From positions 806,001 to 870,000 of the forward strand of contig NZ_CP109017.1 in NCBI RefSeq assembly GCF_036226765.1: DNA of 64,000 nucleotides, given 5' to 3'. This document shows positions 1-64,000 of this stretch, one piece after another. Source of the DNA: Streptomyces sp. NBC_00670. GTDB taxonomy: Bacteria > Actinomycetota > Actinomycetes > Streptomycetales > Streptomycetaceae. The notes under the pieces are model-generated. The model saw nothing but the letters and a program-made list of their open reading frames with translations, made no database searches and was not told the DNA's origin. How positions within the stretch are numbered: the stretch's first letter is position 1; each line of letters begins with the position of its first letter. The position numbers and the translations under genes were made by a program.

Positions 1-981
1 CCGCAGGTCCGCGGCCGTCCAGCCGGCCTCCCGGACGAGCAGTTCCATCTCGCGGGTCATCGTCGTGCCCGACACCAGCCGGTTGTCGGTGTTGAGGGTG
101 ACCCGGAAGCCGAGGTCGCGCAGGGCCGTGATCGGGTGCCCGGCGATCGAGCCGGCCGCGCCGGTCTGGAGATTGGAGGTCGGGCACATCTCCAGGGCGA
201 CGCGGCGGTCGCGGATCCAGCTCGCGAGACGGCCGGGCCGGCCGTCCACGATGTCGTCCATGATGCGGACGCCGTGGCCGATGCGCTGGGCGCCGCACAC
301 CTGGAGCGCCTGGTGGATGCTGGGCAGTCCGTGGGCCTCACCGGCGTGGATGGTGAACGGCATGTTCTCGCGGCGCAGAAGGGCGAAGGCGTCGAGGTGG
401 TCGGCGGGCGGGAAGCCGTCCTCGGCGCCGGCGATGTCGAAGCCGACGACGCCCGCGTCCCGGTACGCCACCGCCAGTTCGGCCACCTCGTGGCAGCGGT
501 CGAACATGCGCATCCCGCAGAGCAGCGTGCCCACGCGGACCGGGGTGCCGTCGGCCGCCGCCTTCGCCATGCCGGCGGCGAGGCCCTCCTGCACGGTCTC
601 CACGACCTCCGCGAGGCCCAGTCCCCCGTCGACCATCAGCTCCGGGGCGTAGCGGACCTCGCCGTAGACGACACCGTCCGCGGCGAGGTCGAGCACGTAC
701 TCCTCGGCGGCGCGCAGCAGGCCCTCGCGGGTCTGAAGGACGGCGAGGGTGTGTTCGAAGGTGGCTATGTACCGCACGAGGTCGCCGGAGCCCGCGGCCG
801 CGCGGAACCAGTCGGCCAGGGCGGCCGGGTCGGTGGCGGGCAGGGGGTGGCCGACGCGTGCGGCCAGCTCGACGACGGTCGCGGGGCGCAGCCCGCCGTC
901 GAGGTGGTCGTGCAGGACGGCCTTGGGGAGCCGGCGGAGGGTGGCGGTGTCGAGGGTGACGGGTTCGAGGGTGGTGGTCAT
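1..981 (-). CDS. add: Adenosine deaminase (C-terminus cut by window edge)
   Basis: Hydrolyses adenosine and deoxyadenosine to the inosine forms in cytosolic purine salvage. The ATG at 981 opens a frame that stays open to the left edge, giving the first 327 codons of a family usually 340-390 residues long. The zinc-binding HxH lies at residues 24-26 (HDHLDGG), followed by the conserved TIHAGE, RIGHGVR and TLNTDN motifs, so the catalytic core is intact as far as it is visible. The last motif is NTDN where NTDD is more usual. It is followed 45 bp upstream by the minus-strand glyoxalase gene, so the two may be co-transcribed. The call is firm; only the C-terminus is unseen. Confidence 0.95.
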
Positions 982-1026
982 GCCGGTCTGTACTGCCTGT
1001 CTCTGAGTGGTCGGTGAGGTCGTTGT

Positions 1027-1431
1027 TCAGGTGGTGGGGGTGGCGGGCTGGAGGAGGTCCCAGCGGTTGCCGTAGAGGTCCTGGAAGACGGCGACCGTGC
1101 CGTACGGCTCGTGCCGGGGCTCCTCCAGGAAGGTGACGCCGGCGGCGCGCATCCGGGCGTGGGCGCCGGCGAAGTCGTCGGTGTGCAGGAAGAGGCCCAC
1201 GCGGCCGCCGGTCTGGTCGCCGACGCGAGCGCGCTGCGGGTCGTTCTTGGCGCGGGCGAGCAGCAGCCCGGTGCCGCCGGCGGGCGTCCCGGCGGGTTCG
1301 ACGACGACCCAGCGGGAGCCGTCGGGGCGGGGCGCGTCCTCGACGAGCCGGAAGCCGAGGGCGTCGGTGTAGAAGCGGATCGCCTCGTCGTAGTCGGCTA
1401 CGACGAGGGTGACCAGGGCGATGCGGTTCAT
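1027..1431 (-). CDS. VOC-superfamily (glyoxalase/bleomycin-resistance fold) protein
   Basis: A single-module vicinal-oxygen-chelate protein of 134 residues. It opens with the typical strand MNRIALVTLVVADYDEAIRFY and continues with ALGF, WVVVEP, GLFLHTDDF and an ending DLYGNRWDLLQ, the family pattern of paired beta-alpha-beta-beta-beta modules. The substrate cannot be read from the sequence; metal-dependent isomerases, dioxygenases and antibiotic-binding proteins all share this fold. A GTG two codons upstream (1437) is an alternative start. No Shine-Dalgarno is visible, and a TATAAC box ends 8 bases before the ATG, so the message may be leaderless. Confidence 0.85.
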   Translation of the reverse strand: MNRIALVTLVVADYDEAIRFYTDALGFRLVEDAPRPDGSRWVVVEPAGTPAGGTGLLLARAKNDPQRARVGDQTGGRVGLFLHTDDFAGAHARMRAAGVTFLEEPRHEPYGTVAVFQDLYGNRWDLLQPATPTT

Positions 1432-1439
1432 GGGCACAG

Positions 1440-1445
1440 GTTATA
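1440..1445 (-). promoter_or_regulatory. Candidate -10 box (TATAAC) of the VOC gene
   Basis: Read on the minus strand, TATAAC ends 8 bases before the ATG at 1431 in an otherwise GC-rich divergent intergenic stretch. At usual spacing transcription would begin on or next to the start codon. No convincing -35 was found, so this is tentative. Confidence 0.4.
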
Positions 1446-1556
1446 CGTAACACGGTGCGAGTGCGTGGCATGGTTGAAGATCACGCCGGGGCGTGCGGTC
1501 CCGGCGCCCGCAGCGAAGGCGTCCTTCACCGCCTCCCCCCACAGGAGTTGAGCACG

Positions 1557-2267
1557 TTGTCCGAACTGCCGAAGTCCACCGGGGCCCCCGCCCATCAGAA
1601 CGTGACCTTCCCGAGCGCCGGTACGACGGCCCACGGGTATCTGGCCCTCCCGCCGTCCGGGCGGGGGCCCGGGGTCGTCGTCATCCAGGAGTGGTGGGGG
1701 CTGACCGACCACATCGCCGACGTCACCCGCCGGCTGGCCGCGGAGGGATTCGTGGCCCTCGCCCCCGATCTGTACGGCGGCAATGTCGCCCACGACAGCG
1801 ACGAAGCCCTGCGGATGATGCGGGCGCTGCCGGTGGCGCGCGGGGTGGAGCTGCTGTCCGGGGCGGTCGACCATCTGCTGGGGCTCCCGGAGGTGACCTC
1901 CGGGACGGTCGGGTCGGTCGGGTTCTGCATGGGCGGCGGGTTCGTGCTGTACCAGGCGGCGGCGGACCCGCGGGTGAGCGCGGCGGTGCCGTTCTACGGC
2001 GTCATCCAGGGGGAGATGCCGGACTTCTCCGGGCTGCGGGCGGAGGTGCTGGGGCACTACGGGGAGCGGGACGAAAGCATTCCGCGGGAGCGGCTGGAGG
2101 AGCTGGCGGAGGCGATCCGGCGGGGCGCGGGCGTCGAGCCGGATCTGCGGGTGTACCCCGCGGGTCACGCGTTCTTCAACGACGGCCGGCCGGAGGCGTA
2201 CGACGCGGAGGCGTCGGGGGCGGCGTGGGACAGCACGCTCGCGTTCCTCCGACGCCGGCTGGGGTAG
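1557..2267 (+). CDS. Dienelactone hydrolase family protein
   Basis: An alpha/beta hydrolase of 236 residues, the usual DLH length. The nucleophile is Cys124 in GFCMGG, the acid is in the GERDES stretch and His204 sits in PAGHAFFND, so the Cys-Asp-His triad looks complete; IQEWWG near residue 40 is also typical. Such enzymes open cyclic enol-lactones or related esters. A TTG at 1557 is chosen because AGGAG at 1543-1547 is 9 bases upstream and the protein then begins just before the conserved domain; the frame also stays open to 1455, but that extension looks non-coding. It diverges from the VOC gene and converges on the phospholipase gene. Confidence 0.88.
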   Translation: MSELPKSTGAPAHQNVTFPSAGTTAHGYLALPPSGRGPGVVVIQEWWGLTDHIADVTRRLAAEGFVALAPDLYGGNVAHDSDEALRMMRALPVARGVELLSGAVDHLLGLPEVTSGTVGSVGFCMGGGFVLYQAAADPRVSAAVPFYGVIQGEMPDFSGLRAEVLGHYGERDESIPRERLEELAEAIRRGAGVEPDLRVYPAGHAFFNDGRPEAYDAEASGAAWDSTLAFLRRRLG

Positions 2268-2423
2268 TCCCCGGCGGGCGGGGGTGGGGCGGTCACGTGC
2301 GCGTGCGTCACGGCCGTGCGGGCCCCGGGACCGAGCCCCGCATCGGTGCGGCCCCGGTCGCACCGCCGGAACGCGCCCGGATCGGCGGCCTGCCGACGGT
2401 CGTCCCGCACGCGCAGGACAGCG

Positions 2424-2449
2424 GCGGGCGGTCGCACCTGACCGCCCGC
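2424..2449. terminator. Bidirectional hairpin between convergent genes
   Basis: A perfect 10-bp stem (2424-2433 with 2440-2449) and a 6-base loop lie between the convergent hydrolase and phospholipase genes, 14 bases from the stop of the latter. No U-tract follows, as is common in streptomycetes. Confidence 0.6.
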
Positions 2450-2463
2450 GCATCACGCCCGCG

Positions 2464-3849
2464 TCACGGATACACGTACGTGTTCAGGGTGTTCACCGCG
2501 GCCGCCGGATCGCCGAGGTCGTAGCGGTCCACGGCGAGGTACGTGGGCTTCTTGCGGGCGGCCGGCTGGCAGAACCGCCGGGCGCGGTCGGCGAGTTTGG
2601 TGTTGTCGGTGCGGGCGGTGGAGGTGATCGTGGCGTCCCGGAAGTGGTTCATGACGAACAGCGGGCGGAAGCCGGGTTCGGTGCGGGTGAGCGGGAGCGT
2701 GGTGCCCGCGTCGTACCAGCGGCTGTAGCAGGACCAGTCGGAGGAGCCGATCCCGGACCCCATGGACCAGTAGTTCTCCACCGTCCATTCCCGCTGGTAC
2801 ATCACCCCGAAGCTGTCCCGGGTGAGTCCGGCGGACTCGTCGGCGGCGCGGCTGTGGTCGGTGAAGAGCAGCAGCCGGTGACCGGCGGCGACGAGGTCGG
2901 CCATGCGGGGCCAGCCGTTCTGCCGCACGCCCGTCCGGTCGGGGCGGTAGAGGACGTCGGACAGGCCCTGCACGCGGGCGAGTTCGGCGCGCAGGACGCC
3001 GGGGTCGACGTAGTCCTCCATGAAGACGGTGACGAACTGGTCGGGGTGGGCGGCGAGGAAGTCCACCATGCGCTGAAGGTCCACCCAGAGGGCGACCGGC
3101 CGGCTGACCAGGGTGCAGCTGTCGTGGCAGAGGATCGCGCCGTCCGGGGTCTGGTGCAGGTCGAGCATGAAGCCCCGTACGCCGTCGGCGAGTTGCTGGT
3201 CGATGCCGCGGGTCTGGTTGGGCACGAGGTTGACGAAGGGCGGGGCGAAGCCGCCGTCGACGCCGTTGGCGTAAGCGTTGTGCGCGGTGAGGAAGGTGAC
3301 CTGGTCCAGGGTGCGCTGGTCGGCGGGCGGCATGGGGCGGGTGGGTGAGGTGACCGGGGTGAGGTACCAGGAGGCCAGTTCGCCGGAGGCGCCGAGGGCG
3401 AGCGGGGCCGGATAGTTCGCGCCGGCGGGCTTGGCGGCGACGGTGAGGTACCGCTCGGTGCCGGGCGCCTTGAGGGTGTATGTGTCATCGTCGGCCGGGG
3501 TGATCTCCCAGGCGGCGTCGGCGCTCGTACAGGCGACGGTTCTCGCCGCGTCGCCCGCGCGCCCCAGGCAACTGCCCGCGGTGTCGGTGCTCTCGAGGCG
3601 GTACGCGGAGCCGTCGGCGCGCAGGGTCCACTGCTGGTGGTCCTCGTCGCCCCGCGGGTTGTGCTGGGCGACGGTGCCGGAGGCGTCGGCGGCGGCGAGT
3701 CCGGTGGTGGCGCTCTGGACGTAGTAGGTGCCGGCGGTGGGGACGGTGCCGGCGGGCAGGGAGGCGGCGGGCGTGGGGGCGGTGAGCAGCGCGGCCAGTG
3801 CGGCGGCGCCGGAGGTCGCGGCGAGTGCGACGGTGCGGGGGGTGCGCAT
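2464..3849 (-). CDS. Secreted ricin-type lectin / PI-PLC X-domain phosphodiesterase
   Basis: A predicted secreted protein of 461 residues. Residues 1-29 are a signal peptide (Arg-rich start, Ala/Leu core, AAS end). Residues 35-165 resemble a ricin/beta-trefoil carbohydrate-binding domain (YYVQSATTG, QQWTL, CLGRAG). Residues 175-455 form a phosphatidylinositol-specific phospholipase C X domain; the two catalytic histidines are His190 in LTAHNAY and His242 in LCHDSC. Family members cleave phosphoinositides or glycosyl-PI anchors. The natural substrate is unknown here; the lectin part suggests binding to a glycosylated surface. The upstream region carries a 15-bp tandem repeat. Confidence 0.85.
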   Translation of the reverse strand: MRTPRTVALAATSGAAALAALLTAPTPAASLPAGTVPTAGTYYVQSATTGLAAADASGTVAQHNPRGDEDHQQWTLRADGSAYRLESTDTAGSCLGRAGDAARTVACTSADAAWEITPADDDTYTLKAPGTERYLTVAAKPAGANYPAPLALGASGELASWYLTPVTSPTRPMPPADQRTLDQVTFLTAHNAYANGVDGGFAPPFVNLVPNQTRGIDQQLADGVRGFMLDLHQTPDGAILCHDSCTLVSRPVALWVDLQRMVDFLAAHPDQFVTVFMEDYVDPGVLRAELARVQGLSDVLYRPDRTGVRQNGWPRMADLVAAGHRLLLFTDHSRAADESAGLTRDSFGVMYQREWTVENYWSMGSGIGSSDWSCYSRWYDAGTTLPLTRTEPGFRPLFVMNHFRDATITSTARTDNTKLADRARRFCQPAARKKPTYLAVDRYDLGDPAAAVNTLNTYVYP

Positions 3850-3885
3850 GGCGGGGCCCTTCGGCGGGGCGGTGCATGACGGGGG

Positions 3886-3945
3886 GACCGGAGCCGGCGG
3901 GACCGGATCCGGTGGGATCGGATCCGGTGGGATCGGATCCGGGGC
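3886..3945. repeat. Four tandem 15-bp repeats upstream of the phospholipase gene
   Basis: Four adjacent units of 15 bases vary around GATCGGATCCGGTGG (3886, 3901, 3916, 3931); the central two differ by one base. They begin 37 bases upstream of the phospholipase start and lie in its probable promoter or leader. Function unknown. Confidence 0.8.
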
Positions 3946-3973
3946 GTCAGATCAGGTACATGACACCATGCGA

Positions 3974-4006
3974 GAGGGGCGTCCGTCAGCGGTACGGACG
4001 CCCCTC
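3974..4006. terminator. Hairpin downstream of the small minus-strand gene
   Basis: A perfect 13-bp stem (3974-3986 with 3994-4006) with a 7-base loop begins 14 bases after the stop of the gene at 4020-4199. It probably separates that gene from the phospholipase promoter. Confidence 0.65.
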
Positions 4007-4019
4007 CCCCCTGTCCGGG

Positions 4020-4199
4020 TCACGCCGGTCGCTGCTCGTCCTCCGCCGCGGGGACCACCACGAGGAACGCGTCCTGTTCGAGGTCCATCACCACGGTCGC
4101 CGCCTCGCCCTCGGCGCGGCGCTGGGCGGCGAACTCCTCCGCCGGCCACGATCCGCGCGGGGCCCCTGCGGGGAAACACTCCAGCACCTTCGCGCTCAT
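4020..4199 (-). CDS. Small unknown protein (59 aa)
   Basis: I do not recognise a characterised family. The 59-residue product begins MSAKVLECFPAG, has a charged helix (AEEFAAQRRAEGEAATVV) and ends in a hydrophobic strand DAFLVVVPA followed by acidic residues. An upstream GTG at 4211 is in frame, but the GGAGG at about -12 fits the ATG at 4199 better. It is bounded by a strong hairpin downstream and about 150 bp of empty sequence upstream, which supports a real, separately transcribed gene. Confidence 0.55.
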   Translation of the reverse strand: MSAKVLECFPAGAPRGSWPAEEFAAQRRAEGEAATVVMDLEQDAFLVVVPAAEDEQRPA

Positions 4200-4345
4200 C
4201 GCGGATGCCACCTCCGATTCGACTTCCGTTTCCTGCCGTCCACCCTCGTATTCCTCCGCTTGCCCCGGTTCCGCCTGGACATGTGCGGGTCACGACGGCC
4301 TTCGTCCTCGGTTGCTGACGGAGGGTCGGAGGCAGGGGCTGGGCC

Positions 4346-5377
4346 TCAGCCCGGGAAGCGGCCGGTGGCGCGCAGCTCCCAGCGGCGCTCCGCGTAGGCG
4401 AGGTCGTCGCGCCACAGCCGTCCGGAGGCGGCGCGCATCAGCGGCCGTACGACGGGAGCGGCGCGGCGGGCGAGGGCGAAGCCCGGCCGGTCGGAGACGG
4501 CGACGACGGCCTCGACGACGGCGGTGCGCGGGCGGCCCCGGGCGTCGGTGCCGAGCGGGGTGGCGTGCGTCTCGACGACGGAGCCCGCGCCCTCTCCCTC
4601 GGTGATGCGCATGACGACGGTGCGGGGTCCGGGCGCGGTGAACACGGCGCGGACCGGCACGACGAGCCGTCCGGCCACCTTGAACGCCACGTCCACGACC
4701 AGTCCGTCGTCCGGGTCCGCGCTCCTGGCGTCGGGCACGGAGACGACGGTGAGGTCGACGAACGAGTAGGGGTGGAACCAGGCCCCGTGCCAGGGGTCGA
4801 GCCGGTTGGCGACGACGTCCTCCGGCTCGCAGGTGCCGGCGGCGACGTGGACGGCGGCCAGCGCGCGGGCGGTGGCGGGGCGGGGCGGCACGAGCGGGGC
4901 GGGCAGCGGGTCCTCGCCGCCGGCGTCGTCCAGGCGTACCCAGACCAGGACGCCGTCGTCGTGCGCGGGGTACGGCTGCCAGCCCGCGCGGGCGGTGCCG
5001 TCCAGGGCCAGCCCGTGCCAGCGGCACACCAGGGTGCCGCAGCGGACGGGGCCCTCGCGCAGGGGGGCGCCCAGGTGCGGGCAGCTGCCCGGGCCGCCCA
5101 CGAGGGCGCCCTCGGCGTCGCGCCACAGGACCACCTCGTGTCCGGCGACGGTACGGGCGAGGGGGCGGTCGGCGGGGACGTCCCGGGAGGCGCCGACGAC
5201 GAACCAGTTGCCGGCGGGGCGGGCGAGCGCCTCCTTCAGCAGCCCGCCGATCAGCGCGGGTTTGGCGTCCTGCCAGGTGGGCCGCTGCGCCGCCCAGGCG
5301 GGGGCGTGGCGCCGCAGCCGCAGCGGAAGCCGGGCGGCACGGGGCGGACGGCTCCCGCCGCCCGGGGCGGGGGTCAT
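4346..5377 (-). CDS. Rieske [2Fe-2S] oxygenase-like protein of the crt operon
   Basis: A 343-residue protein with an N-terminal Rieske domain. Cys99-Pro-His101 and Cys118-Arg-Trp-His121 form the CxH...CxxH cluster-binding pattern. A longer C-terminal domain ends [14 protein letters not shown]. The ATG at 5377 overlaps the crtB stop in an ATGA, so the two are translationally coupled and the protein belongs to the carotenoid operon. It occupies the place of the fourth gene in the streptomycete crtEIBV arrangement. An oxidative step on a carotenoid is plausible, but I do not see evidence for a specific reaction. Confidence 0.8.
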
Positions 5378-6402
5378 ACGGTCTCCTTCTCTCTGGGCTC
5401 CTCGGATGCGGGGGCCACGAGGGCGGGGTACGGGATGCCGTCGGAGCCGGTGCCGGTACGGCGGGCACGGCGGGCGCGCAGCCGGGCGTTCGTCACCCGG
5501 GTCAGGCCGTCGACGGCCACGGCGAGCCGGCGGCGCCGGGGGACGACGGCCCGGCGGTGCAGCACGGCGTGGCCGTCCTGGGCGACGGCGTCCAGGATGC
5601 CGCCGTAGAGCACGCACGCGGTCCTGATGCACGGCCGCGCCACCGGGTCGAGCAGGGCGAGCCCGGGCACCGCCTGCCGGTAGACGCCCCGGGTGAGGTC
5701 CTCGGCGGCGCGCAGCGCGGCGGTGATGCGGGGGTCGCGGCGGCCGGTGTCCCTGCTCCAGCGCAGCAGGACGCGGTCGACGCCGTGGGCGGCCAGCAGG
5801 TCGGCGGGGAGGTAGATGCGGCCCCGGTCGAGGTCCTCGCCCACGTCCCGCAGGAAGTTGGTGAGCTGGAAGGCGAGGCCGAGCGCGGCGGCGTACGGCT
5901 CGGCCTCCGCGCGCGGGACGACGGTGCCGAGGACCGGCACCATCTGCAGCCCGATCACGGCCGCCGAACCGTGCATGTAGCCGCGCAGGTCGTCGTAGGT
6001 GGGGTAGTCGGTGACGGTCAGATCGCTGCGCATGGACGCCATGAAGTCGGTGAAGTGCCGGTGGTCGATGGCGTAGCGCCCGGCGGTGTCGGCGAGGGCG
6101 CGGACCACGGGTTCGTCGCTGTCGCCGCCGCGCAGCCCGGCCACCAGACGCTGTTCGAGCCGGTCCAGGGCGGCCGCGCTGCCCGCGAGGCCGGTGGCCG
6201 GGTCGGGGAGATCGACGAGGTCGTCGGCCCAGCGGGCGAACCCGTACAGCGCGTGCACGGCGGGCCGGCGCTCGGCGGGCAGCAGCCGGGTGGCGAGGAA
6301 GTACGTACGGCCGTGGCGGGCGTTGAGCTCCCGGCAGGTGGCGTACGCGGCGCGCAGCGCGGGGTCGGTGATGCCGGCCGCGTCCAGCTCGCGCCGGGTC
6401 AC
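5374..6402 (-). CDS. crtB: Phytoene synthase
   Basis: Condenses two geranylgeranyl diphosphates head-to-head to phytoene. The 342-residue protein has both aspartate-rich prenyl-diphosphate motifs: DDLVD at residues 60-64 and a second in [15 protein letters not shown]. It also carries the FARWADD, FMASM and [11 protein letters not shown] signatures of the squalene/phytoene synthase family. The start is a GTG overlapping the crtI stop as GTGA. The reading frame continues far upstream without a stop, which is an artefact of GC-rich DNA rather than a fusion. It lies in the operon MMPL-crtI-crtB-Rieske. Confidence 0.95.
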
Positions 6403-7967
6403 GGGGTGGTCCCCTGTCCGGCGGGGCGCGGACGGCGGCGGGCCGGTACGGTGCGGCCGCCCGTGCGGCGCTCGGCGGTGACGCCCGTGACGCGTTCGGC
6501 GGCGAGCCGGCCGGAGACGAGGACCGTCGGGACGCCGACGCCGGGAGTCGTGCCGCAGCCGGCGAGGACGGCGTTGTCGGTGCCGCGCACGAGGTTGCGG
6601 GGCCGGAACGGGCCGGTCTGGGCGAAGGTGTGCGCGGCGGAGAACGGGGTGCCGGCCGCGTGCCCGCCGGCCGTCCAGTCGGCCGGGGTGACCAGGCACT
6701 CCTCTTCCAGGGCGGCGCCGAGGCCGGGCAGTCCCCGGCGTTCGAGCTCGGTGAGGAGCCGGTCGCGGTAGCGGGGGGCGAGGTCGCTCCACTCGGCGGC
6801 GGTGGGGCCGAGGTCGGTGTTGGGGCAGGGGGCGAGGACGTAGTGGACGTGACGTCCGGGCGGGGCGAGCCCGGGATCGGTGGCGGTGGGGCGGGTGATC
6901 AGCAGCGACGGGTCGGACATCAGCTCTCCGGTGCGGGTGATCTGACGGAAGGTGCCCTCCCAGGCGTGGCCGAAGGAGAGGGTGTGGTGGCCGAGTCCGG
7001 GCCAGGTGCGGTCGGTTCCGGTGTGCAGGACGACGGCGGAGGGCGCGTGCCGCAGCCGCAGCGGGCGGCGGGGGGTGCGGCCGAGGAGGCGGTAGGCGAC
7101 GGGCAGGTCGGGGGTGAGGACGAGGGCGTCGCAGGGGATGCGGCCCTGGTCGGTGCGGACGGCGGTGACCCGGCTGCCGCTGCGCTCCAGCGCGGTGACG
7201 GTGTGTCCGTAGCGGAGGTCGGCGCCCGCGTCGGCGGCGGCGTCGGCCATGGCGCGGGGCAGGGCGTGCATGCCGCCGCGCGGGAAGTAGACCCCGGCGA
7301 CGGTGTCCATGTAGGCGATGACGGCGTAGGCGGCGAGCGCGCGGGCGGGCGGCACACCGACGTAGAGGGCCTGGAAGGAGAAGACGCGGCGCAGCCGTTC
7401 GTCGTGCAGGAAGCGGCCGATGGCGGCGTCGAGCCGGCCGAAGCCGCCGAGGGCGGCGAGCCGGGCGAGGTCGGGGTGGAGGAGGTGCAGCGGGGAGTCG
7501 AAGTTGGCGTCGATGAAGCGGCGCATCTGGGCGCGGTAGAGCCGTTCGAGCCAGTGCCGCAGCCGCCGGTAGCCCGCCGCCTCGGCCGGTCCCGCGAACC
7601 GTTCGACCTCGGCCTCCATGGCGTCCGGCTCGGTGTGCACGTCGAGTCCGCTGCCGTCGGCGAAGCGGGCGCGGTAGGCGGGGTGCAGCGGGATCAGGTC
7701 GAGCCGGTCGCGCAGGGTCTCGCCGACGGCGGCGAAGGCGGCCTCGGCGAGGTGCGGCATGGTCAGCACGGTGGGCCCGGTGTCGAACCGGTATCCGCCG
7801 CGCTCCAGCAGCCCGGCCCGCCCGCCGGGCCCGTCCGCCCGCTCCACGACCGTCACCCGCCGCCCGGCGCCCAGGAGATGGAGCGCGGCGGACAGCCCGG
7901 CGAGCCCGGCCCCGACGACGACCACGTGGTCGGTGGGCCCGGGGACGGTGCGCACCGCGCCGCTCAC
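6399..7967 (-). CDS. crtI: Phytoene desaturase
   Basis: FAD-dependent desaturase that introduces the double bonds converting phytoene to lycopene. The 522-residue protein starts with a Rossmann dinucleotide motif ([13 protein letters not shown], residues 14-26) and [11 protein letters not shown]. It has the [11 protein letters not shown] substrate-region motif and the C-terminal bacterial carotenoid dehydrogenase signature ([22 protein letters not shown]). The GTG at 7967 is preferred because GGAG is 7 bases upstream and the codon overlaps the stop of a leader ORF; a second GTG at 7955 is possible. Its stop overlaps the crtB start. Confidence 0.95.
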
Positions 7968-8038
7968 CGGACGGCTCCGGCGGGCGGGCGGGGGGCGGCA
8001 CGGTGGCGAAGTGTGGCGTGCCGGAGGGTGGGATGCAT
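7964..8038 (-). CDS. Possible 24-codon leader peptide of crtI
   Basis: A short frame starts at ATG 8038 behind a good ribosome-binding site (GAGAGG, 7 bases upstream). It encodes 24 residues beginning [16 protein letters not shown] and ends in a TGA that overlaps the crtI GTG as GTGA. This matches the coupling used by the rest of the operon, so ribosomes would be delivered to crtI. The peptide is rich in His, Arg and Pro and resembles nothing I know. It may be a regulatory leader or only a loading frame. Confidence 0.45.
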
Positions 8039-8125
8039 CGCGGTTCCTCTCGCGGGGGCGGAGGCGGGCTCGTGTCTCTGTGCGGGTCTTCGGTTCTCCA
8101 TGAAGGTCTTCCGCACGAAGGGCCG

Positions 8126-10231
8126 TCACGGATGCGTACGGTCCCCACGTTCCGCCGATCCGCCGAACCGGGCCGGCCACCAGGCGCGCGCCCCGGCGTC
8201 CCGCACGAGCGCGGGAACGAGCAGCGAGCGCACGGCGAGCGTGTCCAGGAGCACGCCGAAGGCGACGATGAAGGCGACCTGGACGAGGAAGGCCAGCGGG
8301 ATCACCCCGAGGGCGGCGAAGGTCGCGGCCAGCACGACCCCGGCGGAGGTGATCACCCCGCCGGTGGCGACCAGCGCCCGCAGCACCCCCTGCCGTACGC
8401 CGGCGCGGAGGGTCTCCTCGCGGGCCCGGGACATCAGGAAGATGTTGTAGTCCACGCCGAGTGCCACCAGGAACACGAATCCGTACAGCGGCACGGACGG
8501 ATCGGTGCCGGTGAAGCCGAACACGTGCGTGAAGACCAGGGAGGACACCCCGAGCGTGGCGAGGAAGCTGAGCGCGACGGTGGCGACCAGCAGCACCGGC
8601 ATCACCAGGGAGCGCAGCAGTCCCATGAGGATGACGAGGATGATCGCGAGGACGACCGGCACGATGAGCGTCCGGTCGTGCTCGGCGGTGCGCAGGGTGT
8701 CGTAGCGCTGGGCGGTGTAGCCGCCGACGATCGCGTCGGCGCCGGGCACGGCGTGGACGGCGTCGCGCAGCCGGGCGACCGTCCGCCGCGCGTCCTCGCC
8801 GTCGGCGGTGCCCTCCAGCGTGGCGTCGATCCGTACCCGGCCGTCGACGGTCCGGGGTTCCCCGCCGGGGCGGCCCGAGGCGCTCACTCCGGCGGCGGAG
8901 GCGACGCCGCGGGTGTGCCGGGCGGCGGCGAGGACGGCGTCGTACCGGCCGGCGTCCGCGATGATCACGGCGGGGTTGCCGGCGCCACCGGGGAAGTGCC
9001 GGCCGAGCGTCTGCTGGGCGGCGACGGAGGGCGCGTCGTTGACGAACGTCTCGTCGAGGGGGACGCCCTTGGAGGAGAGGGTCGGTGCGAACGCGGCACA
9101 CGCGAGGAGCCCGGCCAGGGTGAGCGCCCAGACCCGGCGCGGCGCCCGGTCCACGAGCGCGGCGACCCGCGGCCACGGTCCGCGCCCGGCGTCGTCCTTC
9201 CCGCGGTGCGCCGCCCGCCCGCCGGGCCAGTAGGCGGCGCGGCCGAGGAGGGCGAGGACGGCGGGCAGGAACGTCAGGGCGCTGAGCAGCGCGCAGACGA
9301 TGCCGACGGCGCCGACGGGGCCGAGCGCACGGTTGTTCGTCAGATCGCTGAGCAGCAGGGCGAGCAGCCCGAGGGCGACGGTCGCGCCGCTGGCGAGGAT
9401 GGTCGTCCAGGACCGGCGCAGGGCGGCGCGCGCGGCGGCGAACCGGTCGTCGTGGGCGGCGAGTTCCTCCCGGAAGCGGGCGGTGAGCAGCAGCGCGTAG
9501 TCGGTGGCGGCGCCGATGACGAGGATGGAGAGGATGCCCTGCACCTGTCCGTCCACCCGGACGACGCCGTGGTCGGCGAGTGCGTAGACGACCGCGCAGG
9601 CCAGTCCCAGCGCGAAGACCGCGCCGACGATGATCACCAGGGGCAGCAGCACGCTGCGGTGCACCAGCAGCAGGATGACCAGGACGGTGACCAGGGCCAC
9701 GCCGAGCAGCAGCCCGTCGATGCCGGAGAAGGCGTCGGAGAGGTCGGCCTGGGTCGCGGCCGGCCCGGCGAGCTGAACGGTGGTGCCGGGTACGCGCCCG
9801 GCGGCGTCGCGCACCCGGTCCAGGGCGGCGGGCAGCCGGTCGCCGAGGTCGGGCCGCAGCGGGACGACGCCCTGGAGCGCCCGCCCGTCCCCGGAGACGA
9901 CGGCGGGCGACGGCCGGCCGGCCACGCCCGGCGCACCGGCGAGCCCGGCGAGGGCGCGGGTGGCGTCGGCCCGCCGGGACGCGACCGCGCCGTCGTCCTC
10001 GGCCGTCCACACGACGATCGCGGGAAGTGTCTCCTGCTGCTGGAAAGCCTTCTGCTCGGCGATGACCTCCGTCGACTCGGCGCTGCGCGGCAGGAACGCG
10101 GCCTGGTCGTTGGTGGCGACCTCGCCGAGCCGCCCGGCGAAGGGACCGAGGGCCCCGCCGACGCAGAGCCAGACGAGGACGATCAGCAGGACGGGAACGA
10201 GGCGGCGGACCCGCCGCACGGGGAACGACAT
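8126..10231 (-). CDS. MMPL/RND-family membrane transporter
   Basis: A 701-residue RND-type exporter of the MMPL group. A first TM helix ([18 protein letters not shown]) is followed by an extracytoplasmic domain, a five-TM block ([15 protein letters not shown]), a second large external domain and a second five-TM block with [15 protein letters not shown]. The paired GxxxDY motifs are the proton-relay aspartates of the family. The ATG at 10231 has GGAG about 5 bases upstream. It lies directly upstream of the leader/crtI genes, at the position where crtE is expected, so it is probably co-transcribed with them. Substrate unknown; export of lipid or terpenoid is speculative. Confidence 0.85.
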
Positions 10232-10468
10232 CACTCTCCAGGCGCTTCGGCACGGGCGGCCGGAGCCGGCCGGGGGACGACCGTCGGCCACACGTCCGGC
10301 GGTACGGGATGCCTCCTCTTCTGCCCCGGACCGGCCACCGGATGCGGCAGGGGATCACCGGGCGGCCGGGGTCCGGTCCCCGGTCGACGGCGCGCGGGCG
10401 GCGCGGGCACCGCATCCGCCCGTCGGTCCGGGGCGGAAGGATGCGGTGGCGGGGCAGGAGTGCCGTCC

Positions 10469-10544
10469 GGACGTGGTGCCGGGTGACCGGACGCGGTGCC
10501 GGTGGCGGGCCTGATGCCGGGTGAGAGGACGTGGTGCCGGGTGA
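10469..10544. repeat. Degenerate direct repeats in the MMPL/SDR divergent promoter
   Basis: An 18-base unit, GGACGTGGTGCCGGGTGA, occurs exactly at 10469-10486 and 10527-10544. Two diverged copies lie between them (GGACGCGGTGCCGG and CCTGATGCCGGGTGA). The array sits in the 327-bp region between the divergent MMPL and SDR genes, just upstream of the SDR start, and could hold operator sites. Confidence 0.7.
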
Positions 10545-10558
10545 GAGGAGCCGACGGG

Positions 10559-12139
10559 ATGAGTGCGGGGAACGGCGGGGACGAGGGGCCGCTCTGTCTG
10601 GTCACCGGTGCCACCGGGTACATCGGCGGCCGGCTGGTGCCCGAACTGCTCGACGCGGGGGCCCGGGTGCGGGCACTGGCGCGCTCCCCCGGCAAGCTGC
10701 GCGACCACCCCTGGGCGGGGGACGTCGAGGTGGTGCAGGGCGACGTCACCGACGCCGCGTCCGTCGCCGCCGCGCTGGACGGCGTCGACGTCGCCTACTA
10801 CCTCGTCCACGCCCTCGGCACCGGCCGCGACTTCGAGCGCACCGACCGCGAGGCCGCCCGCACCTTCGGCGAACGGGCGCGCGCGGCCGGCGTACGGCGC
10901 CTCGTCTACCTGGGCGGTCTCACCCCCGCCGGGGTGCCCGAGGAGGAGCTGTCGCCGCACTTGCGGTCCCGCGCCGAGGTGGGCCGCATCCTGCTCGACT
11001 CGGGCGTGCCCACCACCGTGCTGCGGGCCGCGGTGATCCTCGGCTCCGGCTCGGCCTCGTTCGAGATGCTGCGGTACCTCACCGAGCGGCTGCCGGTCAT
11101 GGTCACGCCGAGCTGGGTGCACACCCGAATCCAGCCGATCGGGGTACGGGACGTGCTGCGCGCGCTCGTCGCCGCCGGACGGATGCCCGCTGATGTCAGC
11201 CGCGCCTTCGACCTCGGCGGCCCGGACGTGCTGACGTACCGCGACATGATGCTGCGGTACGCGCGGATCGCCGGGCTGCCCCGCCGCCTCATCCTGCCGG
11301 TGCCGCTGCTCACGCCGGGGCTGTCCAGCCACTGGGTGGGGCTGGTGACACCCGTGCCGGCGGCCCTGGCGCGTCCGCTCACCGAGTCGCTGCGGCACGA
11401 GGTGGTGTGCCGGGAGCACGACATCGAACGGTATCTGCCGCCCGCCCCCGGCCGGCCCGTCGGCTTCGACGAGGCGGTACGGCTGGCCCTGCGGCGGATC
11501 CAGCAGGCCGAGGTCACCACCCGCTGGTCCTCCGCCTCGGTTCCCGGCGCCCCCAGCGATCCGCTGCCCACCGACCCCGACTGGGCCGGCGGCAGCCTCT
11601 ACACCGACCGCAGGCAGCGGACCGTCGACGCCTCCCCCAAGGCGCTGTGGCGGGTGGTGGAGGGCATCGGCGGGGAGAACGGCTGGTACTCCTTCCCGCT
11701 CGCCTGGACCGTACGGGGCCTGCTGGACCGTCTCGTCGGCGGGGTCGGGCTGCGCCGGGGCCGGCGGGACGCGGCCCGGCTGCGGGCCGGGGACTCGCTC
11801 GACTTCTGGCGGGTGGAGGAGATCGAGCCGGGACGGTTGTTGCGACTGCGCGCCGAGATGCGGCTGCCGGGGCTCGCCTGGCTGGAGATGTACGTCGGCA
11901 CGGACGACGCCGGCCGCACCCGCTACCGCCAGCAGGCCCTGTTCCATCCGCACGGGCTGCTGGGCCATCTGTACTGGTGGGGCGTCTCGCCCTTCCACGC
12001 GGTGGTGTTCGGCGGTATGGCCCGCAACATCGCGCGGGCGGCCGCCGGGGCCGCACCTGAACCCGACGGCCCGGAGCGGCCGGAGCAACGGCAGTGGCCG
12101 CGGCGACGGCGGCGGCCGCGGCGCCCCGGACCCCGCTGA
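10559..12139 (+). CDS. NAD(P)-binding SDR / DUF2867-type fusion protein
   Basis: A 526-residue protein. The N-terminal half is an atypical short-chain dehydrogenase domain (LVTGATGYIGGRLVPELL, residues 13-30, then YLVHALGTGRDFERTDREAA). The C-terminal half, from about residue 350, is a DUF2867/SRPBCC-like domain (RTVDASPKALWRVVEGIGGENGW, LFHPHGLLGHLYWWGVSPFH). The usual SDR Tyr-x-x-x-Lys pair is not evident, so it may bind NAD(P)H for sensing or act as an NmrA-like reductase. The ATG at 10559 follows GAGAGGAG by 8 bases. It is 44 bp upstream of the photolyase gene and likely co-transcribed, which suggests a light or oxidative-stress role. Confidence 0.75.
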   Translation: MSAGNGGDEGPLCLVTGATGYIGGRLVPELLDAGARVRALARSPGKLRDHPWAGDVEVVQGDVTDAASVAAALDGVDVAYYLVHALGTGRDFERTDREAARTFGERARAAGVRRLVYLGGLTPAGVPEEELSPHLRSRAEVGRILLDSGVPTTVLRAAVILGSGSASFEMLRYLTERLPVMVTPSWVHTRIQPIGVRDVLRALVAAGRMPADVSRAFDLGGPDVLTYRDMMLRYARIAGLPRRLILPVPLLTPGLSSHWVGLVTPVPAALARPLTESLRHEVVCREHDIERYLPPAPGRPVGFDEAVRLALRRIQQAEVTTRWSSASVPGAPSDPLPTDPDWAGGSLYTDRRQRTVDASPKALWRVVEGIGGENGWYSFPLAWTVRGLLDRLVGGVGLRRGRRDAARLRAGDSLDFWRVEEIEPGRLLRLRAEMRLPGLAWLEMYVGTDDAGRTRYRQQALFHPHGLLGHLYWWGVSPFHAVVFGGMARNIARAAAGAAPEPDGPERPEQRQWPRRRRRPRRPGPR

Positions 12140-12183
12140 GCACCGCACCCGTCCCCCGGCCCTCGTCTCCTTTGGAGTCCTCC

Positions 12184-13554
12184 ATGCCCACCGCCGTCGT
12201 CCTCTTCACCGCCGACCTGCGGCTGCACGACCATCCGCCGCTGCGCGCCGCGCTGGACGGAGCGTCCGCCGTGGTGCCGTTGTTCGTGCGCGACCGCGCG
12301 GTGGACGCCGCCGGGTTCGCCGTGCCCAACCGGCTCGCCTTCCTCGCGGACTGCCTGCGCGATCTGGACGCCGGGCTGCGCGAGCGCGGCGGGCGGCTGG
12401 TGGTGCGCTCCGGGGACCTGGTGGAGGAGGTGTGCCGGGTGGCCGCCGAGGCGGACGCGCGCGAGGTGCACATGGCCGCCGACGTGAGCGCCCACGCGCG
12501 CCGGCGCGAGGACCGGCTGCGCACCGCGCTGGAGGCGGGAGGCAGACGGCTGCTGGTGCACGACACGGTGACCACCGTGCTGGCGCCGGGCGCGGTGACG
12601 CCGGGCGGCCGGGACCACTTCGCCGTCTTCACGCCGTACCTCCGGCGCTGGTCGGAACAGCGTCGGCGGCCCGTCCTCGGCGCCCCTCGCACGGTGCCGG
12701 TCCCGGACGGCGTCGGCTCCGAGGAGCCGCCCTCGCGCGGTGCCCTGTCCGGTCTGTCGCCGGGGCTCGCGTCCGGCGGTGAGCGGGCGGGGCGCAAGCG
12801 GCTCGCGGACTGGCTGCGCGGCGGCGTCGAGGACTACGAGGACCGGCACGACGACCTCGCGGGCGACGCGACCTCCCGGCTCTCCCCGCATCTGCACTTC
12901 GGCACCCTCTCCCCCGTCGAAGTGGTGCACAAGGCGGACGCCAGGGGCGGGCCGGGTGCCGAGGCGTTCGTACGGCAGCTCGCCTGGCGGGACTTCCACC
13001 GGCAGGTGCTGGCGGCCCGGCCCGCCGCCGCGCACGCCGACTACCGCACCCGGCACGACCGGTGGCGCACCGCCAGGGGCGCCCGCGAGGACGTCGAGGC
13101 GTGGCGGGAGGGCCGCACCGGCTACCCGGTCGTCGACGCGGCGATGCGCCAACTGCGGCACGAGGGCTGGATGCACAACCGGGGCCGGCTGCTGACCGCG
13201 AGCTTCCTGGCCAAGACGCTGTACGTGGACTGGCGGGTGGGCGCCCGGCACTTCCTGGACCTGCTGGTCGACGGCGACCTCGCCAACAACCAGCTGAACT
13301 GGCAGTGGGTGGCCGGTACGGGGACGGACAGCCGTCCCAACCGGGTGCTGAACCCGGTGGTGCAGGGCAGGCGGTTCGACCCGGACGGGGCGTACGTACG
13401 CCGCTGGGTGCCGGAGCTGGCTCAGGTGCGGGCGGGCGCGGTGCACGAGCCGTGGAAGCTGCGGGGCCGGGACCGGGAGGCGGCCCGCGACTATCCGGAG
13501 CGGGTCGTGGACCTCGCGGAGGGCCTGGAACGGTTCCGCAGGGCGCGCGCGTGA
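12184..13554 (+). CDS. Deoxyribodipyrimidine photolyase (cryptochrome/photolyase family)
   Basis: Uses blue light and FADH- to split cyclobutane pyrimidine dimers. The 456-residue protein has the N-terminal antenna domain (VVLFTADLRLHDHPPL, residues 4-19). The C-terminal FAD domain contains LSPHLHFGTLSP, RQLAWRDFHRQV, GYPVVDAAMRQL, MHNRGRLLTASFLAK and DLANNQLNWQWVAGTGTDS, all diagnostic. The ATG at 12184 is preceded by TTTGGAG. Photolyase genes accompany light-induced carotenoid clusters in streptomycetes, consistent with joint photoprotection here. The sequence alone cannot separate a CPD photolyase from a cryptochrome-like relative, but the class I repair type is most likely. Confidence 0.9.
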   Translation: MPTAVVLFTADLRLHDHPPLRAALDGASAVVPLFVRDRAVDAAGFAVPNRLAFLADCLRDLDAGLRERGGRLVVRSGDLVEEVCRVAAEADAREVHMAADVSAHARRREDRLRTALEAGGRRLLVHDTVTTVLAPGAVTPGGRDHFAVFTPYLRRWSEQRRRPVLGAPRTVPVPDGVGSEEPPSRGALSGLSPGLASGGERAGRKRLADWLRGGVEDYEDRHDDLAGDATSRLSPHLHFGTLSPVEVVHKADARGGPGAEAFVRQLAWRDFHRQVLAARPAAAHADYRTRHDRWRTARGAREDVEAWREGRTGYPVVDAAMRQLRHEGWMHNRGRLLTASFLAKTLYVDWRVGARHFLDLLVDGDLANNQLNWQWVAGTGTDSRPNRVLNPVVQGRRFDPDGAYVRRWVPELAQVRAGAVHEPWKLRGRDREAARDYPERVVDLAEGLERFRRARA

Positions 13555-13582
13555 GGGTGCCGGGCGCCGGGGACGAGCGCGC

Positions 13583-14842
13583 TCAGCGCCTCCGGTGCCG
13601 CCGCCCGGTCAGGTCCTCGAGCACCTCGCGGGCGGCGCGGGCGCCGGAGGCGAGGGCGCCCTGGACCGAGCCGGTGGCCCGGTGGTCGCCGCACACGTAG
13701 CGGCCGGGAGCCACGCGGGAGGTGCGGCTCAGCGGCTGGGGCGGCGGCATCGCGGGAAGCGCGTCGCGGACGGTGCGGGCGGTGAGCAGGTCCCAGCCGG
13801 CGGTGTCGGTCTCGTACACCTCCTCCAGCGCCGACGTCACCGTCTTGCGCGCCTGCGGGTTGTCCTCGCCGAGGACGGAGGTGGCGATCAGGGCGTGCCC
13901 CGCGGGCGCGTAGGTGGGGGCGACCTCGCTGAGTACGCAGGTGTTGAGGAAGCGGAGCCGTGCGTCGGTGAGCAGGGTGGGTTCGGCGAGCGGTGGGCGC
14001 GGGGCGACGTGGTAGTACGTCGTCACGACGCGCCCGGCGGGTACGTCGAGGCCGGGCAGCAGGGCCGAGGCCGGTCCCTTGCCGGTGGCGACGACCACGG
14101 CCCGGGCGGCCAGCCGGTCGCCGTGGGCGGTCTGCACACCGTCGTCGGTGAGCAGGGCGACGGGGGTGTCGAGCAGGACGCTGCCGGCGGGCAGTGCGGT
14201 GACGAGCGCCGCGGGTACGGCGCCGATGCCGTCGGCGGGCAGGCACAGGGTGCCGCGGAGCATGCTGCGCCACACCATGTGGAAGAACCGGCTCGAGGTC
14301 TCCAGCTGGTCCTCCAGGAAGATCCCGGAGAGGAACGGCCGGAAGAACCGCTCCACGAACTCCTCGGAGAACCCGGCGGAGGCGAGCGCGGTGCGGGTGG
14401 TGCGGTCCTCGGCGCGCCTGAGCAGGACGGTCGGGCCGAGCATGTCGCGGGCCGACAGGGTGCCGAGCGCGAGCAGGTCCCGGGGGGCGGCGAGCCGGCC
14501 GCGCAGCAGGTCGGTGAGGGAGCGGGCGTCGCGGCTGGGGTCGGTCAGGCGGAGCCTGCCGTGGTCGGTGTGCGTGAGCACGCCGGGGGTGAAGGGGCGC
14601 AGGCGCAGGTCGCGGAGGTTCAGGCGGCGTTTGACCTGCGGGTAGGAAGTGTTGAAGACCTGGAAGCCGCGGTCGACGACGAAGCCGTCGAGACGGTCGG
14701 AGCGCATGCGGCCGCCCACGTCGTCGGAGGCCTCGACGACGAGGACGGAGCGGCCGGCAGCCGCGAGGTCCCGGGCACAGGCGAGCCCGGCGACGCCGGC
14801 TCCCACCACCAGGACGTCGGTGCGCTCGGGTGTCGCGGACAT
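13583..14842 (-). CDS. FAD-dependent amine-oxidase/desaturase-like flavoprotein
   Basis: A 419-residue flavoprotein with a Rossmann motif (DVLVVGAGVAGLACARDLAAAG), EASDDVGGRMRSD and a C-terminal FAD motif (GRYVCGDHRATGSVQGALASG). This is the layout of the amine oxidase, protoporphyrinogen oxidase and carotenoid-desaturase group. It lies between the photolyase gene (convergent, 28 bp) and the ECF sigma gene (divergent). It may act on a carotenoid or another isoprenoid, or supply the oxidoreductase known to accompany lit genes; the exact reaction is unknown. Confidence 0.8.
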   Translation of the reverse strand: MSATPERTDVLVVGAGVAGLACARDLAAAGRSVLVVEASDDVGGRMRSDRLDGFVVDRGFQVFNTSYPQVKRRLNLRDLRLRPFTPGVLTHTDHGRLRLTDPSRDARSLTDLLRGRLAAPRDLLALGTLSARDMLGPTVLLRRAEDRTTRTALASAGFSEEFVERFFRPFLSGIFLEDQLETSSRFFHMVWRSMLRGTLCLPADGIGAVPAALVTALPAGSVLLDTPVALLTDDGVQTAHGDRLAARAVVVATGKGPASALLPGLDVPAGRVVTTYYHVAPRPPLAEPTLLTDARLRFLNTCVLSEVAPTYAPAGHALIATSVLGEDNPQARKTVTSALEEVYETDTAGWDLLTARTVRDALPAMPPPQPLSRTSRVAPGRYVCGDHRATGSVQGALASGARAAREVLEDLTGRRHRRR

Positions 14843-14944
14843 GCGCGCCTCCTCTCACCGGGCAGGGCCCGGCCCTCCGAGTCCCACGGATTTCCCGGCC
14901 CGAACCCCGGCAGCCGGGTGAACCCGACGGCTCGGACGTGTGGG

Positions 14945-15085
14945 AGGCAGCGGCGAAGCCCCGCACACCTCTCGGGGGCGGGGGGCGAAGCCCCGGTCCA
15001 GGGGGAGGAGCCCCCTCGGGGGTGGGGCGTGAGCCCCGAGGCTGCCCCCGGGGGCGGAGCCCCGCACGGCTTCGGGACCGCGGGG
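14945..15085. repeat. G/C-run repeats (GGGGCGGAGCCCC-type)
   Basis: At least four short inverted modules pairing runs of G with AGCCCC are strung together upstream of the sigma-factor gene, for example GGGGGGCGAAGCCCC and CCGGGGGCGGAGCCCC. The same motif type fills 58700-58915. They form hairpins on either strand and look like a dispersed intergenic repeat. Confidence 0.7.
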
Positions 15086-15123
15086 CGACACTCGCGCCGC
15101 ATGTCGCACGAAAACGCGCGAGC

Positions 15124-15145
15124 CCCCTCGCAGAATGGCGAGGGG
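15124..15145. promoter_or_regulatory. Perfect inverted repeat upstream of the ECF sigma gene
   Basis: CCCCTCGC and GCGAGGGG flank the six bases AGAATG, giving an 8-bp perfect stem 50 bases upstream of the sigma-factor ATG. It could be an operator of a light regulator or a leader hairpin. No -35/-10 pair was convincing nearby. Confidence 0.5.
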
Positions 15146-15195
15146 CGACCTGGGTACACCGCAGTCGCCCATACGCCATACGAGGAGCCGCCGCC

Positions 15196-15786
15196 ATGAC
15201 CGCACCGCCGGTACCGGTCGAGGACGGGCCGGGGGACGAGGAGTTGGCCCGTGGTCTCGTCGAGGGGGACGAGGCGTGTCTCGCCGCGGCGTACCACCGC
15301 TGGTCGGCCCTGGTGCACGGACTCGCCGCACGCTCGCTCGGCGACGTGCGCGAGGCCGAGGACGTCACCCAGCAGGTGTTCCTCGGGGTGTGGCGCGGCC
15401 GGCACGGCTACCGTCCCGAGCGGGGGGCGATGGCGGGCTGGATCGTCGGCATCGCCCGGCGGAAGATCGCCGACGCCCTCACCGCCCGGACCCGCCGTCT
15501 GGACCTGCTCGCCTCCGTCGCCTCGGCCACCCCGCTCACCGCCCCCGGCGGTCACGCCGACGAGCCGTGCGAGGCGGTCCTGGACCGCGTGCTGGTCGGC
15601 CGCGCGCTCGCCGGACTGCCGTCCGCGCAGCAGCGGGTGCTGCGCCTGGCGTTCTACGAGGACCTGACCCAGGCCCAGATCGCCGAGCGCACCGGCTGGC
15701 CGCTCGGCACGGTCAAGAGCCACGCCCGGCGCGGACTGCGCCGGCTGCGGCACGGGCTGGGGGACGCGGAGGAGCGGCACGTCTGA
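15196..15786 (+). CDS. ECF-type RNA polymerase sigma factor (LitS-like by context)
   Basis: A 196-residue sigma factor. Region 2 spans about residues 30-90 (YHRWSALVHGLA, DVREAEDVTQQVFLGVWRG, GWIVGIARRKIADALT). Region 4 spans about 135-190 (LAGLPSAQQRVLRLAFYEDLTQAQIAERTGWPLGTVKSHARRGLRRLR) with its helix-turn-helix. Codons upstream of ATG 15196 stay open but lie in repeat DNA; GAGGAG 8 bases before the ATG fixes the start. It sits between crt genes and the photolyase/flavoprotein, where LitS, the light-induced sigma factor of the S. coelicolor carotenoid locus, is found. No anti-sigma gene is adjacent. Confidence 0.88.
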   Translation: MTAPPVPVEDGPGDEELARGLVEGDEACLAAAYHRWSALVHGLAARSLGDVREAEDVTQQVFLGVWRGRHGYRPERGAMAGWIVGIARRKIADALTARTRRLDLLASVASATPLTAPGGHADEPCEAVLDRVLVGRALAGLPSAQQRVLRLAFYEDLTQAQIAERTGWPLGTVKSHARRGLRRLRHGLGDAEERHV

Positions 15787-15907
15787 GGGCGAAGGAGAAC
15801 GCCGGCCGAAACTCCGGGTCCCCGCCCGCATCCGGAGGCGGCGCCCGGACGGAATCCCTGACGCGAGCGGTGCGGTACAAGCGGGACAGGCGACAAGGAG
15901 GCCCCGG

Positions 15908-17104
15908 GTGAACGACGCGGACGTGGTGATCGTCGGCGCGGGCGCCGCCGGCCTCTCCCTCGCCCTCCGGCTCTCCGCCCCCACCGCCGCACCGGCCGCC
16001 CGCCGCTGCGTACTGCTCCTCGACGCGCCCCCCGGCCCGCTGCGCCCCCCGCCCCGCACCTGGTGCTACTGGGAGCGCGGCCCGGGCCCGTACGACAGCG
16101 CCCTCACCGCCACCTGGCAGCGGCTGCGGGTGCACGGCCCGACGGGGCGGGCGACCGTCGGGGAGACCGTCCCGCTGCGCTACAAGATGCTGCGCTCCGA
16201 CGCGTTCGAGGCGTTCGCGCAGGGGCGGCTCGCCGAGCGCCCCGCGGTCCGGCGCCGGGAGATGGCCGTGGAGACGGTGCGGAGCGTGCGCGGGGGCGCG
16301 GAGCTCCTCGGCACGGACGCGGGCGGCGCCCCCGTCACCGTCCGCGCCCGCTGGGTGTTCGACTCCCGGCCGCTCGCCGGCCTGCCCGCCGCCCGCACCA
16401 CCCTGCTCCAGCACTTCCGCGGGTGGTTCGTCCGCACCGCCCGCCCCGTGTTCGACCCCACCGTGGTGGAGCTGATGGACTTCCGCGTCCCCCGCCCGGC
16501 GCACGGACTGGCGTTCGGTTACGTCCTGCCGACCGGGCCGCACGAAGCGCTGGTGGAGTACACCGAGTTCTCCCGCGCCGTCCTGTCCCGGGCGGCGTAC
16601 GACGCGGCGCTGCGCGCGTACACCGAGGACGTGCTGCGGCTCGGCCCGCTGGAGGTGGTGGCGACGGAGTCCGGCGTCATCCCGATGACCGACGCGCCCT
16701 TCGCCCGCACGACCGGCGCGTCCGTCTTCCGCATCGGCGCCGCGGGCGGCGCGACCCGCCCGTCGACGGGGTACACGTTCGCCGCCGTGCAGCGGCAGAC
16801 CCGCGCGATCGCCGCTGCCGTCCGCGCGGGCCGCCGGCCGCTGCCGCCGCCCGCGCACTCGGCCCGGTCCCGGGCGATGGACGCCGTGCTGCTGCGGGCG
16901 CTGGACACCGGCCGGGTGGACGGCGCGGAGTTCTTCAGCCGCCTGTTCGAACGGGTGCCGACGCCACGGCTGCTGCGCTTCCTCGACGGCGGCACCGGCC
17001 TGTACGAGGATCTCGCCGTCGGCCTGCACGCCCCCGTGCGCCCGATGCTGCGCACGGCGGCGGAACTGCCCCGCCTGGCCCGCCGCCCGTTTCCCGCCCC
17101 CTGA
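15908..17104 (+). CDS. crtY: Lycopene beta-cyclase
   Basis: Cyclises the ends of lycopene to beta-ionone rings. The 398-residue flavoprotein begins with a dinucleotide-binding motif (DVVIVGAGAAGLSLALRL) and has the cyclase family features RTWCYWE, the FDSRP motif (residues 155-159), LMDFR and GxAGGATRPSTGYTFAAVQRQ, all typical of CrtY. The GTG at 15908 is 6 bases after AAGGAGG. It is followed 30 bp later by the methyltransferase gene and then crtU, the crtYTU order known from streptomycetes. Confidence 0.93.
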   Translation: MNDADVVIVGAGAAGLSLALRLSAPTAAPAARRCVLLLDAPPGPLRPPPRTWCYWERGPGPYDSALTATWQRLRVHGPTGRATVGETVPLRYKMLRSDAFEAFAQGRLAERPAVRRREMAVETVRSVRGGAELLGTDAGGAPVTVRARWVFDSRPLAGLPAARTTLLQHFRGWFVRTARPVFDPTVVELMDFRVPRPAHGLAFGYVLPTGPHEALVEYTEFSRAVLSRAAYDAALRAYTEDVLRLGPLEVVATESGVIPMTDAPFARTTGASVFRIGAAGGATRPSTGYTFAAVQRQTRAIAAAVRAGRRPLPPPAHSARSRAMDAVLLRALDTGRVDGAEFFSRLFERVPTPRLLRFLDGGTGLYEDLAVGLHAPVRPMLRTAAELPRLARRPFPAP

Positions 17105-17134
17105 CCCCGCTCCCCCACCCGCCGAGGAGTTCCC

Positions 17135-17845
17135 ATGACCCTGTTGCGCGACGAGGCGCTGGCCGGCGCGTTCGACCGGGCCGCGCCCCGGTACGACGCG
17201 CTGGTCGCCCTCAATCCGGGCTACCACGCCCATCTGCGCCGCTCCGCCCGCCGCCTCGGCCTGCCCGACGGCGGGGCCGGGGCGCGCGTCCTCGACCTGG
17301 GCTGCGGCACGGGCGCGTCGACGGCGGCGCTGCGGGCCGTGCTGCCGCGGGCGGAGATCACCGCGGTGGACGCGTCGGCGGGGATGCTGGCCCGCGCCGC
17401 CGGCAAACCGTGGGCCGCCCCCGTCACGTTCGTCCACGCACCCGCCGAACGTCTGGCAGAGGAGGGCGTACGCGGACCGTTCGACGCGGTGTTCGCGGCG
17501 TACCTGCTGCGCAACGTGGCCGATCCGGACGCCGTACTCGCCGACGTGCGCGGCCTGTTGGCGCCGGGCGGGCGGCTCGCGGTGCACGAGTACGCGCTCA
17601 GCGGCCGGCGGGCGCACCGGCTGGTCTGGGACGCCGTGTGCCGGGGCCTCGTCGCCCCGCTCGGCAGCGCGTACGGCGACGGCGCCCTCTACCGCCATCT
17701 GTGGCGCAGCGTCGTCGGCTTCGACACGGCGGCCGCGTTCGGGAAGCGGCTCTCGCGGGCCGGCTTCGCGGAGGTGCGGGTGCTGCCGCTGCCGGGCTGG
17801 CAGACGGGGATCACCCACACGTTCGTGGGCCGGGTGCCCGCGTGA
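17135..17845 (+). CDS. crtT: SAM-dependent methyltransferase of the crt cluster
   Basis: A 236-residue class I methyltransferase with motif I VLDLGCGTGASTAAL (residues 52-66), an acidic AVDASAGML and the post-motifs DAVFAAYLLRNVADPD and LLAPGGRLAVHEY. It resembles the UbiE/COQ5 group. The position between crtY and crtU matches crtT of the S. griseus and S. coelicolor clusters; its exact role in isorenieratene formation is not settled in the family. Its stop overlaps the crtU start as GTGA. Confidence 0.85.
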   Translation: MTLLRDEALAGAFDRAAPRYDALVALNPGYHAHLRRSARRLGLPDGGAGARVLDLGCGTGASTAALRAVLPRAEITAVDASAGMLARAAGKPWAAPVTFVHAPAERLAEEGVRGPFDAVFAAYLLRNVADPDAVLADVRGLLAPGGRLAVHEYALSGRRAHRLVWDAVCRGLVAPLGSAYGDGALYRHLWRSVVGFDTAAAFGKRLSRAGFAEVRVLPLPGWQTGITHTFVGRVPA

Positions 17846-19500
17846 GGCCCCCGGCGGGCGCCGTCTCCCCGGGGCGCGGCCGGGACCGCCGGGCGGTCCG
17901 TCTCGATCCCGCGCCCGGCCGCCCCCGCGTCACCGGCGAGGCCCCGTCGGTCGCGGTGGTCGGCGGCGGCATCGCGGGGCTCGCGGCGGCGACCGGGCTG
18001 GCCGAACGGGGCGTGCGCGTCACGCTGTACGAACGCGAGCCGGCGCTCGGCGGCCGGCTGGCGGGACACCCGGTGGCGCTGGCGGACGGCAGCCGGGTCA
18101 CGATGAGCCGCGGCTTCCACGCGTTCTTCCGTCAGTACTACAACCTGCGTGCCCTGTTGCGCCGGACGGACCCGGGGCTCGACCTGCTCACCGGCCTCCC
18201 CGACTACCCCCTCGTGCACGCCGACGGCCTGCGCGACGGCTTCCGGCACGTGCCGCGCACGCCCCCGTGGAGCGCGCTGGGCTTCGCCGCGCTCAGCCCC
18301 GCCTTCCGCGGCCGCGACCTGCTGCGGATGCGGCCGCGAGCCGCGCTGCCCCTGCTCGACGTGCGCGTGCCGGAGGTCTACGAGCGGCTGGACGGCGTCA
18401 GCGCCCGCGACTTCCTCGCCTCCATCCGCTTCCCGCCCGCCGCCCACCACCTGGCGTTCGAGGTGTTCTCGCGCAGCTTCTTCGCCGACCCGCGCGAGTT
18501 GTCGGCGGCCGAGATGGTGCTGATGTTCCACATCTACTTCCTCGGCTCCGCCGAGGGCCTCCTCTTCGACGTCCCCCGCGAGCCGTTCCCCACCGCGCTC
18601 TGGGAGCCGCTGGCCCGCCATCTGGCCGGCCTGGGCGTGGACATCCGTACCGGGACGGCGGTGGAGGGCGTGGATCCGGCGCCGGACGGCGGGTGCGTCG
18701 TCCGCGCGGCCGGGGGCCGCCCGGCGCGGTACGACGGGCTCGTGCTCGCGCTGGACACCGGCGGGCTGAAGGCGGTCGTCGAGGGGTCGCCGCGGCTGGT
18801 CACCGGGGAGTGGCGGGCGGGGATCGCCCGGCTGCGCACCGCGCCGCCGTTCCTGGTCAGCCGGCTGTGGCTGGACCGGCCGGTGACGCCGGACCGGCCG
18901 GGCTTCCTCGGCACCAGCGGGTACGGGTCGCTGGACAACGTCAGCGTGCTGGAGCGGTGGGAGGGCGAGGCGGCCCGGTGGGCGGCGCGGACCGGTGGCT
19001 CGGTCGTCGAACTGCACGCGTACGCGCTGCCCGGCGAGGGCGCCGGCCGGGAGGCCGAACAGCGGCGGCTGGTCGAGCAGTTGCACCGGGTGTACCCCGA
19101 GACACGGGACGCCCGGATCGTCGACGCGCGCCACGAATGGCGGGCGGACTGCCCGCTGTTCGCCGTCGGCACCCACGCCGGCCGGCCCACCGTGCGCACG
19201 CCCGACCCGGCCGTGGTGGTCGCCGGGGACCTGGTGCGCACGGCGCTGCCGGTCGCCCTGATGGAACGCGCCGCGACCACGGGCTTCCTCGCCGCGAGCG
19301 CGCTGCTGGCGCGATGGGGCGTACGCGGACACACACTCTGGACGGTGCCGCGCCGGGGCCGTACGCCCGTACTGCGCGCACTGGCCCGGCTCGCCGGACC
19401 GGAACGGATACTCCCCACCGACGCGGGCATGCGACTCCCTACAGGACTTCACAAGGAGGGGCAGAGATGGAGATCGCGGGCATCGTCAGCGCCATCGTGA
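17842..19500 (+). CDS. crtU: Carotene desaturase/methyltransferase (isorenieratene synthase type)
   Basis: Converts the beta-rings of beta-carotene to aromatic phi-rings, with desaturation and methyl migration. The 552-residue FAD protein has a Rossmann motif (VAVVGGGIAGLAAATGLAERG), REPALGGRL, the aromatising-desaturase stretch MSRGFHAFFRQYYNLRALLRR and a C-terminal VVVAGDLVRTALPVALMERAATTGFLAA. The GTG start overlaps the crtT stop. Its last 34 bases run into the next gene in another frame, so the C-terminal GLHKEGQRWRSRASSAPS tail is unusual: the downstream ribosome-binding site is coded within it. Confidence 0.92.
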   Translation: MRPPAGAVSPGRGRDRRAVRLDPAPGRPRVTGEAPSVAVVGGGIAGLAAATGLAERGVRVTLYEREPALGGRLAGHPVALADGSRVTMSRGFHAFFRQYYNLRALLRRTDPGLDLLTGLPDYPLVHADGLRDGFRHVPRTPPWSALGFAALSPAFRGRDLLRMRPRAALPLLDVRVPEVYERLDGVSARDFLASIRFPPAAHHLAFEVFSRSFFADPRELSAAEMVLMFHIYFLGSAEGLLFDVPREPFPTALWEPLARHLAGLGVDIRTGTAVEGVDPAPDGGCVVRAAGGRPARYDGLVLALDTGGLKAVVEGSPRLVTGEWRAGIARLRTAPPFLVSRLWLDRPVTPDRPGFLGTSGYGSLDNVSVLERWEGEAARWAARTGGSVVELHAYALPGEGAGREAEQRRLVEQLHRVYPETRDARIVDARHEWRADCPLFAVGTHAGRPTVRTPDPAVVVAGDLVRTALPVALMERAATTGFLAASALLARWGVRGHTLWTVPRRGRTPVLRALARLAGPERILPTDAGMRLPTGLHKEGQRWRSRASSAPS

Positions 19501-19730
19501 TCGGAATCGTCATCGGCGTACTGGGCCGCCTCGTCGTCCCGGGCCGCCAGCACATCGGCATCCTGCTGACCATCCTGGTCGGCATCGTCGCCGCACTCAT
19601 CGGCTCCGCCCTCGCCGCGGCCCTCGGCGTCGCCGACACGAACGGCGTCGACTGGATCGAATGGCTGATCCAGATCGCCCTGGCGGCACTGGGAATCGCG
19701 GCCCTGGACCGCGGCATGGCGCGCCGCTGA
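19467..19730 (+). CDS. GlsB/YeaQ/YmgE-family small membrane protein
   Basis: An 87-residue protein of three hydrophobic helices (IAGIVSAIVIGIVIGVLGRLVVPG, IGILLTILVGIVAALIGSALAAAL, WLIQIALAALGIAAL) with the family's GRLxxPGxQ motif. Members are transglycosylase-associated or general-stress membrane proteins of unknown mechanism. ATG 19467 follows an AAGGAGGGG site inside crtU and the two genes overlap by 34 bp, so it is the last member of the crtYTU operon and is probably co-induced with carotenoids. Confidence 0.88.
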   Translation: MEIAGIVSAIVIGIVIGVLGRLVVPGRQHIGILLTILVGIVAALIGSALAAALGVADTNGVDWIEWLIQIALAALGIAALDRGMARR

Positions 19731-19737
19731 GTTCCGG

Positions 19738-19845
19738 GGGCGCGGGTGCGTAGTGGCTGATCGCGCAGTTCCCCGCGCCCCAAAAAGGGGCGCGGGGCTG
19801 TGTCGACATGCGGCTCCGCCGCGTGGGCGCGCAACGGGACGGGTA
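19738..19845. repeat. Dispersed Streptomyces-type intergenic hairpin repeat, copy 1 (also terminator)
   Basis: The element holds a perfect 11-bp hairpin, CCCCGCGCCCC-AAAAA-GGGGCGCGGGG (19771-19781 with 19787-19797). It is preceded by GTGGCTGATCGCGCAGTT and followed by a second small stem, CGGCTCCGCCG. Diverged or partial copies occur at 24226, 28838, 42153 and 58585. Here it follows the crtYTU-GlsB operon and can act as its terminator. Confidence 0.8.
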
Positions 19846-19969
19846 GGGGCGGCGGGGGCGAGAAACCCGTTCCGCCATTGGGGCGGCCTTGGCCGCCCCC
19901 ATGAATGACCCGTACACGACGGGGCAGGCGCGCCTGGTCCGTCCAACGTCCCCGCGCATGGGAGATGCG

Positions 19970-21154
19970 GTGCCCGACACCCCCCAGGCCCCCCACTCAT
20001 CCCCACCCGTACCCACGCACCCCACCCCACAACCCCCACCACCCCACCCCGCGGAAGCCGGCGAACCCAAGGCCCCCACCAAGCCCACCCCCCGCAACCC
20101 CTTCTTCGACAACGCGAAATACCTCACCATCGTGCTGGTCGCCTGCGGCCACGCCTGGGAACCCCTCACCTACGGCAGCCGCACCGCACACGCCGCCTAC
20201 CTCACCGTCTACGCCTTCCACATGCCCGCCTTCGCCCTGATCTCCGGCTACTTCTCGCGGAGCTTCGACATGGCCCCCGGCCGCCTCAAGCGGCTGATCA
20301 CCGGCGTGGTGGTCCCCTACCTGATCTTCGAGACGGCGTACACGCTCTTCTACCGGTGGGCACAGGACGACCCGGGCTACCCGCTGAGCCTGCTGGACCC
20401 CTGGTACGTGATGTGGTTCCTGGTCGCGCTGTTCATCTGGCGGCTCACCACCCCCCTGTGGCTGATGCTGCGTCACCCGCTGCCCCTGGCCATGGCCCTG
20501 GCGATGCTCGCCGCCTGCTCCCCCGACCTCGGCGGCGATCTGTCGATACAGCGCGTCCTCGGCTTCCTGCCGTACTTCGTCCTCGGCCTCACCCTGCGCC
20601 CGGCGCACTTCGAACGGCTGCGCACCCGCCGGGCCCGGCTGCTGGCGCTGCCCGTGTTCGCGGCCGTCCTGGCGGTGGCGTACTGGGCGGCCCCGTCGTT
20701 CGACGCGGGCTGGCTGTACCACCGGGGCGCGGTCACCGGCCAGGGCGCCCCCGCCTGGGCGGGGCTGCTGACCACGCCCGCGCTGTTCGTGCTCGCGCTG
20801 GCGCTGACGGCGTGCTTCCTCGCCTGGGTGCCGCGCCGCCACATGTGGTTCACCACGCTGGGCGCGGGCACGATGTACGGCTATCTGCTGCACGGCTTCC
20901 TGATCAAGTCCTCGCGCTTCTGGGGCTGGTACGACCACCCCTGGCTGCACACGCCCGCCGGTGAGCTGCTGGTCACCGCGCTCGCGGTCGGCATGATCAC
21001 CGCGCTGTGCTCGGCGCCGGTACGGGCCGCCTTCCGGCACGTCGTCGAGCCCCGGATGGACTGGGCGTTCGTCCCCCGCCCGGCGGCCGGCGGCACACCG
21101 CGGGACCGCCAGGAGCGCCGACCCGCACCGGACCCGTCCCGCGCGACCCGCTGA
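19970..21154 (+). CDS. Acyltransferase-3 family integral membrane protein
   Basis: A 394-residue protein with a proline-rich cytoplasmic N-terminus (about 45 residues) followed by about ten TM helices. The first contains FFDNAKYLTIVLVACGHAWEPL with the conserved His, and the FHMPAFALISGYFS motif follows. The family O-acylates sugars, glycopeptides or surface polymers using membrane-embedded catalysis. The GTG at 19970 is preferred for its GGAG 5 bases upstream; ATG 19958 is an in-frame alternative. No sugar or polymer genes are adjacent, so the acceptor is unknown. Confidence 0.82.
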   Translation: MPDTPQAPHSSPPVPTHPTPQPPPPHPAEAGEPKAPTKPTPRNPFFDNAKYLTIVLVACGHAWEPLTYGSRTAHAAYLTVYAFHMPAFALISGYFSRSFDMAPGRLKRLITGVVVPYLIFETAYTLFYRWAQDDPGYPLSLLDPWYVMWFLVALFIWRLTTPLWLMLRHPLPLAMALAMLAACSPDLGGDLSIQRVLGFLPYFVLGLTLRPAHFERLRTRRARLLALPVFAAVLAVAYWAAPSFDAGWLYHRGAVTGQGAPAWAGLLTTPALFVLALALTACFLAWVPRRHMWFTTLGAGTMYGYLLHGFLIKSSRFWGWYDHPWLHTPAGELLVTALAVGMITALCSAPVRAAFRHVVEPRMDWAFVPRPAAGGTPRDRQERRPAPDPSRATR

Positions 21155-21300
21155 CGTACACCCCGCCGACGTACGGCCCGCCGCCCCTCCCCCGTCGTCC
21201 GGAGGCGGCGCGGGCCCGGCCCGCCTATGGTGAGCCGGGGGCGGGCACGGCTCGAACAGGGGGAGTTCCCGGTGCGCAGCCGGGCGTACCGGGAGGCCGC

Positions 21301-23085
21301 ATGCTGCCGATGTTCGGATGCCGGCCGGCCGCCGCGGCGGCGGTCACGGCGACGGCACTCGCCCTGCTGGGCCCGGCCGGCGCCCCGTCGGCCCCGGCGG
21401 CGGCCACCGGCCCGTCACCGACCACGACTCGCACCACCCCCTCTTCCCCTTCCTCTCCCGACCTCTCGCGCTTCTACCGGCAGCGCGTCGCCTGGTCCGT
21501 GTGCGAGGGCGACGGCATGCCGTCCGACCTGCAGTGCGGCAAGGTCACCGTGCCGCTCGACTACGCCCGCCCCGCCGCCGGCACGCTGGACCTGGCGATG
21601 GCCCGCTACCGCGCGTCGGGCCCGTCCCGGGGTTCGGTGCTGCTGAACTTCGGCGGTCCCGGCGGCCCGGGCGTCCCCCAGTTGGCCCTGGGCGGCAAGG
21701 ACTTCATGGGTCTGACCGAGGGCTACGACGTGGTCACCTTCGACCCGCGCGGCGTCGGCCGCTCCTCCCCCGTGAGCTGCGGCGAGGGCACCGACGAGAT
21801 GCTGGCGGCGACCGAGGACGGCGCCGTCGGACAGGATCCCGAAGCCGCGCTGAAGGCGCTGCGCTCGGCGGTGGCCCAGTGCACCGCGCACTCGGGGCCG
21901 GTGCTGCGGCACATCGGCACGGTGAACGCGGCCCGCGACCTGGACGTCATGCGCCAGGCGCTGGGCGACGACCGGCTCAACTACCTCGGCTTCTCCTACG
22001 GCACCCGGCTCGGGGCGGTGTACGCGGCACAGTTCCCGAAGAAGGTCGGGCGGATGGTGTTCGACGGCGTCGACACCCTCACGGAGCCGCTGGACGAGCA
22101 GGGCGTGGTGAGCGCGGCGGGACAGCAGCGGGCGCTGGAGGACTTCCTCGCCTGGTGCGTCCAGGACGTCGCCTGCCCGTTCGGACAGGACGCCCGCGCG
22201 GCCCGGGAGCAGGTGGTACGGCTGGTGGGGTCGCTGGACGAGGATCCGCTGCCGACCGACTTCGGCGGACGGTTCACCGGGCAGGACCTGGTCGCGGCCA
22301 TCGGACAGGGGCTGTACAGCAAGGAGTTCTGGCCGGCGCTCGAACAGGCGCTCGCCGACCTGACGCAGGGCGGTGACGCCGGCCGCCTCACGGGCTTCAC
22401 CGGCGGCGGCACGGTCGTACCACCCCGGACCGCCGCACCCGACGGCCCCGCCGCGCCGTCCCGCGCCACCGGCCCCGCCGCACCCCCCGCTCCCGTGGAG
22501 CCGCCCCGCCCCGGCCCGGTCCCCGGGTACGCGGACCTGACCGGCTCCCGCCCCGCGCCGGGGCGCGAGGACACTGCCCCCGCCGCCGGGGGCGCCCGGG
22601 CCGGCGGCGGGCTCGTCGACCCCGAGGACGTGCCGGCCGACAACCTCCCGGCCGCGCTGATGGCCGTCAACTGCGCCGACGACCCCGACCGGCGCACCGC
22701 CGCCCAGGTGGTCGGCGACCTCGGCCGGCTGCGCGCGCGGTACGAGGAGGCGTCGCCGGTCTTCGGCCGCTACCGGCTGGCCGAGGTGCTGATGTGCTAC
22801 GGCCGCCCCCGGGGCACCGACTTCGTGCGCGAGGACGTGCGGAACGTGCCCGCGCCGAAGATGCTGCTGGTCGGCACGCGCGGCGACCCGGCCACCCCGT
22901 ACCGCTGGACGGTGGAGACCGCGAAACGGCTCGGCCCTTCCGCCGTGGTGCTCGACAACAGGGGCGAGGGACACACCGGTTACGCCTCCTCGCCGTGCGT
23001 GCACCGCAAGGTCGACACCTTCCTGCTGTACGGCACCCTGCCCCCGGACGGCAGTTCGTGCGGGCCGGAGCAGGAGGACGGCTGA
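21301..23085 (+). CDS. Secreted alpha/beta hydrolase, tripeptidyl aminopeptidase type
   Basis: A 594-residue secreted hydrolase of the Streptomyces Tap/Slp group. The signal region is about residues 1-38 (MLPMFGCRPAAAAAVTATAL). Next come VLLNFGGPGGPG (oxyanion region), the nucleophile Ser in LGFSYGTRLG, an acid in LLVGTRGDPATPY and His in NRGEGHTGY, with a TAP-like C-terminal domain. Between the two halves lies a long Pro/Ala-rich insert (about residues 370-440) that looks like a flexible linker. ATG 21301 follows GGGAGG by 5 bases. It probably releases short peptides outside the cell. Confidence 0.85.
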   Translation: MLPMFGCRPAAAAAVTATALALLGPAGAPSAPAAATGPSPTTTRTTPSSPSSPDLSRFYRQRVAWSVCEGDGMPSDLQCGKVTVPLDYARPAAGTLDLAMARYRASGPSRGSVLLNFGGPGGPGVPQLALGGKDFMGLTEGYDVVTFDPRGVGRSSPVSCGEGTDEMLAATEDGAVGQDPEAALKALRSAVAQCTAHSGPVLRHIGTVNAARDLDVMRQALGDDRLNYLGFSYGTRLGAVYAAQFPKKVGRMVFDGVDTLTEPLDEQGVVSAAGQQRALEDFLAWCVQDVACPFGQDARAAREQVVRLVGSLDEDPLPTDFGGRFTGQDLVAAIGQGLYSKEFWPALEQALADLTQGGDAGRLTGFTGGGTVVPPRTAAPDGPAAPSRATGPAAPPAPVEPPRPGPVPGYADLTGSRPAPGREDTAPAAGGARAGGGLVDPEDVPADNLPAALMAVNCADDPDRRTAAQVVGDLGRLRARYEEASPVFGRYRLAEVLMCYGRPRGTDFVREDVRNVPAPKMLLVGTRGDPATPYRWTVETAKRLGPSAVVLDNRGEGHTGYASSPCVHRKVDTFLLYGTLPPDGSSCGPEQEDG

Positions 23086-23151
23086 TCTCCCCCTACGCGT
23101 CCCGGCCGCCTACGCTACGCCGAGGCGATGATCGTGAAGGGGTGTGCGGAC

Positions 23152-24165
23152 GTGAGCGGGCTGTTGGGTGTCGCGGTACTGGGTGCGGGTCACATGGGGG
23201 CCGATCACATTCGCCGGCTCGACCGGGTGGTGAGCGGGGCGCGGGTGGTGGCGGTCGCCGACCCGGACACCGCGCGGGCCGAGGCGGCCGTGGCGGGCAT
23301 CGAGGGCGCGTCGGCGCACGCCGAGGTGGCCGCCGCGCTGGACGCGCCGGGTGTCGAGGCGGTGCTGATCGCCTCGCCGGGTCCCGCGCACGAGGCCGCG
23401 CTGCACGAGGCGTTCGCCCGCGATCTGCCAGTACTGTGCGAGAAGCCGCTGGTACCCGACGCGGAGGGGGCGCTGCGGGTGGTCGAGGCGGAGGTGAAGC
23501 ACGGCCGGCGGCTGGTCCAGGTCGGGTTCATGCGCCGCTACGACGCGGAGTACCTGCGGCTGAAGTCCCTGCTGGACGGGGGCGGGCTCGGACGCCCGCT
23601 GCTGCTGCACTGCGTCCACCGCAACGTCTCCTCACCGCCCGGCTTCACCTCCGCGATGCTGGTGGACAGTTCGGTGTCGCACGAGATCGACGCGGCCCGC
23701 TGGCTGCTCGGCCAGGAACCGGTCGCGGTGACCGTGCTGCGTCCGGGCAGCACGGGGCGGGCACCCGAAGGACTCGTCGACCCGCAGTTCGTGATCCTGG
23801 AGACCGACGGGGGCGTGCTGGTCGACGTGGAGATCTTCGTCAACACCGGCTTCGGCTACCAGGTGCGGTGCGAGGCGGTCTGCGAGGGCGGCAGCGCGCG
23901 GATCGGCGAGGAGCACGGCATGACGGTGACGGCACCGGGGCGGGAGTCCCGGGAGGTGCCGCAGGACTACCTCGTACGGTTCGCGGACGCGTACGACCGG
24001 GAGGTGCGGGCGTGGGTGGACGCGTGCCGGGCCGGCCGCGTCGGCGGCCCGAGTGCGTGGGACGGGTATGCGTCGTCGGCGGCTGCCGAGGCGGGCGTGC
24101 GGTCCGCGCGTACGGGGGCGCGTGTGGGGGTGGAGTTGGCCCCGCGGCCGGCGTTGTATGCGTGA
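23152..24165 (+). CDS. Gfo/Idh/MocA-family NAD(P)-dependent oxidoreductase
   Basis: A 337-residue dehydrogenase with an N-terminal Rossmann fold ([17 protein letters not shown]) and the family signature EKP in [14 protein letters not shown]. The C-terminal sheet domain has the putative catalytic stretch [15 protein letters not shown]. The closest look is to inositol 2-dehydrogenase-type enzymes, but the sugar or cyclitol substrate cannot be fixed and no inositol catabolic genes flank it. GTG 23152 has AAGGGG 9 bases upstream; ATG 23128 is an alternative. Confidence 0.85.
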
Positions 24166-24225
24166 GGTTGGGTGTGCGGGCGCCTAAGCGGTGGGGGAGT
24201 TCGGTTTGTTGGCGGGTGCGGGTCT

Positions 24226-24325
24226 GTTGTGGCTGGTCGCGCCCACGCGGCGGAGCCGCAGATTGATACAGCCCCGCGCCCCTTAAGGGCCCCTGCGGGG
24301 CCCCAGGGGCGCGGGGACAGTGTCA
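24226..24325. repeat. Dispersed intergenic hairpin repeat, copy 2 (within the gene-free stretch 24166-24444)
   Basis: It contains GTGGCTGGTCGCGCCCACGCGGCGGAGCCGC in two runs and a 12-bp stem, CCCCGCGCCCCT (24272-24283) with AGGGGCGCGGGG (24305-24316). The loop of that stem is itself a GGGCCCC/GGGGCCC hairpin. It may terminate the dehydrogenase gene. The remainder of the gap holds an AT-richer segment before the phosphatase gene and no gene. Confidence 0.78.
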
Positions 24326-24444
24326 TATGCCAGGCGCATCCACGGGTTCCATGTTGGCAAATCCCTTACAGCGTGCGACGCGCTGTGCGACAGTCGTAAC
24401 GGTCCTTCTTCACCAGTCGGTCGCACTGTCACCCGGAGTACGCC

Positions 24445-25881
24445 ATGTCGCCCCCTCCGTCCGCGGACCGCTCCGCCGCGCCGCCGCCCCGGCGCGGCGC
24501 GGTCGACGCGTTGCTCTCGCGGACCCGGCGGCTGCGCGGCGACATGGACGCCGTACGGCGCGAGGCGCCCGCGGACGGTGCGGATCCCGAGGCCCGCTGG
24601 CAGCGCGCTCTGTACGATCTGGCGCTGCACCAGCTCGCCGATCTGGACGCCCATCTGGCCCAGCTCCGTGACGGCCCCCCGCCCCTCACCGCCACCCACG
24701 CCCCCGCGACGGGCCCGCCGGCCGCCCCGCAGCCCCGGCCCCCCGGCGGGCCACTGCTCGGCCGGGTCGGGTCCGCCGAGTGGGATCTGCTGACCGACCG
24801 GGCCGCGTGGTCCGGCGAGCTGTACCGGATTCTCGGCCGCGACCCCGCGGCCCCCGCCCTCACCCTCGACGAACTCCCCTCCCTCGTGCACGAGGACGAC
24901 CGCGCGCGGCTGACCACGATGGTCACGGACTGTCTCATCGACGCCCGCCCCATCGACGGGGAGTTCCGCGTCCTGCGCCCCGACGGCGCGGAGCGCACCG
25001 TGCACATGATGGGCGAACCCGTGCTCGACGCCGACGGCTCCACCGTCTCGATGTGGGCGGTGCTCAGGGACGTCAGCGAACTGCGCCGCCGGCGGCGCAC
25101 CGTGCGCGAGACCCGTGACTCGCTGCACCAGCGCCGCCGGCTCGCGCAGACCGAGCACCGGGTCGCGGTCGAGCTGCAGGAGGCCGTGCTGCCGCCGTGG
25201 CGCGGTCCCCTGCGGCTCCCGCGCCAGGGCCCCGGCGCGCTGGACCTGGCCGCCCGCTATCTGCCGTCGTCCGCCGGCGCGCCGGTCGGGGGCGGCTGGT
25301 ACGACGCGCTGGAACTCCCGGACGGGGGGACACTGTTGGGCGTGGGCGAGCTGGCCGGGCACGGTGTCGCGGCCACCTCCGGGGTGGCGATGCTGCTGGG
25401 TGCCGTCCGTGGCATGGCGGTGACGGGTGCGGAGCCGGGGGAACTCCTCGGCCGGCTCAACCAGTTGCTCGACGCCTCCCTCGCGCAGCCCGCGCTGGGC
25501 GGTGCGCTCTGCTGCCGGTACCGGCCCGCCTCGCGCACGCTGCGGTGGGCGCGCGCGGGACACCCCGCCCCGCTGCTGTTCCGCGACGGGACGGGGCGTG
25601 CGCTGACGGCGCCGGACGGCGTCCTGCTCGGGGCGACCGCCGGTGCCTCCTACGGCGCGGCCGAGGAGCCGTTGCACCCGGGTGACGTGCTGCTTCTGTA
25701 CACCGGTGGGCTGGTCCCCCGGCACCCCGGCCCGGAGGCCGCCCGGCGGCTGCTCGGTCTGGCCGCACGGTTCGGCGCGGCCCGCGGCGCACAGGGCTGC
25801 GTACGGGCCGTCGTCGAGGAGTTCGGCGGGACCGAGCGCCAGGAGGACGCCTGCGTGCTGGTGGCCAGGGTCACCGGCTGA
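24445..25881 (+). CDS. PAS / SpoIIE-PP2C domain protein with degenerate active site
   Basis: A 478-residue protein. A coiled N-terminus is followed by a PAS-like domain (about 105-215, WDLLTDRAAWSGELYRILG) and a linker helix. A SpoIIE-type PP2C phosphatase domain covers about 230-475. Family enzymes dephosphorylate anti-anti-sigma factors and bind metal through aspartates in GGDWYD, GDVxGHG and YTDGL. Here these read GGGWYD (Gly284), GELAGHG (Glu302) and YTGGL (Gly421), so three acidic ligands are changed. It may be an inactive phosphatase that acts by binding or PAS sensing. No anti-sigma partner is adjacent. Confidence 0.85.
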   Translation: MSPPPSADRSAAPPPRRGAVDALLSRTRRLRGDMDAVRREAPADGADPEARWQRALYDLALHQLADLDAHLAQLRDGPPPLTATHAPATGPPAAPQPRPPGGPLLGRVGSAEWDLLTDRAAWSGELYRILGRDPAAPALTLDELPSLVHEDDRARLTTMVTDCLIDARPIDGEFRVLRPDGAERTVHMMGEPVLDADGSTVSMWAVLRDVSELRRRRRTVRETRDSLHQRRRLAQTEHRVAVELQEAVLPPWRGPLRLPRQGPGALDLAARYLPSSAGAPVGGGWYDALELPDGGTLLGVGELAGHGVAATSGVAMLLGAVRGMAVTGAEPGELLGRLNQLLDASLAQPALGGALCCRYRPASRTLRWARAGHPAPLLFRDGTGRALTAPDGVLLGATAGASYGAAEEPLHPGDVLLLYTGGLVPRHPGPEAARRLLGLAARFGAARGAQGCVRAVVEEFGGTERQEDACVLVARVTG

Positions 25882-25917
25882 CGTATCCGCCGCGGACGCG
25901 CGAGGGCGGACGGGGGG

Positions 25918-27417
25918 TCAGGCCCGGGCGGTCCTGCTGCCTCCCTTGCGTTTCCAGCCCGGCGGCATGGCCAGTTCGATCTCCTCGCGCAGGTTCTGCA
26001 CGTTCGGACAACTGGAGTACTGGGCGGTGAGCCGGTACATCTCGCGCAGCCGGTCCCAGGTGCGGTGGGAGGAGTTCGACCCCATCGAGTTCAGGGCGAG
26101 CCGTGCGTAGCGGTCGGCCTGGTCGGGGTCGTCGGCGAGGAAGCACGCCGAGGCGAGCGTGAGGTGGTCGAAGATCTTCGACCGGTCGCGCCCGCTCTCC
26201 CGCAGGTGCAGCGCCTTCCTGGCGTGCTGCTGGGCGATGGCCGCCGCGTCAGGCTCGTGCTCGGCGAGGGTACGGTAGGCCAGGGCCTGCATGCCGTGCA
26301 GATCCGCCTCGTCGAACAGCTGCATCCAGCTCGGCGGGGGCACGTCCCCCTTGTCGGAGACGAAGAGTTCCTCCGCCTGTCCCAGTGTGCGCCGCATGGC
26401 CTGGCCGCGGCCCAGCGACGCGTGCGCCCAGGCCTCGATGGTGTGGAGCATGGCCCGGGTGCGCGGCAGCACCTCGTCGCCGGAGCCGGATTCGGCGAGC
26501 TTCATCAGGTCCAGGGCGTCGTCGGGCCGGCCCAGGTGCACCATCTGGCGGGCGGCGCGGGAGAGCGCCTCCCCGGCGCGGGGCCGGTCGCCGCCCTCCC
26601 GTGCGGCGTGGGCGGCGATGACGAAGTACTTCTGGGCCGTGGGTTCCAGGCCGACGTCGTGCGACATCCAGCCGGCCAGGACGGCGAGGTTGGCGGCGAC
26701 GCCCCACAGGCGCCGCTGCAGATGGTCGGGGTGCCGGTAGGAGAGCATGCCTCCCACCTCGTTGAGCTGGCCCACCACCGCCTTGCGTTGCAGCCCGCCG
26801 CCGCGGGCCGCGTCCCAGGCGCGGAACACTTCGACCGAGCGCTCCAGTTCCTCGATCTCCTGCGTCCCGATGGGGGCGGCCTCATAGCGGTCGTACCCGG
26901 CGGGGTCGGCGTGCAGGGGGTGATCGAGGTCGGGGGCGTCGGCCGTGAGGGCCGGATCGGTGTGCAGCCAGTCGTGCATGGCGCTGCTGAGTGCGGAGCC
27001 CGCGGCGAGCGCGGCGCCCGCGCCCACCAAACCGCGTCGGTTGAGCATGAGGTCCATTCCCGTGAATTCGGTGAGGACCGCAGCGGTCTGCTCGGGCGCC
27101 CACGGCACTCCGTCGGGATGTTCCACGTCCCCGCCGCCCGGCCGTTTCCCCGTACGCCCGTGCCGGACCAGACCGAGGTCCTCGATGGTCACGACACGGC
27201 CGAGACGCTCGGTGAACAGGGCCGCCAGCACCCGTGGCACGGGATCGCGCGGGATCTCTCCCATGTCGATCCAGCGCCGAACGCGGGAGGTGTCGGTCGC
27301 CAGCTGGGGGTGGCCCATGGCCGCCGCCTGCCGGTTGACCAGCCTCGCGAGTTCTCCCTTGGACCATCCGGTCAGGCCGAAGAGGTCCGCCAGACGGGTG
27401 TTGGGTTGTCCGCTCAC
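25918..27417 (-). CDS. NsdA-like developmental/antibiotic regulator
   Basis: A 499-residue protein with an N-terminal helix-turn-helix-like segment (TRLADLFGLTGWSKGELARLVNRQA, then DTSRVRRWIDMGEIPRDPVPRVLAALF). A long helical-repeat region of TPR character extends to the end. This matches the NsdA family of streptomycete regulators, whose founder negatively affects sporulation and antibiotic production in S. coelicolor. Several paralogues exist, so I do not assign the symbol. GTG 27417 follows a G-rich site by 7 bases and removes a non-conserved extension. It diverges from a phosphotransferase gene across a region with direct repeats. Confidence 0.8.
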   Translation of the reverse strand: MSGQPNTRLADLFGLTGWSKGELARLVNRQAAAMGHPQLATDTSRVRRWIDMGEIPRDPVPRVLAALFTERLGRVVTIEDLGLVRHGRTGKRPGGGDVEHPDGVPWAPEQTAAVLTEFTGMDLMLNRRGLVGAGAALAAGSALSSAMHDWLHTDPALTADAPDLDHPLHADPAGYDRYEAAPIGTQEIEELERSVEVFRAWDAARGGGLQRKAVVGQLNEVGGMLSYRHPDHLQRRLWGVAANLAVLAGWMSHDVGLEPTAQKYFVIAAHAAREGGDRPRAGEALSRAARQMVHLGRPDDALDLMKLAESGSGDEVLPRTRAMLHTIEAWAHASLGRGQAMRRTLGQAEELFVSDKGDVPPPSWMQLFDEADLHGMQALAYRTLAEHEPDAAAIAQQHARKALHLRESGRDRSKIFDHLTLASACFLADDPDQADRYARLALNSMGSNSSHRTWDRLREMYRLTAQYSSCPNVQNLREEIELAMPPGWKRKGGSRTARA

Positions 27418-27444
27418 GTCAAGCCCCCAGGTACTCGGCTGAGT

Positions 27445-27508
27445 TGACAGTAGCCGCCTGTCAGTTGCTGCGGGACTATTCGCCAGGGTTCGCCAGGGTG
27501 CGCCAGAT
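27445..27508. promoter_or_regulatory. Inverted repeat and 10-bp iterons between the NsdA-like and phosphotransferase genes
   Basis: TGACAG (27445-27450) and CTGTCA (27458-27463) form an inverted repeat. Three tandem 10-base units follow: TTCGCCAGGG at 27479 and 27489, and TGCGCCAGAT at 27499. Such spacing of one helical turn suits cooperative binding, perhaps autoregulation by the NsdA-like protein. The remainder of the 234-bp gap shows no gene. Confidence 0.5.
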
Positions 27509-27651
27509 GGTGTGCCCACCGGTCCCGGGTGTCAGGTAGGAATGCGCCACCCCGACCCGGTCGCCCAGGGGCATTCCCCAGGGTGCGCCGCGGCGGCCGG
27601 GCCGGAGCGGCGCGGCAATTCACCGGCACACGAAGGGATCCGTGTTCACCC

Positions 27652-28782
27652 ATGTACGCAGCATCGTCCTCCGTGTCCGCCCCGTCTCCGTCGCTGCGCA
27701 CCCGCCGGCCGGGAGCGGGCGGCCCCTACCTCGACCCCGCGCGCCCCCAGCCCCCCGTGCACGGGGCCGGCCGGCCCCGGCGCGTGCCCGGACTGGCCGG
27801 CGCGCCCCTCAGCGGGAGGCTCGACCTGTCCGGCCCCCAGGGTGCGCAGCTGCGCACGGCGATCGCCTCCGTGCACCGCATCTGCCCGGAGTTCACCCCG
27901 GTGCAGGTGCTGCGCCGCAGCGGCCGCTCGGTGCTGCTGGTGGGCACGACAGGGCGCAGCACGGCCGTCGCCAAGTGTTTACTGGACCATTCGCCGATGT
28001 GGTCCGAGCGGACCCGGCACGAAATAGCGGCCTACCGCGCGTTCGTCCGGCACCGCCCGCCGGTGCGGGTGCCACGGCTGATCGCGGCGGACCCGGACAA
28101 CTGCACGCTGGTGATCGAGCGGATGCCCGGTCGGGTCGCCGCGCTGCACCGGCACCCGGCGCAGGCCCCGCCACGCGCGGACGTACGGGCGGCGCTCGGC
28201 GCTATCTGCCGGCTGAACGCCTGGCGGCCGCCGGCGGGCACGTTCGACGCCCCGCTGGACTACGCGGAGCGCATCTCCCGCTTCCACGACCTCGGCCTCC
28301 TCACCGACCGGGACATGGGCGACCTGCAGAAGCTGCTGCACGGCATCGCGCACGCGGCGGGCCGCCAGGGCATGGGCCAGTTCTGCCACGGCGACGCACT
28401 GCTGTCCAACGTCCTGCTCTCCCCCGCGGGCCCGGTCCTGGTCGACTGGGAGCACGCGGGCTGGTACCTGCCGGGGTACGACCTGGCGACGCTGTGGACG
28501 GTCCTCGGGGATGCCCCGCTGGCACGGCGGCAGATCGCCCAGATCGCCCAGTCGGCCGGCCCGGCCTCGCGGGACGCGTTCCTGGTCAACCTGATGCTGG
28601 TACTGACCCGGGAGATCCGCACGTACGAGACGGCCGTCCAGCGCTCGATGCACGACAGCTCCCCGACGACACCCCCGGGCGCCACCCCCTCCGGTGAGGA
28701 ACAACGCCTCCTCCTCCGCCGCCTCCACGACGACTGCCAACTGACCCGCCGTGCCCTCCGCGCAGCGGTGGGCACCCGCTGA
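27652..28782 (+). CDS. APH/choline-kinase-fold phosphotransferase with a TTA codon
   Basis: A 376-residue kinase-like protein. The N-terminal 60 residues are low-complexity. Then come the nucleotide-binding lobe ([26 protein letters not shown]) and the catalytic loop HGDALLSN (His246, Asp248, Asn253), and the metal ligand Asp265 in VDWEHAGW. The family phosphorylates small hydroxylated molecules, including aminoglycosides and choline; the substrate is unknown. Codon 110 is TTA (27979-27981), which makes translation depend on the bldA tRNA in streptomycetes. ATG 27652 follows AAGGGA at a somewhat long spacing. Confidence 0.8.
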
Positions 28783-28837
28783 CACAGCCTCCGGGACAGC
28801 GCCCCTGAACACCCCGGCCAAGCCCGACCAACCCAGG

Positions 28838-28895
28838 GGCGCGAGGAACTGCGCGACAAGCCACATCGCACCCGCACCCGCCAACACACCGCACC
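28838..28895. repeat. Dispersed intergenic repeat, copy 3 (partial; in gene-free stretch 28783-29095)
   Basis: CAGGGGCGCGAGGAACTGCG followed by CGACAAGCCACATCGCACCC matches the reverse orientation of the element at 19738, but the palindromic partner arm is missing. C-rich low-complexity sequence follows up to about 28990, then the amidase promoter. Confidence 0.65.
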
Positions 28896-29010
28896 CCCCA
28901 CCCCCCAAGGCGCCCCACCCCACAAGGCACCGCACCGCACCGCACAACGCAACGGCTCGCCGAACACCCGCGCGCCGTTGCCCCCGGCAAGCCCGGTCCC
29001 CCGCGCATGA

Positions 29011-29039
29011 TTGACGGAACGTCAAGGAGCCGGTACCAC
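29011..29039 (+). promoter_or_regulatory. Candidate promoter of the amidase gene with a palindromic -35
   Basis: TTGACG (29011-29016) is a good -35; TACCAC lies 17 bases downstream as a weak -10. The -35 is half of an inverted repeat, TTGACG-GAA-CGTCAA (29011-29025), so a repressor or activator could act there. Confidence 0.45.
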
Positions 29040-29095
29040 AGACGCACGTTCGGCCCCGCACGCCCCATCGCGCCAGACCGCCCAGGAGGCATGCC

Positions 29096-31111
29096 TTGCG
29101 AGGATCCCCCACCACCGGACACAGACCCACCCGCAGGACGGCGGCCGGCGCCGCCGCCTCCGCCGCCCTGCTGCTCCCCCTGCTCGGTGCCGGCCCGGCG
29201 TCCGGCCAGGGCGGCACCACCGCACCCGGCACCCGCACCACCACGCTTCAGCACGCCTTCGCCACCGCCGCCGCGGAGTACCACGTACCGCGCGGCGTGC
29301 TGCTCGGCGTCTCGTATCTGCAGTCCCGCTGGGACACCCACGCCGGCGCGCCCAGCGTCTCCGGCGGCTACGGCCCGATGCACCTCACGGACGCCCGCAC
29401 CGCGCTCGCCCACGCGGCCACGCACCCGGAACAGACCGCAACGGCGCACCTGAAGAAGGCCGGGGACGCTCGCGGGGACACGGCCCGACCCGCACTCCAC
29501 CCGGACGCCAACGCACCCGGCGTCCCAGCCGCCACCGCCCTCCCGGCCCGGCTCGAGACGCTCACGAAGGCCGCCGGGCTCACCGGCATCCCCGCGGCCA
29601 CCCTCCGCAGCGACCCCGCCGCCAACATCCGCGGTGGCGCCGCCCTGCTGGCCGCCGCGCAGAAACGTCTCGGCGAACCGCTCAGCGCGGACCCGGCCGA
29701 CTGGTACGGGGCCGTCGCCGCGTTCTCCGGCGCGGACGACACGGCGACCGCCGCCGCGTACGCCGACGACGTCTACGACGTGCTCCGCACCGGCGAACGG
29801 CGCACCACCGACACCGGGGAGCGGGTCACCCTTGCCGCGCGCCCCGGCCTGGCCCCCGACAAGGCGCCGCTGCGCCGCGCGGGCCTGCACAAGGGCCACG
29901 CCGCCGGCACCGAGTGCCCGAAGACCGTGGCGTGCGAGTGGATCCCGGCGCCGTACGAGGAGTTCGGGGACGACGACTACGGCAACCACGACCTCGGCGA
30001 CCGCCCCGCCTCGCAAAGAATCAAGTACATCGTCATCCACGACACCGAGGGCGCCTGGGACGGGGTCATCAACCTCGTCCAGGACCCGACCTACGTGTCG
30101 TGGAACTACACCCTGCGCTCCACCGACGGGCACATCGCCCAGCACGTGAAGGCCAAGGACGTGGCCTGGCACGCCGGGAACTGGGACGTGAACTCCCGTT
30201 CGATCGGCCTGGAGCACGAGGGTTTCCTCGCCGATCCGGACGCCTGGTACACGGAGGCGATGTACCGCTCCTCGGCCCGGCTGGTGAAGTACCTCGCCGA
30301 CACGTACACGATCCCGCTGGACCGCCAACACCTGCTCGGCCACGACAACGTGCCAGGCCCCACCACCTCCACCGTGCCCGGGATGCACACCGACCCGGGC
30401 CCCTACTGGGACTGGCGGCACTACTTCGACCTGCTGGGCGCGCCGCTGAAGAGCACCGCCGACGCGAAGGGCGGCCTGGTGACCATCCGGCCCGACTACG
30501 CGGCCAACACCCCGCGGTACACGGGCTGCACCGACGGCGACGAGCCCTGCGCGGCGCACGGCTCCAGTGAGGTGCGGCTGTACAGCGCGCCGGACGAGAA
30601 CGCGCCGCTGATCAAGGACATCGGCCTGCGGCCGGGCGGCGGCGAATCCACGATCGACGTCAACGACCTCGCCTCGCGGGTCTCCACCGGCCAGCAGTAC
30701 GCGGTGGCCGGCCAGGACGGGGACTGGACGGCGATCTGGTACCTGGGCCAGAAGGCCTGGTTCAAGAACCCGGCGAAGCAGCCGACGGCCGTCCACGCCA
30801 AGGGCACGGTGGTGACGCCGAAGGCCGGCGCGACCGACATCCCCGTCTACGGCCGCGCCTACCCGGAGGCCGCCGCGTACCCGGCGGGCGTCCCGGCGCA
30901 GTCGTTGTCGCCGCTGCCGTACCGGATCCCGGCGGGCCAGAAGTACGTGGTCGGGGACGAGATGCCGGGCCAGTACTACTACGCGGTGACGTTCGACGAG
31001 GCCTCGCACAAGGTCGTCACCGGCAAGGACACGTACTACGAGATCCAGTACGGCCACCGGGTCGGCTTCGTCCGGGCGGCCGACGTGACGGTACTCCCCT
31101 CGGGCTCGTAG
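29096..31111 (+). CDS. Secreted N-acetylmuramoyl-L-alanine amidase
   Basis: A 671-residue exported peptidoglycan hydrolase. The signal peptide covers about residues 1-42. Residues 55-230 form a helical domain with lysozyme/transglycosylase-like features (YHVPRGVLLGVSYLQSRWDTHAG, YGPMHL). Residues 300-460 are an Amidase_2/PGRP domain: His315 in YIVIHDTEGAW, HAGNWDVNSRSIGLEHEG and LLGHDNVPG...HTDPGPYWDW hold the zinc ligands. The C-terminal 190 residues contain two SH3-like segments. The start is TTG at 29096, placed 6 bases after AGGAGG. It cleaves stem peptides from glycan strands in cell-wall turnover or lysis of other cells. Confidence 0.9.
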   Translation: MRGSPTTGHRPTRRTAAGAAASAALLLPLLGAGPASGQGGTTAPGTRTTTLQHAFATAAAEYHVPRGVLLGVSYLQSRWDTHAGAPSVSGGYGPMHLTDARTALAHAATHPEQTATAHLKKAGDARGDTARPALHPDANAPGVPAATALPARLETLTKAAGLTGIPAATLRSDPAANIRGGAALLAAAQKRLGEPLSADPADWYGAVAAFSGADDTATAAAYADDVYDVLRTGERRTTDTGERVTLAARPGLAPDKAPLRRAGLHKGHAAGTECPKTVACEWIPAPYEEFGDDDYGNHDLGDRPASQRIKYIVIHDTEGAWDGVINLVQDPTYVSWNYTLRSTDGHIAQHVKAKDVAWHAGNWDVNSRSIGLEHEGFLADPDAWYTEAMYRSSARLVKYLADTYTIPLDRQHLLGHDNVPGPTTSTVPGMHTDPGPYWDWRHYFDLLGAPLKSTADAKGGLVTIRPDYAANTPRYTGCTDGDEPCAAHGSSEVRLYSAPDENAPLIKDIGLRPGGGESTIDVNDLASRVSTGQQYAVAGQDGDWTAIWYLGQKAWFKNPAKQPTAVHAKGTVVTPKAGATDIPVYGRAYPEAAAYPAGVPAQSLSPLPYRIPAGQKYVVGDEMPGQYYYAVTFDEASHKVVTGKDTYYEIQYGHRVGFVRAADVTVLPSGS

Positions 31112-31125
31112 CCGCGGGGCATGCT

Positions 31126-31163
31126 CAGGGGCCGGGTCCGCGGGGAGGCGGGCCCGGCCCCTG
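31126..31163. terminator. Bidirectional hairpin after the amidase gene
   Basis: CAGGGGCCGGG (31126-31136) pairs perfectly with CCCGGCCCCTG (31153-31163). It begins 14 bases after the amidase stop and also faces the minus-strand gene ending at 31199. Confidence 0.65.
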
Positions 31164-31198
31164 TGTGTCCTGCGCCTGCTGTCAGCGGCTTCCGGCGG

Positions 31199-31696
31199 TC
31201 AGCCCTGCTGGAACAGCTCGGCGGGGAGCGGCTTGAGCAGGGCGTAGAGGTCGTCGGTGATGGGGCGGTCCCAGGCGGCGATGGTCACCAGGACGTTGTC
31301 GCTGCGGTCGAACTGCACGCAGGAGATGCGGCTTTCGGAGAGCTTGAGGCGGCGCACCACCAGCAGGTTGTCGCCCTGGAGCACCGGCACGTCCTCGGTG
31401 CCGACGACGGTGACCTCCTCGTCGTTCTCCAGGGCGAGGAGGAGCTGGGCCACCTCGAAGGGAATCTCGTCCTCGTCGACCTCCCGGGCGGGAGATCCCT
31501 CCGGGAGATTGCCGATGATCATCGCGGGGCCCCGGCCGCCGAAGAGGTCGTAGCGCAGGAACACGCCCTGGCAGCTGCCGTCGGGGGCGGGCAGCAGACC
31601 GGCACCGAGGTTGCCCGGCCAGTCGCCCGGATCCATGGCCAGTACGTCGAATTCGGGCCCGGCGGGGGTGGCGCTGCGGCGGCGGAGGAAGGACAT
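31199..31696 (-). CDS. Unknown conserved-looking protein (165 aa)
   Basis: I do not recognise the family with certainty. The acidic 165-residue product starts MSFLRRRS and contains VLAMDPGDWPGNLGAGLLP, PAMIIGNLPEGSPAREVDEDEIPFEVAQLLLALEN and a C-terminal DRPITDDLYALLKPLPAELF. It shows alternating strands and helices with no TM segment or signal, so it is probably cytosolic. The frame is open upstream to 31912, but the charged, repetitive extension looks spurious. It shares direction with the DUF397 gene 47 bp upstream. Confidence 0.6.
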   Translation of the reverse strand: MSFLRRRSATPAGPEFDVLAMDPGDWPGNLGAGLLPAPDGSCQGVFLRYDLFGGRGPAMIIGNLPEGSPAREVDEDEIPFEVAQLLLALENDEEVTVVGTEDVPVLQGDNLLVVRRLKLSESRISCVQFDRSDNVLVTIAAWDRPITDDLYALLKPLPAELFQQG

Positions 31697-31743
31697 GCCG
31701 CCATGGTACGTGCCCGCGCCCGCGACGGACCTGGGGCCGGTGC

Positions 31744-31986
31744 TCAGGTCAGGTCGAACTCCCCCTCCCGCGCGCCGGAGACGAAGGCGCCCCATTCCGC
31801 GGGGGTGAAGATCAGGGACGGGCTCTCGGGGCGGCCACTGTTGCGCATCGCGATGAAGCCCTCGACGAAGGCGATCTGGACATCCCCGCGCCCCTTGCTG
31901 CTGGACTGCCATTCGGCGTTGCTGAGGTCAAGGTCGGGCTTGTCCCAGCCCGCGAGGGGGTGCTGCTGGATGGTGCTCTCGGCCAC
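31744..31986 (-). CDS. DUF397 domain protein
   Basis: An 80-residue protein with the DUF397 pattern: DLSNAEWQSSSKGRGDVQIAFVEGFIAMRNSGRP, then PSLIFTPAEWGAFVSGAREGEFDL. These small actinomycete proteins usually partner XRE-family regulators and some act as toxin/antitoxin-like or developmental modulators. No XRE gene is adjacent here, so it is a stand-alone copy. GTG 31986 has GGGAGGAG about 7 bases upstream, which rejects the longer open frame. Confidence 0.85.
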   Translation of the reverse strand: MAESTIQQHPLAGWDKPDLDLSNAEWQSSSKGRGDVQIAFVEGFIAMRNSGRPESPSLIFTPAEWGAFVSGAREGEFDLT

Positions 31987-32242
31987 GGCCGTGCTCCTCC
32001 CGGTTGCGTCGTCCGCGGCCAGCCTAGCGACCGGGTCCGGGCACCGACAGAGCACGTGAGGGGGAGGCTTCGTGGATCCCCGGGCGGGCCGCGGTGCCGG
32101 GGCGGGCGGCGCCCGCGCGGACGTACCCGGCAGGACAGGGGGGGCCGCCCGGCATTCAATGAAGGCGTCCGGGCGTCCTCGTCGTCCCGCGATCGTCCCC
32201 CGGCCGTCCGTTCGCGTCCCTTCGCCGCCCGTGGAGCGCCCC

Positions 32243-34492
32243 ATGCCGTCGACCGTGCTGTCGACCTCGTCCTCGCCGGGGGACGGCGGGCCCGCGCCCG
32301 GGCGGCTGCACCGCCTGGGCGAGTGGTGTGCCCGGCACTTCGTCGTGGTCATCGTGGGCTGGCTGGTCGCCCTGCTCGTCCTGGAGGTGTTGCAGCACTC
32401 CTTCGGCGGGGACTACTCGGACGACTTCGCCCTGCCGGGCACCCAGTCCCAGCAGGGCCTGGACGTGCTGAAGCGGCACGATCCGGCGGCCGGCGGCTAC
32501 AGCGCTCAGGTCGTGCTGCACGACGAGGACGAGCCGCTCACCTCGCTGAGCGGCCAGGTCTCGGACGCCGTCGGCGCGCTGGAGAAGCTGCCGCACGTGC
32601 TGTCCGCGCAGAACCCGCTGCCGCCGCCCGGGAAGCAGCCGTCCGGTCAGCAGTCGGGGGGCGCGGGTCCGCTGTCGAAGGACGGGAGGACGGCGTACAT
32701 CACCGTCCGGTTCGACGTGCAGCCCTCGACGCTCGGCGACGGGTACCTCCACGGCGTGGACGACGCCGTGCGGCCGCTGCGGTCGGCCGGCGCGCGGGTC
32801 GAGTACGGCGGGCCGCTGGGCGAACTGGCCCGGCCCGCGCCCGACGACCGGATCAGCGAGCTGATCGGCTTCGCGGTGGCGATCGTGGTGCTGCTGGTCG
32901 GGTTCGGCAGTGTGCTCGCCGCCGGGATCCCGTTGCTGAGCGCGCTGGTGAGCGTGGTGGGCGGGCTGGCGTGCCTGGGGCTGCTGGCGGCCGCGTTCAC
33001 GTTCGCCACCGTCTCCCCCACCCTGGCCACGATGATCGGCCTCGGAGTCGGCATCGACTACGCGCTGTTCCTGATCACCCGCCACCGGCAGCACGTGAGG
33101 GACGGCGCGGACCCGGTGCACGCGGCGGGGCGGGCGGCGGCCACGAGCGGCCGGGCCGTCCTGGTCTCCGGCTGCACGGTGATCATCGCGCTGGCCGGGC
33201 TGTCCGTCTCCGGGGTGGCGTTCATCGCGCTGCTGGGCGTGGCCGCCGCCGTGACGGTGATCTCCGCGGTGGTGGGCGCGCTCACCCTCGTCCCCGCGCT
33301 GCTCGGGCTCCTCGGCCGGTGGATCGACCGGCTGCGGGTGCGCCGGCCGGTCGCCGAGACCGACGCGGAGCCGGGCGGGGCCGCGCACGGCACCTGGCAC
33401 CGCTACGCGCGGCGGGTGGAGCGGCGGCCGTGGTGGTTCCTGGCCGGCGGTGTGCTCACCGTGGCCGTGCTGGCGATCCCGGTGTTCTCGCTGCGGCTGG
33501 GGCACATCGGCGACGGCGCCGATCCGACGTCGTTCACCGACCGGCGGGCCTACGACCTGATGGCGGACGCGTTCGGCCCCGGCTCCAACGGCCCGCTGAC
33601 GGTGGTCGTCGACCAGTCGGACGTGCCGGCGGACCAGCGCTCCGGCCTGGCCTCCCGTGCGGAGCAGAAGCTGGCCGGCGCGCCGGGCGCGGCCCTGGTC
33701 ACCCCGCTCACCACCACCAAGGACGGGGACGTGCTGGTGGGCACGGTCTACTCCGAGGAGTCGCCGCAGAGCGCGACGACCAACGACCTCGCCAACACCC
33801 TGGTGCGCACCACGCTCCCGGACGCCGTCTCCGGGACCGCCGCGAAGGGGTACGTGACCGGGACGACGGCCGCGCAGGTCGACTTCCGGGACATCGTGGC
33901 CGAGCGGCTGCCGTGGATCATCGCCGTCGTGGTGGCGCTGGCCTTCCTCATCATCCTGATCGTCTTCCGCGGCCTGCTGGTGGCGGTGAAGGCGGCGGTG
34001 CTCAACGTGCTGTCGATCGCGGCCTCGTACGGGGTGGTCGTCGCCGTGTTCCAGTGGGGGTGGGGCGGGCCCGCGCTGGGGGTGTCGGGGACGGTGCCGA
34101 TCGAGAGCTATGTGCCGATGATGATGTTCGCGATCATCTTCGGGCTCAGCATGGACTACGAGATCTTCCTGCTCTCCCGCGTTCACGAGGCCTGGCTGCG
34201 CACCGGCGACGCGAAGGGGTCGGTGGCGCACGCGCTGGAGATCACCGCGCGGGTGATCAGCTGTGCCGCGCTGATCATGGTGAGCGTGTTCGCCGCGTTC
34301 ATCGTCAGCGACAACATCGTGGTGAAGATGCTGGGGCTCGGGCTCGCGGTGAGCGTGCTCATCGACGCGACCGTGGTGCGCCTGCTGCTGGTCCCGGCGG
34401 TGATGACACTGCTCGGGCGGCACGCGTGGCGCACCCCTCGGTGGCTGGACCGGGTGCTGCCGCACATCGACCCGGAGGGCGAGCGCGGGTGA
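32243..34492 (+). CDS. MMPL/RND-family membrane transporter (second copy)
   Basis: A 749-residue RND transporter. After a short hydrophilic start come TM1 ([18 protein letters not shown]), an external domain and a TM2-6 block with [25 protein letters not shown] second external domain and a TM8-12 block with [24 protein letters not shown] complete it. The aspartates in the two GxxxDY motifs are present. It ends [16 protein letters not shown] 32243 follows GGAG by 6 bases. It is not in an operon with an obvious biosynthetic gene, so the exported molecule is unknown; lipids and hydrophobic toxins are typical. Confidence 0.88.
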
Positions 34493-34549
34493 GGGCGGGT
34501 CCCTTCCGGGTCTCTCTGCCGGGTCTCCCCCGCGGGTCTCCCTTCCGGG

Positions 34550-35305
34550 TCAGTGGCCGGTCCGGACGTCGTCCGGCCGGGTGTGGAAGTGGGCGCGGAC
34601 GCGGCGCAGCCAGGCCTCGACGGGGGCCTCGTCCGGTTCTGCGGGCAGCACGGTGCGGGTCGTGGCGAAGGCGTCCTCGTAGTGGCGCAGGAGTGGTTCC
34701 GCGGCGGACGGGTCGGCGGCGACCCGCTCGCCGAAGCGGTGGTACTCCTCCGGGTCCTCGACGCGGACGGTCAGCCGGCCGGTGGCGTACAGCTCATGAC
34801 CCTGGTGGCACAGGCGTTTGAGGTGGCGGGCGTGTTTGGCGGTGCGCTTGCGCAGGTCGGCGGAGAGGGAACCGTCGCCGCGTGCCTGGAGCCGCCGGAA
34901 CTGCTGGGCGGCGTAGCCGAGGTAGGCGTCGCGCACGCGCGGGGCGGAGAGCAGGGCGGAGCGCAGGCCGATGAGCTCGTCACCGAGTCCGGTGCGCACC
35001 TCGTACAACTCGTCCGGGAGCCAGGTCAGTTCGAGCACGGTGGGGTTGCCGCCGAGGGCGAGCCGGCACCACTTCGCCGCCTCGTGCAGGGTGCGGTCGG
35101 GGGTGGTGGTGACATGGGACTCCTTCGGCCGGTGCAGGCCGTGCAGTTCCTCGGTGGGGGCCGCGAACACGCCGAGCCGGTCCACGTCGGAGCCCGCGCG
35201 GGCGAGTCCGTACGCGGTGGAGCCCACGGCGCCGGAGAGCAGGACGTGGGTGACATCCGTGTCATGGGTGTCATGAACGCCGTGGGTGTCATGGGTGGCG
35301 GACAT
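34550..35305 (-). CDS. Nucleotidyltransferase of the RlaP-like (PF10127) type
   Basis: A 251-residue protein of the DNA-polymerase-beta-like nucleotidyltransferase superfamily. The active-site motif is GSTAYGLARAGSDVDRLGVF (about 30-49), with the G[ST]xAxG and DxD pattern, and a helical C-terminal part follows. The RlaP-like subgroup was named for linkage to RNA ligases, but no ligase gene is present here, so the substrate is open. The N-terminus is a His/Asp/Thr repeat (ATHDTHGVHDTHDTD) encoded by a short tandem DNA repeat. Ribosome-binding GGGAG is 11 bases upstream. Confidence 0.75.
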   Translation of the reverse strand: MSATHDTHGVHDTHDTDVTHVLLSGAVGSTAYGLARAGSDVDRLGVFAAPTEELHGLHRPKESHVTTTPDRTLHEAAKWCRLALGGNPTVLELTWLPDELYEVRTGLGDELIGLRSALLSAPRVRDAYLGYAAQQFRRLQARGDGSLSADLRKRTAKHARHLKRLCHQGHELYATGRLTVRVEDPEEYHRFGERVAADPSAAEPLLRHYEDAFATTRTVLPAEPDEAPVEAWLRRVRAHFHTRPDDVRTGH

Positions 35306-35398
35306 GGGCGGGTTGCTCCCTTCGCGGGAGTCCCCGTGCCGGAATCCCTGTGCTGGAGAGGCCCATTGTGGTGAGCGGCGGCGGGTGCGGTCACCGGA

Positions 35399-36967
35399 TT
35401 ATTCGCCGGGCGCGCCGGGCCGCTGTACGTCCGCGAACCGCTCCCGCAGTTCCCGCTTGAGGATCTTGCCGCTGGCGTTGCGCGGCAGGCCGTCCACGAA
35501 CAGCACCCGCTTGGGCGCCTTGAAGTGGGCGAGCCGGTCCCGCGCGTGGGCGAGGAGTTCCTCCTCGGTGACCTCGCCGCGCGGGACGACCACCGCGGTG
35601 ACGGCCTCGATCCACGTCGCGTCGGGCAGCCCGATGACGGCCGCCTCGGCGACCGCCTCGTGCGTGTAGAGCGCGTCCTCGACCTGGCGCGAGGCGACGA
35701 GTACGCCGCCGGAGTTGATGACGTCCTTCACCCGGTCGACGACGGTGAAGTACCCGTGGGCGTCGCGCACGGCGAGGTCGCCGGAGTGGAACCAGCCGTC
35801 CCGGAAGGCCTCGGCGGTCTCCTCGGGTTTGTCCCAGTAGCCCTCGCAGAGCTGCGGCGAGCGGTAGACGATCTCGCCGCGCTCGCCGTCGGGCACCTCC
35901 CGGCCCTCCTCGTCGACCAGCCCGGCCTCGACGAACAGCACCGGGCGCCCGCAGGAGTCCATGCGGCCCTTGTGCTCGTCGGGGCCGAGGACCATGGCGA
36001 GCGGGCCGATCTCGCTCTGTCCGAAGCAGTTGTGGAAGGCGAGGTGCGGCAGCCGTTCCTTGAGCCGTTGGAGGACCGGGACGGGCATGATCGACGCGCC
36101 GTAGTAGGCCTTGCGCAGTCCGCCGAGGTCGCGGGTGGCGAAGTCGGGGCGGCCGGCCAGGGCGATCCAGACGGTCGGCGGGGCGAAGAAGCTGTCCGCG
36201 CGGCCCGACTCGATCAGGTCGAACAGCAGATCGCCGTCGGGGGCGTCGAGGAGGATGTTCTCGGCCCCGACGGCGAGGTAGGGCAGCAGGAAGACGTGGG
36301 TCTGGGCCGAGTGGTAGAGCGGCAGCGCGTGCACGGGGCGGTCGCCGGCCTGGAGGTCGAGGGCGGTGATCGCGCTGAGGTACTCGTGCACCAGCGCGCG
36401 GTGCGTCATCATCGCGCCCTTGGGCAGGGCGGTGGTGCCGGAGGTGTAGAGGAGCTGGACGAGGTCCTCGGCGCGCGGTTCGGGGCCGTCGTACGGCTCG
36501 GTCGCGGCGAGCCGGTCGAGCAGCGAGTCCTCGGTGTCGCGCAGCGGCAGGACGCGGACGCCGTCGGGCAGGTTCCCGGCGAGGTCCGGGTCGGCGAGGA
36601 CGATTGAGCAGCCGGACTGTGCGACGAGGTAGGCGAGGTCGTCCCCGGTGAGGGCGTGGTTGACGGGCACGTGGACCAGTCCGGCCCGGGCGCAGGCGAG
36701 GAAGCCGATCAGATAGGCGTCGGAGTTGTGGCCGTAGGCGCCGACCCGGTCGCCGGGGGCGAGTCCGGCGTCGAGCAGCGCCCGGGCGGCGCGGGAGACG
36801 GCGTCGTCGAGGTCGGCGTAGGTCCACTGCCGGTCGGCGTAGTGGAGGGCGACGCGTGCGGGGGTGCGGCGGGCGCTGCGCCGCAGCACGCCGTCCACGG
36901 TGGCGCTCCGGCCGGCCGTGCCGCCCCGGTCCGCCGCTCCTGCCGTTGCCCCCGCGCCTGTCGTCAT
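35399..36967 (-). CDS. AMP-forming acyl-CoA synthetase
   Basis: A 522-residue ANL-superfamily ligase. The P-loop-like core is LLYTSGTTALPKGAMMTH (about 180-197). NCFGQSEIGP, the GWFHSGDLAV motif, DRVKDVINSGG and the C-terminal catalytic lysine in PRNASGKILKRELRERF are all present. It activates a carboxylic acid as acyl-AMP and transfers it to CoA. Chain specificity cannot be inferred. ATG 36967 follows GGAGGGA; the upstream open frame is not conserved-looking. It diverges from the penicillin-acylase-type gene, so a link between amide-released fatty acids and their activation is possible. Confidence 0.9.
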   Translation of the reverse strand: MTTGAGATAGAADRGGTAGRSATVDGVLRRSARRTPARVALHYADRQWTYADLDDAVSRAARALLDAGLAPGDRVGAYGHNSDAYLIGFLACARAGLVHVPVNHALTGDDLAYLVAQSGCSIVLADPDLAGNLPDGVRVLPLRDTEDSLLDRLAATEPYDGPEPRAEDLVQLLYTSGTTALPKGAMMTHRALVHEYLSAITALDLQAGDRPVHALPLYHSAQTHVFLLPYLAVGAENILLDAPDGDLLFDLIESGRADSFFAPPTVWIALAGRPDFATRDLGGLRKAYYGASIMPVPVLQRLKERLPHLAFHNCFGQSEIGPLAMVLGPDEHKGRMDSCGRPVLFVEAGLVDEEGREVPDGERGEIVYRSPQLCEGYWDKPEETAEAFRDGWFHSGDLAVRDAHGYFTVVDRVKDVINSGGVLVASRQVEDALYTHEAVAEAAVIGLPDATWIEAVTAVVVPRGEVTEEELLAHARDRLAHFKAPKRVLFVDGLPRNASGKILKRELRERFADVQRPGAPGE

Positions 36968-37180
36968 GCCCTGTCCCTCCGTCCGGCCCGTACTGCCCGT
37001 GATCCTGGGGTGCGGCGGGGGCGGGGTCAAGCATCGGGCCTCGGGGGTGCGCGGGTGCGGCGGGGGCGGACATGGCGCGATCACGGTCAACCCGGAACCG
37101 GGTCCCGGCAACCCCGTCCCGGACGACGTGTCCCTTGTTAGGCTCAACGCTCCCTTCCGCCACTGTAGTTGGGGGGCACT

Positions 37181-39589
37181 TTGCGTATCCGTCGGAGATG
37201 GCCGGCCGTCGTGGCCGCCGTCCTGTTCGCCGCCGCGGGGACCCTGCCCGCGACCGCCGCCGAGGGCGCGGCACACCACCGGGAACATCCGTCCGTCGGC
37301 CGGCTGTCGGCCGAGATCCGCTACACCGAGTACGGCATTCCGCACATCGTGGCCAAGGACTACGCGGGCCTCGGCTTCGGCAACGGCTACGCCCAGGCCG
37401 CCGACCAGGTCTGCACGCTGGCCGACGGCTTCGTGACGCTGCGCGGGGAGCGCTCACGCTGGTTCGGCGCCGACGGGGAGCCCGACGGCTCGCTGTCCTC
37501 GGCGTCGACCAACCTCACCAGCGACCTCTACTTCCGCGGCGTGCGCCGGACGCACACCGTGGAGAAACTGCTCGCCCAACGCGCGCCGCTGGGCCCGAGC
37601 CAGGAGGTACGGGACCTGATGCGCGGCTGGGCGGCCGGGTACAACGCCTGGCTGGCACGGCACCGGATCACCGACCCGGCGTGCAAGGGCGCGGACTGGG
37701 TGCGGCCGATCACCTCGCTCGACGTGGCCGTGCGCGGCTACGCGGTGGTCGTCCTGGCCGGCCAGGGCCGCGTGATCGACTCGGTCACCACCGCGCGGCC
37801 GCCCACGGGCGGGGACTCCGCGGCGGCTCCCGATCCGCGGGCGGCGGCCGCCGCCGCGCGGGAGATGTTCGCGCAGGACACCAGTGACATGGGGTCCAAC
37901 GCGGTCGCGTTCAGCGGGGCCACCACGGCGAACGGCCGGGGTCTGCTGCTGGGCAACCCGCACTATCCGTGGCAGGGCGGCCGCCGCTTCTGGCAGTCGC
38001 AGCTGACCATCCCGGGCAAGCTGGACGTGGCGGGCGGCTCGCTGCTCGGCCTGCCGATCACCTCCATCGGCTTCAACGCGCACATGGCGTGGAGCCACAC
38101 CGTGGCCACCGGGGTCCCGGAGAACCTGTACCAGCTCACCCTCGACCCGTCCGACCCCACGGTCTACCTGGTCGACGGCAAGCGGGAGCGGATGACGAAG
38201 CGGACGGTGACGGTCGCCGTCAAGGACGGCCCGCCGGTCACCCGTACCCAGTGGTGGACGCGCTACGGCCCCGTCCTCACCTCCATGGGGTCCCAGATAC
38301 CACTGCCCTGGACGGCGACGACGGCGTACGCGCTGAACGACCCCAACGCGGCCAACCTCCGCTTCGCCGACACCTCCCTCGGCTTCGCCAAGGCGCGGAG
38401 CACCGCGGACGTACGGCGCTCCCTGGACCGGAACCAGGGACTGCCGTGGGTGAACACCATCGCCGCCGACTCCTCGGGGCACTCCCTGTTCACCCAGTCC
38501 CAGGTGCTGCCCCGCATCACCGACGACCTGGCGGCACGCTGCGCCACGGCTCTGGGCAGGGCCACCTATCCCTCGGCGGGCCTCGCGGTCCTGGACGGCT
38601 CCCGCTCGGCGTGCGCGCTCGGCCGGGACGAGGACGCCGTCCAGCCGGGCATCTTCGGACCCTCGCGGATGCCGACGCTGAAGGACGCGCCGTACGCCGA
38701 GAACAGCAACGACAGCGCGTGGCTGGCCAACGCGGACCGGCCGCTCGACGGCTACGAGCGGATCTTCGGCACGGTCGCCACGCCCATCAGCCCGCGCACG
38801 CGGGGTGCCGTGCAGGACGTGTCCGCCATGGCCGCACGCGGCGGGCTGACCGTGCGTGACCTGCAACGGCAGCAGTTCGCCGACCGGGTGCCGATCGCCG
38901 ACCTGGCCGCCGCCGACACCGCGAGGGCCTGCGCCGCACTGCCCGACGGCACGGCGACGGCGTCCGACGGGGCGGCCGTGGAGGTCGGTGCGGCCTGCCG
39001 GGTCCTCGCGGGCTGGAACCGCACCGCCGACACCGACAGCAAGGGGGCACTGCTCTTCGACCGCTTCTGGCGGAAGCTGAACTCCACTGTGCCGCCGGGC
39101 CAGTTGTGGAAGGTGCCGTTCTCGGCGGCCGACCCGCTCAACACCCCGCGCACGCTCGACACCGCCACGCCCGCCTTCGCCACCGCCCTCGCCGACGCGG
39201 TCCAGGAGCTCGACGGGGCCGGGATCGGGCTCGACGAACCGCTGGGCGCCCACCAGTTCGTGGTGCGGGGCGGCACGCGCATCCCGGTGCCGGGCGGGAC
39301 CGAGGCGCTCGGGGTGTGGAACAAGGTCGAGTCGGTGTGGGACGCGCCGGCCGGCGGCTACACGGAGGTCGTCACCGGGTCGAGCCACATCCAGGCGGTC
39401 GGCTGGGACGGCAGCCGCTGCCCCGTCGCCCGGACACTTCTGACCTACTCCCAGTCGTCGAACCCGAACTCGGCGCACTACGCCGACCAGACCCGGCTGT
39501 TCTCCCAGGAGAAGTGGGTGGACTTCCGCTTCTGCGAGCGTGACATCCGCTCCTCGCCCGCGCTGAAGGTGGTGCGGGTCAGGGGCTGA
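37181..39589 (+). CDS. Secreted penicillin-acylase-family (Ntn) amidohydrolase
   Basis: An 802-residue precursor of the penicillin G acylase/aculeacin A acylase family, which also includes acyl-homoserine-lactone acylases of about 800 residues. A signal peptide covers about 1-27. The alpha region runs to the self-cleavage site DTSDMG|SNAVAFSG, where Ser239 becomes the N-terminal nucleophile. Then come GNPHYPWQG, the central AYALND and the C-terminal GSSHIQAVGWDG. It hydrolyses an acyl-amide bond outside the cell. A TTG at 37181 behind a G6 tract is chosen; a TTG at 37169 is possible. Whether the substrate is a lipopeptide, a beta-lactam or a quorum signal is not visible. Confidence 0.88.
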   Translation: MRIRRRWPAVVAAVLFAAAGTLPATAAEGAAHHREHPSVGRLSAEIRYTEYGIPHIVAKDYAGLGFGNGYAQAADQVCTLADGFVTLRGERSRWFGADGEPDGSLSSASTNLTSDLYFRGVRRTHTVEKLLAQRAPLGPSQEVRDLMRGWAAGYNAWLARHRITDPACKGADWVRPITSLDVAVRGYAVVVLAGQGRVIDSVTTARPPTGGDSAAAPDPRAAAAAAREMFAQDTSDMGSNAVAFSGATTANGRGLLLGNPHYPWQGGRRFWQSQLTIPGKLDVAGGSLLGLPITSIGFNAHMAWSHTVATGVPENLYQLTLDPSDPTVYLVDGKRERMTKRTVTVAVKDGPPVTRTQWWTRYGPVLTSMGSQIPLPWTATTAYALNDPNAANLRFADTSLGFAKARSTADVRRSLDRNQGLPWVNTIAADSSGHSLFTQSQVLPRITDDLAARCATALGRATYPSAGLAVLDGSRSACALGRDEDAVQPGIFGPSRMPTLKDAPYAENSNDSAWLANADRPLDGYERIFGTVATPISPRTRGAVQDVSAMAARGGLTVRDLQRQQFADRVPIADLAAADTARACAALPDGTATASDGAAVEVGAACRVLAGWNRTADTDSKGALLFDRFWRKLNSTVPPGQLWKVPFSAADPLNTPRTLDTATPAFATALADAVQELDGAGIGLDEPLGAHQFVVRGGTRIPVPGGTEALGVWNKVESVWDAPAGGYTEVVTGSSHIQAVGWDGSRCPVARTLLTYSQSSNPNSAHYADQTRLFSQEKWVDFRFCERDIRSSPALKVVRVRG

Positions 39590-39598
39590 GGGACGGCC

Positions 39599-39627
39599 GG
39601 TGGCGGGCCCGCGTCGGGTCCGCCACC
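39599..39627. terminator. Bidirectional hairpin after the acylase gene
   Basis: A 12-pair stem (39599-39610 with 39616-39627, one G-T pair) with a 5-base loop lies between the convergent acylase and flavoprotein genes, 9 bases after the acylase stop. Confidence 0.7.
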
Positions 39628-39644
39628 GCCGCCCGGAGCGTCCG

Positions 39645-41219
39645 TCAGGCGGTGTCCTCCAGTACGGCCCGGGCCGCGTTGTGGCCCGGGACCCCGCTCA
39701 CCCCGCCGCCGCGCACCGCGCCCGCCCCGCACAGCAGGACGTTGGCGTGTGCGGTCTCCACTCCCCAGCGGCCCGTGGCGCCCTCTTCGGCGTACGGCCA
39801 GGACAGTGCGCGGTGGAAGATGTTGCCGCCGGGCAGCCGGAGGTCGCGTTCCAGGTCGAGGGGGGTGCGGGCCTCGACGCAGGGGCGGCCGTCGGCGTCG
39901 GTGGCCAGGCAGTCGGCGAGCGGTTCGGCGAGGTGGGCGTCGAGCTGGGCGAGGGTGGACGTCAGCAACTCCTCGCGCACGCCGTCGTTGTCGGCGGCGA
40001 AGAGCCGGGCCGGGGTGTGCAGGCCGAAGAGGGTGAGCGTGTGGTGGCCGCGGCCGGCGAGGTCCGGGCCGAGGATGCTCGGGTCGGTGAGCGAGTGGCA
40101 GTAGATCTCCGAGGGCGGCGCGGTGGGCAGTGACCCGGCGGCGGCCTGGGCGTGGGCCGTCGCCAGCTGCTCGTAGCCCTCGGCGATGTGGAAGGTGCCG
40201 GCGAACGCCTCGCGCGGGTCGACGGAGGCGTCGCGCAGCCGGGGCAGCCTGGTGAGCAGCATGTTCACCTTGAGCTGGGCACCCTCGGCGGGGGTGGGCG
40301 GGACGTCGCCGGTGAGCCGGGCCAGTTCCTCGGGCGAGGCACCCACCAGGACGTGCCGCGCGGCGACGGTGGCCTCGCCGTCGGGGCCGCGGTGGGTGAC
40401 CTCGGCGGTGCGGCCGTCGGTCTCGACGCGGACGGCCTCGCGGCCGGTGCGCAGCTCGGCGCCCGCGTCCCGGGCGGCGGCCGCGAGGGCGTCGGTGAGC
40501 GCGCCCATGCCGCCGACGGGCACGTCCCAGGCGCCGGTGCCGCCGCCGATCACGTGGTAGAGGAAGCAGCGGTTCTGTTTCAGGGACGGGTCGTGGGCGT
40601 CGGCGAAGGTGCCGATGAGGGCGTCGGTGAGGACGACGCCGCGGACCGTGTCGTCGGCGAACCGCTCCTCGATCGCGGCGCCGACCGGCTCCTCGAACAG
40701 GGCCCGCCAGGCCTCCTCGTCGTCGATGCGGCGGCGCAGCTCGGCGCGGGTCGGGAGGGGTTCGGTGAGGGTGGGGAAGACCCGGCGGGCGACGCGGCCG
40801 GTCAGGTCGTAGAAACGCCGCCAGGCCGCGTACTCGCGCTCCGAACCGGTGAGGCGGGCGAACGCCTCGCGGGTGCGGGCCTCGCCACCGCCGACCAGCA
40901 GTCCGGTGGGGCGGCCGGCGCGTTCGACGGGGGTGTACGAGGAGATCGTGCGCGGGAGGGTGCGGAAGGTCAGGCCGAGATCGCGGACGATCTTCGGGGG
41001 CAGCAGGCTGACGAGGTAGGAGTAGCGGGACAGGCGGGCGTCCACGCCGGGGAAGGGGCGGGTGGAGACGGCGGCGCCGCCGGTGTGGTCCAGGCGCTCC
41101 AGGACGAGCACGGAGCGGCCGGCCCGGGCGAGGTAGGCGGCGGCGACCAGTCCGTTGTGGCCGCCGCCCACGATGACGGCGTCGTAGCGGTCGGCGGGGT
41201 GTCCCCGGGGTGCGGGCAT
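39645..41219 (-). CDS. PYROXD2/phytoene-dehydrogenase-like FAD oxidoreductase
   Basis: A 524-residue flavoprotein with a Rossmann motif (DAVIVGGGHNGLVAAAYLARAG), ERLDHTGGAAVS, the mid-protein GGTGAWDVPVGGMGALTDALA and a C-terminal NVLLCGAGAVRGGGVSGVPGHNAARAVL. It is related to CrtI but belongs to the PYROXD2-like branch, whose substrates are poorly known. It is not in the crt locus. ATG 41219 is used, though its nearest AAGGA is very close; GTG 41234 is an alternative. It lies 61 bp downstream of the oxygenase gene on the same strand and is probably co-transcribed. Confidence 0.85.
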   Translation of the reverse strand: MPAPRGHPADRYDAVIVGGGHNGLVAAAYLARAGRSVLVLERLDHTGGAAVSTRPFPGVDARLSRYSYLVSLLPPKIVRDLGLTFRTLPRTISSYTPVERAGRPTGLLVGGGEARTREAFARLTGSEREYAAWRRFYDLTGRVARRVFPTLTEPLPTRAELRRRIDDEEAWRALFEEPVGAAIEERFADDTVRGVVLTDALIGTFADAHDPSLKQNRCFLYHVIGGGTGAWDVPVGGMGALTDALAAAARDAGAELRTGREAVRVETDGRTAEVTHRGPDGEATVAARHVLVGASPEELARLTGDVPPTPAEGAQLKVNMLLTRLPRLRDASVDPREAFAGTFHIAEGYEQLATAHAQAAAGSLPTAPPSEIYCHSLTDPSILGPDLAGRGHHTLTLFGLHTPARLFAADNDGVREELLTSTLAQLDAHLAEPLADCLATDADGRPCVEARTPLDLERDLRLPGGNIFHRALSWPYAEEGATGRWGVETAHANVLLCGAGAVRGGGVSGVPGHNAARAVLEDTA

Positions 41220-41280
41220 GGTCCTTGGTAGCACGCGGGGCGGGGGTGGGCCAGGGGGCGTGGGTGCCGGGGCCCCGTGT

Positions 41281-42126
41281 TCAGAGGGCCGCGCGGCGGG
41301 GGTCGGGGCGGGTGCCCGGGCCGAGGCGGGCGGTGGCGCGCAGGATGTGCTTCGGGGGGAGCTGCCAGCGCACCCGCGCGGGGATGGTGCGCAGCACGGT
41401 GCCGGTCCGGCGGAGCCGGCGGGTGACCGTCACGGGCGGCGGGGCGGGGCGGCCGTACAGCTCGTGGGCGTACGGCGGCAGGGCGGCGTAGGCCAGGTGC
41501 GCCACGTGCCGCCAGAGCAGGGCGCGGGCGGGGACGAGCAGGGGGTGGACCGGCGGGCGGCGCAGGAAGTCGTCGACCTCGCGGGCGTCGGGTCCGGCGG
41601 TGAGCACGGGCCGTACCGAGGTGAAGTAGGCGGCGAGTTCGGCACGGCTGCCGGGTACGGCGGCGGGGTCGAGGCCGACGAGGCGGGCGCTGACGCGGGC
41701 TTCGGCGACGTACTGGTCGGCGTGGGCGTCGGTGAGGGGGAGGCCGGAGCGGCGCAGTACGTGGAGGTAGGAGTCGATCTCGGCGCAGTGCACCCAGAGG
41801 AGCAGGTCGGGGTCGTCGATGCGGTACGGGTGCCCGGTGTCGGGGTCGGTGGCGCGGAGCATGGCGTGGATCTTGCGGACGCGGGCGCCGGCGTGTTCGG
41901 CGGCGGTGGTGGTGCCGTACGTGGTGGTGCCGACGAAGTCGGCGGTGCGGCGGAGGCGGCCCCACGCGTCGTTGCGGAAGTCGCTGTTCTCGACGACCGC
42001 GTGGACGGCGCGGGGGTGGAGGGCCTGGAGGTAGAGGGCGCGGATGCCGGCGACCCACATCATGGGGTCGCCGTGGGCCTGCCAGGTCACGGAGCGGGGG
42101 GTGAAGAGACCGGGGTCGGTGTCCAC
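41281..42126 (-). CDS. MpaB/latex-clearing-type oxygenase (DUF2236)
   Basis: A 281-residue all-helical protein of the oxygenase MpaB / DUF2236 family. Recognisable stretches are GIRALYLQALHPRAVHAVVENSDF, YGTTTAAEHAGARVRKIHAML, LLLWVHCAEIDSYLHVLRRSG and LLVPARALLWRHVAHLAYAALPP. The His and Asp/Glu residues in LHPRAVH and WVHCAEIDS are likely haem or metal ligands. Relatives include latex-clearing protein and fungal MpaB, which cleave isoprenoid chains, so an isoprenoid substrate with the neighbouring flavoprotein is a reasonable guess. GTG 42126 has no ribosome-binding site but a TAGCCT box 6 bases upstream, suggesting a leaderless message. Confidence 0.8.
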   Translation of the reverse strand: MDTDPGLFTPRSVTWQAHGDPMMWVAGIRALYLQALHPRAVHAVVENSDFRNDAWGRLRRTADFVGTTTYGTTTAAEHAGARVRKIHAMLRATDPDTGHPYRIDDPDLLLWVHCAEIDSYLHVLRRSGLPLTDAHADQYVAEARVSARLVGLDPAAVPGSRAELAAYFTSVRPVLTAGPDAREVDDFLRRPPVHPLLVPARALLWRHVAHLAYAALPPYAHELYGRPAPPPVTVTRRLRRTGTVLRTIPARVRWQLPPKHILRATARLGPGTRPDPRRAAL

Positions 42127-42152
42127 GGGGTCAGGCTAACGCGGTTTCTCGC

Positions 42153-42225
42153 CCCCGCCGCCCCTTCTTTCCGGGGCGCGGGGAACTGCGCGAGCAACCA
42201 CGACGTGCCCGCAGCCGCGCACTCG
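42153..42225. repeat. Dispersed intergenic repeat, copy 4
   Basis: CCGGGGCGCGGGGAACTGCG followed by CGAGCAACCACGACGTGCCC is the reverse-orientation form of the 19738 element; the left palindrome arm is degraded (GCCCCTTCTTTCC). It fills the gap between the copper-storage-type gene and the oxygenase gene. Confidence 0.7.
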
Positions 42226-42263
42226 GCCGCACCCCCCGCCCCTGGCGCCACCGTCGCCCGGAT

Positions 42264-42650
42264 TCACGCCAGCGTCGTCATGAAGTCCGTGCAGGCCTGG
42301 GCGCACTCCCGGCAGGCCTTGGCCGTGTCCTCCGCGCCGGGGTGGTCGTCGAAGACGTGGGCGCTCTCCAGGCATACCGCGCGGCACCATTCCACCTGGA
42401 CGCGGAGCGCCGTCTCGTCCTGACTGCCCTGTTCGGACAGGACGCGGCAGGTGGCGTCGCACACCTCGGCGCACATGATGCCCTTGCGGCGCACCGCTTC
42501 CTGGTCCTCCGGCCCGCCCGGGTCCACGAGGCTCGCGCGCAGGGCACAGGCGCGTGCACACTCGGTGCACGTCTGGGCGCACGCGAAGCGGTCCTCCAGG
42601 AACCGGAAGAGCTCCTCCTGAGTCGTCGTCCTTGCTGTCGTCGTAGTCAC
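42264..42650 (-). CDS. Four-helix-bundle copper-storage-type protein (DUF326)
   Basis: A 128-residue cysteine-rich protein with about 12 Cys spaced along amphipathic helices: FACAQTCTECARACAL, GIMCAEVCDATC, VEWCRAVCLES and ACRECAQACTDF. This is the pattern of cytosolic Csp copper-storage proteins, which line a helix bundle with Cys to hold Cu(I). There is no signal peptide, in line with the cytosolic class. Copper is inferred from the family. No copper regulator or exporter gene is adjacent. Confidence 0.88.
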   Translation of the reverse strand: MTTTTARTTTQEELFRFLEDRFACAQTCTECARACALRASLVDPGGPEDQEAVRRKGIMCAEVCDATCRVLSEQGSQDETALRVQVEWCRAVCLESAHVFDDHPGAEDTAKACRECAQACTDFMTTLA

Positions 42651-42721
42651 CCTGTGCGGGTAGCCGGGGCCCGGGGCCCCAAACCACCGGCCGGGGCGGG
42701 GGCCGGGTGCGCGGGCGCACG

Positions 42722-42756
42722 TGAGGGGCCCGCGCCAGGACGGCGCGGGCCCCTCA
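42722..42756. terminator. Strong hairpin after the 116-aa gene
   Basis: A perfect 15-bp stem (42722-42736 with 42742-42756) with a 5-base loop starts 16 bases after the stop of the gene at 42772-43122. Confidence 0.75.
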
Positions 42757-42771
42757 TGCAGTGCCGGCCCC

Positions 42772-43122
42772 CTACGTGCGGTTGCCCTTCGGGCGGCCCC
42801 GCTGGTCCGGCGTGCCGTGCGGCGGCGGGCTCATCGGCTGCGGCGACGTGGCCGGCGAGACCGGGGAGCCCGTGCGGTGCCCGCCCTGCTCGGGGCGGAC
42901 GGCGCCGGGGTCGCCGGAGGTCGGTTCGGCGCCCGCGCGCAGCCGGTCGAGCCGGGTGCCGAGCAGCTCGACCACGGGAACGCGGTGCGCGTGCGCCCGC
43001 TCGTAGGCCAGCAGGGTCTCGACCTCGTCGCTGCTCAGCGACCGTATCCGGCTCTCCAGGCCACCGAGGGGCAGGTGGTCGTAGTCGGGCAGCGGAAGGG
43101 TGCTGTGCGCGGAGTCGGTCAT
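42772..43122 (-). CDS. Unknown small protein (116 aa)
   Basis: I do not recognise a characterised function. Residues 10-65 form a compact charged domain (LPLPDYDHLPLGGLESRIRSLSSDEVETLLAYERAHAHRVPVVELLGTRLDRL) of two or three helices. The rest is a disordered Pro/Ser/Gly tail ending RGRPKGNRT. The domain type is common as a small stand-alone unit in actinomycetes. It is enclosed by hairpins on both sides, indicating a monocistronic gene. Confidence 0.7.
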   Translation of the reverse strand: MTDSAHSTLPLPDYDHLPLGGLESRIRSLSSDEVETLLAYERAHAHRVPVVELLGTRLDRLRAGAEPTSGDPGAVRPEQGGHRTGSPVSPATSPQPMSPPPHGTPDQRGRPKGNRT

Positions 43123-43155
43123 GGTTCTCTCCTCTCGGAGTGCCGTGCGGAGGCG

Positions 43156-43184
43156 CGGGCCCCGTCGTACGCCGACGGAGCCCG
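43156..43184. terminator. Imperfect hairpin after the DUF6479 gene
   Basis: An 11-pair stem with one C-A mismatch (43156-43167 with 43173-43184) lies 11 bases past the stop of the gene at 43195-43563. Confidence 0.5.
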
Positions 43185-43194
43185 GCGTCGTCCG

Positions 43195-43563
43195 TCAGGT
43201 GCCGCCGGGGCCGCCGCTGCCGAAGGAGCCGCTGCTGCCCTCGTTCCAGCGGGGCCGCTTCTGCTCCGGGTCCGTCTGCGACGAGGGGTTGCCGTGGGCG
43301 GGCATCTCGTGGGGGGTGAGGCGGTGTTCGTCGTCGTGGGGCATCTCGTGCGGCTCGCGCACCTGCTGCTCCTCGCGGACGGGGCCGCCCTCCGGCATCC
43401 GCGGCTGTTCCTCGGGGCGCGGCGGGGCCGGCTCGCGCCGGCGGATTTGGTAGCCCTTCCAGACCGCTCCGATCAGGAGCGCGACGACGACCACGCCGGC
43501 GACGATCGGCCCGATGACGGAGAAGCCACTGGCCGCGGTGGTTACCGTCCATTCCGTATGCAT
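43195..43563 (-). CDS. DUF6479-type single-pass membrane protein
   Basis: A 122-residue protein with a short outside segment (MHTEWTVTTAASG), one TM helix (FSVIGPIVAGVVVVALLIGAVW, about 14-35) and a long hydrophilic tail rich in Pro, Glu, Gln and His, ending SSGSFGSGGPGGT. This is the layout of the DUF6479 proteins of Streptomyces; no function is known to me. It is transcribed toward the 116-aa gene but separated by a hairpin. Confidence 0.75.
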   Translation of the reverse strand: MHTEWTVTTAASGFSVIGPIVAGVVVVALLIGAVWKGYQIRRREPAPPRPEEQPRMPEGGPVREEQQVREPHEMPHDDEHRLTPHEMPAHGNPSSQTDPEQKRPRWNEGSSGSFGSGGPGGT

Positions 43564-43644
43564 GGCTCCCGGGTACCCCGGGTGTCCCCACCCAACCCGG
43601 GGGGACCTGTCCGAGCGGGTGAACCGGCCGCCGCCCCGCGCACC

Positions 43645-43705
43645 GGACGAGCGGCGGGCCCGTTCTCCTGACGTGACGCCAGGAGAACGGGCCCGCCGCT
43701 CGTCC
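43645..43705. terminator. Perfect 26-bp hairpin ending the ketosynthase/NRPS operon
   Basis: The arms 43645-43670 and 43680-43705 are exact reverse complements of 26 bases with a 9-base loop. The hairpin begins 2 bases beyond the last ketosynthase stop codon. It is the longest perfect stem found in the window and marks the operon's end. Confidence 0.85.
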
Positions 43706-43707
43706 GC

Positions 43708-44925
43708 TCAGGCCCGTGTCACCACGAGGCTGACGTTGTGCCCGCCGAAGCCGAAGGAGTTGGCCAGGGCCGCCGCCGGGCGGTCCACGCGGTTCTCCCC
43801 CGCGACGACGTCCAGGTGGATCCTGGGGTCCACCGTCCGCAGGTTGCGGGTCGCCGGGACGACCCCGTGGTGGACGGCGAGCAGGGCGGACATGGCGCCG
43901 AAGGCCCCGGAGGCGCCGAGCATGTGCCCGGTCATGGACTTCGTCGCCGTGACCGTCGGGTGGTCGCCGACCGCCTTGGCGATCGCGTCGGCCTCCGCCA
44001 GGTCACCGCCCTCCGTCGAGGTGGCGTGCGCGTGCACGTGCTCGACGTCGCCGGGCGCCAGCTCCGCGTCCCGCAGCGCCGCGCGGATGGCCTGCACCTG
44101 GCCCTCCGCGTCGGAGGCGGAGATGTGGTGGGCGCTGGAGTTGACGGCGGCCCCGGCCAGGGCGCCGTAGACGCGGGCGCCCCGGGCGCGCGCGAGGTCC
44201 GCGCGCTCCAGGACCATGACGCTCGCGCCCTCCGCCATCACGAAGCCGGTGCGGTCCGCGTCGAAGGGCCGGGACACGGCGGCCGGGTCGCCGTCGTCCC
44301 GGGAGAGCGCCTTCATCTGGGCGAACGCTCCCACGATGAACGGGTGCACCGAGGCCTCGGTGCCGCCCGCGACCACCACGTCGGCGCGGCCGAGCCGGAT
44401 CAGGTCCAGGCCCAGGGCGAGGGCCTCCGCGCCGGAGGCGCAGGCGCTGACCGGCGCCCGCGCCCCGGCCCGCGCGCCCAGGTCGAGGCTGACCCAGGCG
44501 GCGGGACCGTTCGGCATCAGCATGGGCACGGCGTGCGGGGACAGCCTGCGCATGCCGGAGTTCTCGTACAGCTCGTTCTGGCCGAGCGTGCTGAGGACGC
44601 CGCCGATGCCGGTGCCGACGACCACGGCGAGCCGTTCGGGCTCGACCTCGGGCCGCCCGGCATCCTCCATGGCCTGCCGGGCGGCGGCCACGGCGAGCTG
44701 CTCCCCGCGGTCCAGCTTGCGCGCCTGCACCCGGCCCAGGACGTCGACCGGGTCGGCGGTGACCGTCCCGGCGATCCGTACGGGCAGGTCCTCGGGCCAG
44801 TCCCCGGGCAGGGCGCGCACGCCGGAGCGCTGGTCGAGCAGCGCCTGCCAGGAGTCGGCCGCGGTCGCGCCCAGGGGGGTGAGCGCGCCGAGACCGGTGA
44901 TCACGACGCCGGGGTCCCGGCTCAT
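43708..44925 (-). CDS. Beta-ketoacyl-ACP synthase (FabF type, intact triad)
   Basis: A 405-residue KAS II-like thiolase-fold enzyme for decarboxylative chain extension. The triad is complete: Cys162 in SACASGAEAL, His300 in HAHATSTEGG and His334 in KSMTGHMLG, with the C-terminal NSFGFGGHN. The ATG overlaps the stop of the preceding ketosynthase-like gene (ATGA), so the two are made stoichiometrically and could form a heterodimer as in type II systems. It is the last gene of the operon. No ketoreductase or dehydratase accompanies it, so those functions would come from fatty acid synthase. Confidence 0.92.
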   Translation of the reverse strand: MSRDPGVVITGLGALTPLGATAADSWQALLDQRSGVRALPGDWPEDLPVRIAGTVTADPVDVLGRVQARKLDRGEQLAVAAARQAMEDAGRPEVEPERLAVVVGTGIGGVLSTLGQNELYENSGMRRLSPHAVPMLMPNGPAAWVSLDLGARAGARAPVSACASGAEALALGLDLIRLGRADVVVAGGTEASVHPFIVGAFAQMKALSRDDGDPAAVSRPFDADRTGFVMAEGASVMVLERADLARARGARVYGALAGAAVNSSAHHISASDAEGQVQAIRAALRDAELAPGDVEHVHAHATSTEGGDLAEADAIAKAVGDHPTVTATKSMTGHMLGASGAFGAMSALLAVHHGVVPATRNLRTVDPRIHLDVVAGENRVDRPAAALANSFGFGGHNVSLVVTRA

Positions 44926-46223
44926 CCGCCGTTCTCCTTCGTGTGCTCCGCGGACCGGTCGGACCGTGCGCCGCCCTTGAAGAGCAGGGCGACGTTGTGG
45001 CCGCCGAAGCCGGCCGAGTTCTTGACGGCGGCGTTCTGCTCGTCGCCCAGTTTGAGCGGCGAGCCGTGCACCACGTCGAGCTCGACACCGTCGTCGAGGC
45101 GGCGGAAGTTGCGGGTCGGCGGCACCAGCCCGTGGTGCAGGCTGAGGATGGTGGCGATGGACTCGATGGCGCCGGCCGCTCCCAGGCTGTGCCCGGTCAT
45201 GGACTTCAGGGCGGTGAGCGCCGGGAGCCGGCCGCTCTCGCCGAAGACCGCCCGGACCGCCTTGGCCTCGGCCGCGTCGCCGGGGATCGTGGCCGTGCCG
45301 TTGGCGTTGAAGAAGGCCACCTCCTCGGGGGAGACGCCGCCCTCCTTCAGCGCGGCCCGTACGGCGAGGGCGCTGCCGGCGCCCTCCGGGTCCGGCTGCA
45401 CCATGTGGTAGGCGTCGGAGGTGATGCCGACCCCGGCCAGCTCGGCGTAGATCCGGGCGCCGCGCTCGCGGGCGTGCCGCTCGGACTCCAGGACGAGGAC
45501 GCCCGAACCCTCGCCGAGGACCATGCCGTCGCGGTCCGCGTCGAAGGGGCGGGGCGCGGAGCCGGGGTCGTCCACCCGCGCGGACAGTGCCCGCATGGCC
45601 GAGAACGAGGCGAGGACCAGCGGGTGCAGCGGGGCCTCCGTGCCGCCCGCCACGACGACGTCGGCGTCGCCGCGGCGGATCAGCTCGGCGGCCGTGGCCA
45701 GCGCCTGGGTGCCCGACGAGCAGGCGTTGACGCTGGCGTGCACCCCGACGCGGGCGTTGACCAGCAGGGCCACGGCCGCGGCGGAGCCGTTGCCCATGGA
45801 CATCGGCACGGTCATCGGCGGCACCCGCCGCCAGCCGCGGTCCTTGAGCGCCTCCCAGCCGTTGATGATGGCGTTCATGTCGCCCAGCGCGGCCGAGACG
45901 GCGACGGCCACCCGGTGCGGGGAGAGGGTGGCGTCGTCGAGCCCGGCGTCGCTCCATGCCTCGGCCGCGGCGGTGACCGCGAGCTGTGCGGAGCGGCTGA
46001 AGCGGCGGCGCTGCTGGTGGTCGAGCGCGGCGCCGGGCTCGACCTTGACGCGGCCGCCGAGGACGGGCGGCATCTCCTCGGTCCACGGCTCGTCGTCGAG
46101 CACGCGGACGCCGCTGTCGCCGCGCAGCAGCGCGTCCCATGTGGCGGCCACGTCACCGCCGAGCGGAGTGGTCGCGCCGAGGCCGGTGACGACGACCTTG
46201 GCCTGCTCCTGGGAAGTGCTCAT
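44922..46223 (-). CDS. Ketosynthase-like protein with His-to-Asn substitution
   Basis: A 433-residue FabF homologue paired with the intact ketosynthase. The nucleophile Cys168 (NACSSGTQAL) and the second histidine (His345 in KSMTGHSLG) are present. The first catalytic His of the NAHGTST motif is Asn308 (NANGTAT, codon AAC). It therefore is not a classic chain-length factor, which loses the Cys, yet it lacks part of the decarboxylation site. It may acylate without elongating, or tune chain length in the heterodimer. ATGA overlaps join it to genes on both sides. Confidence 0.88.
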   Translation of the reverse strand: MSTSQEQAKVVVTGLGATTPLGGDVAATWDALLRGDSGVRVLDDEPWTEEMPPVLGGRVKVEPGAALDHQQRRRFSRSAQLAVTAAAEAWSDAGLDDATLSPHRVAVAVSAALGDMNAIINGWEALKDRGWRRVPPMTVPMSMGNGSAAAVALLVNARVGVHASVNACSSGTQALATAAELIRRGDADVVVAGGTEAPLHPLVLASFSAMRALSARVDDPGSAPRPFDADRDGMVLGEGSGVLVLESERHARERGARIYAELAGVGITSDAYHMVQPDPEGAGSALAVRAALKEGGVSPEEVAFFNANGTATIPGDAAEAKAVRAVFGESGRLPALTALKSMTGHSLGAAGAIESIATILSLHHGLVPPTRNFRRLDDGVELDVVHGSPLKLGDEQNAAVKNSAGFGGHNVALLFKGGARSDRSAEHTKENGG

Positions 46224-46684
46224 CGGGTGCGTGCCTCCTGTCCGAGCCGGGCGGCGAGCTTGCCGGAGTCCTTCTTGACCGAGTTGACGAGCACCTTGCG
46301 CAGCAGGGTCTTCGGCATGATGCCGAAGTAGTCCCCGGGCTGGACATCGAACGTCCAGTGCACGTCGGTGCCGCCGTCCGCGTTGGCGGTGTACGCGTAG
46401 GTGCCCTGGTAGCTCACCGGTCCGCTCAGCGTGTGGAACGTCGACAGGCGGCCCGGCTCGAACTCGTCGATCTCGACGGTGAACTCCATGCGCTTGCCGA
46501 TGAGCTGGAAAACGATGTCGTACCGGCAGCCGGGCCGCGGCTCGCCGCCCCGGAGGGTGACCTCGACGACGGCCGCCTGCCACACCGGGTCCTGCTCGGG
46601 GTCCGAGATGCGCGCGAACGCCTCCTGCGGGGGGACGGGCACGCTGAAGGTGTACTCGGCCCGGACCGTCTCATCCTTGGTCAT
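46220..46684 (-). CDS. SRPBCC-fold (polyketide cyclase/lipid-transport-like) protein
   Basis: A 154-residue START-like protein: AEYTFSVPVPPQEAFARISDPEQDPVWQ, LRGGEPRPGCRYDI, IGKRMEFTVEIDEFEPGRLSTFHT and VHWTFDVQPGDYFGIMPKTLLRKVLVNSVKKD. The fold binds hydrophobic ligands; members include polyketide aromatases/cyclases and CoxG-like proteins. It overlaps the NRPS stop by 14 bp and the next ketosynthase by 4 bp, so it acts with them, perhaps shaping or presenting the acyl chain. Catalysis is not proven by any motif. Confidence 0.82.
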   Translation of the reverse strand: MTKDETVRAEYTFSVPVPPQEAFARISDPEQDPVWQAAVVEVTLRGGEPRPGCRYDIVFQLIGKRMEFTVEIDEFEPGRLSTFHTLSGPVSYQGTYAYTANADGGTDVHWTFDVQPGDYFGIMPKTLLRKVLVNSVKKDSGKLAARLGQEARTR

Positions 46685-49600
46685 CGTGGGTGTCTCCCTC
46701 TCCGTGGCCGGCGGCCGGGTGCGTGTGCAGGTGGGGGCCGACGGCCAGGGCGGCCTGCTCGGCGTGCGGCGGGTACATCACCGAGTTGTGGTCGCCGGGG
46801 ACGTCGATGACGTCCAGGGACCCCTCGATCAGTGACTGCCAGCCGAGCGCGGGCCCGTAGTCGGTGGTCTCGTCGACGGCGCGCAGCAGCACCAGGTCGA
46901 CGTCGGCGGGCTCCGGCAGATAGGTCTGCAGGGCGATGCCGTTGGCCAGGTAGGCCTCGAAGTAGCGCAGGATCTGCGCCCGGTCGGCGTCCTGGGCGAG
47001 GACGCCGAGGTCGGCGGCCTCCTTGAGGATGTGGTCGAACGCGGCGTCGCCGCCGAGTTCGCGCAGGAGCTCGGCCGGGATGTCGAGCGTCTTGCCGTAG
47101 GGCACCGCGAGGTCCCGGGCGAACCACGACAGGATCGTCGCGTCGTCGGAGGACTCCGGGATGTTCTCCTCGATGGGCGCACGGCTGTCGATGCCGAAGA
47201 GGAGGTCGGTCTCCTCCCCCGCCGCGCGCAGCTGGACGGCGACCTCGTAGGCGATGACGCCGCCGAAACACCAGCCGCCCACCGAGTAGGGGCCGGCCGG
47301 CTGCACGTCCTTGATGTACTCCAGGTAGCGGGTGGCCATGGCCTCGACGCTGACCTCGGCCTCGCCCTCGCTCTCGATGCCGGGCGCCTCGATGGCGAGG
47401 ACGGGCCGGCCCTCGGGCAGATGGCGGGTGAGTTCGACGTAGCAGAAGACGGTGCCGCCGAAGGGGTGGAACAGGAACACCGGCCGCTGGTCCGGGTGGG
47501 CGGGGTCGCCCTCCCGCAGGGTGACCACCGGGACGCGCTCGCTGTCCTGGCCGCCGCGGCGGACGATGGCGGCAAGTTCCGCGACGGTGCCCTGGCGGAG
47601 CATGACGGAGATCGGCACCTCGACGTCCCACTCCTCGCGGATGGCCGCGCTGAGCCGGACGGCGAGCAGGGAGTGGCCGCCCACGTCGAAGAAGTTGTCG
47701 TGGATGCCGACCTGGGACAGGCCGAGGATCTCCGACCACATTCGCGCCAGGGTGATCTCCGTGGCGTCGCGCGGCTTGGCGAATCCGGCGTCGGAGGTGA
47801 CGACGGGCTCGGGCAGCCGGTTGCGGTCGATCTTCTTGTTGGCGGTCAGCGGCAGTTCGTCGAGGACCATGACGACGCCGGGCACCATGTACGGCGGGAG
47901 GGAGACGGCCGCCGCCGACTTGACGTCCGCCTGCTTGAGTTCGGCGCCGGGCTCGGCGACCAGGTAGGCCACGAGGCGGTCCTCGCGGACGACGACCACG
48001 GCCGTGGCGACCCCGTCGACCGCTTCGAGGACGGTCTCGACCTCGGAGAGCTCGATGCGGTAGCCGCGCAGCTTGACCTGGTTGTCCAGCCTGCCGTGGT
48101 GCAGCAGCCGGCCCTCGCTGGTGAAGCGGGCCCGGTCGCCGGTGCGGTAGAGCCGGTCCCCGGGGGCGGCGGGGAGTCCGGTGACGAACCGCTCCGCCGT
48201 CAGCTCCTCGCGGTCCCAGTAGCCGAGCGCGAGGCCGTCGCCGCCGATCCACAGCTCGCCGGGGAAGCCCGGTTCCACCTGCCGGCCCTGCGGGTCGAGG
48301 GTGTAGAGCCGGGTGTTGGCCAGCGGTGTGCCGATGTCGATGCCCCGGGCGGGGTCGACGCGGCCGGAGGTGGACCAGATGGTCGTCTCGGTGGGCCCGT
48401 AGACGTTGCGCAGGCTCGCCACCCGCGAGCCCAGGAACTCCGCCAGTTCCAGGGGGAGTTCCTCGCCGCCGCAGAGCACGTTGAGCCGCTCGGAGCCCTG
48501 CCAGCCGGCGTCCCGGAGCATGCGCCAGGAGGTGGGCGTGGCCTGCATCCAGGTGGCGCCGGACTCCTCGATCCGGACGGCGAGCGCGGCGCCGTCGGCC
48601 GCGGTGGTGCTGTCGCAGACGATCACCCGGCCGCCGGTGAGGAGCGGCAGGTACAGCTCCAGGCCGGCGATGTCGAAGGAGACCGTGGTGACGGCGAGAA
48701 GGCTGTCGGCGGCGGTGAAGCCGGTGTCCTCGCCCATCGAGAGGAGCAGGTTGGTCAGGGCGTGGTGCGGGATCGCCACGCCCTTGGGCCGGCCGGTGGA
48801 GCCGGAGGTGTAGAGGACGTAGGCGAGGTCGCCCGCCCCGACCGCGGCGCGCTCGCCGCCGGGGGCGGCGGCCGGCAGTTCGTCGAGGTCGAGCACGGGC
48901 AGCCCGGGCAGGTGGCTCGCGGCCAGTGCGCTCCGGCTGAGCAGCAGCCGGGCGCGGGAGTCCTCGGCCATGTAGGCCAGCCGCTCGGCGGGGAGGTTCG
49001 GGTCCAGTGGCACATAGGCGGCCCCGGCCTCCAGGACGCCCAGCAGGGCGGCCACGAGCGGCGCCCCGCGGTCGACCATCACCGCGACCCGGTCACCGGT
49101 GACGACCCCGGCGGCCCGCAGCGCCGCCGCGATCGTCTCGGCCTCGTGCAGCAGCCGGCCGTAACTCCACTGCTCCTCCCCGGCGGCCCCGGCGACCAGT
49201 GCGATCGCGTCGGGGGTGCGGGTGGCCTGTTCCCGGAAGAGGTGCGGCAGCCCGGCCTCGGGGACGGCGCGGTCGGGGCCGGTGCCCCAGGCGGCGATCC
49301 GGGCCCGCTGTCCCTCGTCGCCCCGGGGCAGGCTGCCCAGCGGCTCGTCGGGGCGGGTGACCAGCGTCTCCACGGTGGTGACGAAGGAGGCGGCCAGTTC
49401 GCGGGCCGTCTCGGCGGTGAAGACGTCGGTGTTGAAGCGCAGGACGCCCGCGTAGGCGCCGGCGCGCTCCGCGCCCATCTCGATCCAGAGGTCGGTCTGG
49501 CCCTCCTGCTGCGGCAGCGGGTACGGCCGCAGGGTGGCGCCGGCCAGCTCCAGCTCGGTGCCCTCGCCGGGCTCCAGCAGGAAGAAGTCGTCCATGTCGT

Positions 49601-50666
49601 TCAGGAACGGCAGCCGGTCCCAGGCGAAACCGGCCTGGTACAGGGGCGTGCGGCTGGGGTCGCGCGGCGGCGCCAGCTCCCGGACCAGCCAGGGGAAGGG
49701 CAGTTCCTGCGCCCGGGTGGCCCGCAGCACCCGCTCGCGGGCGGAGGCGAGGAGCTGACGGTAGGTCGACTCCTCGTCCACCTCGCCGCGGACGACGACG
49801 GTGTTGACGAAGTTGCCGAGCGCGTCGCGGAACTGCCGCTGCACCCGGCCGGAGGTGGGCGTGCCGACCATGACGTCCGCCTGGCCGCTGAGCCGGCTGA
49901 GCAGCACCAGGTAGGCGGCGAGCAGCACGGTGTACGGCGTGGTGGCGGACTCGCGCGCCAGTCGCCGTACCGCCTCGGTGGTGTCGGCGCTCAGGCCGAA
50001 CGGCACCGAGGAGCCGTCGTAGGACGGGGCGGGCGGCCGGGGCCGGTCGCCGTACAGGTCGAGGGCGGGGGGCGCGTCGGCGAGCCGTTCGGCCTCGCCG
50101 GCGAGCAGGGTGGCGGCCCGCTCGCCGGTGAGGAAGGTGCGCTGCTGCTCGGCGTAGGCCGCGAAGGCGCCGCCGTCCAGGGTGAACCGGTTCTCGGTGC
50201 CCTCCAGCCGGCTGCGCACCTCGGACAGCAGGAGCGCCAGCGACCAGAAGTCGATCGCGATGTGGTGCATCACGACGGTGAACACCCAGGTGCGCTCGGC
50301 GGTCCGGTAGAGGTGGACGCGCCACAGCGGCGGGCGGGCCAGGTCGAACGGCTCGCGGCTGTCGGTGCGGATGCGGCGGCGCAGTACGTCCGGGTCGGTG
50401 CCGCGCACGTCGGCGTGCCGGATGTCGGGGCGGACGGTGTCGGACACCCACTGCTCGGGTCCCTCGGGGCCGCCGCGGAAGGCGATCCGGAGGGCGTCGT
50501 GCTCGCGGGTCAGGTCCTCGACGACGTCCAGGACGCGGGGGCCGAGTTCGGGGTCGGCGGTGACCTCGGCCGCGAAGGTGATGTGGTAGGCCGCGCACCC
50601 GGGGTCGGTCTCGTGGATGAACCAGAGCCCGGCCTGCTGGTGGTTGGCGGGTATCGGCGCGCTCAT
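46671..50666 (-). CDS. Single-module NRPS: condensation-adenylation-carrier-thioesterase
   Basis: A 1331-residue module. Condensation spans 1-440 (active site MHHIAIDFWS, His134-His135, Asp139). Adenylation spans about 475-960 (LYTSGSTGRPKG at 619). The carrier has Ser999 in GGHSLL and the thioesterase covers 1060-1310. Pocket residues Asp665, Ile666, Leu669, Gln708, Leu731, Gly733, Val755, Ile763 and Trp764 read DILQLGVIW, one change from the glycine code DILQLGLIW. The thioesterase nucleophile is Cys1133 (GWCFGG, codon TGT) instead of Ser; His1293 (GDHNS) is its partner. ATG 50666 overlaps the ACP stop as TGATG. It likely joins an ACP-borne acyl group to the amino acid. Confidence 0.93.
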   Translation of the reverse strand: MSAPIPANHQQAGLWFIHETDPGCAAYHITFAAEVTADPELGPRVLDVVEDLTREHDALRIAFRGGPEGPEQWVSDTVRPDIRHADVRGTDPDVLRRRIRTDSREPFDLARPPLWRVHLYRTAERTWVFTVVMHHIAIDFWSLALLLSEVRSRLEGTENRFTLDGGAFAAYAEQQRTFLTGERAATLLAGEAERLADAPPALDLYGDRPRPPAPSYDGSSVPFGLSADTTEAVRRLARESATTPYTVLLAAYLVLLSRLSGQADVMVGTPTSGRVQRQFRDALGNFVNTVVVRGEVDEESTYRQLLASARERVLRATRAQELPFPWLVRELAPPRDPSRTPLYQAGFAWDRLPFLNDMDDFFLLEPGEGTELELAGATLRPYPLPQQEGQTDLWIEMGAERAGAYAGVLRFNTDVFTAETARELAASFVTTVETLVTRPDEPLGSLPRGDEGQRARIAAWGTGPDRAVPEAGLPHLFREQATRTPDAIALVAGAAGEEQWSYGRLLHEAETIAAALRAAGVVTGDRVAVMVDRGAPLVAALLGVLEAGAAYVPLDPNLPAERLAYMAEDSRARLLLSRSALAASHLPGLPVLDLDELPAAAPGGERAAVGAGDLAYVLYTSGSTGRPKGVAIPHHALTNLLLSMGEDTGFTAADSLLAVTTVSFDIAGLELYLPLLTGGRVIVCDSTTAADGAALAVRIEESGATWMQATPTSWRMLRDAGWQGSERLNVLCGGEELPLELAEFLGSRVASLRNVYGPTETTIWSTSGRVDPARGIDIGTPLANTRLYTLDPQGRQVEPGFPGELWIGGDGLALGYWDREELTAERFVTGLPAAPGDRLYRTGDRARFTSEGRLLHHGRLDNQVKLRGYRIELSEVETVLEAVDGVATAVVVVREDRLVAYLVAEPGAELKQADVKSAAAVSLPPYMVPGVVMVLDELPLTANKKIDRNRLPEPVVTSDAGFAKPRDATEITLARMWSEILGLSQVGIHDNFFDVGGHSLLAVRLSAAIREEWDVEVPISVMLRQGTVAELAAIVRRGGQDSERVPVVTLREGDPAHPDQRPVFLFHPFGGTVFCYVELTRHLPEGRPVLAIEAPGIESEGEAEVSVEAMATRYLEYIKDVQPAGPYSVGGWCFGGVIAYEVAVQLRAAGEETDLLFGIDSRAPIEENIPESSDDATILSWFARDLAVPYGKTLDIPAELLRELGGDAAFDHILKEAADLGVLAQDADRAQILRYFEAYLANGIALQTYLPEPADVDLVLLRAVDETTDYGPALGWQSLIEGSLDVIDVPGDHNSVMYPPHAEQAALAVGPHLHTHPAAGHGEGDTHDDQG

Positions 50667-50977
50667 CACTGGCCGTCCGCGGCGGCCCGGGCCGGTACGG
50701 CGCCGTCGGCCGGCGTGCCGTCGTTCATCAGCGCCCAGAGCGCCTCGGCGAGGGAGTCGACCGTGGGGTGGTCCCAGAGCAGGTCCACCGGCGGGTCGGT
50801 GAGGCCGCAGGAGTCTTCTATCTCCATGCCGACGGTGAGGGCCGCCATGGAGTCCAGGCCGTAGGAGGTGAAGGGCTGGTCGGTGGCGAGCTCGGCGGGG
50901 GCGACGCCGGCTTCGGCGGACACCGCCTTGATCAGTACGTTGCGGACGTCGTCCAGCGTCATGTCCGTGGTGCTCAT
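50666..50977 (-). CDS. Stand-alone acyl carrier protein
   Basis: A 103-residue carrier protein with the phosphopantetheine site Ser43 in YGLDSMAAL, an acidic helical core (DDVRNVLIKAV, DHPTVDSLAEALWALM) and a disordered Ala-rich tail. It would carry the acyl chain built or oxidised by the neighbouring ketosynthases and acyl-CoA dehydrogenase, and donate it to the NRPS condensation domain. It starts 46 bp after the dehydrogenase stop and its stop overlaps the NRPS start. Confidence 0.9.
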   Translation of the reverse strand: MSTTDMTLDDVRNVLIKAVSAEAGVAPAELATDQPFTSYGLDSMAALTVGMEIEDSCGLTDPPVDLLWDHPTVDSLAEALWALMNDGTPADGAVPARAAADGQ

Positions 50978-51023
50978 CTCGGTTCGGAACCTTTCCGGTG
51001 GTCCGGGTGGGGGTGAGTGACGG

Positions 51024-52862
51024 TCAGGCGGCGGTGGGCGGGGAGGCCGGCGTGTCGGTGCCGCCCTCCTCGGGGGCGCCGGGTGCGGCCATGCGCACGG
51101 TGAGCAGGGAGAAGTATTCGCCTGCCGTGCGCTGGCGGTGCATCTCGGCGGCGAGGGTCCGGGCGGCGGCCGGGTCGAGGTCGCCGGTGCCGTACTGGTG
51201 GACCTGCTCGCGGGCCAGGGCGGCCTCCAGCCAGACGCCGTCGGCGAAGAACGCGCCGAGGTGGTCGCGGTTGAACAGCCAGATGCCGAGCGCGGCGACC
51301 TTGGCGTGCAGGGCGCTCAGCTCCTCGGCCACCCGGATCAGGGCGGGCGAGGTGGTCTTGGCGGACGTCGTCGCCGTGGCGTCCGCCGGGGTGCGGCGGG
51401 CCTCCTGGACCCGGGCGAGCAGCGCGTCCAGTTCGTCCCACAGGCCTTCGGCGCGGGCGCGCAGGGTGGCCAGCCGTTCGGCGTCGCAGCCGGCGGTGGG
51501 CGTGAGCGCGGCGAGGCGGTCGATCAGGGCGGGCAGGCTGGCGAAGGTGGCGTCCCGGCCGCGGCCGAAGACGCTGACCCGGTGCGGCTCGAAGACGGGC
51601 AGTTCGGCGCGCAGGTCGTACAGCGGGCGCCAGTCCTCGTCCCGGTCGTGGCCGTGTGCCTTGGCCAGGGCGGGCAGTTGGAGGGCGATGCTGTCCATGC
51701 AGACGGGCTCGCTGCCGTCGAAGACGGAGACGACGGCGCTGTCGCGGTACATCTTCTGGAACGTGCCGACGTGCTCGTGGGCGCGCATGAAGTAGCGGGC
51801 ACCCAGGGTGCGGGCGAGTGCCTTGGCGCTGAAGTCGACCAGGCGGGCGACCTGCACCTTGGCGAGGTTGCCCCAGATGCTGAACTGCTCGGTGTACAGG
51901 TGCAGTCCGCGCATCGCGACGAGGCTCTCGCACTCGGCCACCAGCAGGCTGAGGTAGGCGCTCGCGAGGGACTCGTTGACGTAGGGGATCTCGCTGGCCG
52001 GTCCGTCGTACAGGACGCGCTCGGAGAGGAAGTCGCCCACCGTGCGCAGCATGGTGTCGCCGGTGCCCAGGGAGAGACCGGTGCAGAAGGTGCGGGTGAT
52101 GAGCAGTCCGCGCAGGGCGAGTTCGAGGCCCTCGCCCTCGGCGCCGAGCCGGGCGAAGCTGTCCACCCGGGCCTCGTCGAAGGCGACGCCGCTGATGTCG
52201 CAGCCGCGCAGGCCGTAGGTGGGGACGCGCGGGACGCCGGTCACCTCGCCGGAGAGCACGGTGGAGCGGTCGACGAGGAACATGGACTGCTGTCGCTTGG
52301 CCGGGGTGGTCTCGTCGCCGGTGGTGCCGAGCAGCACGACGTGGGTCGAGGTGCGGCCGCGGTTGATGGGCCACTTCTCACCGGACAGGACGTACTGGCC
52401 GCCGTCGGGGGTGGCGCGGAAGGTGTTGGCCGCGAGGTCGGCGCCGTGTTCCGGCTCGGAGTAGGCGAGGCACGGGATGACTCCGCCCTGGAGCACGGTG
52501 GCCGCGTGCTTGGCCTGCTGCTCGGGGGTGCCGCCGATCCAGGCGAGCATCATCCACACCTGGGTGCTCTCGCTGACGGCGACGTTCATGTCCCGGCGGG
52601 CGATGGCACGGGTCAGCATGAGGATGTCCTCGGCGGCCCGCAAGTTACCGCCGAGTTGCTCCGGGACGAAAAAGCGGTTGAATCCGAACCTACGTAGCCG
52701 ATCGATTCCCGCGGCCGGCAGTTCATTGCGCTCGTCGAGTTCCAGAGCTGAGGAAAAATTGAGGGAGTTGGACTCCGTGCCGGGGTCCCCGAACCATTTC
52801 TCGAGCGACTCCGCCAATGCGAGGGACGTGACGGTGGGTGACTCGGCTTCTAACTGGGTCAT
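51024..52862 (-). CDS. Large acyl-CoA/acyl-ACP dehydrogenase; first gene of the operon, TTA at codon 4
   Basis: A 612-residue flavoprotein of the acyl-CoA dehydrogenase superfamily, longer than the usual 380 residues because of a C-terminal helical extension. Recognisable are PEQLGGNLRAAEDILMLTRAIARRDMNVAV, CLAYSEPEHGADLAANTFRA, SGEKWPINRG and VPTYGLRGCDISGVAFDEARV. It probably desaturates the acyl chain on CoA or on the adjacent ACP. Codon 4 is TTA (52851-52853), so translation needs the bldA leucyl-tRNA. Ribosome-binding signals at ATG 52862 are weak. The upstream frame is open to 53162 but AT-rich and promoter-like. Confidence 0.85.
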   Translation of the reverse strand: MTQLEAESPTVTSLALAESLEKWFGDPGTESNSLNFSSALELDERNELPAAGIDRLRRFGFNRFFVPEQLGGNLRAAEDILMLTRAIARRDMNVAVSESTQVWMMLAWIGGTPEQQAKHAATVLQGGVIPCLAYSEPEHGADLAANTFRATPDGGQYVLSGEKWPINRGRTSTHVVLLGTTGDETTPAKRQQSMFLVDRSTVLSGEVTGVPRVPTYGLRGCDISGVAFDEARVDSFARLGAEGEGLELALRGLLITRTFCTGLSLGTGDTMLRTVGDFLSERVLYDGPASEIPYVNESLASAYLSLLVAECESLVAMRGLHLYTEQFSIWGNLAKVQVARLVDFSAKALARTLGARYFMRAHEHVGTFQKMYRDSAVVSVFDGSEPVCMDSIALQLPALAKAHGHDRDEDWRPLYDLRAELPVFEPHRVSVFGRGRDATFASLPALIDRLAALTPTAGCDAERLATLRARAEGLWDELDALLARVQEARRTPADATATTSAKTTSPALIRVAEELSALHAKVAALGIWLFNRDHLGAFFADGVWLEAALAREQVHQYGTGDLDPAAARTLAAEMHRQRTAGEYFSLLTVRMAAPGAPEEGGTDTPASPPTAA

Positions 52863-53358
52863 AACGCGTCTGATTCCGTTTCGCGCAAGAGGTGTGGGAT
52901 TCATCTGACGAAAGGGCAGGGCGGATCGGCCGGCCGACCTGTTGACGGCGACGGGCGGCCGGGAACATCGAAACAGCGCACGCCGAAAAGCGGTGCACAC
53001 CGGGCGCAACGCATGACGACGAGAAGTGTGGGAGGCCGAACGAGGGCATCTACACCAGGGCTGACCAGCGCAAACGGGCGCGCGGAACCCCGGCGTCAGC
53101 ACGATGCCTGACGACAGCCTGCAATTGATGGTGTGGTGTTGATTCTTCCCCCGTGACCCCACGACGGGTCACAAAGACTCCTCTGTGCTATTCCCCGTCA
53201 CTTCTCTCGAAGCTACCCCCGCTGCCTCAGGTACGGACTCTTTGGTCGACGGCCCGTGACTCGAAATCGAGCCTACACAATGCACTTCCGTAAGCCACTG
53301 TGCGTGACGTTCCGGCCAACGGGGCGAGAGCGTAGCAGGGCCGCTATTCCGAAATCAT

Positions 53359-53372
53359 GTGACCCAGGTCAC
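53359..53372. promoter_or_regulatory. Candidate Crp-type operator (GTGACC-CA-GGTCAC)
   Basis: A 14-base sequence with perfect 6-bp arms fits the streptomycete Crp pattern GTG-N6-GNCAC. It lies about 500 bp upstream of the dehydrogenase gene and 400 bp upstream of the MarR gene. Crp is known to regulate antibiotic clusters in S. coelicolor; binding here is inferred. Confidence 0.5.
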
Positions 53373-53728
53373 GTTCCGGTTTACCGAGACAGTTCGGCGG
53401 GGCAATACCGCGCGCCCCGGATAGCCGACCGACCTGGCAGGGCGCGGGTGAACCAGAGATTCCACCGCGCGCCGGACCGCCCGGGAGCCCGGCAGATTTT
53501 GCCATTTCATGGGTGGACGGCCGCCGGCTTTGCAACAGCGGTGTGAACAAGCCGGGCCGCCGGCCCCCGCCGGTGCGGCGGCCGCGGGCGGGGTATCGGG
53601 CGCGCGCGAGCGTCGCCGGGCCGGGAAACCGCGCAGGTCCCCGGCGTCCGCGGGCCCCGACGCGGGCGGCGGACCGGGCGCCCGGGACCCCGCGGCCGGC
53701 GGGACTGGATCTCTCCCGGGAAACATTG

Positions 53729-53743
53729 CTATCTTGATGGTAG
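53729..53743. promoter_or_regulatory. Candidate MarR operator upstream of marR
   Basis: CTATC-TTGAT-GGTAG is an imperfect inverted repeat 30 bases upstream of the regulator ATG. Its reverse complement shares the core CCATCA with the sequence over the exporter promoter (54512-54517), which supports a common binding protein. Confidence 0.4.
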
Positions 53744-53773
53744 AAGTTTCGTATGATCGAGAGGAGCGGGTTC

Positions 53774-54271
53774 ATGGCGCGCACCGGCAACGCCGAACGG
53801 CCCGAGGCGCGGCAGTCCCTGCGGGAGGACTTCCTCATCGCGGAGCGCCCCGGCTACCTGCTGCACAAGGCGGGTCTGGTGCTGGTCGAGGACGCCGAGA
53901 AGGCGCTGGCCGACGTCGGCATGCGCATCCGCTACTTCTTCGTGCTGGCCGCCCTGGCCGGCGGACCCGAGCTCTCCCAGCAGGACCTGAGCCGGCTGCT
54001 CAACCTGGACCCGACCACCGTCGTGACCGTGATCGACGAGATGGAGCGCAACAAGCACGTCGAGCGGCGGCGCAATCCCGCCGACCGCAGGCGCTACAAC
54101 CTGATCCTCACCGACTCCGGCCGCGAGGCGCTCGCGACCGCCGACCGGGTGGCCTCCGAGGTGGAGGCGGAGTTCTTCGGCGCGCTCGGGGACGGCGAGC
54201 GCGAGGCGCTGCGCGGCATGCTCGGCAGGCTCCTCGCGGGCCGCTGGCCGGCGTCGGTCTGTTCCGACTGA
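53774..54271 (+). CDS. MarR-family transcriptional regulator
   Basis: A 165-residue winged-helix regulator. The recognition region is LSQQDLSRLLNLDPTTVVTVIDEMERNKHVERRRNPADRRRYNLILTDSGREAL, the typical MarR HTH plus DxRxxx wing. ATG 53774 follows GAGGAG by 8 bases; ATG 53753 lies before that site and is rejected. It is divergent from the biosynthetic operon and 279 bp upstream of the MFS exporter, so it probably represses the exporter and perhaps the cluster until a phenolic or product-like ligand binds. Confidence 0.9.
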   Translation: MARTGNAERPEARQSLREDFLIAERPGYLLHKAGLVLVEDAEKALADVGMRIRYFFVLAALAGGPELSQQDLSRLLNLDPTTVVTVIDEMERNKHVERRRNPADRRRYNLILTDSGREALATADRVASEVEAEFFGALGDGEREALRGMLGRLLAGRWPASVCSD

Positions 54272-54480
54272 CGCGAGACGTCCGCGGGGCCCCGCGGGCC
54301 CCCACGAAACCCTGCGAAGGGGTGTCCGGCTCGGCCGGGCACCCCTTCTCGCATGTCCGGGGGCCTGGTTCAGCCCACCCGCGACCGGTTCTCCCACGTC
54401 CGGGGCCGGTCGCTCCGCTCCCCCAACTCCCCCTCGCCGCCCGGCCGATGACCGTTCACGGCCCGTTCGGCGGACCCGCG

Positions 54481-54540
54481 TTGACGCATCGCTTTCCAAT
54501 CATCTAGATTTCCATCATCTACAACGCCAGCTGATTGGAA
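54481..54540 (+). promoter_or_regulatory. Promoter and operator of the MFS exporter
   Basis: TTGACG (54481-54486) and TAGATT (54505-54510) form a -35/-10 pair at 18-base spacing. The -10 is inside an inverted repeat, TAGAT-7-ATCTA (54505-54521). A wider pair, TTCCAATCA (54494-54502) and TGATTGGAA (54532-54540), encloses it. A repressor binding here would block transcription. Confidence 0.55.
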
Positions 54541-54550
54541 GGTTCCCCGC

Positions 54551-56164
54551 ATGTCCGCAGAACGCGCTCCGTCCCCCACGAGGTGGTGGACGCTCGGGAT
54601 CGTCGCGTTGGGCTCGTTCATGCTGATGCTCGACCTGAGCGTGGTCTCGATCGCGCTGCCGCAGATCCACGAGTCCCTGGGCAGCAGCTTCGCCGACCTG
54701 CAGTGGGTGTTCGACGCCTACGCCCTGACGCTGGCGATCTTCCTGGTGGCGGCGGGCTCGCTGGCCGACCGGATCGGCCGCAAGAAGCTCTTCCAGGTCG
54801 GCTTCGCCGTCTTCACCGTCGCCTCCCTGGCCTGCGGTCTGGCGGACGGCGCCAACGCGCTGAGCTGGTTCCGCGCGATCCAGGGTGTCGGCGCCGCCGT
54901 GATGTTCGCCGTCGGCCCGGCCATGCTCAGCCACGAGTTCCACGGCAAGGAGCGCGCGACCGCTTTCACCGCGTTCGGTGCGGCCGTGGGTCTGGCCGTG
55001 GCCACCGGTCCGCTCATCGGCGGCTCGCTGATCAACTCCCTGTCCTGGCGCTGGATCTTCTACATCAACGTGCCGGTCGGCGTGATCGCCCTGGTCATCG
55101 GCGCCCTGCGAGTGCGCGAGTCGCGCAACCCCAAGGCCCACCCCACCGACTGGGCCGGGCTCGCCACCTTCAGCGTCGCCCTGGCCGCCCTGGTGTACGC
55201 CACCATCCGCGGCCCGGTGGAGGGCTGGAAGAGCGCCACCACCCTCGGCCTCTACGCCGCCAGCGCCGTGTTCCTCGCGCTGTTCGTGTTCATCGAGAAG
55301 CGGCTGGGCGAGCGCGCCATGATCGACCTGGCGTTCTTCCGCAGCCCCACCTTCATCGGCATCTCCCTCGTCGCCATGATCGGCAACGCCGGCGCCCTGC
55401 CGTCGGTGTTCTTCGAGACCAGCTACATCGAGAACATGCTGCACGTGGACGCGTGGGGCACGGGTCTGCGCTTCCTGCCGCTGACCGGCGCGATGTTCGT
55501 GGCCGGTGCGCTCGGCGGCGGCCTCATCGGCAAGGTGCCCTTCCGCATCCTGCTGGGCGGCTCCACCCTGGTGATGGCCGTCGGCATCCTCTTCCTCAAC
55601 ATGACCGAGGCCGACTCCAAGTGGACGGTCCTCATCCCGGCGCTGGTCATCTCCGGCTTCGGCATGGGTGCCTTCAACCCGGCCCGCGCCGCCCTGGCCA
55701 TCGGGGTCACCGAGCCCGCGAAGTCGGGTGTCGCCTCCGGCATCAACGAGACCTTCCAGCAGGTCGGCATCGCGGTCGGCATCGCCGCCGTGGGCGCCTA
55801 CTTCCAGCACAGCGTGGCCGACGACTTCACCGGCTCCGCGGTGGGGCAGCAGATGGGTGACGACGCCGCCAACGAGGCCGCGCACGGCATCAGCGCCGGT
55901 GGCCTCGACGCCGTCGCGCAGGCCGCGGGCCCGCTCCGCGACAAGGTCCTCGTGGCCGGCCAGGACGCGTTCATGAACGCCTTCCACGGCGCCATGACCT
56001 TCAGCGCGATCCTCGGCTTCGTCGCCGCGGTCATCGGCTTCACCATGCTGCGCACGAAGGACCTGCACGCCAGCGCCCTCTCGACGGTCCCGCCGGACCT
56101 CGACGAGGACGGCCAGGTGCGCCCGGACGACGCCACGGACGTCGCGGTGGGCGCGCCCGCCTGA
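54551..56164 (+). CDS. DHA2-type 14-TM MFS exporter
   Basis: A 537-residue major-facilitator drug:H+ antiporter. TM1 LGIVALGSFMLMLDLSVVSIALP holds the D-x-x motif of the DHA2 group. The loop motif GSLADRIGRKKLFQ (motif A) and motif C (GAAVGLAVATGPLIGGSL) follow, then further TM helices up to AMTFSAILGFVAAVIGFTML. ATG 54551 has GGAAGG 8 bases upstream. Next to a MarR gene and a biosynthetic operon it is the likely self-resistance or product exporter. Two tandem hairpins follow it. Confidence 0.9.
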   Translation: MSAERAPSPTRWWTLGIVALGSFMLMLDLSVVSIALPQIHESLGSSFADLQWVFDAYALTLAIFLVAAGSLADRIGRKKLFQVGFAVFTVASLACGLADGANALSWFRAIQGVGAAVMFAVGPAMLSHEFHGKERATAFTAFGAAVGLAVATGPLIGGSLINSLSWRWIFYINVPVGVIALVIGALRVRESRNPKAHPTDWAGLATFSVALAALVYATIRGPVEGWKSATTLGLYAASAVFLALFVFIEKRLGERAMIDLAFFRSPTFIGISLVAMIGNAGALPSVFFETSYIENMLHVDAWGTGLRFLPLTGAMFVAGALGGGLIGKVPFRILLGGSTLVMAVGILFLNMTEADSKWTVLIPALVISGFGMGAFNPARAALAIGVTEPAKSGVASGINETFQQVGIAVGIAAVGAYFQHSVADDFTGSAVGQQMGDDAANEAAHGISAGGLDAVAQAAGPLRDKVLVAGQDAFMNAFHGAMTFSAILGFVAAVIGFTMLRTKDLHASALSTVPPDLDEDGQVRPDDATDVAVGAPA

Positions 56165-56189
56165 GAGGCCCGGCGCCTCTCCCCCCGAC

Positions 56190-56229
56190 ACCGTCCCGGT
56201 GGTCACATCCCCCGCGCCACCGGGACGGT
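56190..56229. terminator. Hairpin 1 after the exporter gene
   Basis: A perfect 13-bp stem (56190-56202 with 56217-56229) and a 14-base loop lie 25 bases after the exporter stop. Confidence 0.7.
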
Positions 56230-56242
56230 TCTCCACCGCTCC

Positions 56243-56271
56243 ACACCCCCCTGGGACCTCCAGGGGGGTGT
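56243..56271. terminator. Hairpin 2 after the exporter gene
   Basis: A perfect 12-bp stem (ACACCCCCCTGG at 56243 with CCAGGGGGGTGT at 56260) and a 5-base loop follow the first hairpin directly, closing the cluster side. The remaining 170 bases to dhaK hold the dha promoter region and no gene. Confidence 0.7.
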
Positions 56272-56441
56272 CGGCGTTCCCGGCCCGCCGGGCAGGGACG
56301 GGTGCCGGCCCATCCGGCCCGCCGGGCACCTCCCCCACCGTCGTCACAGGTGACCTTCGCCGTTCCGGGGCAGATACTGCCGATAGGAGCGGCCCAGCAC
56401 GCAGGCCGGAGCGAGGCCTGCCCGGCTCACCGGAGGTACCC

Positions 56442-57434
56442 ATGAAGATGTTGATCAACGTCGCGGAAACGGTGGTCGCGGACGCGCTGCGGGGGATGGC
56501 CGCCGCCCACCCCGAGCTCACCGTCGACGTGGAGAACCGGGTGATCGTACGGCGGGACGCGCCGGTTGCCGGAAAGGTCGCCCTCGTCTCCGGCGGCGGC
56601 TCGGGGCACGAGCCGCTGCACGGCGGCTTCGTCGGCCCGGGCATGCTCTCGGCGGCCTGCCCCGGCGAGATCTTCACCTCCCCCGTCCCGGACCAGATGG
56701 TGCGGGCCGCGGCCGCCGTGGACAGCGGCGCGGGCGTCCTCTTCATCGTCAAGAACTACACGGGCGACGTCCTCAACTTCGACATGGCGGCCGAGCTCGC
56801 CGAGGACGAGGGCATCCAGGTGGCCAAGGTCCTCGTCAACGACGACGTCGCCGTGACCGACAGTCTCTACACCGCGGGCCGCCGGGGCACCGGCGCGACC
56901 CTGTTCGTGGAGAAGATCGCGGGCGCGGCGGCGGACGAGGGCCAGCCGCTGGAGCGGGTCGAGGCGCTCGCCCGGCAGGTCAACGACAACGCGCGCAGCT
57001 TCGGCGTCGCCCTGTCCGCCTGCACCACCCCCGCCAAGGGCACCCCCACCTTCGACCTGCCCGCCGGGGAGCTGGAGCTGGGCATCGGCATCCACGGCGA
57101 GCCGGGGCGCGAGCGGCGCGGGATGATGACCTCGCGGGAGATCGCGGACTTCGCGGTGCACGCGATCCTGGAGGACATGGAGCCGCGCAACCCGGTCCTG
57201 GTGCTCGTCAACGGCATGGGGGCGACGCCGCTCCTCGAGCTGTACGGCTTCCACGCGGAGGTGCAGCGGGTGCTCACCGAGCGGGGCGTGGCCGTGGCCC
57301 GCACGCTGGTGGGCAACTACGTCACCTCCCTGGACATGGCGGGCGCGTCCGTCACCCTGTGCCAGATCGACGAGGAGCTGCTGCGGCTGTGGGACGCGCC
57401 GGTGAGCACGCCGGGGCTGCGCTGGGGCAGGTAG
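56442..57434 (+). CDS. dhaK: Dihydroxyacetone kinase subunit DhaK
   Basis: The 330-residue substrate-binding subunit of PEP-dependent dihydroxyacetone kinase. It binds dihydroxyacetone covalently through His218 in GIGIHGEPG, the same number as in E. coli DhaK. GGGSGHEPLHGGFVGPGMLSAA, FIVKNYTGDVLNFDMA and LVNGMGATPLLELY are all family-typical. ATG 56442 follows CGGAGG; the longer open frame is rejected. It is the first gene of dhaKLM, feeding dihydroxyacetone into glycolysis as the phosphate. Confidence 0.95.
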   Translation: MKMLINVAETVVADALRGMAAAHPELTVDVENRVIVRRDAPVAGKVALVSGGGSGHEPLHGGFVGPGMLSAACPGEIFTSPVPDQMVRAAAAVDSGAGVLFIVKNYTGDVLNFDMAAELAEDEGIQVAKVLVNDDVAVTDSLYTAGRRGTGATLFVEKIAGAAADEGQPLERVEALARQVNDNARSFGVALSACTTPAKGTPTFDLPAGELELGIGIHGEPGRERRGMMTSREIADFAVHAILEDMEPRNPVLVLVNGMGATPLLELYGFHAEVQRVLTERGVAVARTLVGNYVTSLDMAGASVTLCQIDEELLRLWDAPVSTPGLRWGR

Positions 57435-57481
57435 CCCCCACGTCTTGCCGCCCGCAACATCCGTACCACGCAAGGAGATCC

Positions 57482-58081
57482 ATGCTCGACGCCGACTTCT
57501 TCCGCCGCTGGATGGCGGCGACCGCCGCGTCCGTCGACCGTGAGGCCGAGCGGCTCACCGCCCTCGACTCGCCGATCGGCGACGCCGACCACGGCAGCAA
57601 TCTGCAACGCGGGTTCCGCGCCGTGGTGACCGTACTCGACAAGGAGGCGCCGGACACGCCCGGGGCCGTGCTCACGCTGGCCGGACGGCAGCTGATCTCC
57701 ACGGTCGGCGGCGCGTCCGGGCCGCTGTACGGGACGCTGCTGCGGCGCACCGGCAAGGCGCTCGGCGACGCCGCCGAGGTCTCCGAGGCGCAGCTCGCCG
57801 AGGCGCTGGGCACCGGCGTGGACGCGGTGCGGCAGCTGGGCGGGGCGGCGCCGGGTGACAAGACCATGATCGACGCGTTGGTGCCGGCGGTCGGGGCGCT
57901 CGGCGAGTCGTTCGCCGCGGCCGGGGCGGCGGCGGAGGAGGGTGCCGTCGCCACGACACCGTTGCGGGCCCGCAAGGGGAGGGCCAGCTATCTCGGCGAG
58001 CGGAGCGTCGGGCACCAGGACCCGGGCGCGACCTCGGCCGCGCTGCTGATCGCGGCACTTCAGGAGGCGCGCGGTGAGTGA
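57482..58081 (+). CDS. dhaL: Dihydroxyacetone kinase ADP-binding subunit DhaL
   Basis: The 199-residue subunit that holds ADP/ATP as a cofactor and transfers the phosphate to dihydroxyacetone. The magnesium-binding aspartates are Asp29, Asp34 and Asp36 in DSPIGDADHG. STVGGASGPLYGTLLR, PGDKTMIDAL and the C-terminal GRASYLGERSVGHQDPGATSAALL match the family. It lies 47 bp after dhaK and overlaps dhaM by 8 bp. Confidence 0.95.
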   Translation: MLDADFFRRWMAATAASVDREAERLTALDSPIGDADHGSNLQRGFRAVVTVLDKEAPDTPGAVLTLAGRQLISTVGGASGPLYGTLLRRTGKALGDAAEVSEAQLAEALGTGVDAVRQLGGAAPGDKTMIDALVPAVGALGESFAAAGAAAEEGAVATTPLRARKGRASYLGERSVGHQDPGATSAALLIAALQEARGE

Positions 58082-58502
58082 GAGCGGTGGAGGTACGGAG
58101 CGGCGGCTGGTCGGGGTGGTGCTGGTGTCGCACAGCGCGGCGGTGGCGGCGTCGGTGGCGGAGCTGGCCAAGGGTCTCGCGGGCGGCGGTCCGACGGCGC
58201 CCGTAGCCCCTGCGGGCGGCACGGCGGACGGCGGCCTCGGCACCAGCGCGGAGCTGATCTCCGCGGCGGCGGCGTCGGTGGACCGCGGCGCGGGCGTCGC
58301 GATCCTGATGGACCTCGGCAGCGCGGTCCTCACGGTCAAGGCGCTGCTCGCGGAGGGCGACGAACTCCCCCCGGACACCCGCCTGGTCGACGCCCCCTTC
58401 GTGGAGGGCGCGGTCGCGGCGGTGGTGACGGCGTCGGCCGGGGCGGACGTGGCCGCGGTGGAGTCCGCGGCGGCGGAGGCGTATTCCTACCGGAAGGAGT
58501 GA
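58074..58502 (+). CDS. dhaM: PTS-dependent dihydroxyacetone kinase phosphoryl donor DhaM (single EIIA domain)
   Basis: A 142-residue EIIA-Man-like subunit. The phosphorylated histidine is His20 in VLVSHSAAVAASVAEL, and GVAILMDLGSAVLTVKALL is typical. It receives phosphate from HPr and rephosphorylates the ADP on DhaL. It consists of the EIIA domain alone, without the HPr and EI-like domains fused in E. coli DhaM, so it relies on the general PTS. The GTG start overlaps dhaL and follows AGGAGG inside it. Confidence 0.92.
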   Translation: MSESGGGTERRLVGVVLVSHSAAVAASVAELAKGLAGGGPTAPVAPAGGTADGGLGTSAELISAAAASVDRGAGVAILMDLGSAVLTVKALLAEGDELPPDTRLVDAPFVEGAVAAVVTASAGADVAAVESAAAEAYSYRKE

Positions 58503-58584
58503 GGGGGCGTTCCTGCCGGGGCCCGCACCCCTGATTGGCCGGGCGCACCCCTGCGGGAGAGCTCGGCGGTGCGGTGCGGTGCGG

Positions 58585-58672
58585 TGCGTCGGCGGGTGCG
58601 GGTGGCGGGGTGGCTGGTCGCGCCCACGCGGCGAAGCCGCACATCGATACGGTCCCGCGCCCCTGAGTTGGC
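58585..58672. repeat. Dispersed intergenic repeat, copy 5
   Basis: GCGGGTGCGGGTGGCGGGGT, GGCTGGTCGCGCCCACGCGG and CGAAGCCGCACATCGATACG run together into GTCCCGCGCCCCTGAGTTGG, closely following the copy at 24226. The second palindrome arm is missing. It lies between dhaM and the second repeat family. Confidence 0.72.
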
Positions 58673-58699
58673 CGGGGTGGGCCGGGGGCGTACGGCCCC

Positions 58700-58915
58700 G
58701 GAGGGCCACGGGGCGGGGCGCAGCCCCGGACTTTCTCGGGGGTTCGGGCGGAGCCCCCTCGGGGGTTCGGGCGGAGCCCGGGAGCGGGCTCGGGGGCGGA
58801 GCCCCTCACGTCTGTGGGGGGGGTGCAGGGGGCGCGGCCCCCGCCGGGGTCGGGGCGGAGCCCCGGAGGTTCCCGGTGGTGGGGCGGAGCCCCTCGCTTT
58901 GCTAGGGGGTGTGGG
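58700..58915. repeat. G/C-run repeats (GGGGCGGAGCCCC-type), second array
   Basis: About eight modules of the GGGCGGAGCCCC kind, e.g. GGGGCGGGGCGCAGCCCCGG and CGGGGGCGGAGCCCCTC, fill the gap before the chitosanase gene and reach its last codons. They match the array at 14945-15085. No gene is supported here. Confidence 0.72.
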
Positions 58916-59807
58916 GGGTGGCCCCCGGTGCGTGGGTGCCGCTCGACCTCCGGAGGAACTCGCGGGCGAGTTCCTCTCCGCGTTCCGCCGTCGTCTCGCG
59001 GTCGCCGGCGGAGGGCACCCCGGAGTCGGGGAAGACGACGTACGTCACGTCGTCGTCCGTGCCGCCGCCGCGGGGGTCGGGGCGGATGCCGAGGCTCTTG
59101 GCCGTGGCGTAGGACGCCTCGCCGATGATGTCGCGCGGTCCCGTGTCGCCGACCACCGCGTACTGCACCCGGTCCCCGTGGATCACCGCGGCGACGGAAC
59201 CGCCGCGGACCCCGTCCGCCCGGTGGTCCCAGAGCCGGCTCGGCTCGGGAACCACGATGTACGGCACCTTCTCGGCGTCGAGCCGGCGCCCGTCCGGCCC
59301 CTGGAACGCGGTGGACCGGGTGAACTGCGGATCGGTCCGCCGGTTGCAGCGCCGCCCGGCGCGGCCGTCGCAGTCGATGTCCATGTCGGCCTTCCAGAAC
59401 ACCGCACCGTGCCGGCCGCACACGGGGATGTCGGCGCGTGCCCCCGCGTCGCTGCGGAAACGCCCGTGGGAGACGGGGGTGCAGTGCCGGGTCTCGGCCA
59501 GCAGATCGGCCGCGGCTACCCGCCCCTCGCGCCCCTCTCCGGCTTCGCGCTCCCCGCGCCGCCCGAGGACCGGCCGCTCCCGGCCGCGATCGCGGTCGTG
59601 GAAGACCGGGGAGCGCGACGGGACCCCGTCACCCCGCGGCACCGGGGCGTGCCCCCGGCCGGCACCGTGCTCCGCCGCCCCGGGCGGCGGGAGCGGTGCG
59701 GGCGCCTGCGGGCGGACGGCCGCGACGGGCCCGGCCGGAGCCGGTCCGGCCGGGGCGAGGAGGGCGGCACTGGCCGCCACCAGCGACAACGAGGTGGTGT
59801 AACGCAC
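58902..59807 (-). CDS. Secreted GH75 chitosanase-type glycosidase
   Basis: A 301-residue secreted protein. The signal peptide is about residues 1-28. A low-complexity Pro/Gly/Arg-rich region reaches about 100. The catalytic domain then reads GRHGAVFWKADMDIDCDG, FQGPDGRRLDAEKVPYIVVPEPS, GSVAAVIHGDRVQYAVVGDTGP and IIGEASYATAKSLGI. The aspartates in KADMDIDCDG and the Glu in IGEAS agree with the GH75 (fungal/streptomycete chitosanase) active site. GTG 59807 behind AGAGGG is preferred to GTG 59825. Its C-terminal THAPGATPHTP overlaps repeat sequence. Confidence 0.82.
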   Translation of the reverse strand: MRYTTSLSLVAASAALLAPAGPAPAGPVAAVRPQAPAPLPPPGAAEHGAGRGHAPVPRGDGVPSRSPVFHDRDRGRERPVLGRRGEREAGEGREGRVAAADLLAETRHCTPVSHGRFRSDAGARADIPVCGRHGAVFWKADMDIDCDGRAGRRCNRRTDPQFTRSTAFQGPDGRRLDAEKVPYIVVPEPSRLWDHRADGVRGGSVAAVIHGDRVQYAVVGDTGPRDIIGEASYATAKSLGIRPDPRGGGTDDDVTYVVFPDSGVPSAGDRETTAERGEELAREFLRRSSGTHAPGATPHTP

Positions 59808-59896
59808 GGCTACGGACCCTCTCACGCCGGACGGCGCCGATCACGCACCGCCCGGCGGAGCGCTCCCCGACACCGGCCGGAGCCGTTCGGGTGACC

Positions 59897-59935
59897 GGCC
59901 GGGGGCCGGGCCGTACCCGGCCACGGCCCCCGGCC
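59897..59935. repeat. Inverted repeat in the gene-free stretch 59808-60273
   Basis: GGCCGGGGGCC (59897-59907) and GGCCCCCGGCC (59925-59935) are exact reverse complements separated by 17 bases, upstream of the chitosanase gene. Apart from this I see no gene or clear promoter in the 466-bp gap. Confidence 0.5.
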
Positions 59936-60273
59936 GTCCGCGCCGGCGCGGGCTCAGCGACGACAGCGGTCCGCGCCGTGGGCGCGAACTGCCGTCGCGG
60001 ACGGCGGAGTTCACGCCCCGTGGGGGTTCAGCATACGAAGCCGCGCGGGTCCGCCGCACACTCCCCCGCCGTCCGCGCCCCGGCGCCCGCCCCGCCCATG
60101 TCCATCCCGCGGCGAAACCGTGCGCCGGACGACGGAAAGGTTCACCTGGCCGGGGGCCGTCCGGATGCGGTCCGCCCCCGGGGCGTCTGAGATCGCTTCG
60201 AGGCGGCACGAACGTTCCCCGATCCCGGCGGCGCAATGGTGTGCCGCCGGCCGTGCCGCTGGAGGGCAGTCCC

Positions 60274-60828
60274 ATGCGTAGATCTCAGATATCGGCCCGC
60301 GCCGGCCTGGCCGCGGCCGCCGCCGCGCTGCCGCTGGCCCTGGCTTCGCCCGCCACCGCCGCGGGCATCTCGGTCAGCACCGCGGGGTCCACGGTGTCGG
60401 TGGCCACCACCGCCTGCAAGCAGGTGAACGGCAGTTTCGGCAACGCCTCGCTGCTCTCTCCGGGGCAGTCGAACTTCGCCCAGGGCCGGCAGACCGCGCT
60501 GTCGCAGGCGAACGGCACCCAGTCCGCGGCCTGGTCGAACGTCGGCCGCGGGACGTTCACGGTGGTCGTGGTGTGCGCCAACGGCTCGACCGCGGGCACC
60601 CAGCCGATCATCGTCTCGCCGTCGGCCACCAGCAGACCCGCCACCCCCTCCCCCGCGACCCCCTCGCCCGCGGTGTCCCCGTCGCTGGGGGTCATGGGCG
60701 GGATCGGCGGATCGGTCCGCGACTACGGCACCCTCACCAAGGTGGCGGGCGGTTTCCTGGTCACGGCCGGGGTGGGCGCCACCGCGTGGTACCTGCGCCG
60801 CCGCACCCGCCGCCCGCACCACCTCTGA
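60274..60828 (+). CDS. Secreted, membrane-anchored small protein
   Basis: A 184-residue protein of unknown function. It has a signal peptide (about 1-29, ARAGLAAAAAALPLALASPATAA) and an Asn/Ser/Gly-rich external domain with a Cys pair (TACKQVN and VVVCANG). A Pro/Ser/Thr linker with a repeated PATPSP element follows (about 125-145). A C-terminal TM helix (VAGGFLVTAGVGATAWYL) and a positively charged tail RRRTRRPHHL end it. There is no LPxTG-type sorting motif, so it is a type I membrane anchor. GGAGGG lies 7 bases before ATG 60274. Confidence 0.75.
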   Translation: MRRSQISARAGLAAAAAALPLALASPATAAGISVSTAGSTVSVATTACKQVNGSFGNASLLSPGQSNFAQGRQTALSQANGTQSAAWSNVGRGTFTVVVVCANGSTAGTQPIIVSPSATSRPATPSPATPSPAVSPSLGVMGGIGGSVRDYGTLTKVAGGFLVTAGVGATAWYLRRRTRRPHHL

Positions 60829-60852
60829 CCGCCGGACACCTCTCACCGGCCC

Positions 60853-61398
60853 CTATTCCGGTGGGGGCAGCCGGCCGAACTCCTCCAGGGCGTGGGCGAG
60901 CCACCCGATCCAGAAGGTCTCCAGGTCGATGCCCGCGCGCAGGATCAGATGGCGCAGCCGGTCCTGGGCGGTGTCCCGGCCGGGGCCGAAGTCGCGCTCC
61001 TCGATCTCCCGGTACTCGGCCAACTGCCTTTCGTGCAGGACGAGATGGCGGCGCAGGTCGTCCTCGATCCCGTCGGTGCCGACGACTGCGGCGGCACGCA
61101 GCCGCAGCAGCAGGGTGTCGCGCAGCGGCTTGGGGTCCTGGGACCCGGCGGTCCAGCGGGCCAGTTCGGCGCGGCCCGCGGGCAGGACCTCGTACACCTT
61201 CTTCTGCCCGCGGGCCGGCTGCTCGGCCGGGAGCGCCCTGATGTGTCCCTGGCCCTCCAGTTTTCCCAGCTCGCGATAGATCTGCTGGTGCGTCGCCGAC
61301 CAGAAGTAGCCGATCGACATGTCGAACCGGCGGGTCAGCTCCAGCCCGGACGAGGGCTTCTCGAGCAGGGCGGTGAGGATCGCGTGCGGGAGTGACAT
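60853..61398 (-). CDS. PadR-family transcriptional regulator
   Basis: A 181-residue PadR protein. The N-terminal winged helix is SLPHAILTALLEKPSSGLELTRRFDMSIGYFWSATHQQIYRELGKLEGQGHI, followed by KKVYEVLPAGRAELARW, the classic PadR wing. A C-terminal dimerisation helix bundle contains the HxxQLxxY pattern (HERQLAEYREIEERD). It is 42 bp downstream of the dienoyl-CoA reductase gene on the same strand, so the two probably form one unit and the PadR protein may control it. Confidence 0.92.
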   Translation of the reverse strand: MSLPHAILTALLEKPSSGLELTRRFDMSIGYFWSATHQQIYRELGKLEGQGHIRALPAEQPARGQKKVYEVLPAGRAELARWTAGSQDPKPLRDTLLLRLRAAAVVGTDGIEDDLRRHLVLHERQLAEYREIEERDFGPGRDTAQDRLRHLILRAGIDLETFWIGWLAHALEEFGRLPPPE

Positions 61399-61440
61399 GA
61401 CGTCATCCTAGGAAGAGCCCTCCCCGGAGAGGGGCCGCCC

Positions 61441-63531
<2,091 letters not shown>

Positions 63532-63544
63532 CCTTCCTCACGCC

Positions 63545-64000
63545 TCACCCCCGGCGGCCGATCACCACCGTCGTCCCGAACTCCTCCCACTCCGCGAGCC
63601 GGGTGTCGAGCCCGGCACCGGCGAAGGCGGCCGCGGCCGCCGCGGCCTGCCGCTCGCTGGTCTCGACGAACAGTCCGCCGCCGGGGGCCAGCCAGTGGGG
63701 CGCCTCCGCGGCGACCCGGCGCAGCAGGTCGAGACCGTCGGCGCCGCCGTCCAGCGCGACCAGCGGTTCGTGCTCGCGCGCCTCGGCCGGCAGCAGGCGG
63801 ACCTCGTCGCTGGGCACGTACGGCACGTTGGCGGTGAGCACGTCGATCCGTCCGCGCAAGCCGTCCGGCAGGGCCGCGTAGAGATCGCCCTCGTGGACGT
63901 GGCCGCCGTACGGGGCGATGTTGCGGCGGGCGCAGCGCACCGCCGCCCGCTCTATGTCGGCGGCGTGCAGTTCCGGTGCGTCCAGCGACGCGGCGAGGGC
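63545..64000 (-). CDS. PrmC/HemK-like protein N5-glutamine methyltransferase (N-terminus outside window)
   Basis: The C-terminal 151 codons of a class I methyltransferase; the frame is open to the right edge. Visible are ALAASLDAPELHAADIERAAVRCARRNI (end of motif I region), GDLYAALPDGLRGRIDVLTANVPYVPSDE and LDGGADGLDLLRRVAAEAPHWLAPGGGLFVETSERQA. The catalytic NPPY of HemK/PrmC reads NVPY, which I associate with the PrmC-related actinomycete branch. It would methylate a Gln in a release factor or another protein. It does not share the fadH promoter orientation spacing needed for an obvious operon. Confidence 0.85.
   Translation of the reverse strand, partial: ALAASLDAPELHAADIERAAVRCARRNIAPYGGHVHEGDLYAALPDGLRGRIDVLTANVPYVPSDEVRLLPAEAREHEPLVALDGGADGLDLLRRVAAEAPHWLAPGGGLFVETSERQAAAAAAAFAGAGLDTRLAEWEEFGTTVVIGRRG

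Follow-up and report, generated by a model that had tools for sequence, protein, structure and literature searches.

The question raised by this locus is whether one UUA codon near the start of a biosynthetic operon in Streptomyces sp. NBC_00670 places that operon under the control of the bldA tRNA and hence of development. The window, that is, the whole stretch of 64,000 nucleotides that we analyzed, contains a TTA (Leu) codon at 52851-52853 on the minus strand, and direct reading agreed with the first-pass annotation that this is codon 4 of the operon's first gene. The gene (51024-52862, minus strand; referred to as ACAD) encodes a 612-aa protein of the acyl-CoA dehydrogenase family, with matches to PF02770, PF00441 and PF02771 above the cut-offs. 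The comparisons described below make it fairly probable, in our judgement, that the TTA is a checkpoint for the translation of a biosynthetic operon, of the type already known for bldA.

Downstream of ACAD, on the same strand, lie genes for an acyl carrier protein-like protein (ACP, 103 aa, 50666-50977; PF00550), an NRPS of C-A-T-TE organization (1331 aa, 46671-50666; PF00668, PF00501, PF00550, PF00975), a Polyketide_cyc2 family protein (154 aa, 46220-46684; PF10604), and two beta-ketoacyl synthases, KS1 (433 aa, 44922-46223) and KS2 (405 aa, 43708-44925), both matching PF00109 and PF02801. From strand, spacing and conserved order we infer that ACAD, ACP, NRPS, cyclase, KS1 and KS2 form one transcript. 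Two divergent genes on the plus strand, both without TTA, encode a MarR-family regulator (53753-54271; PF12802, PF01047) and an MFS exporter of the DHA2 type (54551-56164; PF07690, TIGR00711). Downstream of the exporter is a dihydroxyacetone kinase set (genes with Dak1, Dak2 and EIIA-man domains, 56199-58502, plus strand), which we take to be of the PTS-dependent type.

The closest solved sequence to the NRPS was PDB 4zxh (NRPS ABBFA_003403, 1124 bits), presumably an Acinetobacter baumannii protein, and ACAD is 38% identical to A. baumannii records across residues 17-545. A plasmid search, which gave only relatives below 60% identity, was used solely for this Acinetobacter lead. Membership in a cispentacin/coronafacate-like KS-CYF (AmcF-AmcG) type of cluster was rejected because the KS2 frame scored 190 bits against the NCBIfam AmcF cut-off of 325. 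No paper on this operon was found in the open-access literature on bldA/TTA in connection with biosynthetic genes or acyl-CoA dehydrogenases, on cispentacin/acinetin clusters or on the strain NRRL F-6676.

ACAD homologues were found in 11 further loci, seven from a scan of named genomes and four more from 392 genomes of the genus, which together with the window gives 12 loci. Three others (L058, L061 and L064) were left out as duplicates of L040, L043 and L045, respectively, and further genus- and family-level searches for related loci returned no additional ones. The nearest relative, L039, is from Streptomyces sp. NRRL F-6676, and its ACAD protein is 98% identical to that of the window. ACAD, ACP, NRPS, cyclase and KS1 are present in 11 of the 12 loci, the exception being L043, where the contig ends inside the NRPS gene. 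KS2 was found at 77-98% identity in seven loci besides the window (L039, L040, L041, L042, L065, L066 and L067); the second KS of L044 is 49% identical, and KS1 alone was found in L045 and L068.

The 3' part of the operon differs in other ways among the loci. KS1 and KS2 overlap by 4 nt in the window (44922-44925) and in L039, with no intervening gene, and L040 carries between them an ACT plus formyl-transferase (PurU-like) gene (L040:15976-16887). Similar-size open reading frames occupy this place in L041, L042, L065, L066 and L067, L040's being the only one that was typed. A gene of the F420_oxidored family follows KS2 in the L040/G325, G040 and G084 loci (L173:7010-7705, L171:19326-19925 and L169:19298-19897), with a TTA at codon 84 in L040/G325 and G040 and none in G084.

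The meaning of the TTA depends on where ACAD begins. Read on the minus strand from 52862, the first codons are ATG ACC CAG TTA GAA GCC, and a weak Shine-Dalgarno-like GGAA (52874-52877, minus strand), also found in L039, stands 11 nt before the ATG. In the comparison of the window with L039, the 13 codons that precede the ATG contained two changes, both at second positions, and the five changes in the 40 codons before it were distributed as one, three and one over first, second and third positions. Within codons 1-60 all four changes, those in codons 5 and 11 among them, were at third positions, and codons 61-612 held 6, 6 and 27 changes at positions 1, 2 and 3. Since the changes are at second positions before the ATG and at third positions only after it, the comparison, few as the changes are, favours ATG 52862, and this is the likely start of translation. 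An alternative in-frame ATG 14 codons upstream would leave the TTA inside the gene.

A start that would leave the TTA out, in an unread leader, is the in-frame TTG at codon 16 (52817-52815). Residue 4 sits in an unconserved N-terminal segment, and it is near residue 16 that the conserved part of the protein begins, which would suit such a start, as would the weakness and distance of the GGAA before the ATG. Misplaced starts do occur in this context; one made SCO6717 a false TTA gene, according to the excerpted text of PMC2000904. Against this, the third-position changes in codons 1-60 begin upstream of TTG16, with second-position changes just before the ATG, no Shine-Dalgarno-like sequence was seen before TTG16 by direct reading, and even L040, the shortest case, still has an ATG seven codons before the conserved block. 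We regard a start at TTG16 as highly improbable. A true start downstream of codon 4, the objection which the first-pass annotation had anticipated, was therefore not borne out, as the changes relative to L039 fit ATG 52862 and TTG16 lacks a Shine-Dalgarno-like sequence.

TTA is rare in this genome. In the window, a purpose-written codon-usage gene caller placed it in 2 of 51 predicted genes, in agreement with the two genes that had been noticed by eye. The other one is a gene of the APH family (27757-28782, plus strand), where the TTA is codon 75, or codon 103 with an earlier start; among the orthogroups whose TTA is conserved, the excerpted part of PMC10327506 names one of aminoglycoside phosphotransferases, with the codon at nt 328-330. 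The genome-wide count that the first-pass annotation had proposed was run on a sample of 60 stretches of 20 kb (1.2 of 7.58 Mb, same chromosome), and thus gives a sample figure: 18 of 1009 predicted genes, with approximate start sites, had a TTA (18 of 339,861 codons), at least one of the 18 (L132:19553-19999) being an open reading frame cut by the end of a stretch. This rate scales to about 114 TTA genes in the whole genome, and the same excerpt gives a range of 51-505 and an average of 177 across 213 species. At this rate a single TTA gene in a stretch such as this one is not improbable; what goes beyond chance is the recurrence of TTA in the related operons.

The genome also has the expected partners of such a codon. 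Typing was applied to 12 of 67 RF00005 matches, mostly long or low-scoring; 11 of the 12 gave a tRNA, and one of these was tRNA-Leu with the anticodon taa (G000:C1:3006708-3006791). An AdpA-like open reading frame of 431 aa has a DJ-1/PfpI domain at 26-192, an AraC-type HTH at 254-332 and a TTA at codon 225 between the two domains, which is where the TTA of adpA is described in the available portion of PMC4255298.

It could still be that the TTA in ACAD is incidental: the less GC-rich 5' ends of genes would accumulate rare A/T-ending codons, and the bldA tRNA would be sufficient at any time when this operon is transcribed, so that no regulation results. The unconserved segment around residue 4 is compatible with this, and 13 of the 18 TTA codons in the genome sample lie within the first 60 codons of their gene. 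In addition, most TTA codons are poorly conserved across the 213 species, as far as the excerpt of PMC10327506 states. We examined this reading against the related operons.

With the window and L039, which share codon 4, left out, one or more TTA codons were present in the operon gene set of 8 of 10 relatives, eight different sites in all. In ACAD these are codon 4 in L044 (S. griseomycini), codon 19 in L045, codon 26 in L040 and codon 60 in L065, which also has one at ACP codon 30. L066 has TTA at NRPS codon 78 and KS2 codon 52, L041 and L042 have it at KS2 codon 52, and L043 has it at NRPS codon 59. No TTA was seen in L067, where all six operon genes were read, or in ACAD to KS1 of L068, where KS2 was not found. 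Codon numbers count from the start chosen for each locus in ACAD and KS2 and follow the window numbering in ACP and NRPS. KS2 was read only partly in L041 and L042, and the KS2 and NRPS frames are broken in the L041 assembly; an apparent TTA at NRPS codon 565 of L041 was dropped because of the broken frame, and KS2 codon 52 was kept because the same codon stands in an open frame in L042 and L066. We did not count TTA codons in stop-to-stop frames upstream of plausible starts (L040 ACAD -98, L065 ACAD -37, L065 MarR -1, L045 NRPS -612 and L067 MarR -126) or outside the six genes (the L065 MFS gene and, in L040 and G040, the F420_oxidored gene that follows KS2).

The background, taken from the 60 stretches of this genome and 20 from six other genomes, was 16 TTA in 81,900 codons within the first 60 and 6 in 368,751 other codons. 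The expectation is accordingly 0.114 TTA per operon and a probability of 0.108 (about 11%) of at least one, against which 8 of 10 relatives gives P = 7e-7. When L041, L042 and L066 were grouped as one, other kinship being ignored, 6 of 8 lineages had a TTA (P = 4e-5). As the background comes mostly from this genome and the relatives' genomes may be richer in TTA, the lineage test was repeated at two, three and four times the background rate, giving P = 0.0014, 0.009 and 0.03. Non-overlapping control blocks of six genes contained a TTA in 13 of 145 cases in the own genome and in 7 of 72 in other genomes, the latter figure being if anything too high because that control includes eight stretches with parts of these operons and F420_oxidored genes; for overlapping same-strand control windows, the numbers were 0 of 111 and 2 of 45.

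These results argue against an incidental TTA, since 8 of 10 relatives stand against about 10% of control blocks. Within the first 60 codons, the ratio of TTA to the sum of TTG, CTA and CTT was 7:27 in the relatives and 16:444 in the background (Fisher p = 4e-4); TTA is thus enriched over the other A/T-rich leucine codons, and AT-richness at gene starts is no explanation. The two relatives without TTA in the operon genes read are what such an account would lead one to expect, and with this taken into consideration we judge it unlikely that the TTA is incidental. The dependence of the operon on bldA proposed in the first-pass annotation was in this way supported in part: the rarity of TTA, the tRNA and AdpA-like genes and the TTA-bearing relatives speak for it, and the two relatives without TTA speak against it.

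The checkpoint, if it is one, appears to move. All TTA sites of the related operons lie within approximately the first 80 codons, and several are at leucines encoded otherwise elsewhere: leucine is found in 10 of 11, 10 of 10 and 11 of 11 other loci at ACP 30, NRPS 59 and ACAD 60, respectively, through other codons, so that these TTA codons look like separate silent gains. NRPS 78 is valine in the 10 other loci compared. The ACADs of the window and L044 both have L-E-A-E after three residues; their codons 4 do not share an alignment column, and in the ACAD tree the gene of the window groups with L039, apart from that of L044, which groups with L043 (5 of 9 inner branches are starred and several forks are weakly supported). 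Independent gains of TTA seem to have occurred at no fewer than six sites in ACAD, ACP, NRPS and KS2. It is plausible, and we propose it tentatively, that selection maintains a UUA checkpoint for the operon as a whole and not at a given codon. If true, a site of translational control would be turning over here much as binding sites do in promoters.

The first-pass annotation had regarded the whole operon as translationally coupled to the TTA gene. This part was not supported at its first junction. A gap of 46 nt (50978-51023, minus strand) lies between ACAD and ACP, and the GGAAAGG at 50996-50990 within it is probably ACP's own ribosome-binding site. All 12 loci have, 44-171 nt beyond the ACAD stop, an ACP ATG with a Shine-Dalgarno-like sequence before it; ten loci have GGAAGG or GGAAAGG as this sequence, L040 has GAGAGG and L045 has GAAAGG. 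With this gap and an ATG so preceded, the window lends no support to direct coupling of ACP to the TTA gene by overlap. It is true that ACP through KS2 overlap successively by 1-14 nt in the window, which speaks for gating through direct coupling, and in the SCO6638-SCO6637 pair the overlapping gene downstream of the UUA gene is less expressed, as reported in the excerpt of PMC2000904. Moreover, L041 and L066 have an extra in-frame ATG, without a Shine-Dalgarno-like sequence, that overlaps the ACAD stop by 4 nt. No overlapping in-frame ATG was seen in the other 10 loci, the window included, and the overlapping ATG weakens the case against coupling in L041 and L066 only. Gating of the whole operon by direct translational coupling from ACAD to ACP is, in our view, decidedly unlikely.

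Upstream of ACAD, a Crp-like palindrome, GTGACCTGGGTCAC (53359-53372, minus strand), keeps the form GTGN8CAC in all 8 of the aligned loci whose MarR gene is divergent; its likeness to a Streptomyces Crp site rests on the Crp consensus as we assume it to be. The same alignment showed a conserved CTGCTACGCTC (53328-53338, minus strand) that includes a -10-like TACGCT; in all eight loci this conserved stretch starts 33-34 nt from where the palindrome begins. Six of the 8 show the stricter GTGN6GNCAC, a form whose frequency in the genome sample is about 0.33 per kb. GTGN8CAC is found upstream also in L043, L044, L045 and L068, without the -10-like pattern. A match to what we take to be the AdpA consensus, at 53309-53318, is in the same place in 5 of the 8 divergent loci; the motif is short and degenerate, and we did not use it as evidence. 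These three elements lie approximately 450-510 nt upstream of the ACAD start, and if the Crp-like/-10 region is the promoter, the ACAD leader would exceed 400 nt. An Rfam search of 52700-53900 with E up to 1 gave no match. By eye, the ACAD leaders of L040, L041, L042, L065 and L066 contain short inverted repeats that seem to covary (GGACAG..CTGTCC or GGGCAG..CTGCCC near the start, GCGCC..GGCGC further up), the corresponding region of the window being about 52863-53110.

The favoured explanation, a bldA-type checkpoint, would operate as follows. While the UUA-reading tRNA is scarce, ribosomes would stall at ACAD codon 4 and little ACAD would be made; at a later developmental stage, with the tRNA at hand, ACAD would be produced and the pathway could run. 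Any influence on genes further downstream would require polarity or decay of the mRNA, or the loss of just the one enzyme might suffice. Polarity or decay is preferred to overlap coupling as the main route of any such effects in view of the probable ribosome-binding site of ACP itself. The explanation presupposes three things: a UUA is maintained by selection at some place among these genes, the supply of the tRNA is limiting in this case, and the product is not formed when ACAD is missing. Some UUA is read even in bldA mutants, as described for adpA in S. ghanaensis in the excerpt of PMC3814723. The uncharacterised ACAD-ACP-NRPS-KS operon would gain a regulatory handle, as a silent pathway may be activated by the recoding of one codon or by added bldA. 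The related operons, with their shifting TTA, also offer a compact case for asking whether selection keeps UUA dependence while its position drifts.

Several known systems can be compared with this one, all of them as far as the excerpted texts go. In the moenomycin cluster, structural genes, moeE5 and moeO5, are controlled by AdpA and the bldA tRNA (PMC3814723), and, as in this operon, TTA is in biosynthetic genes. There, bldA control was established by Western blot and gusA fusions, whereas here it is inferred from sequence; the moenomycin cluster has no cluster regulator, whereas the present operon adjoins a MarR gene and carries its TTA as codon 4 of its first gene. In the ram/amf (SapB) system the TTA site shifts among species (PMC4255298); that is another pathway, and here the TTA varies among enzyme and carrier genes while the regulator in the window has none. 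The epoxyketone (epn/tmc) clusters resemble these operons in that TTA is frequent across related clusters, in a regulator and in the enzyme gene tmcK (PMC8988807), but their main TTA site is a LuxR-type regulator; these clusters, too, encode an acyl-CoA dehydrogenase. For polycistronic mRNAs with a UUA, downstream polarity was suggested in SCO6638-SCO6637 and SCO0381-0401 (PMC2000904), which makes polarity on the genes downstream of ACAD possible by analogy, with the difference that SCO6638 and SCO6637 overlap and ACAD and ACP of the window do not. The Acinetobacter NRPS and ACAD are a likeness at the level of sequences, and the Streptomyces operon adds a cyclase-like protein and two ketosynthases. 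Most likely, then, the operon is a new example of a known control, ordinary bldA-type gating as in moenomycin with a codon site that shifts among species, to which the comparisons and the published precedents lend indirect support.
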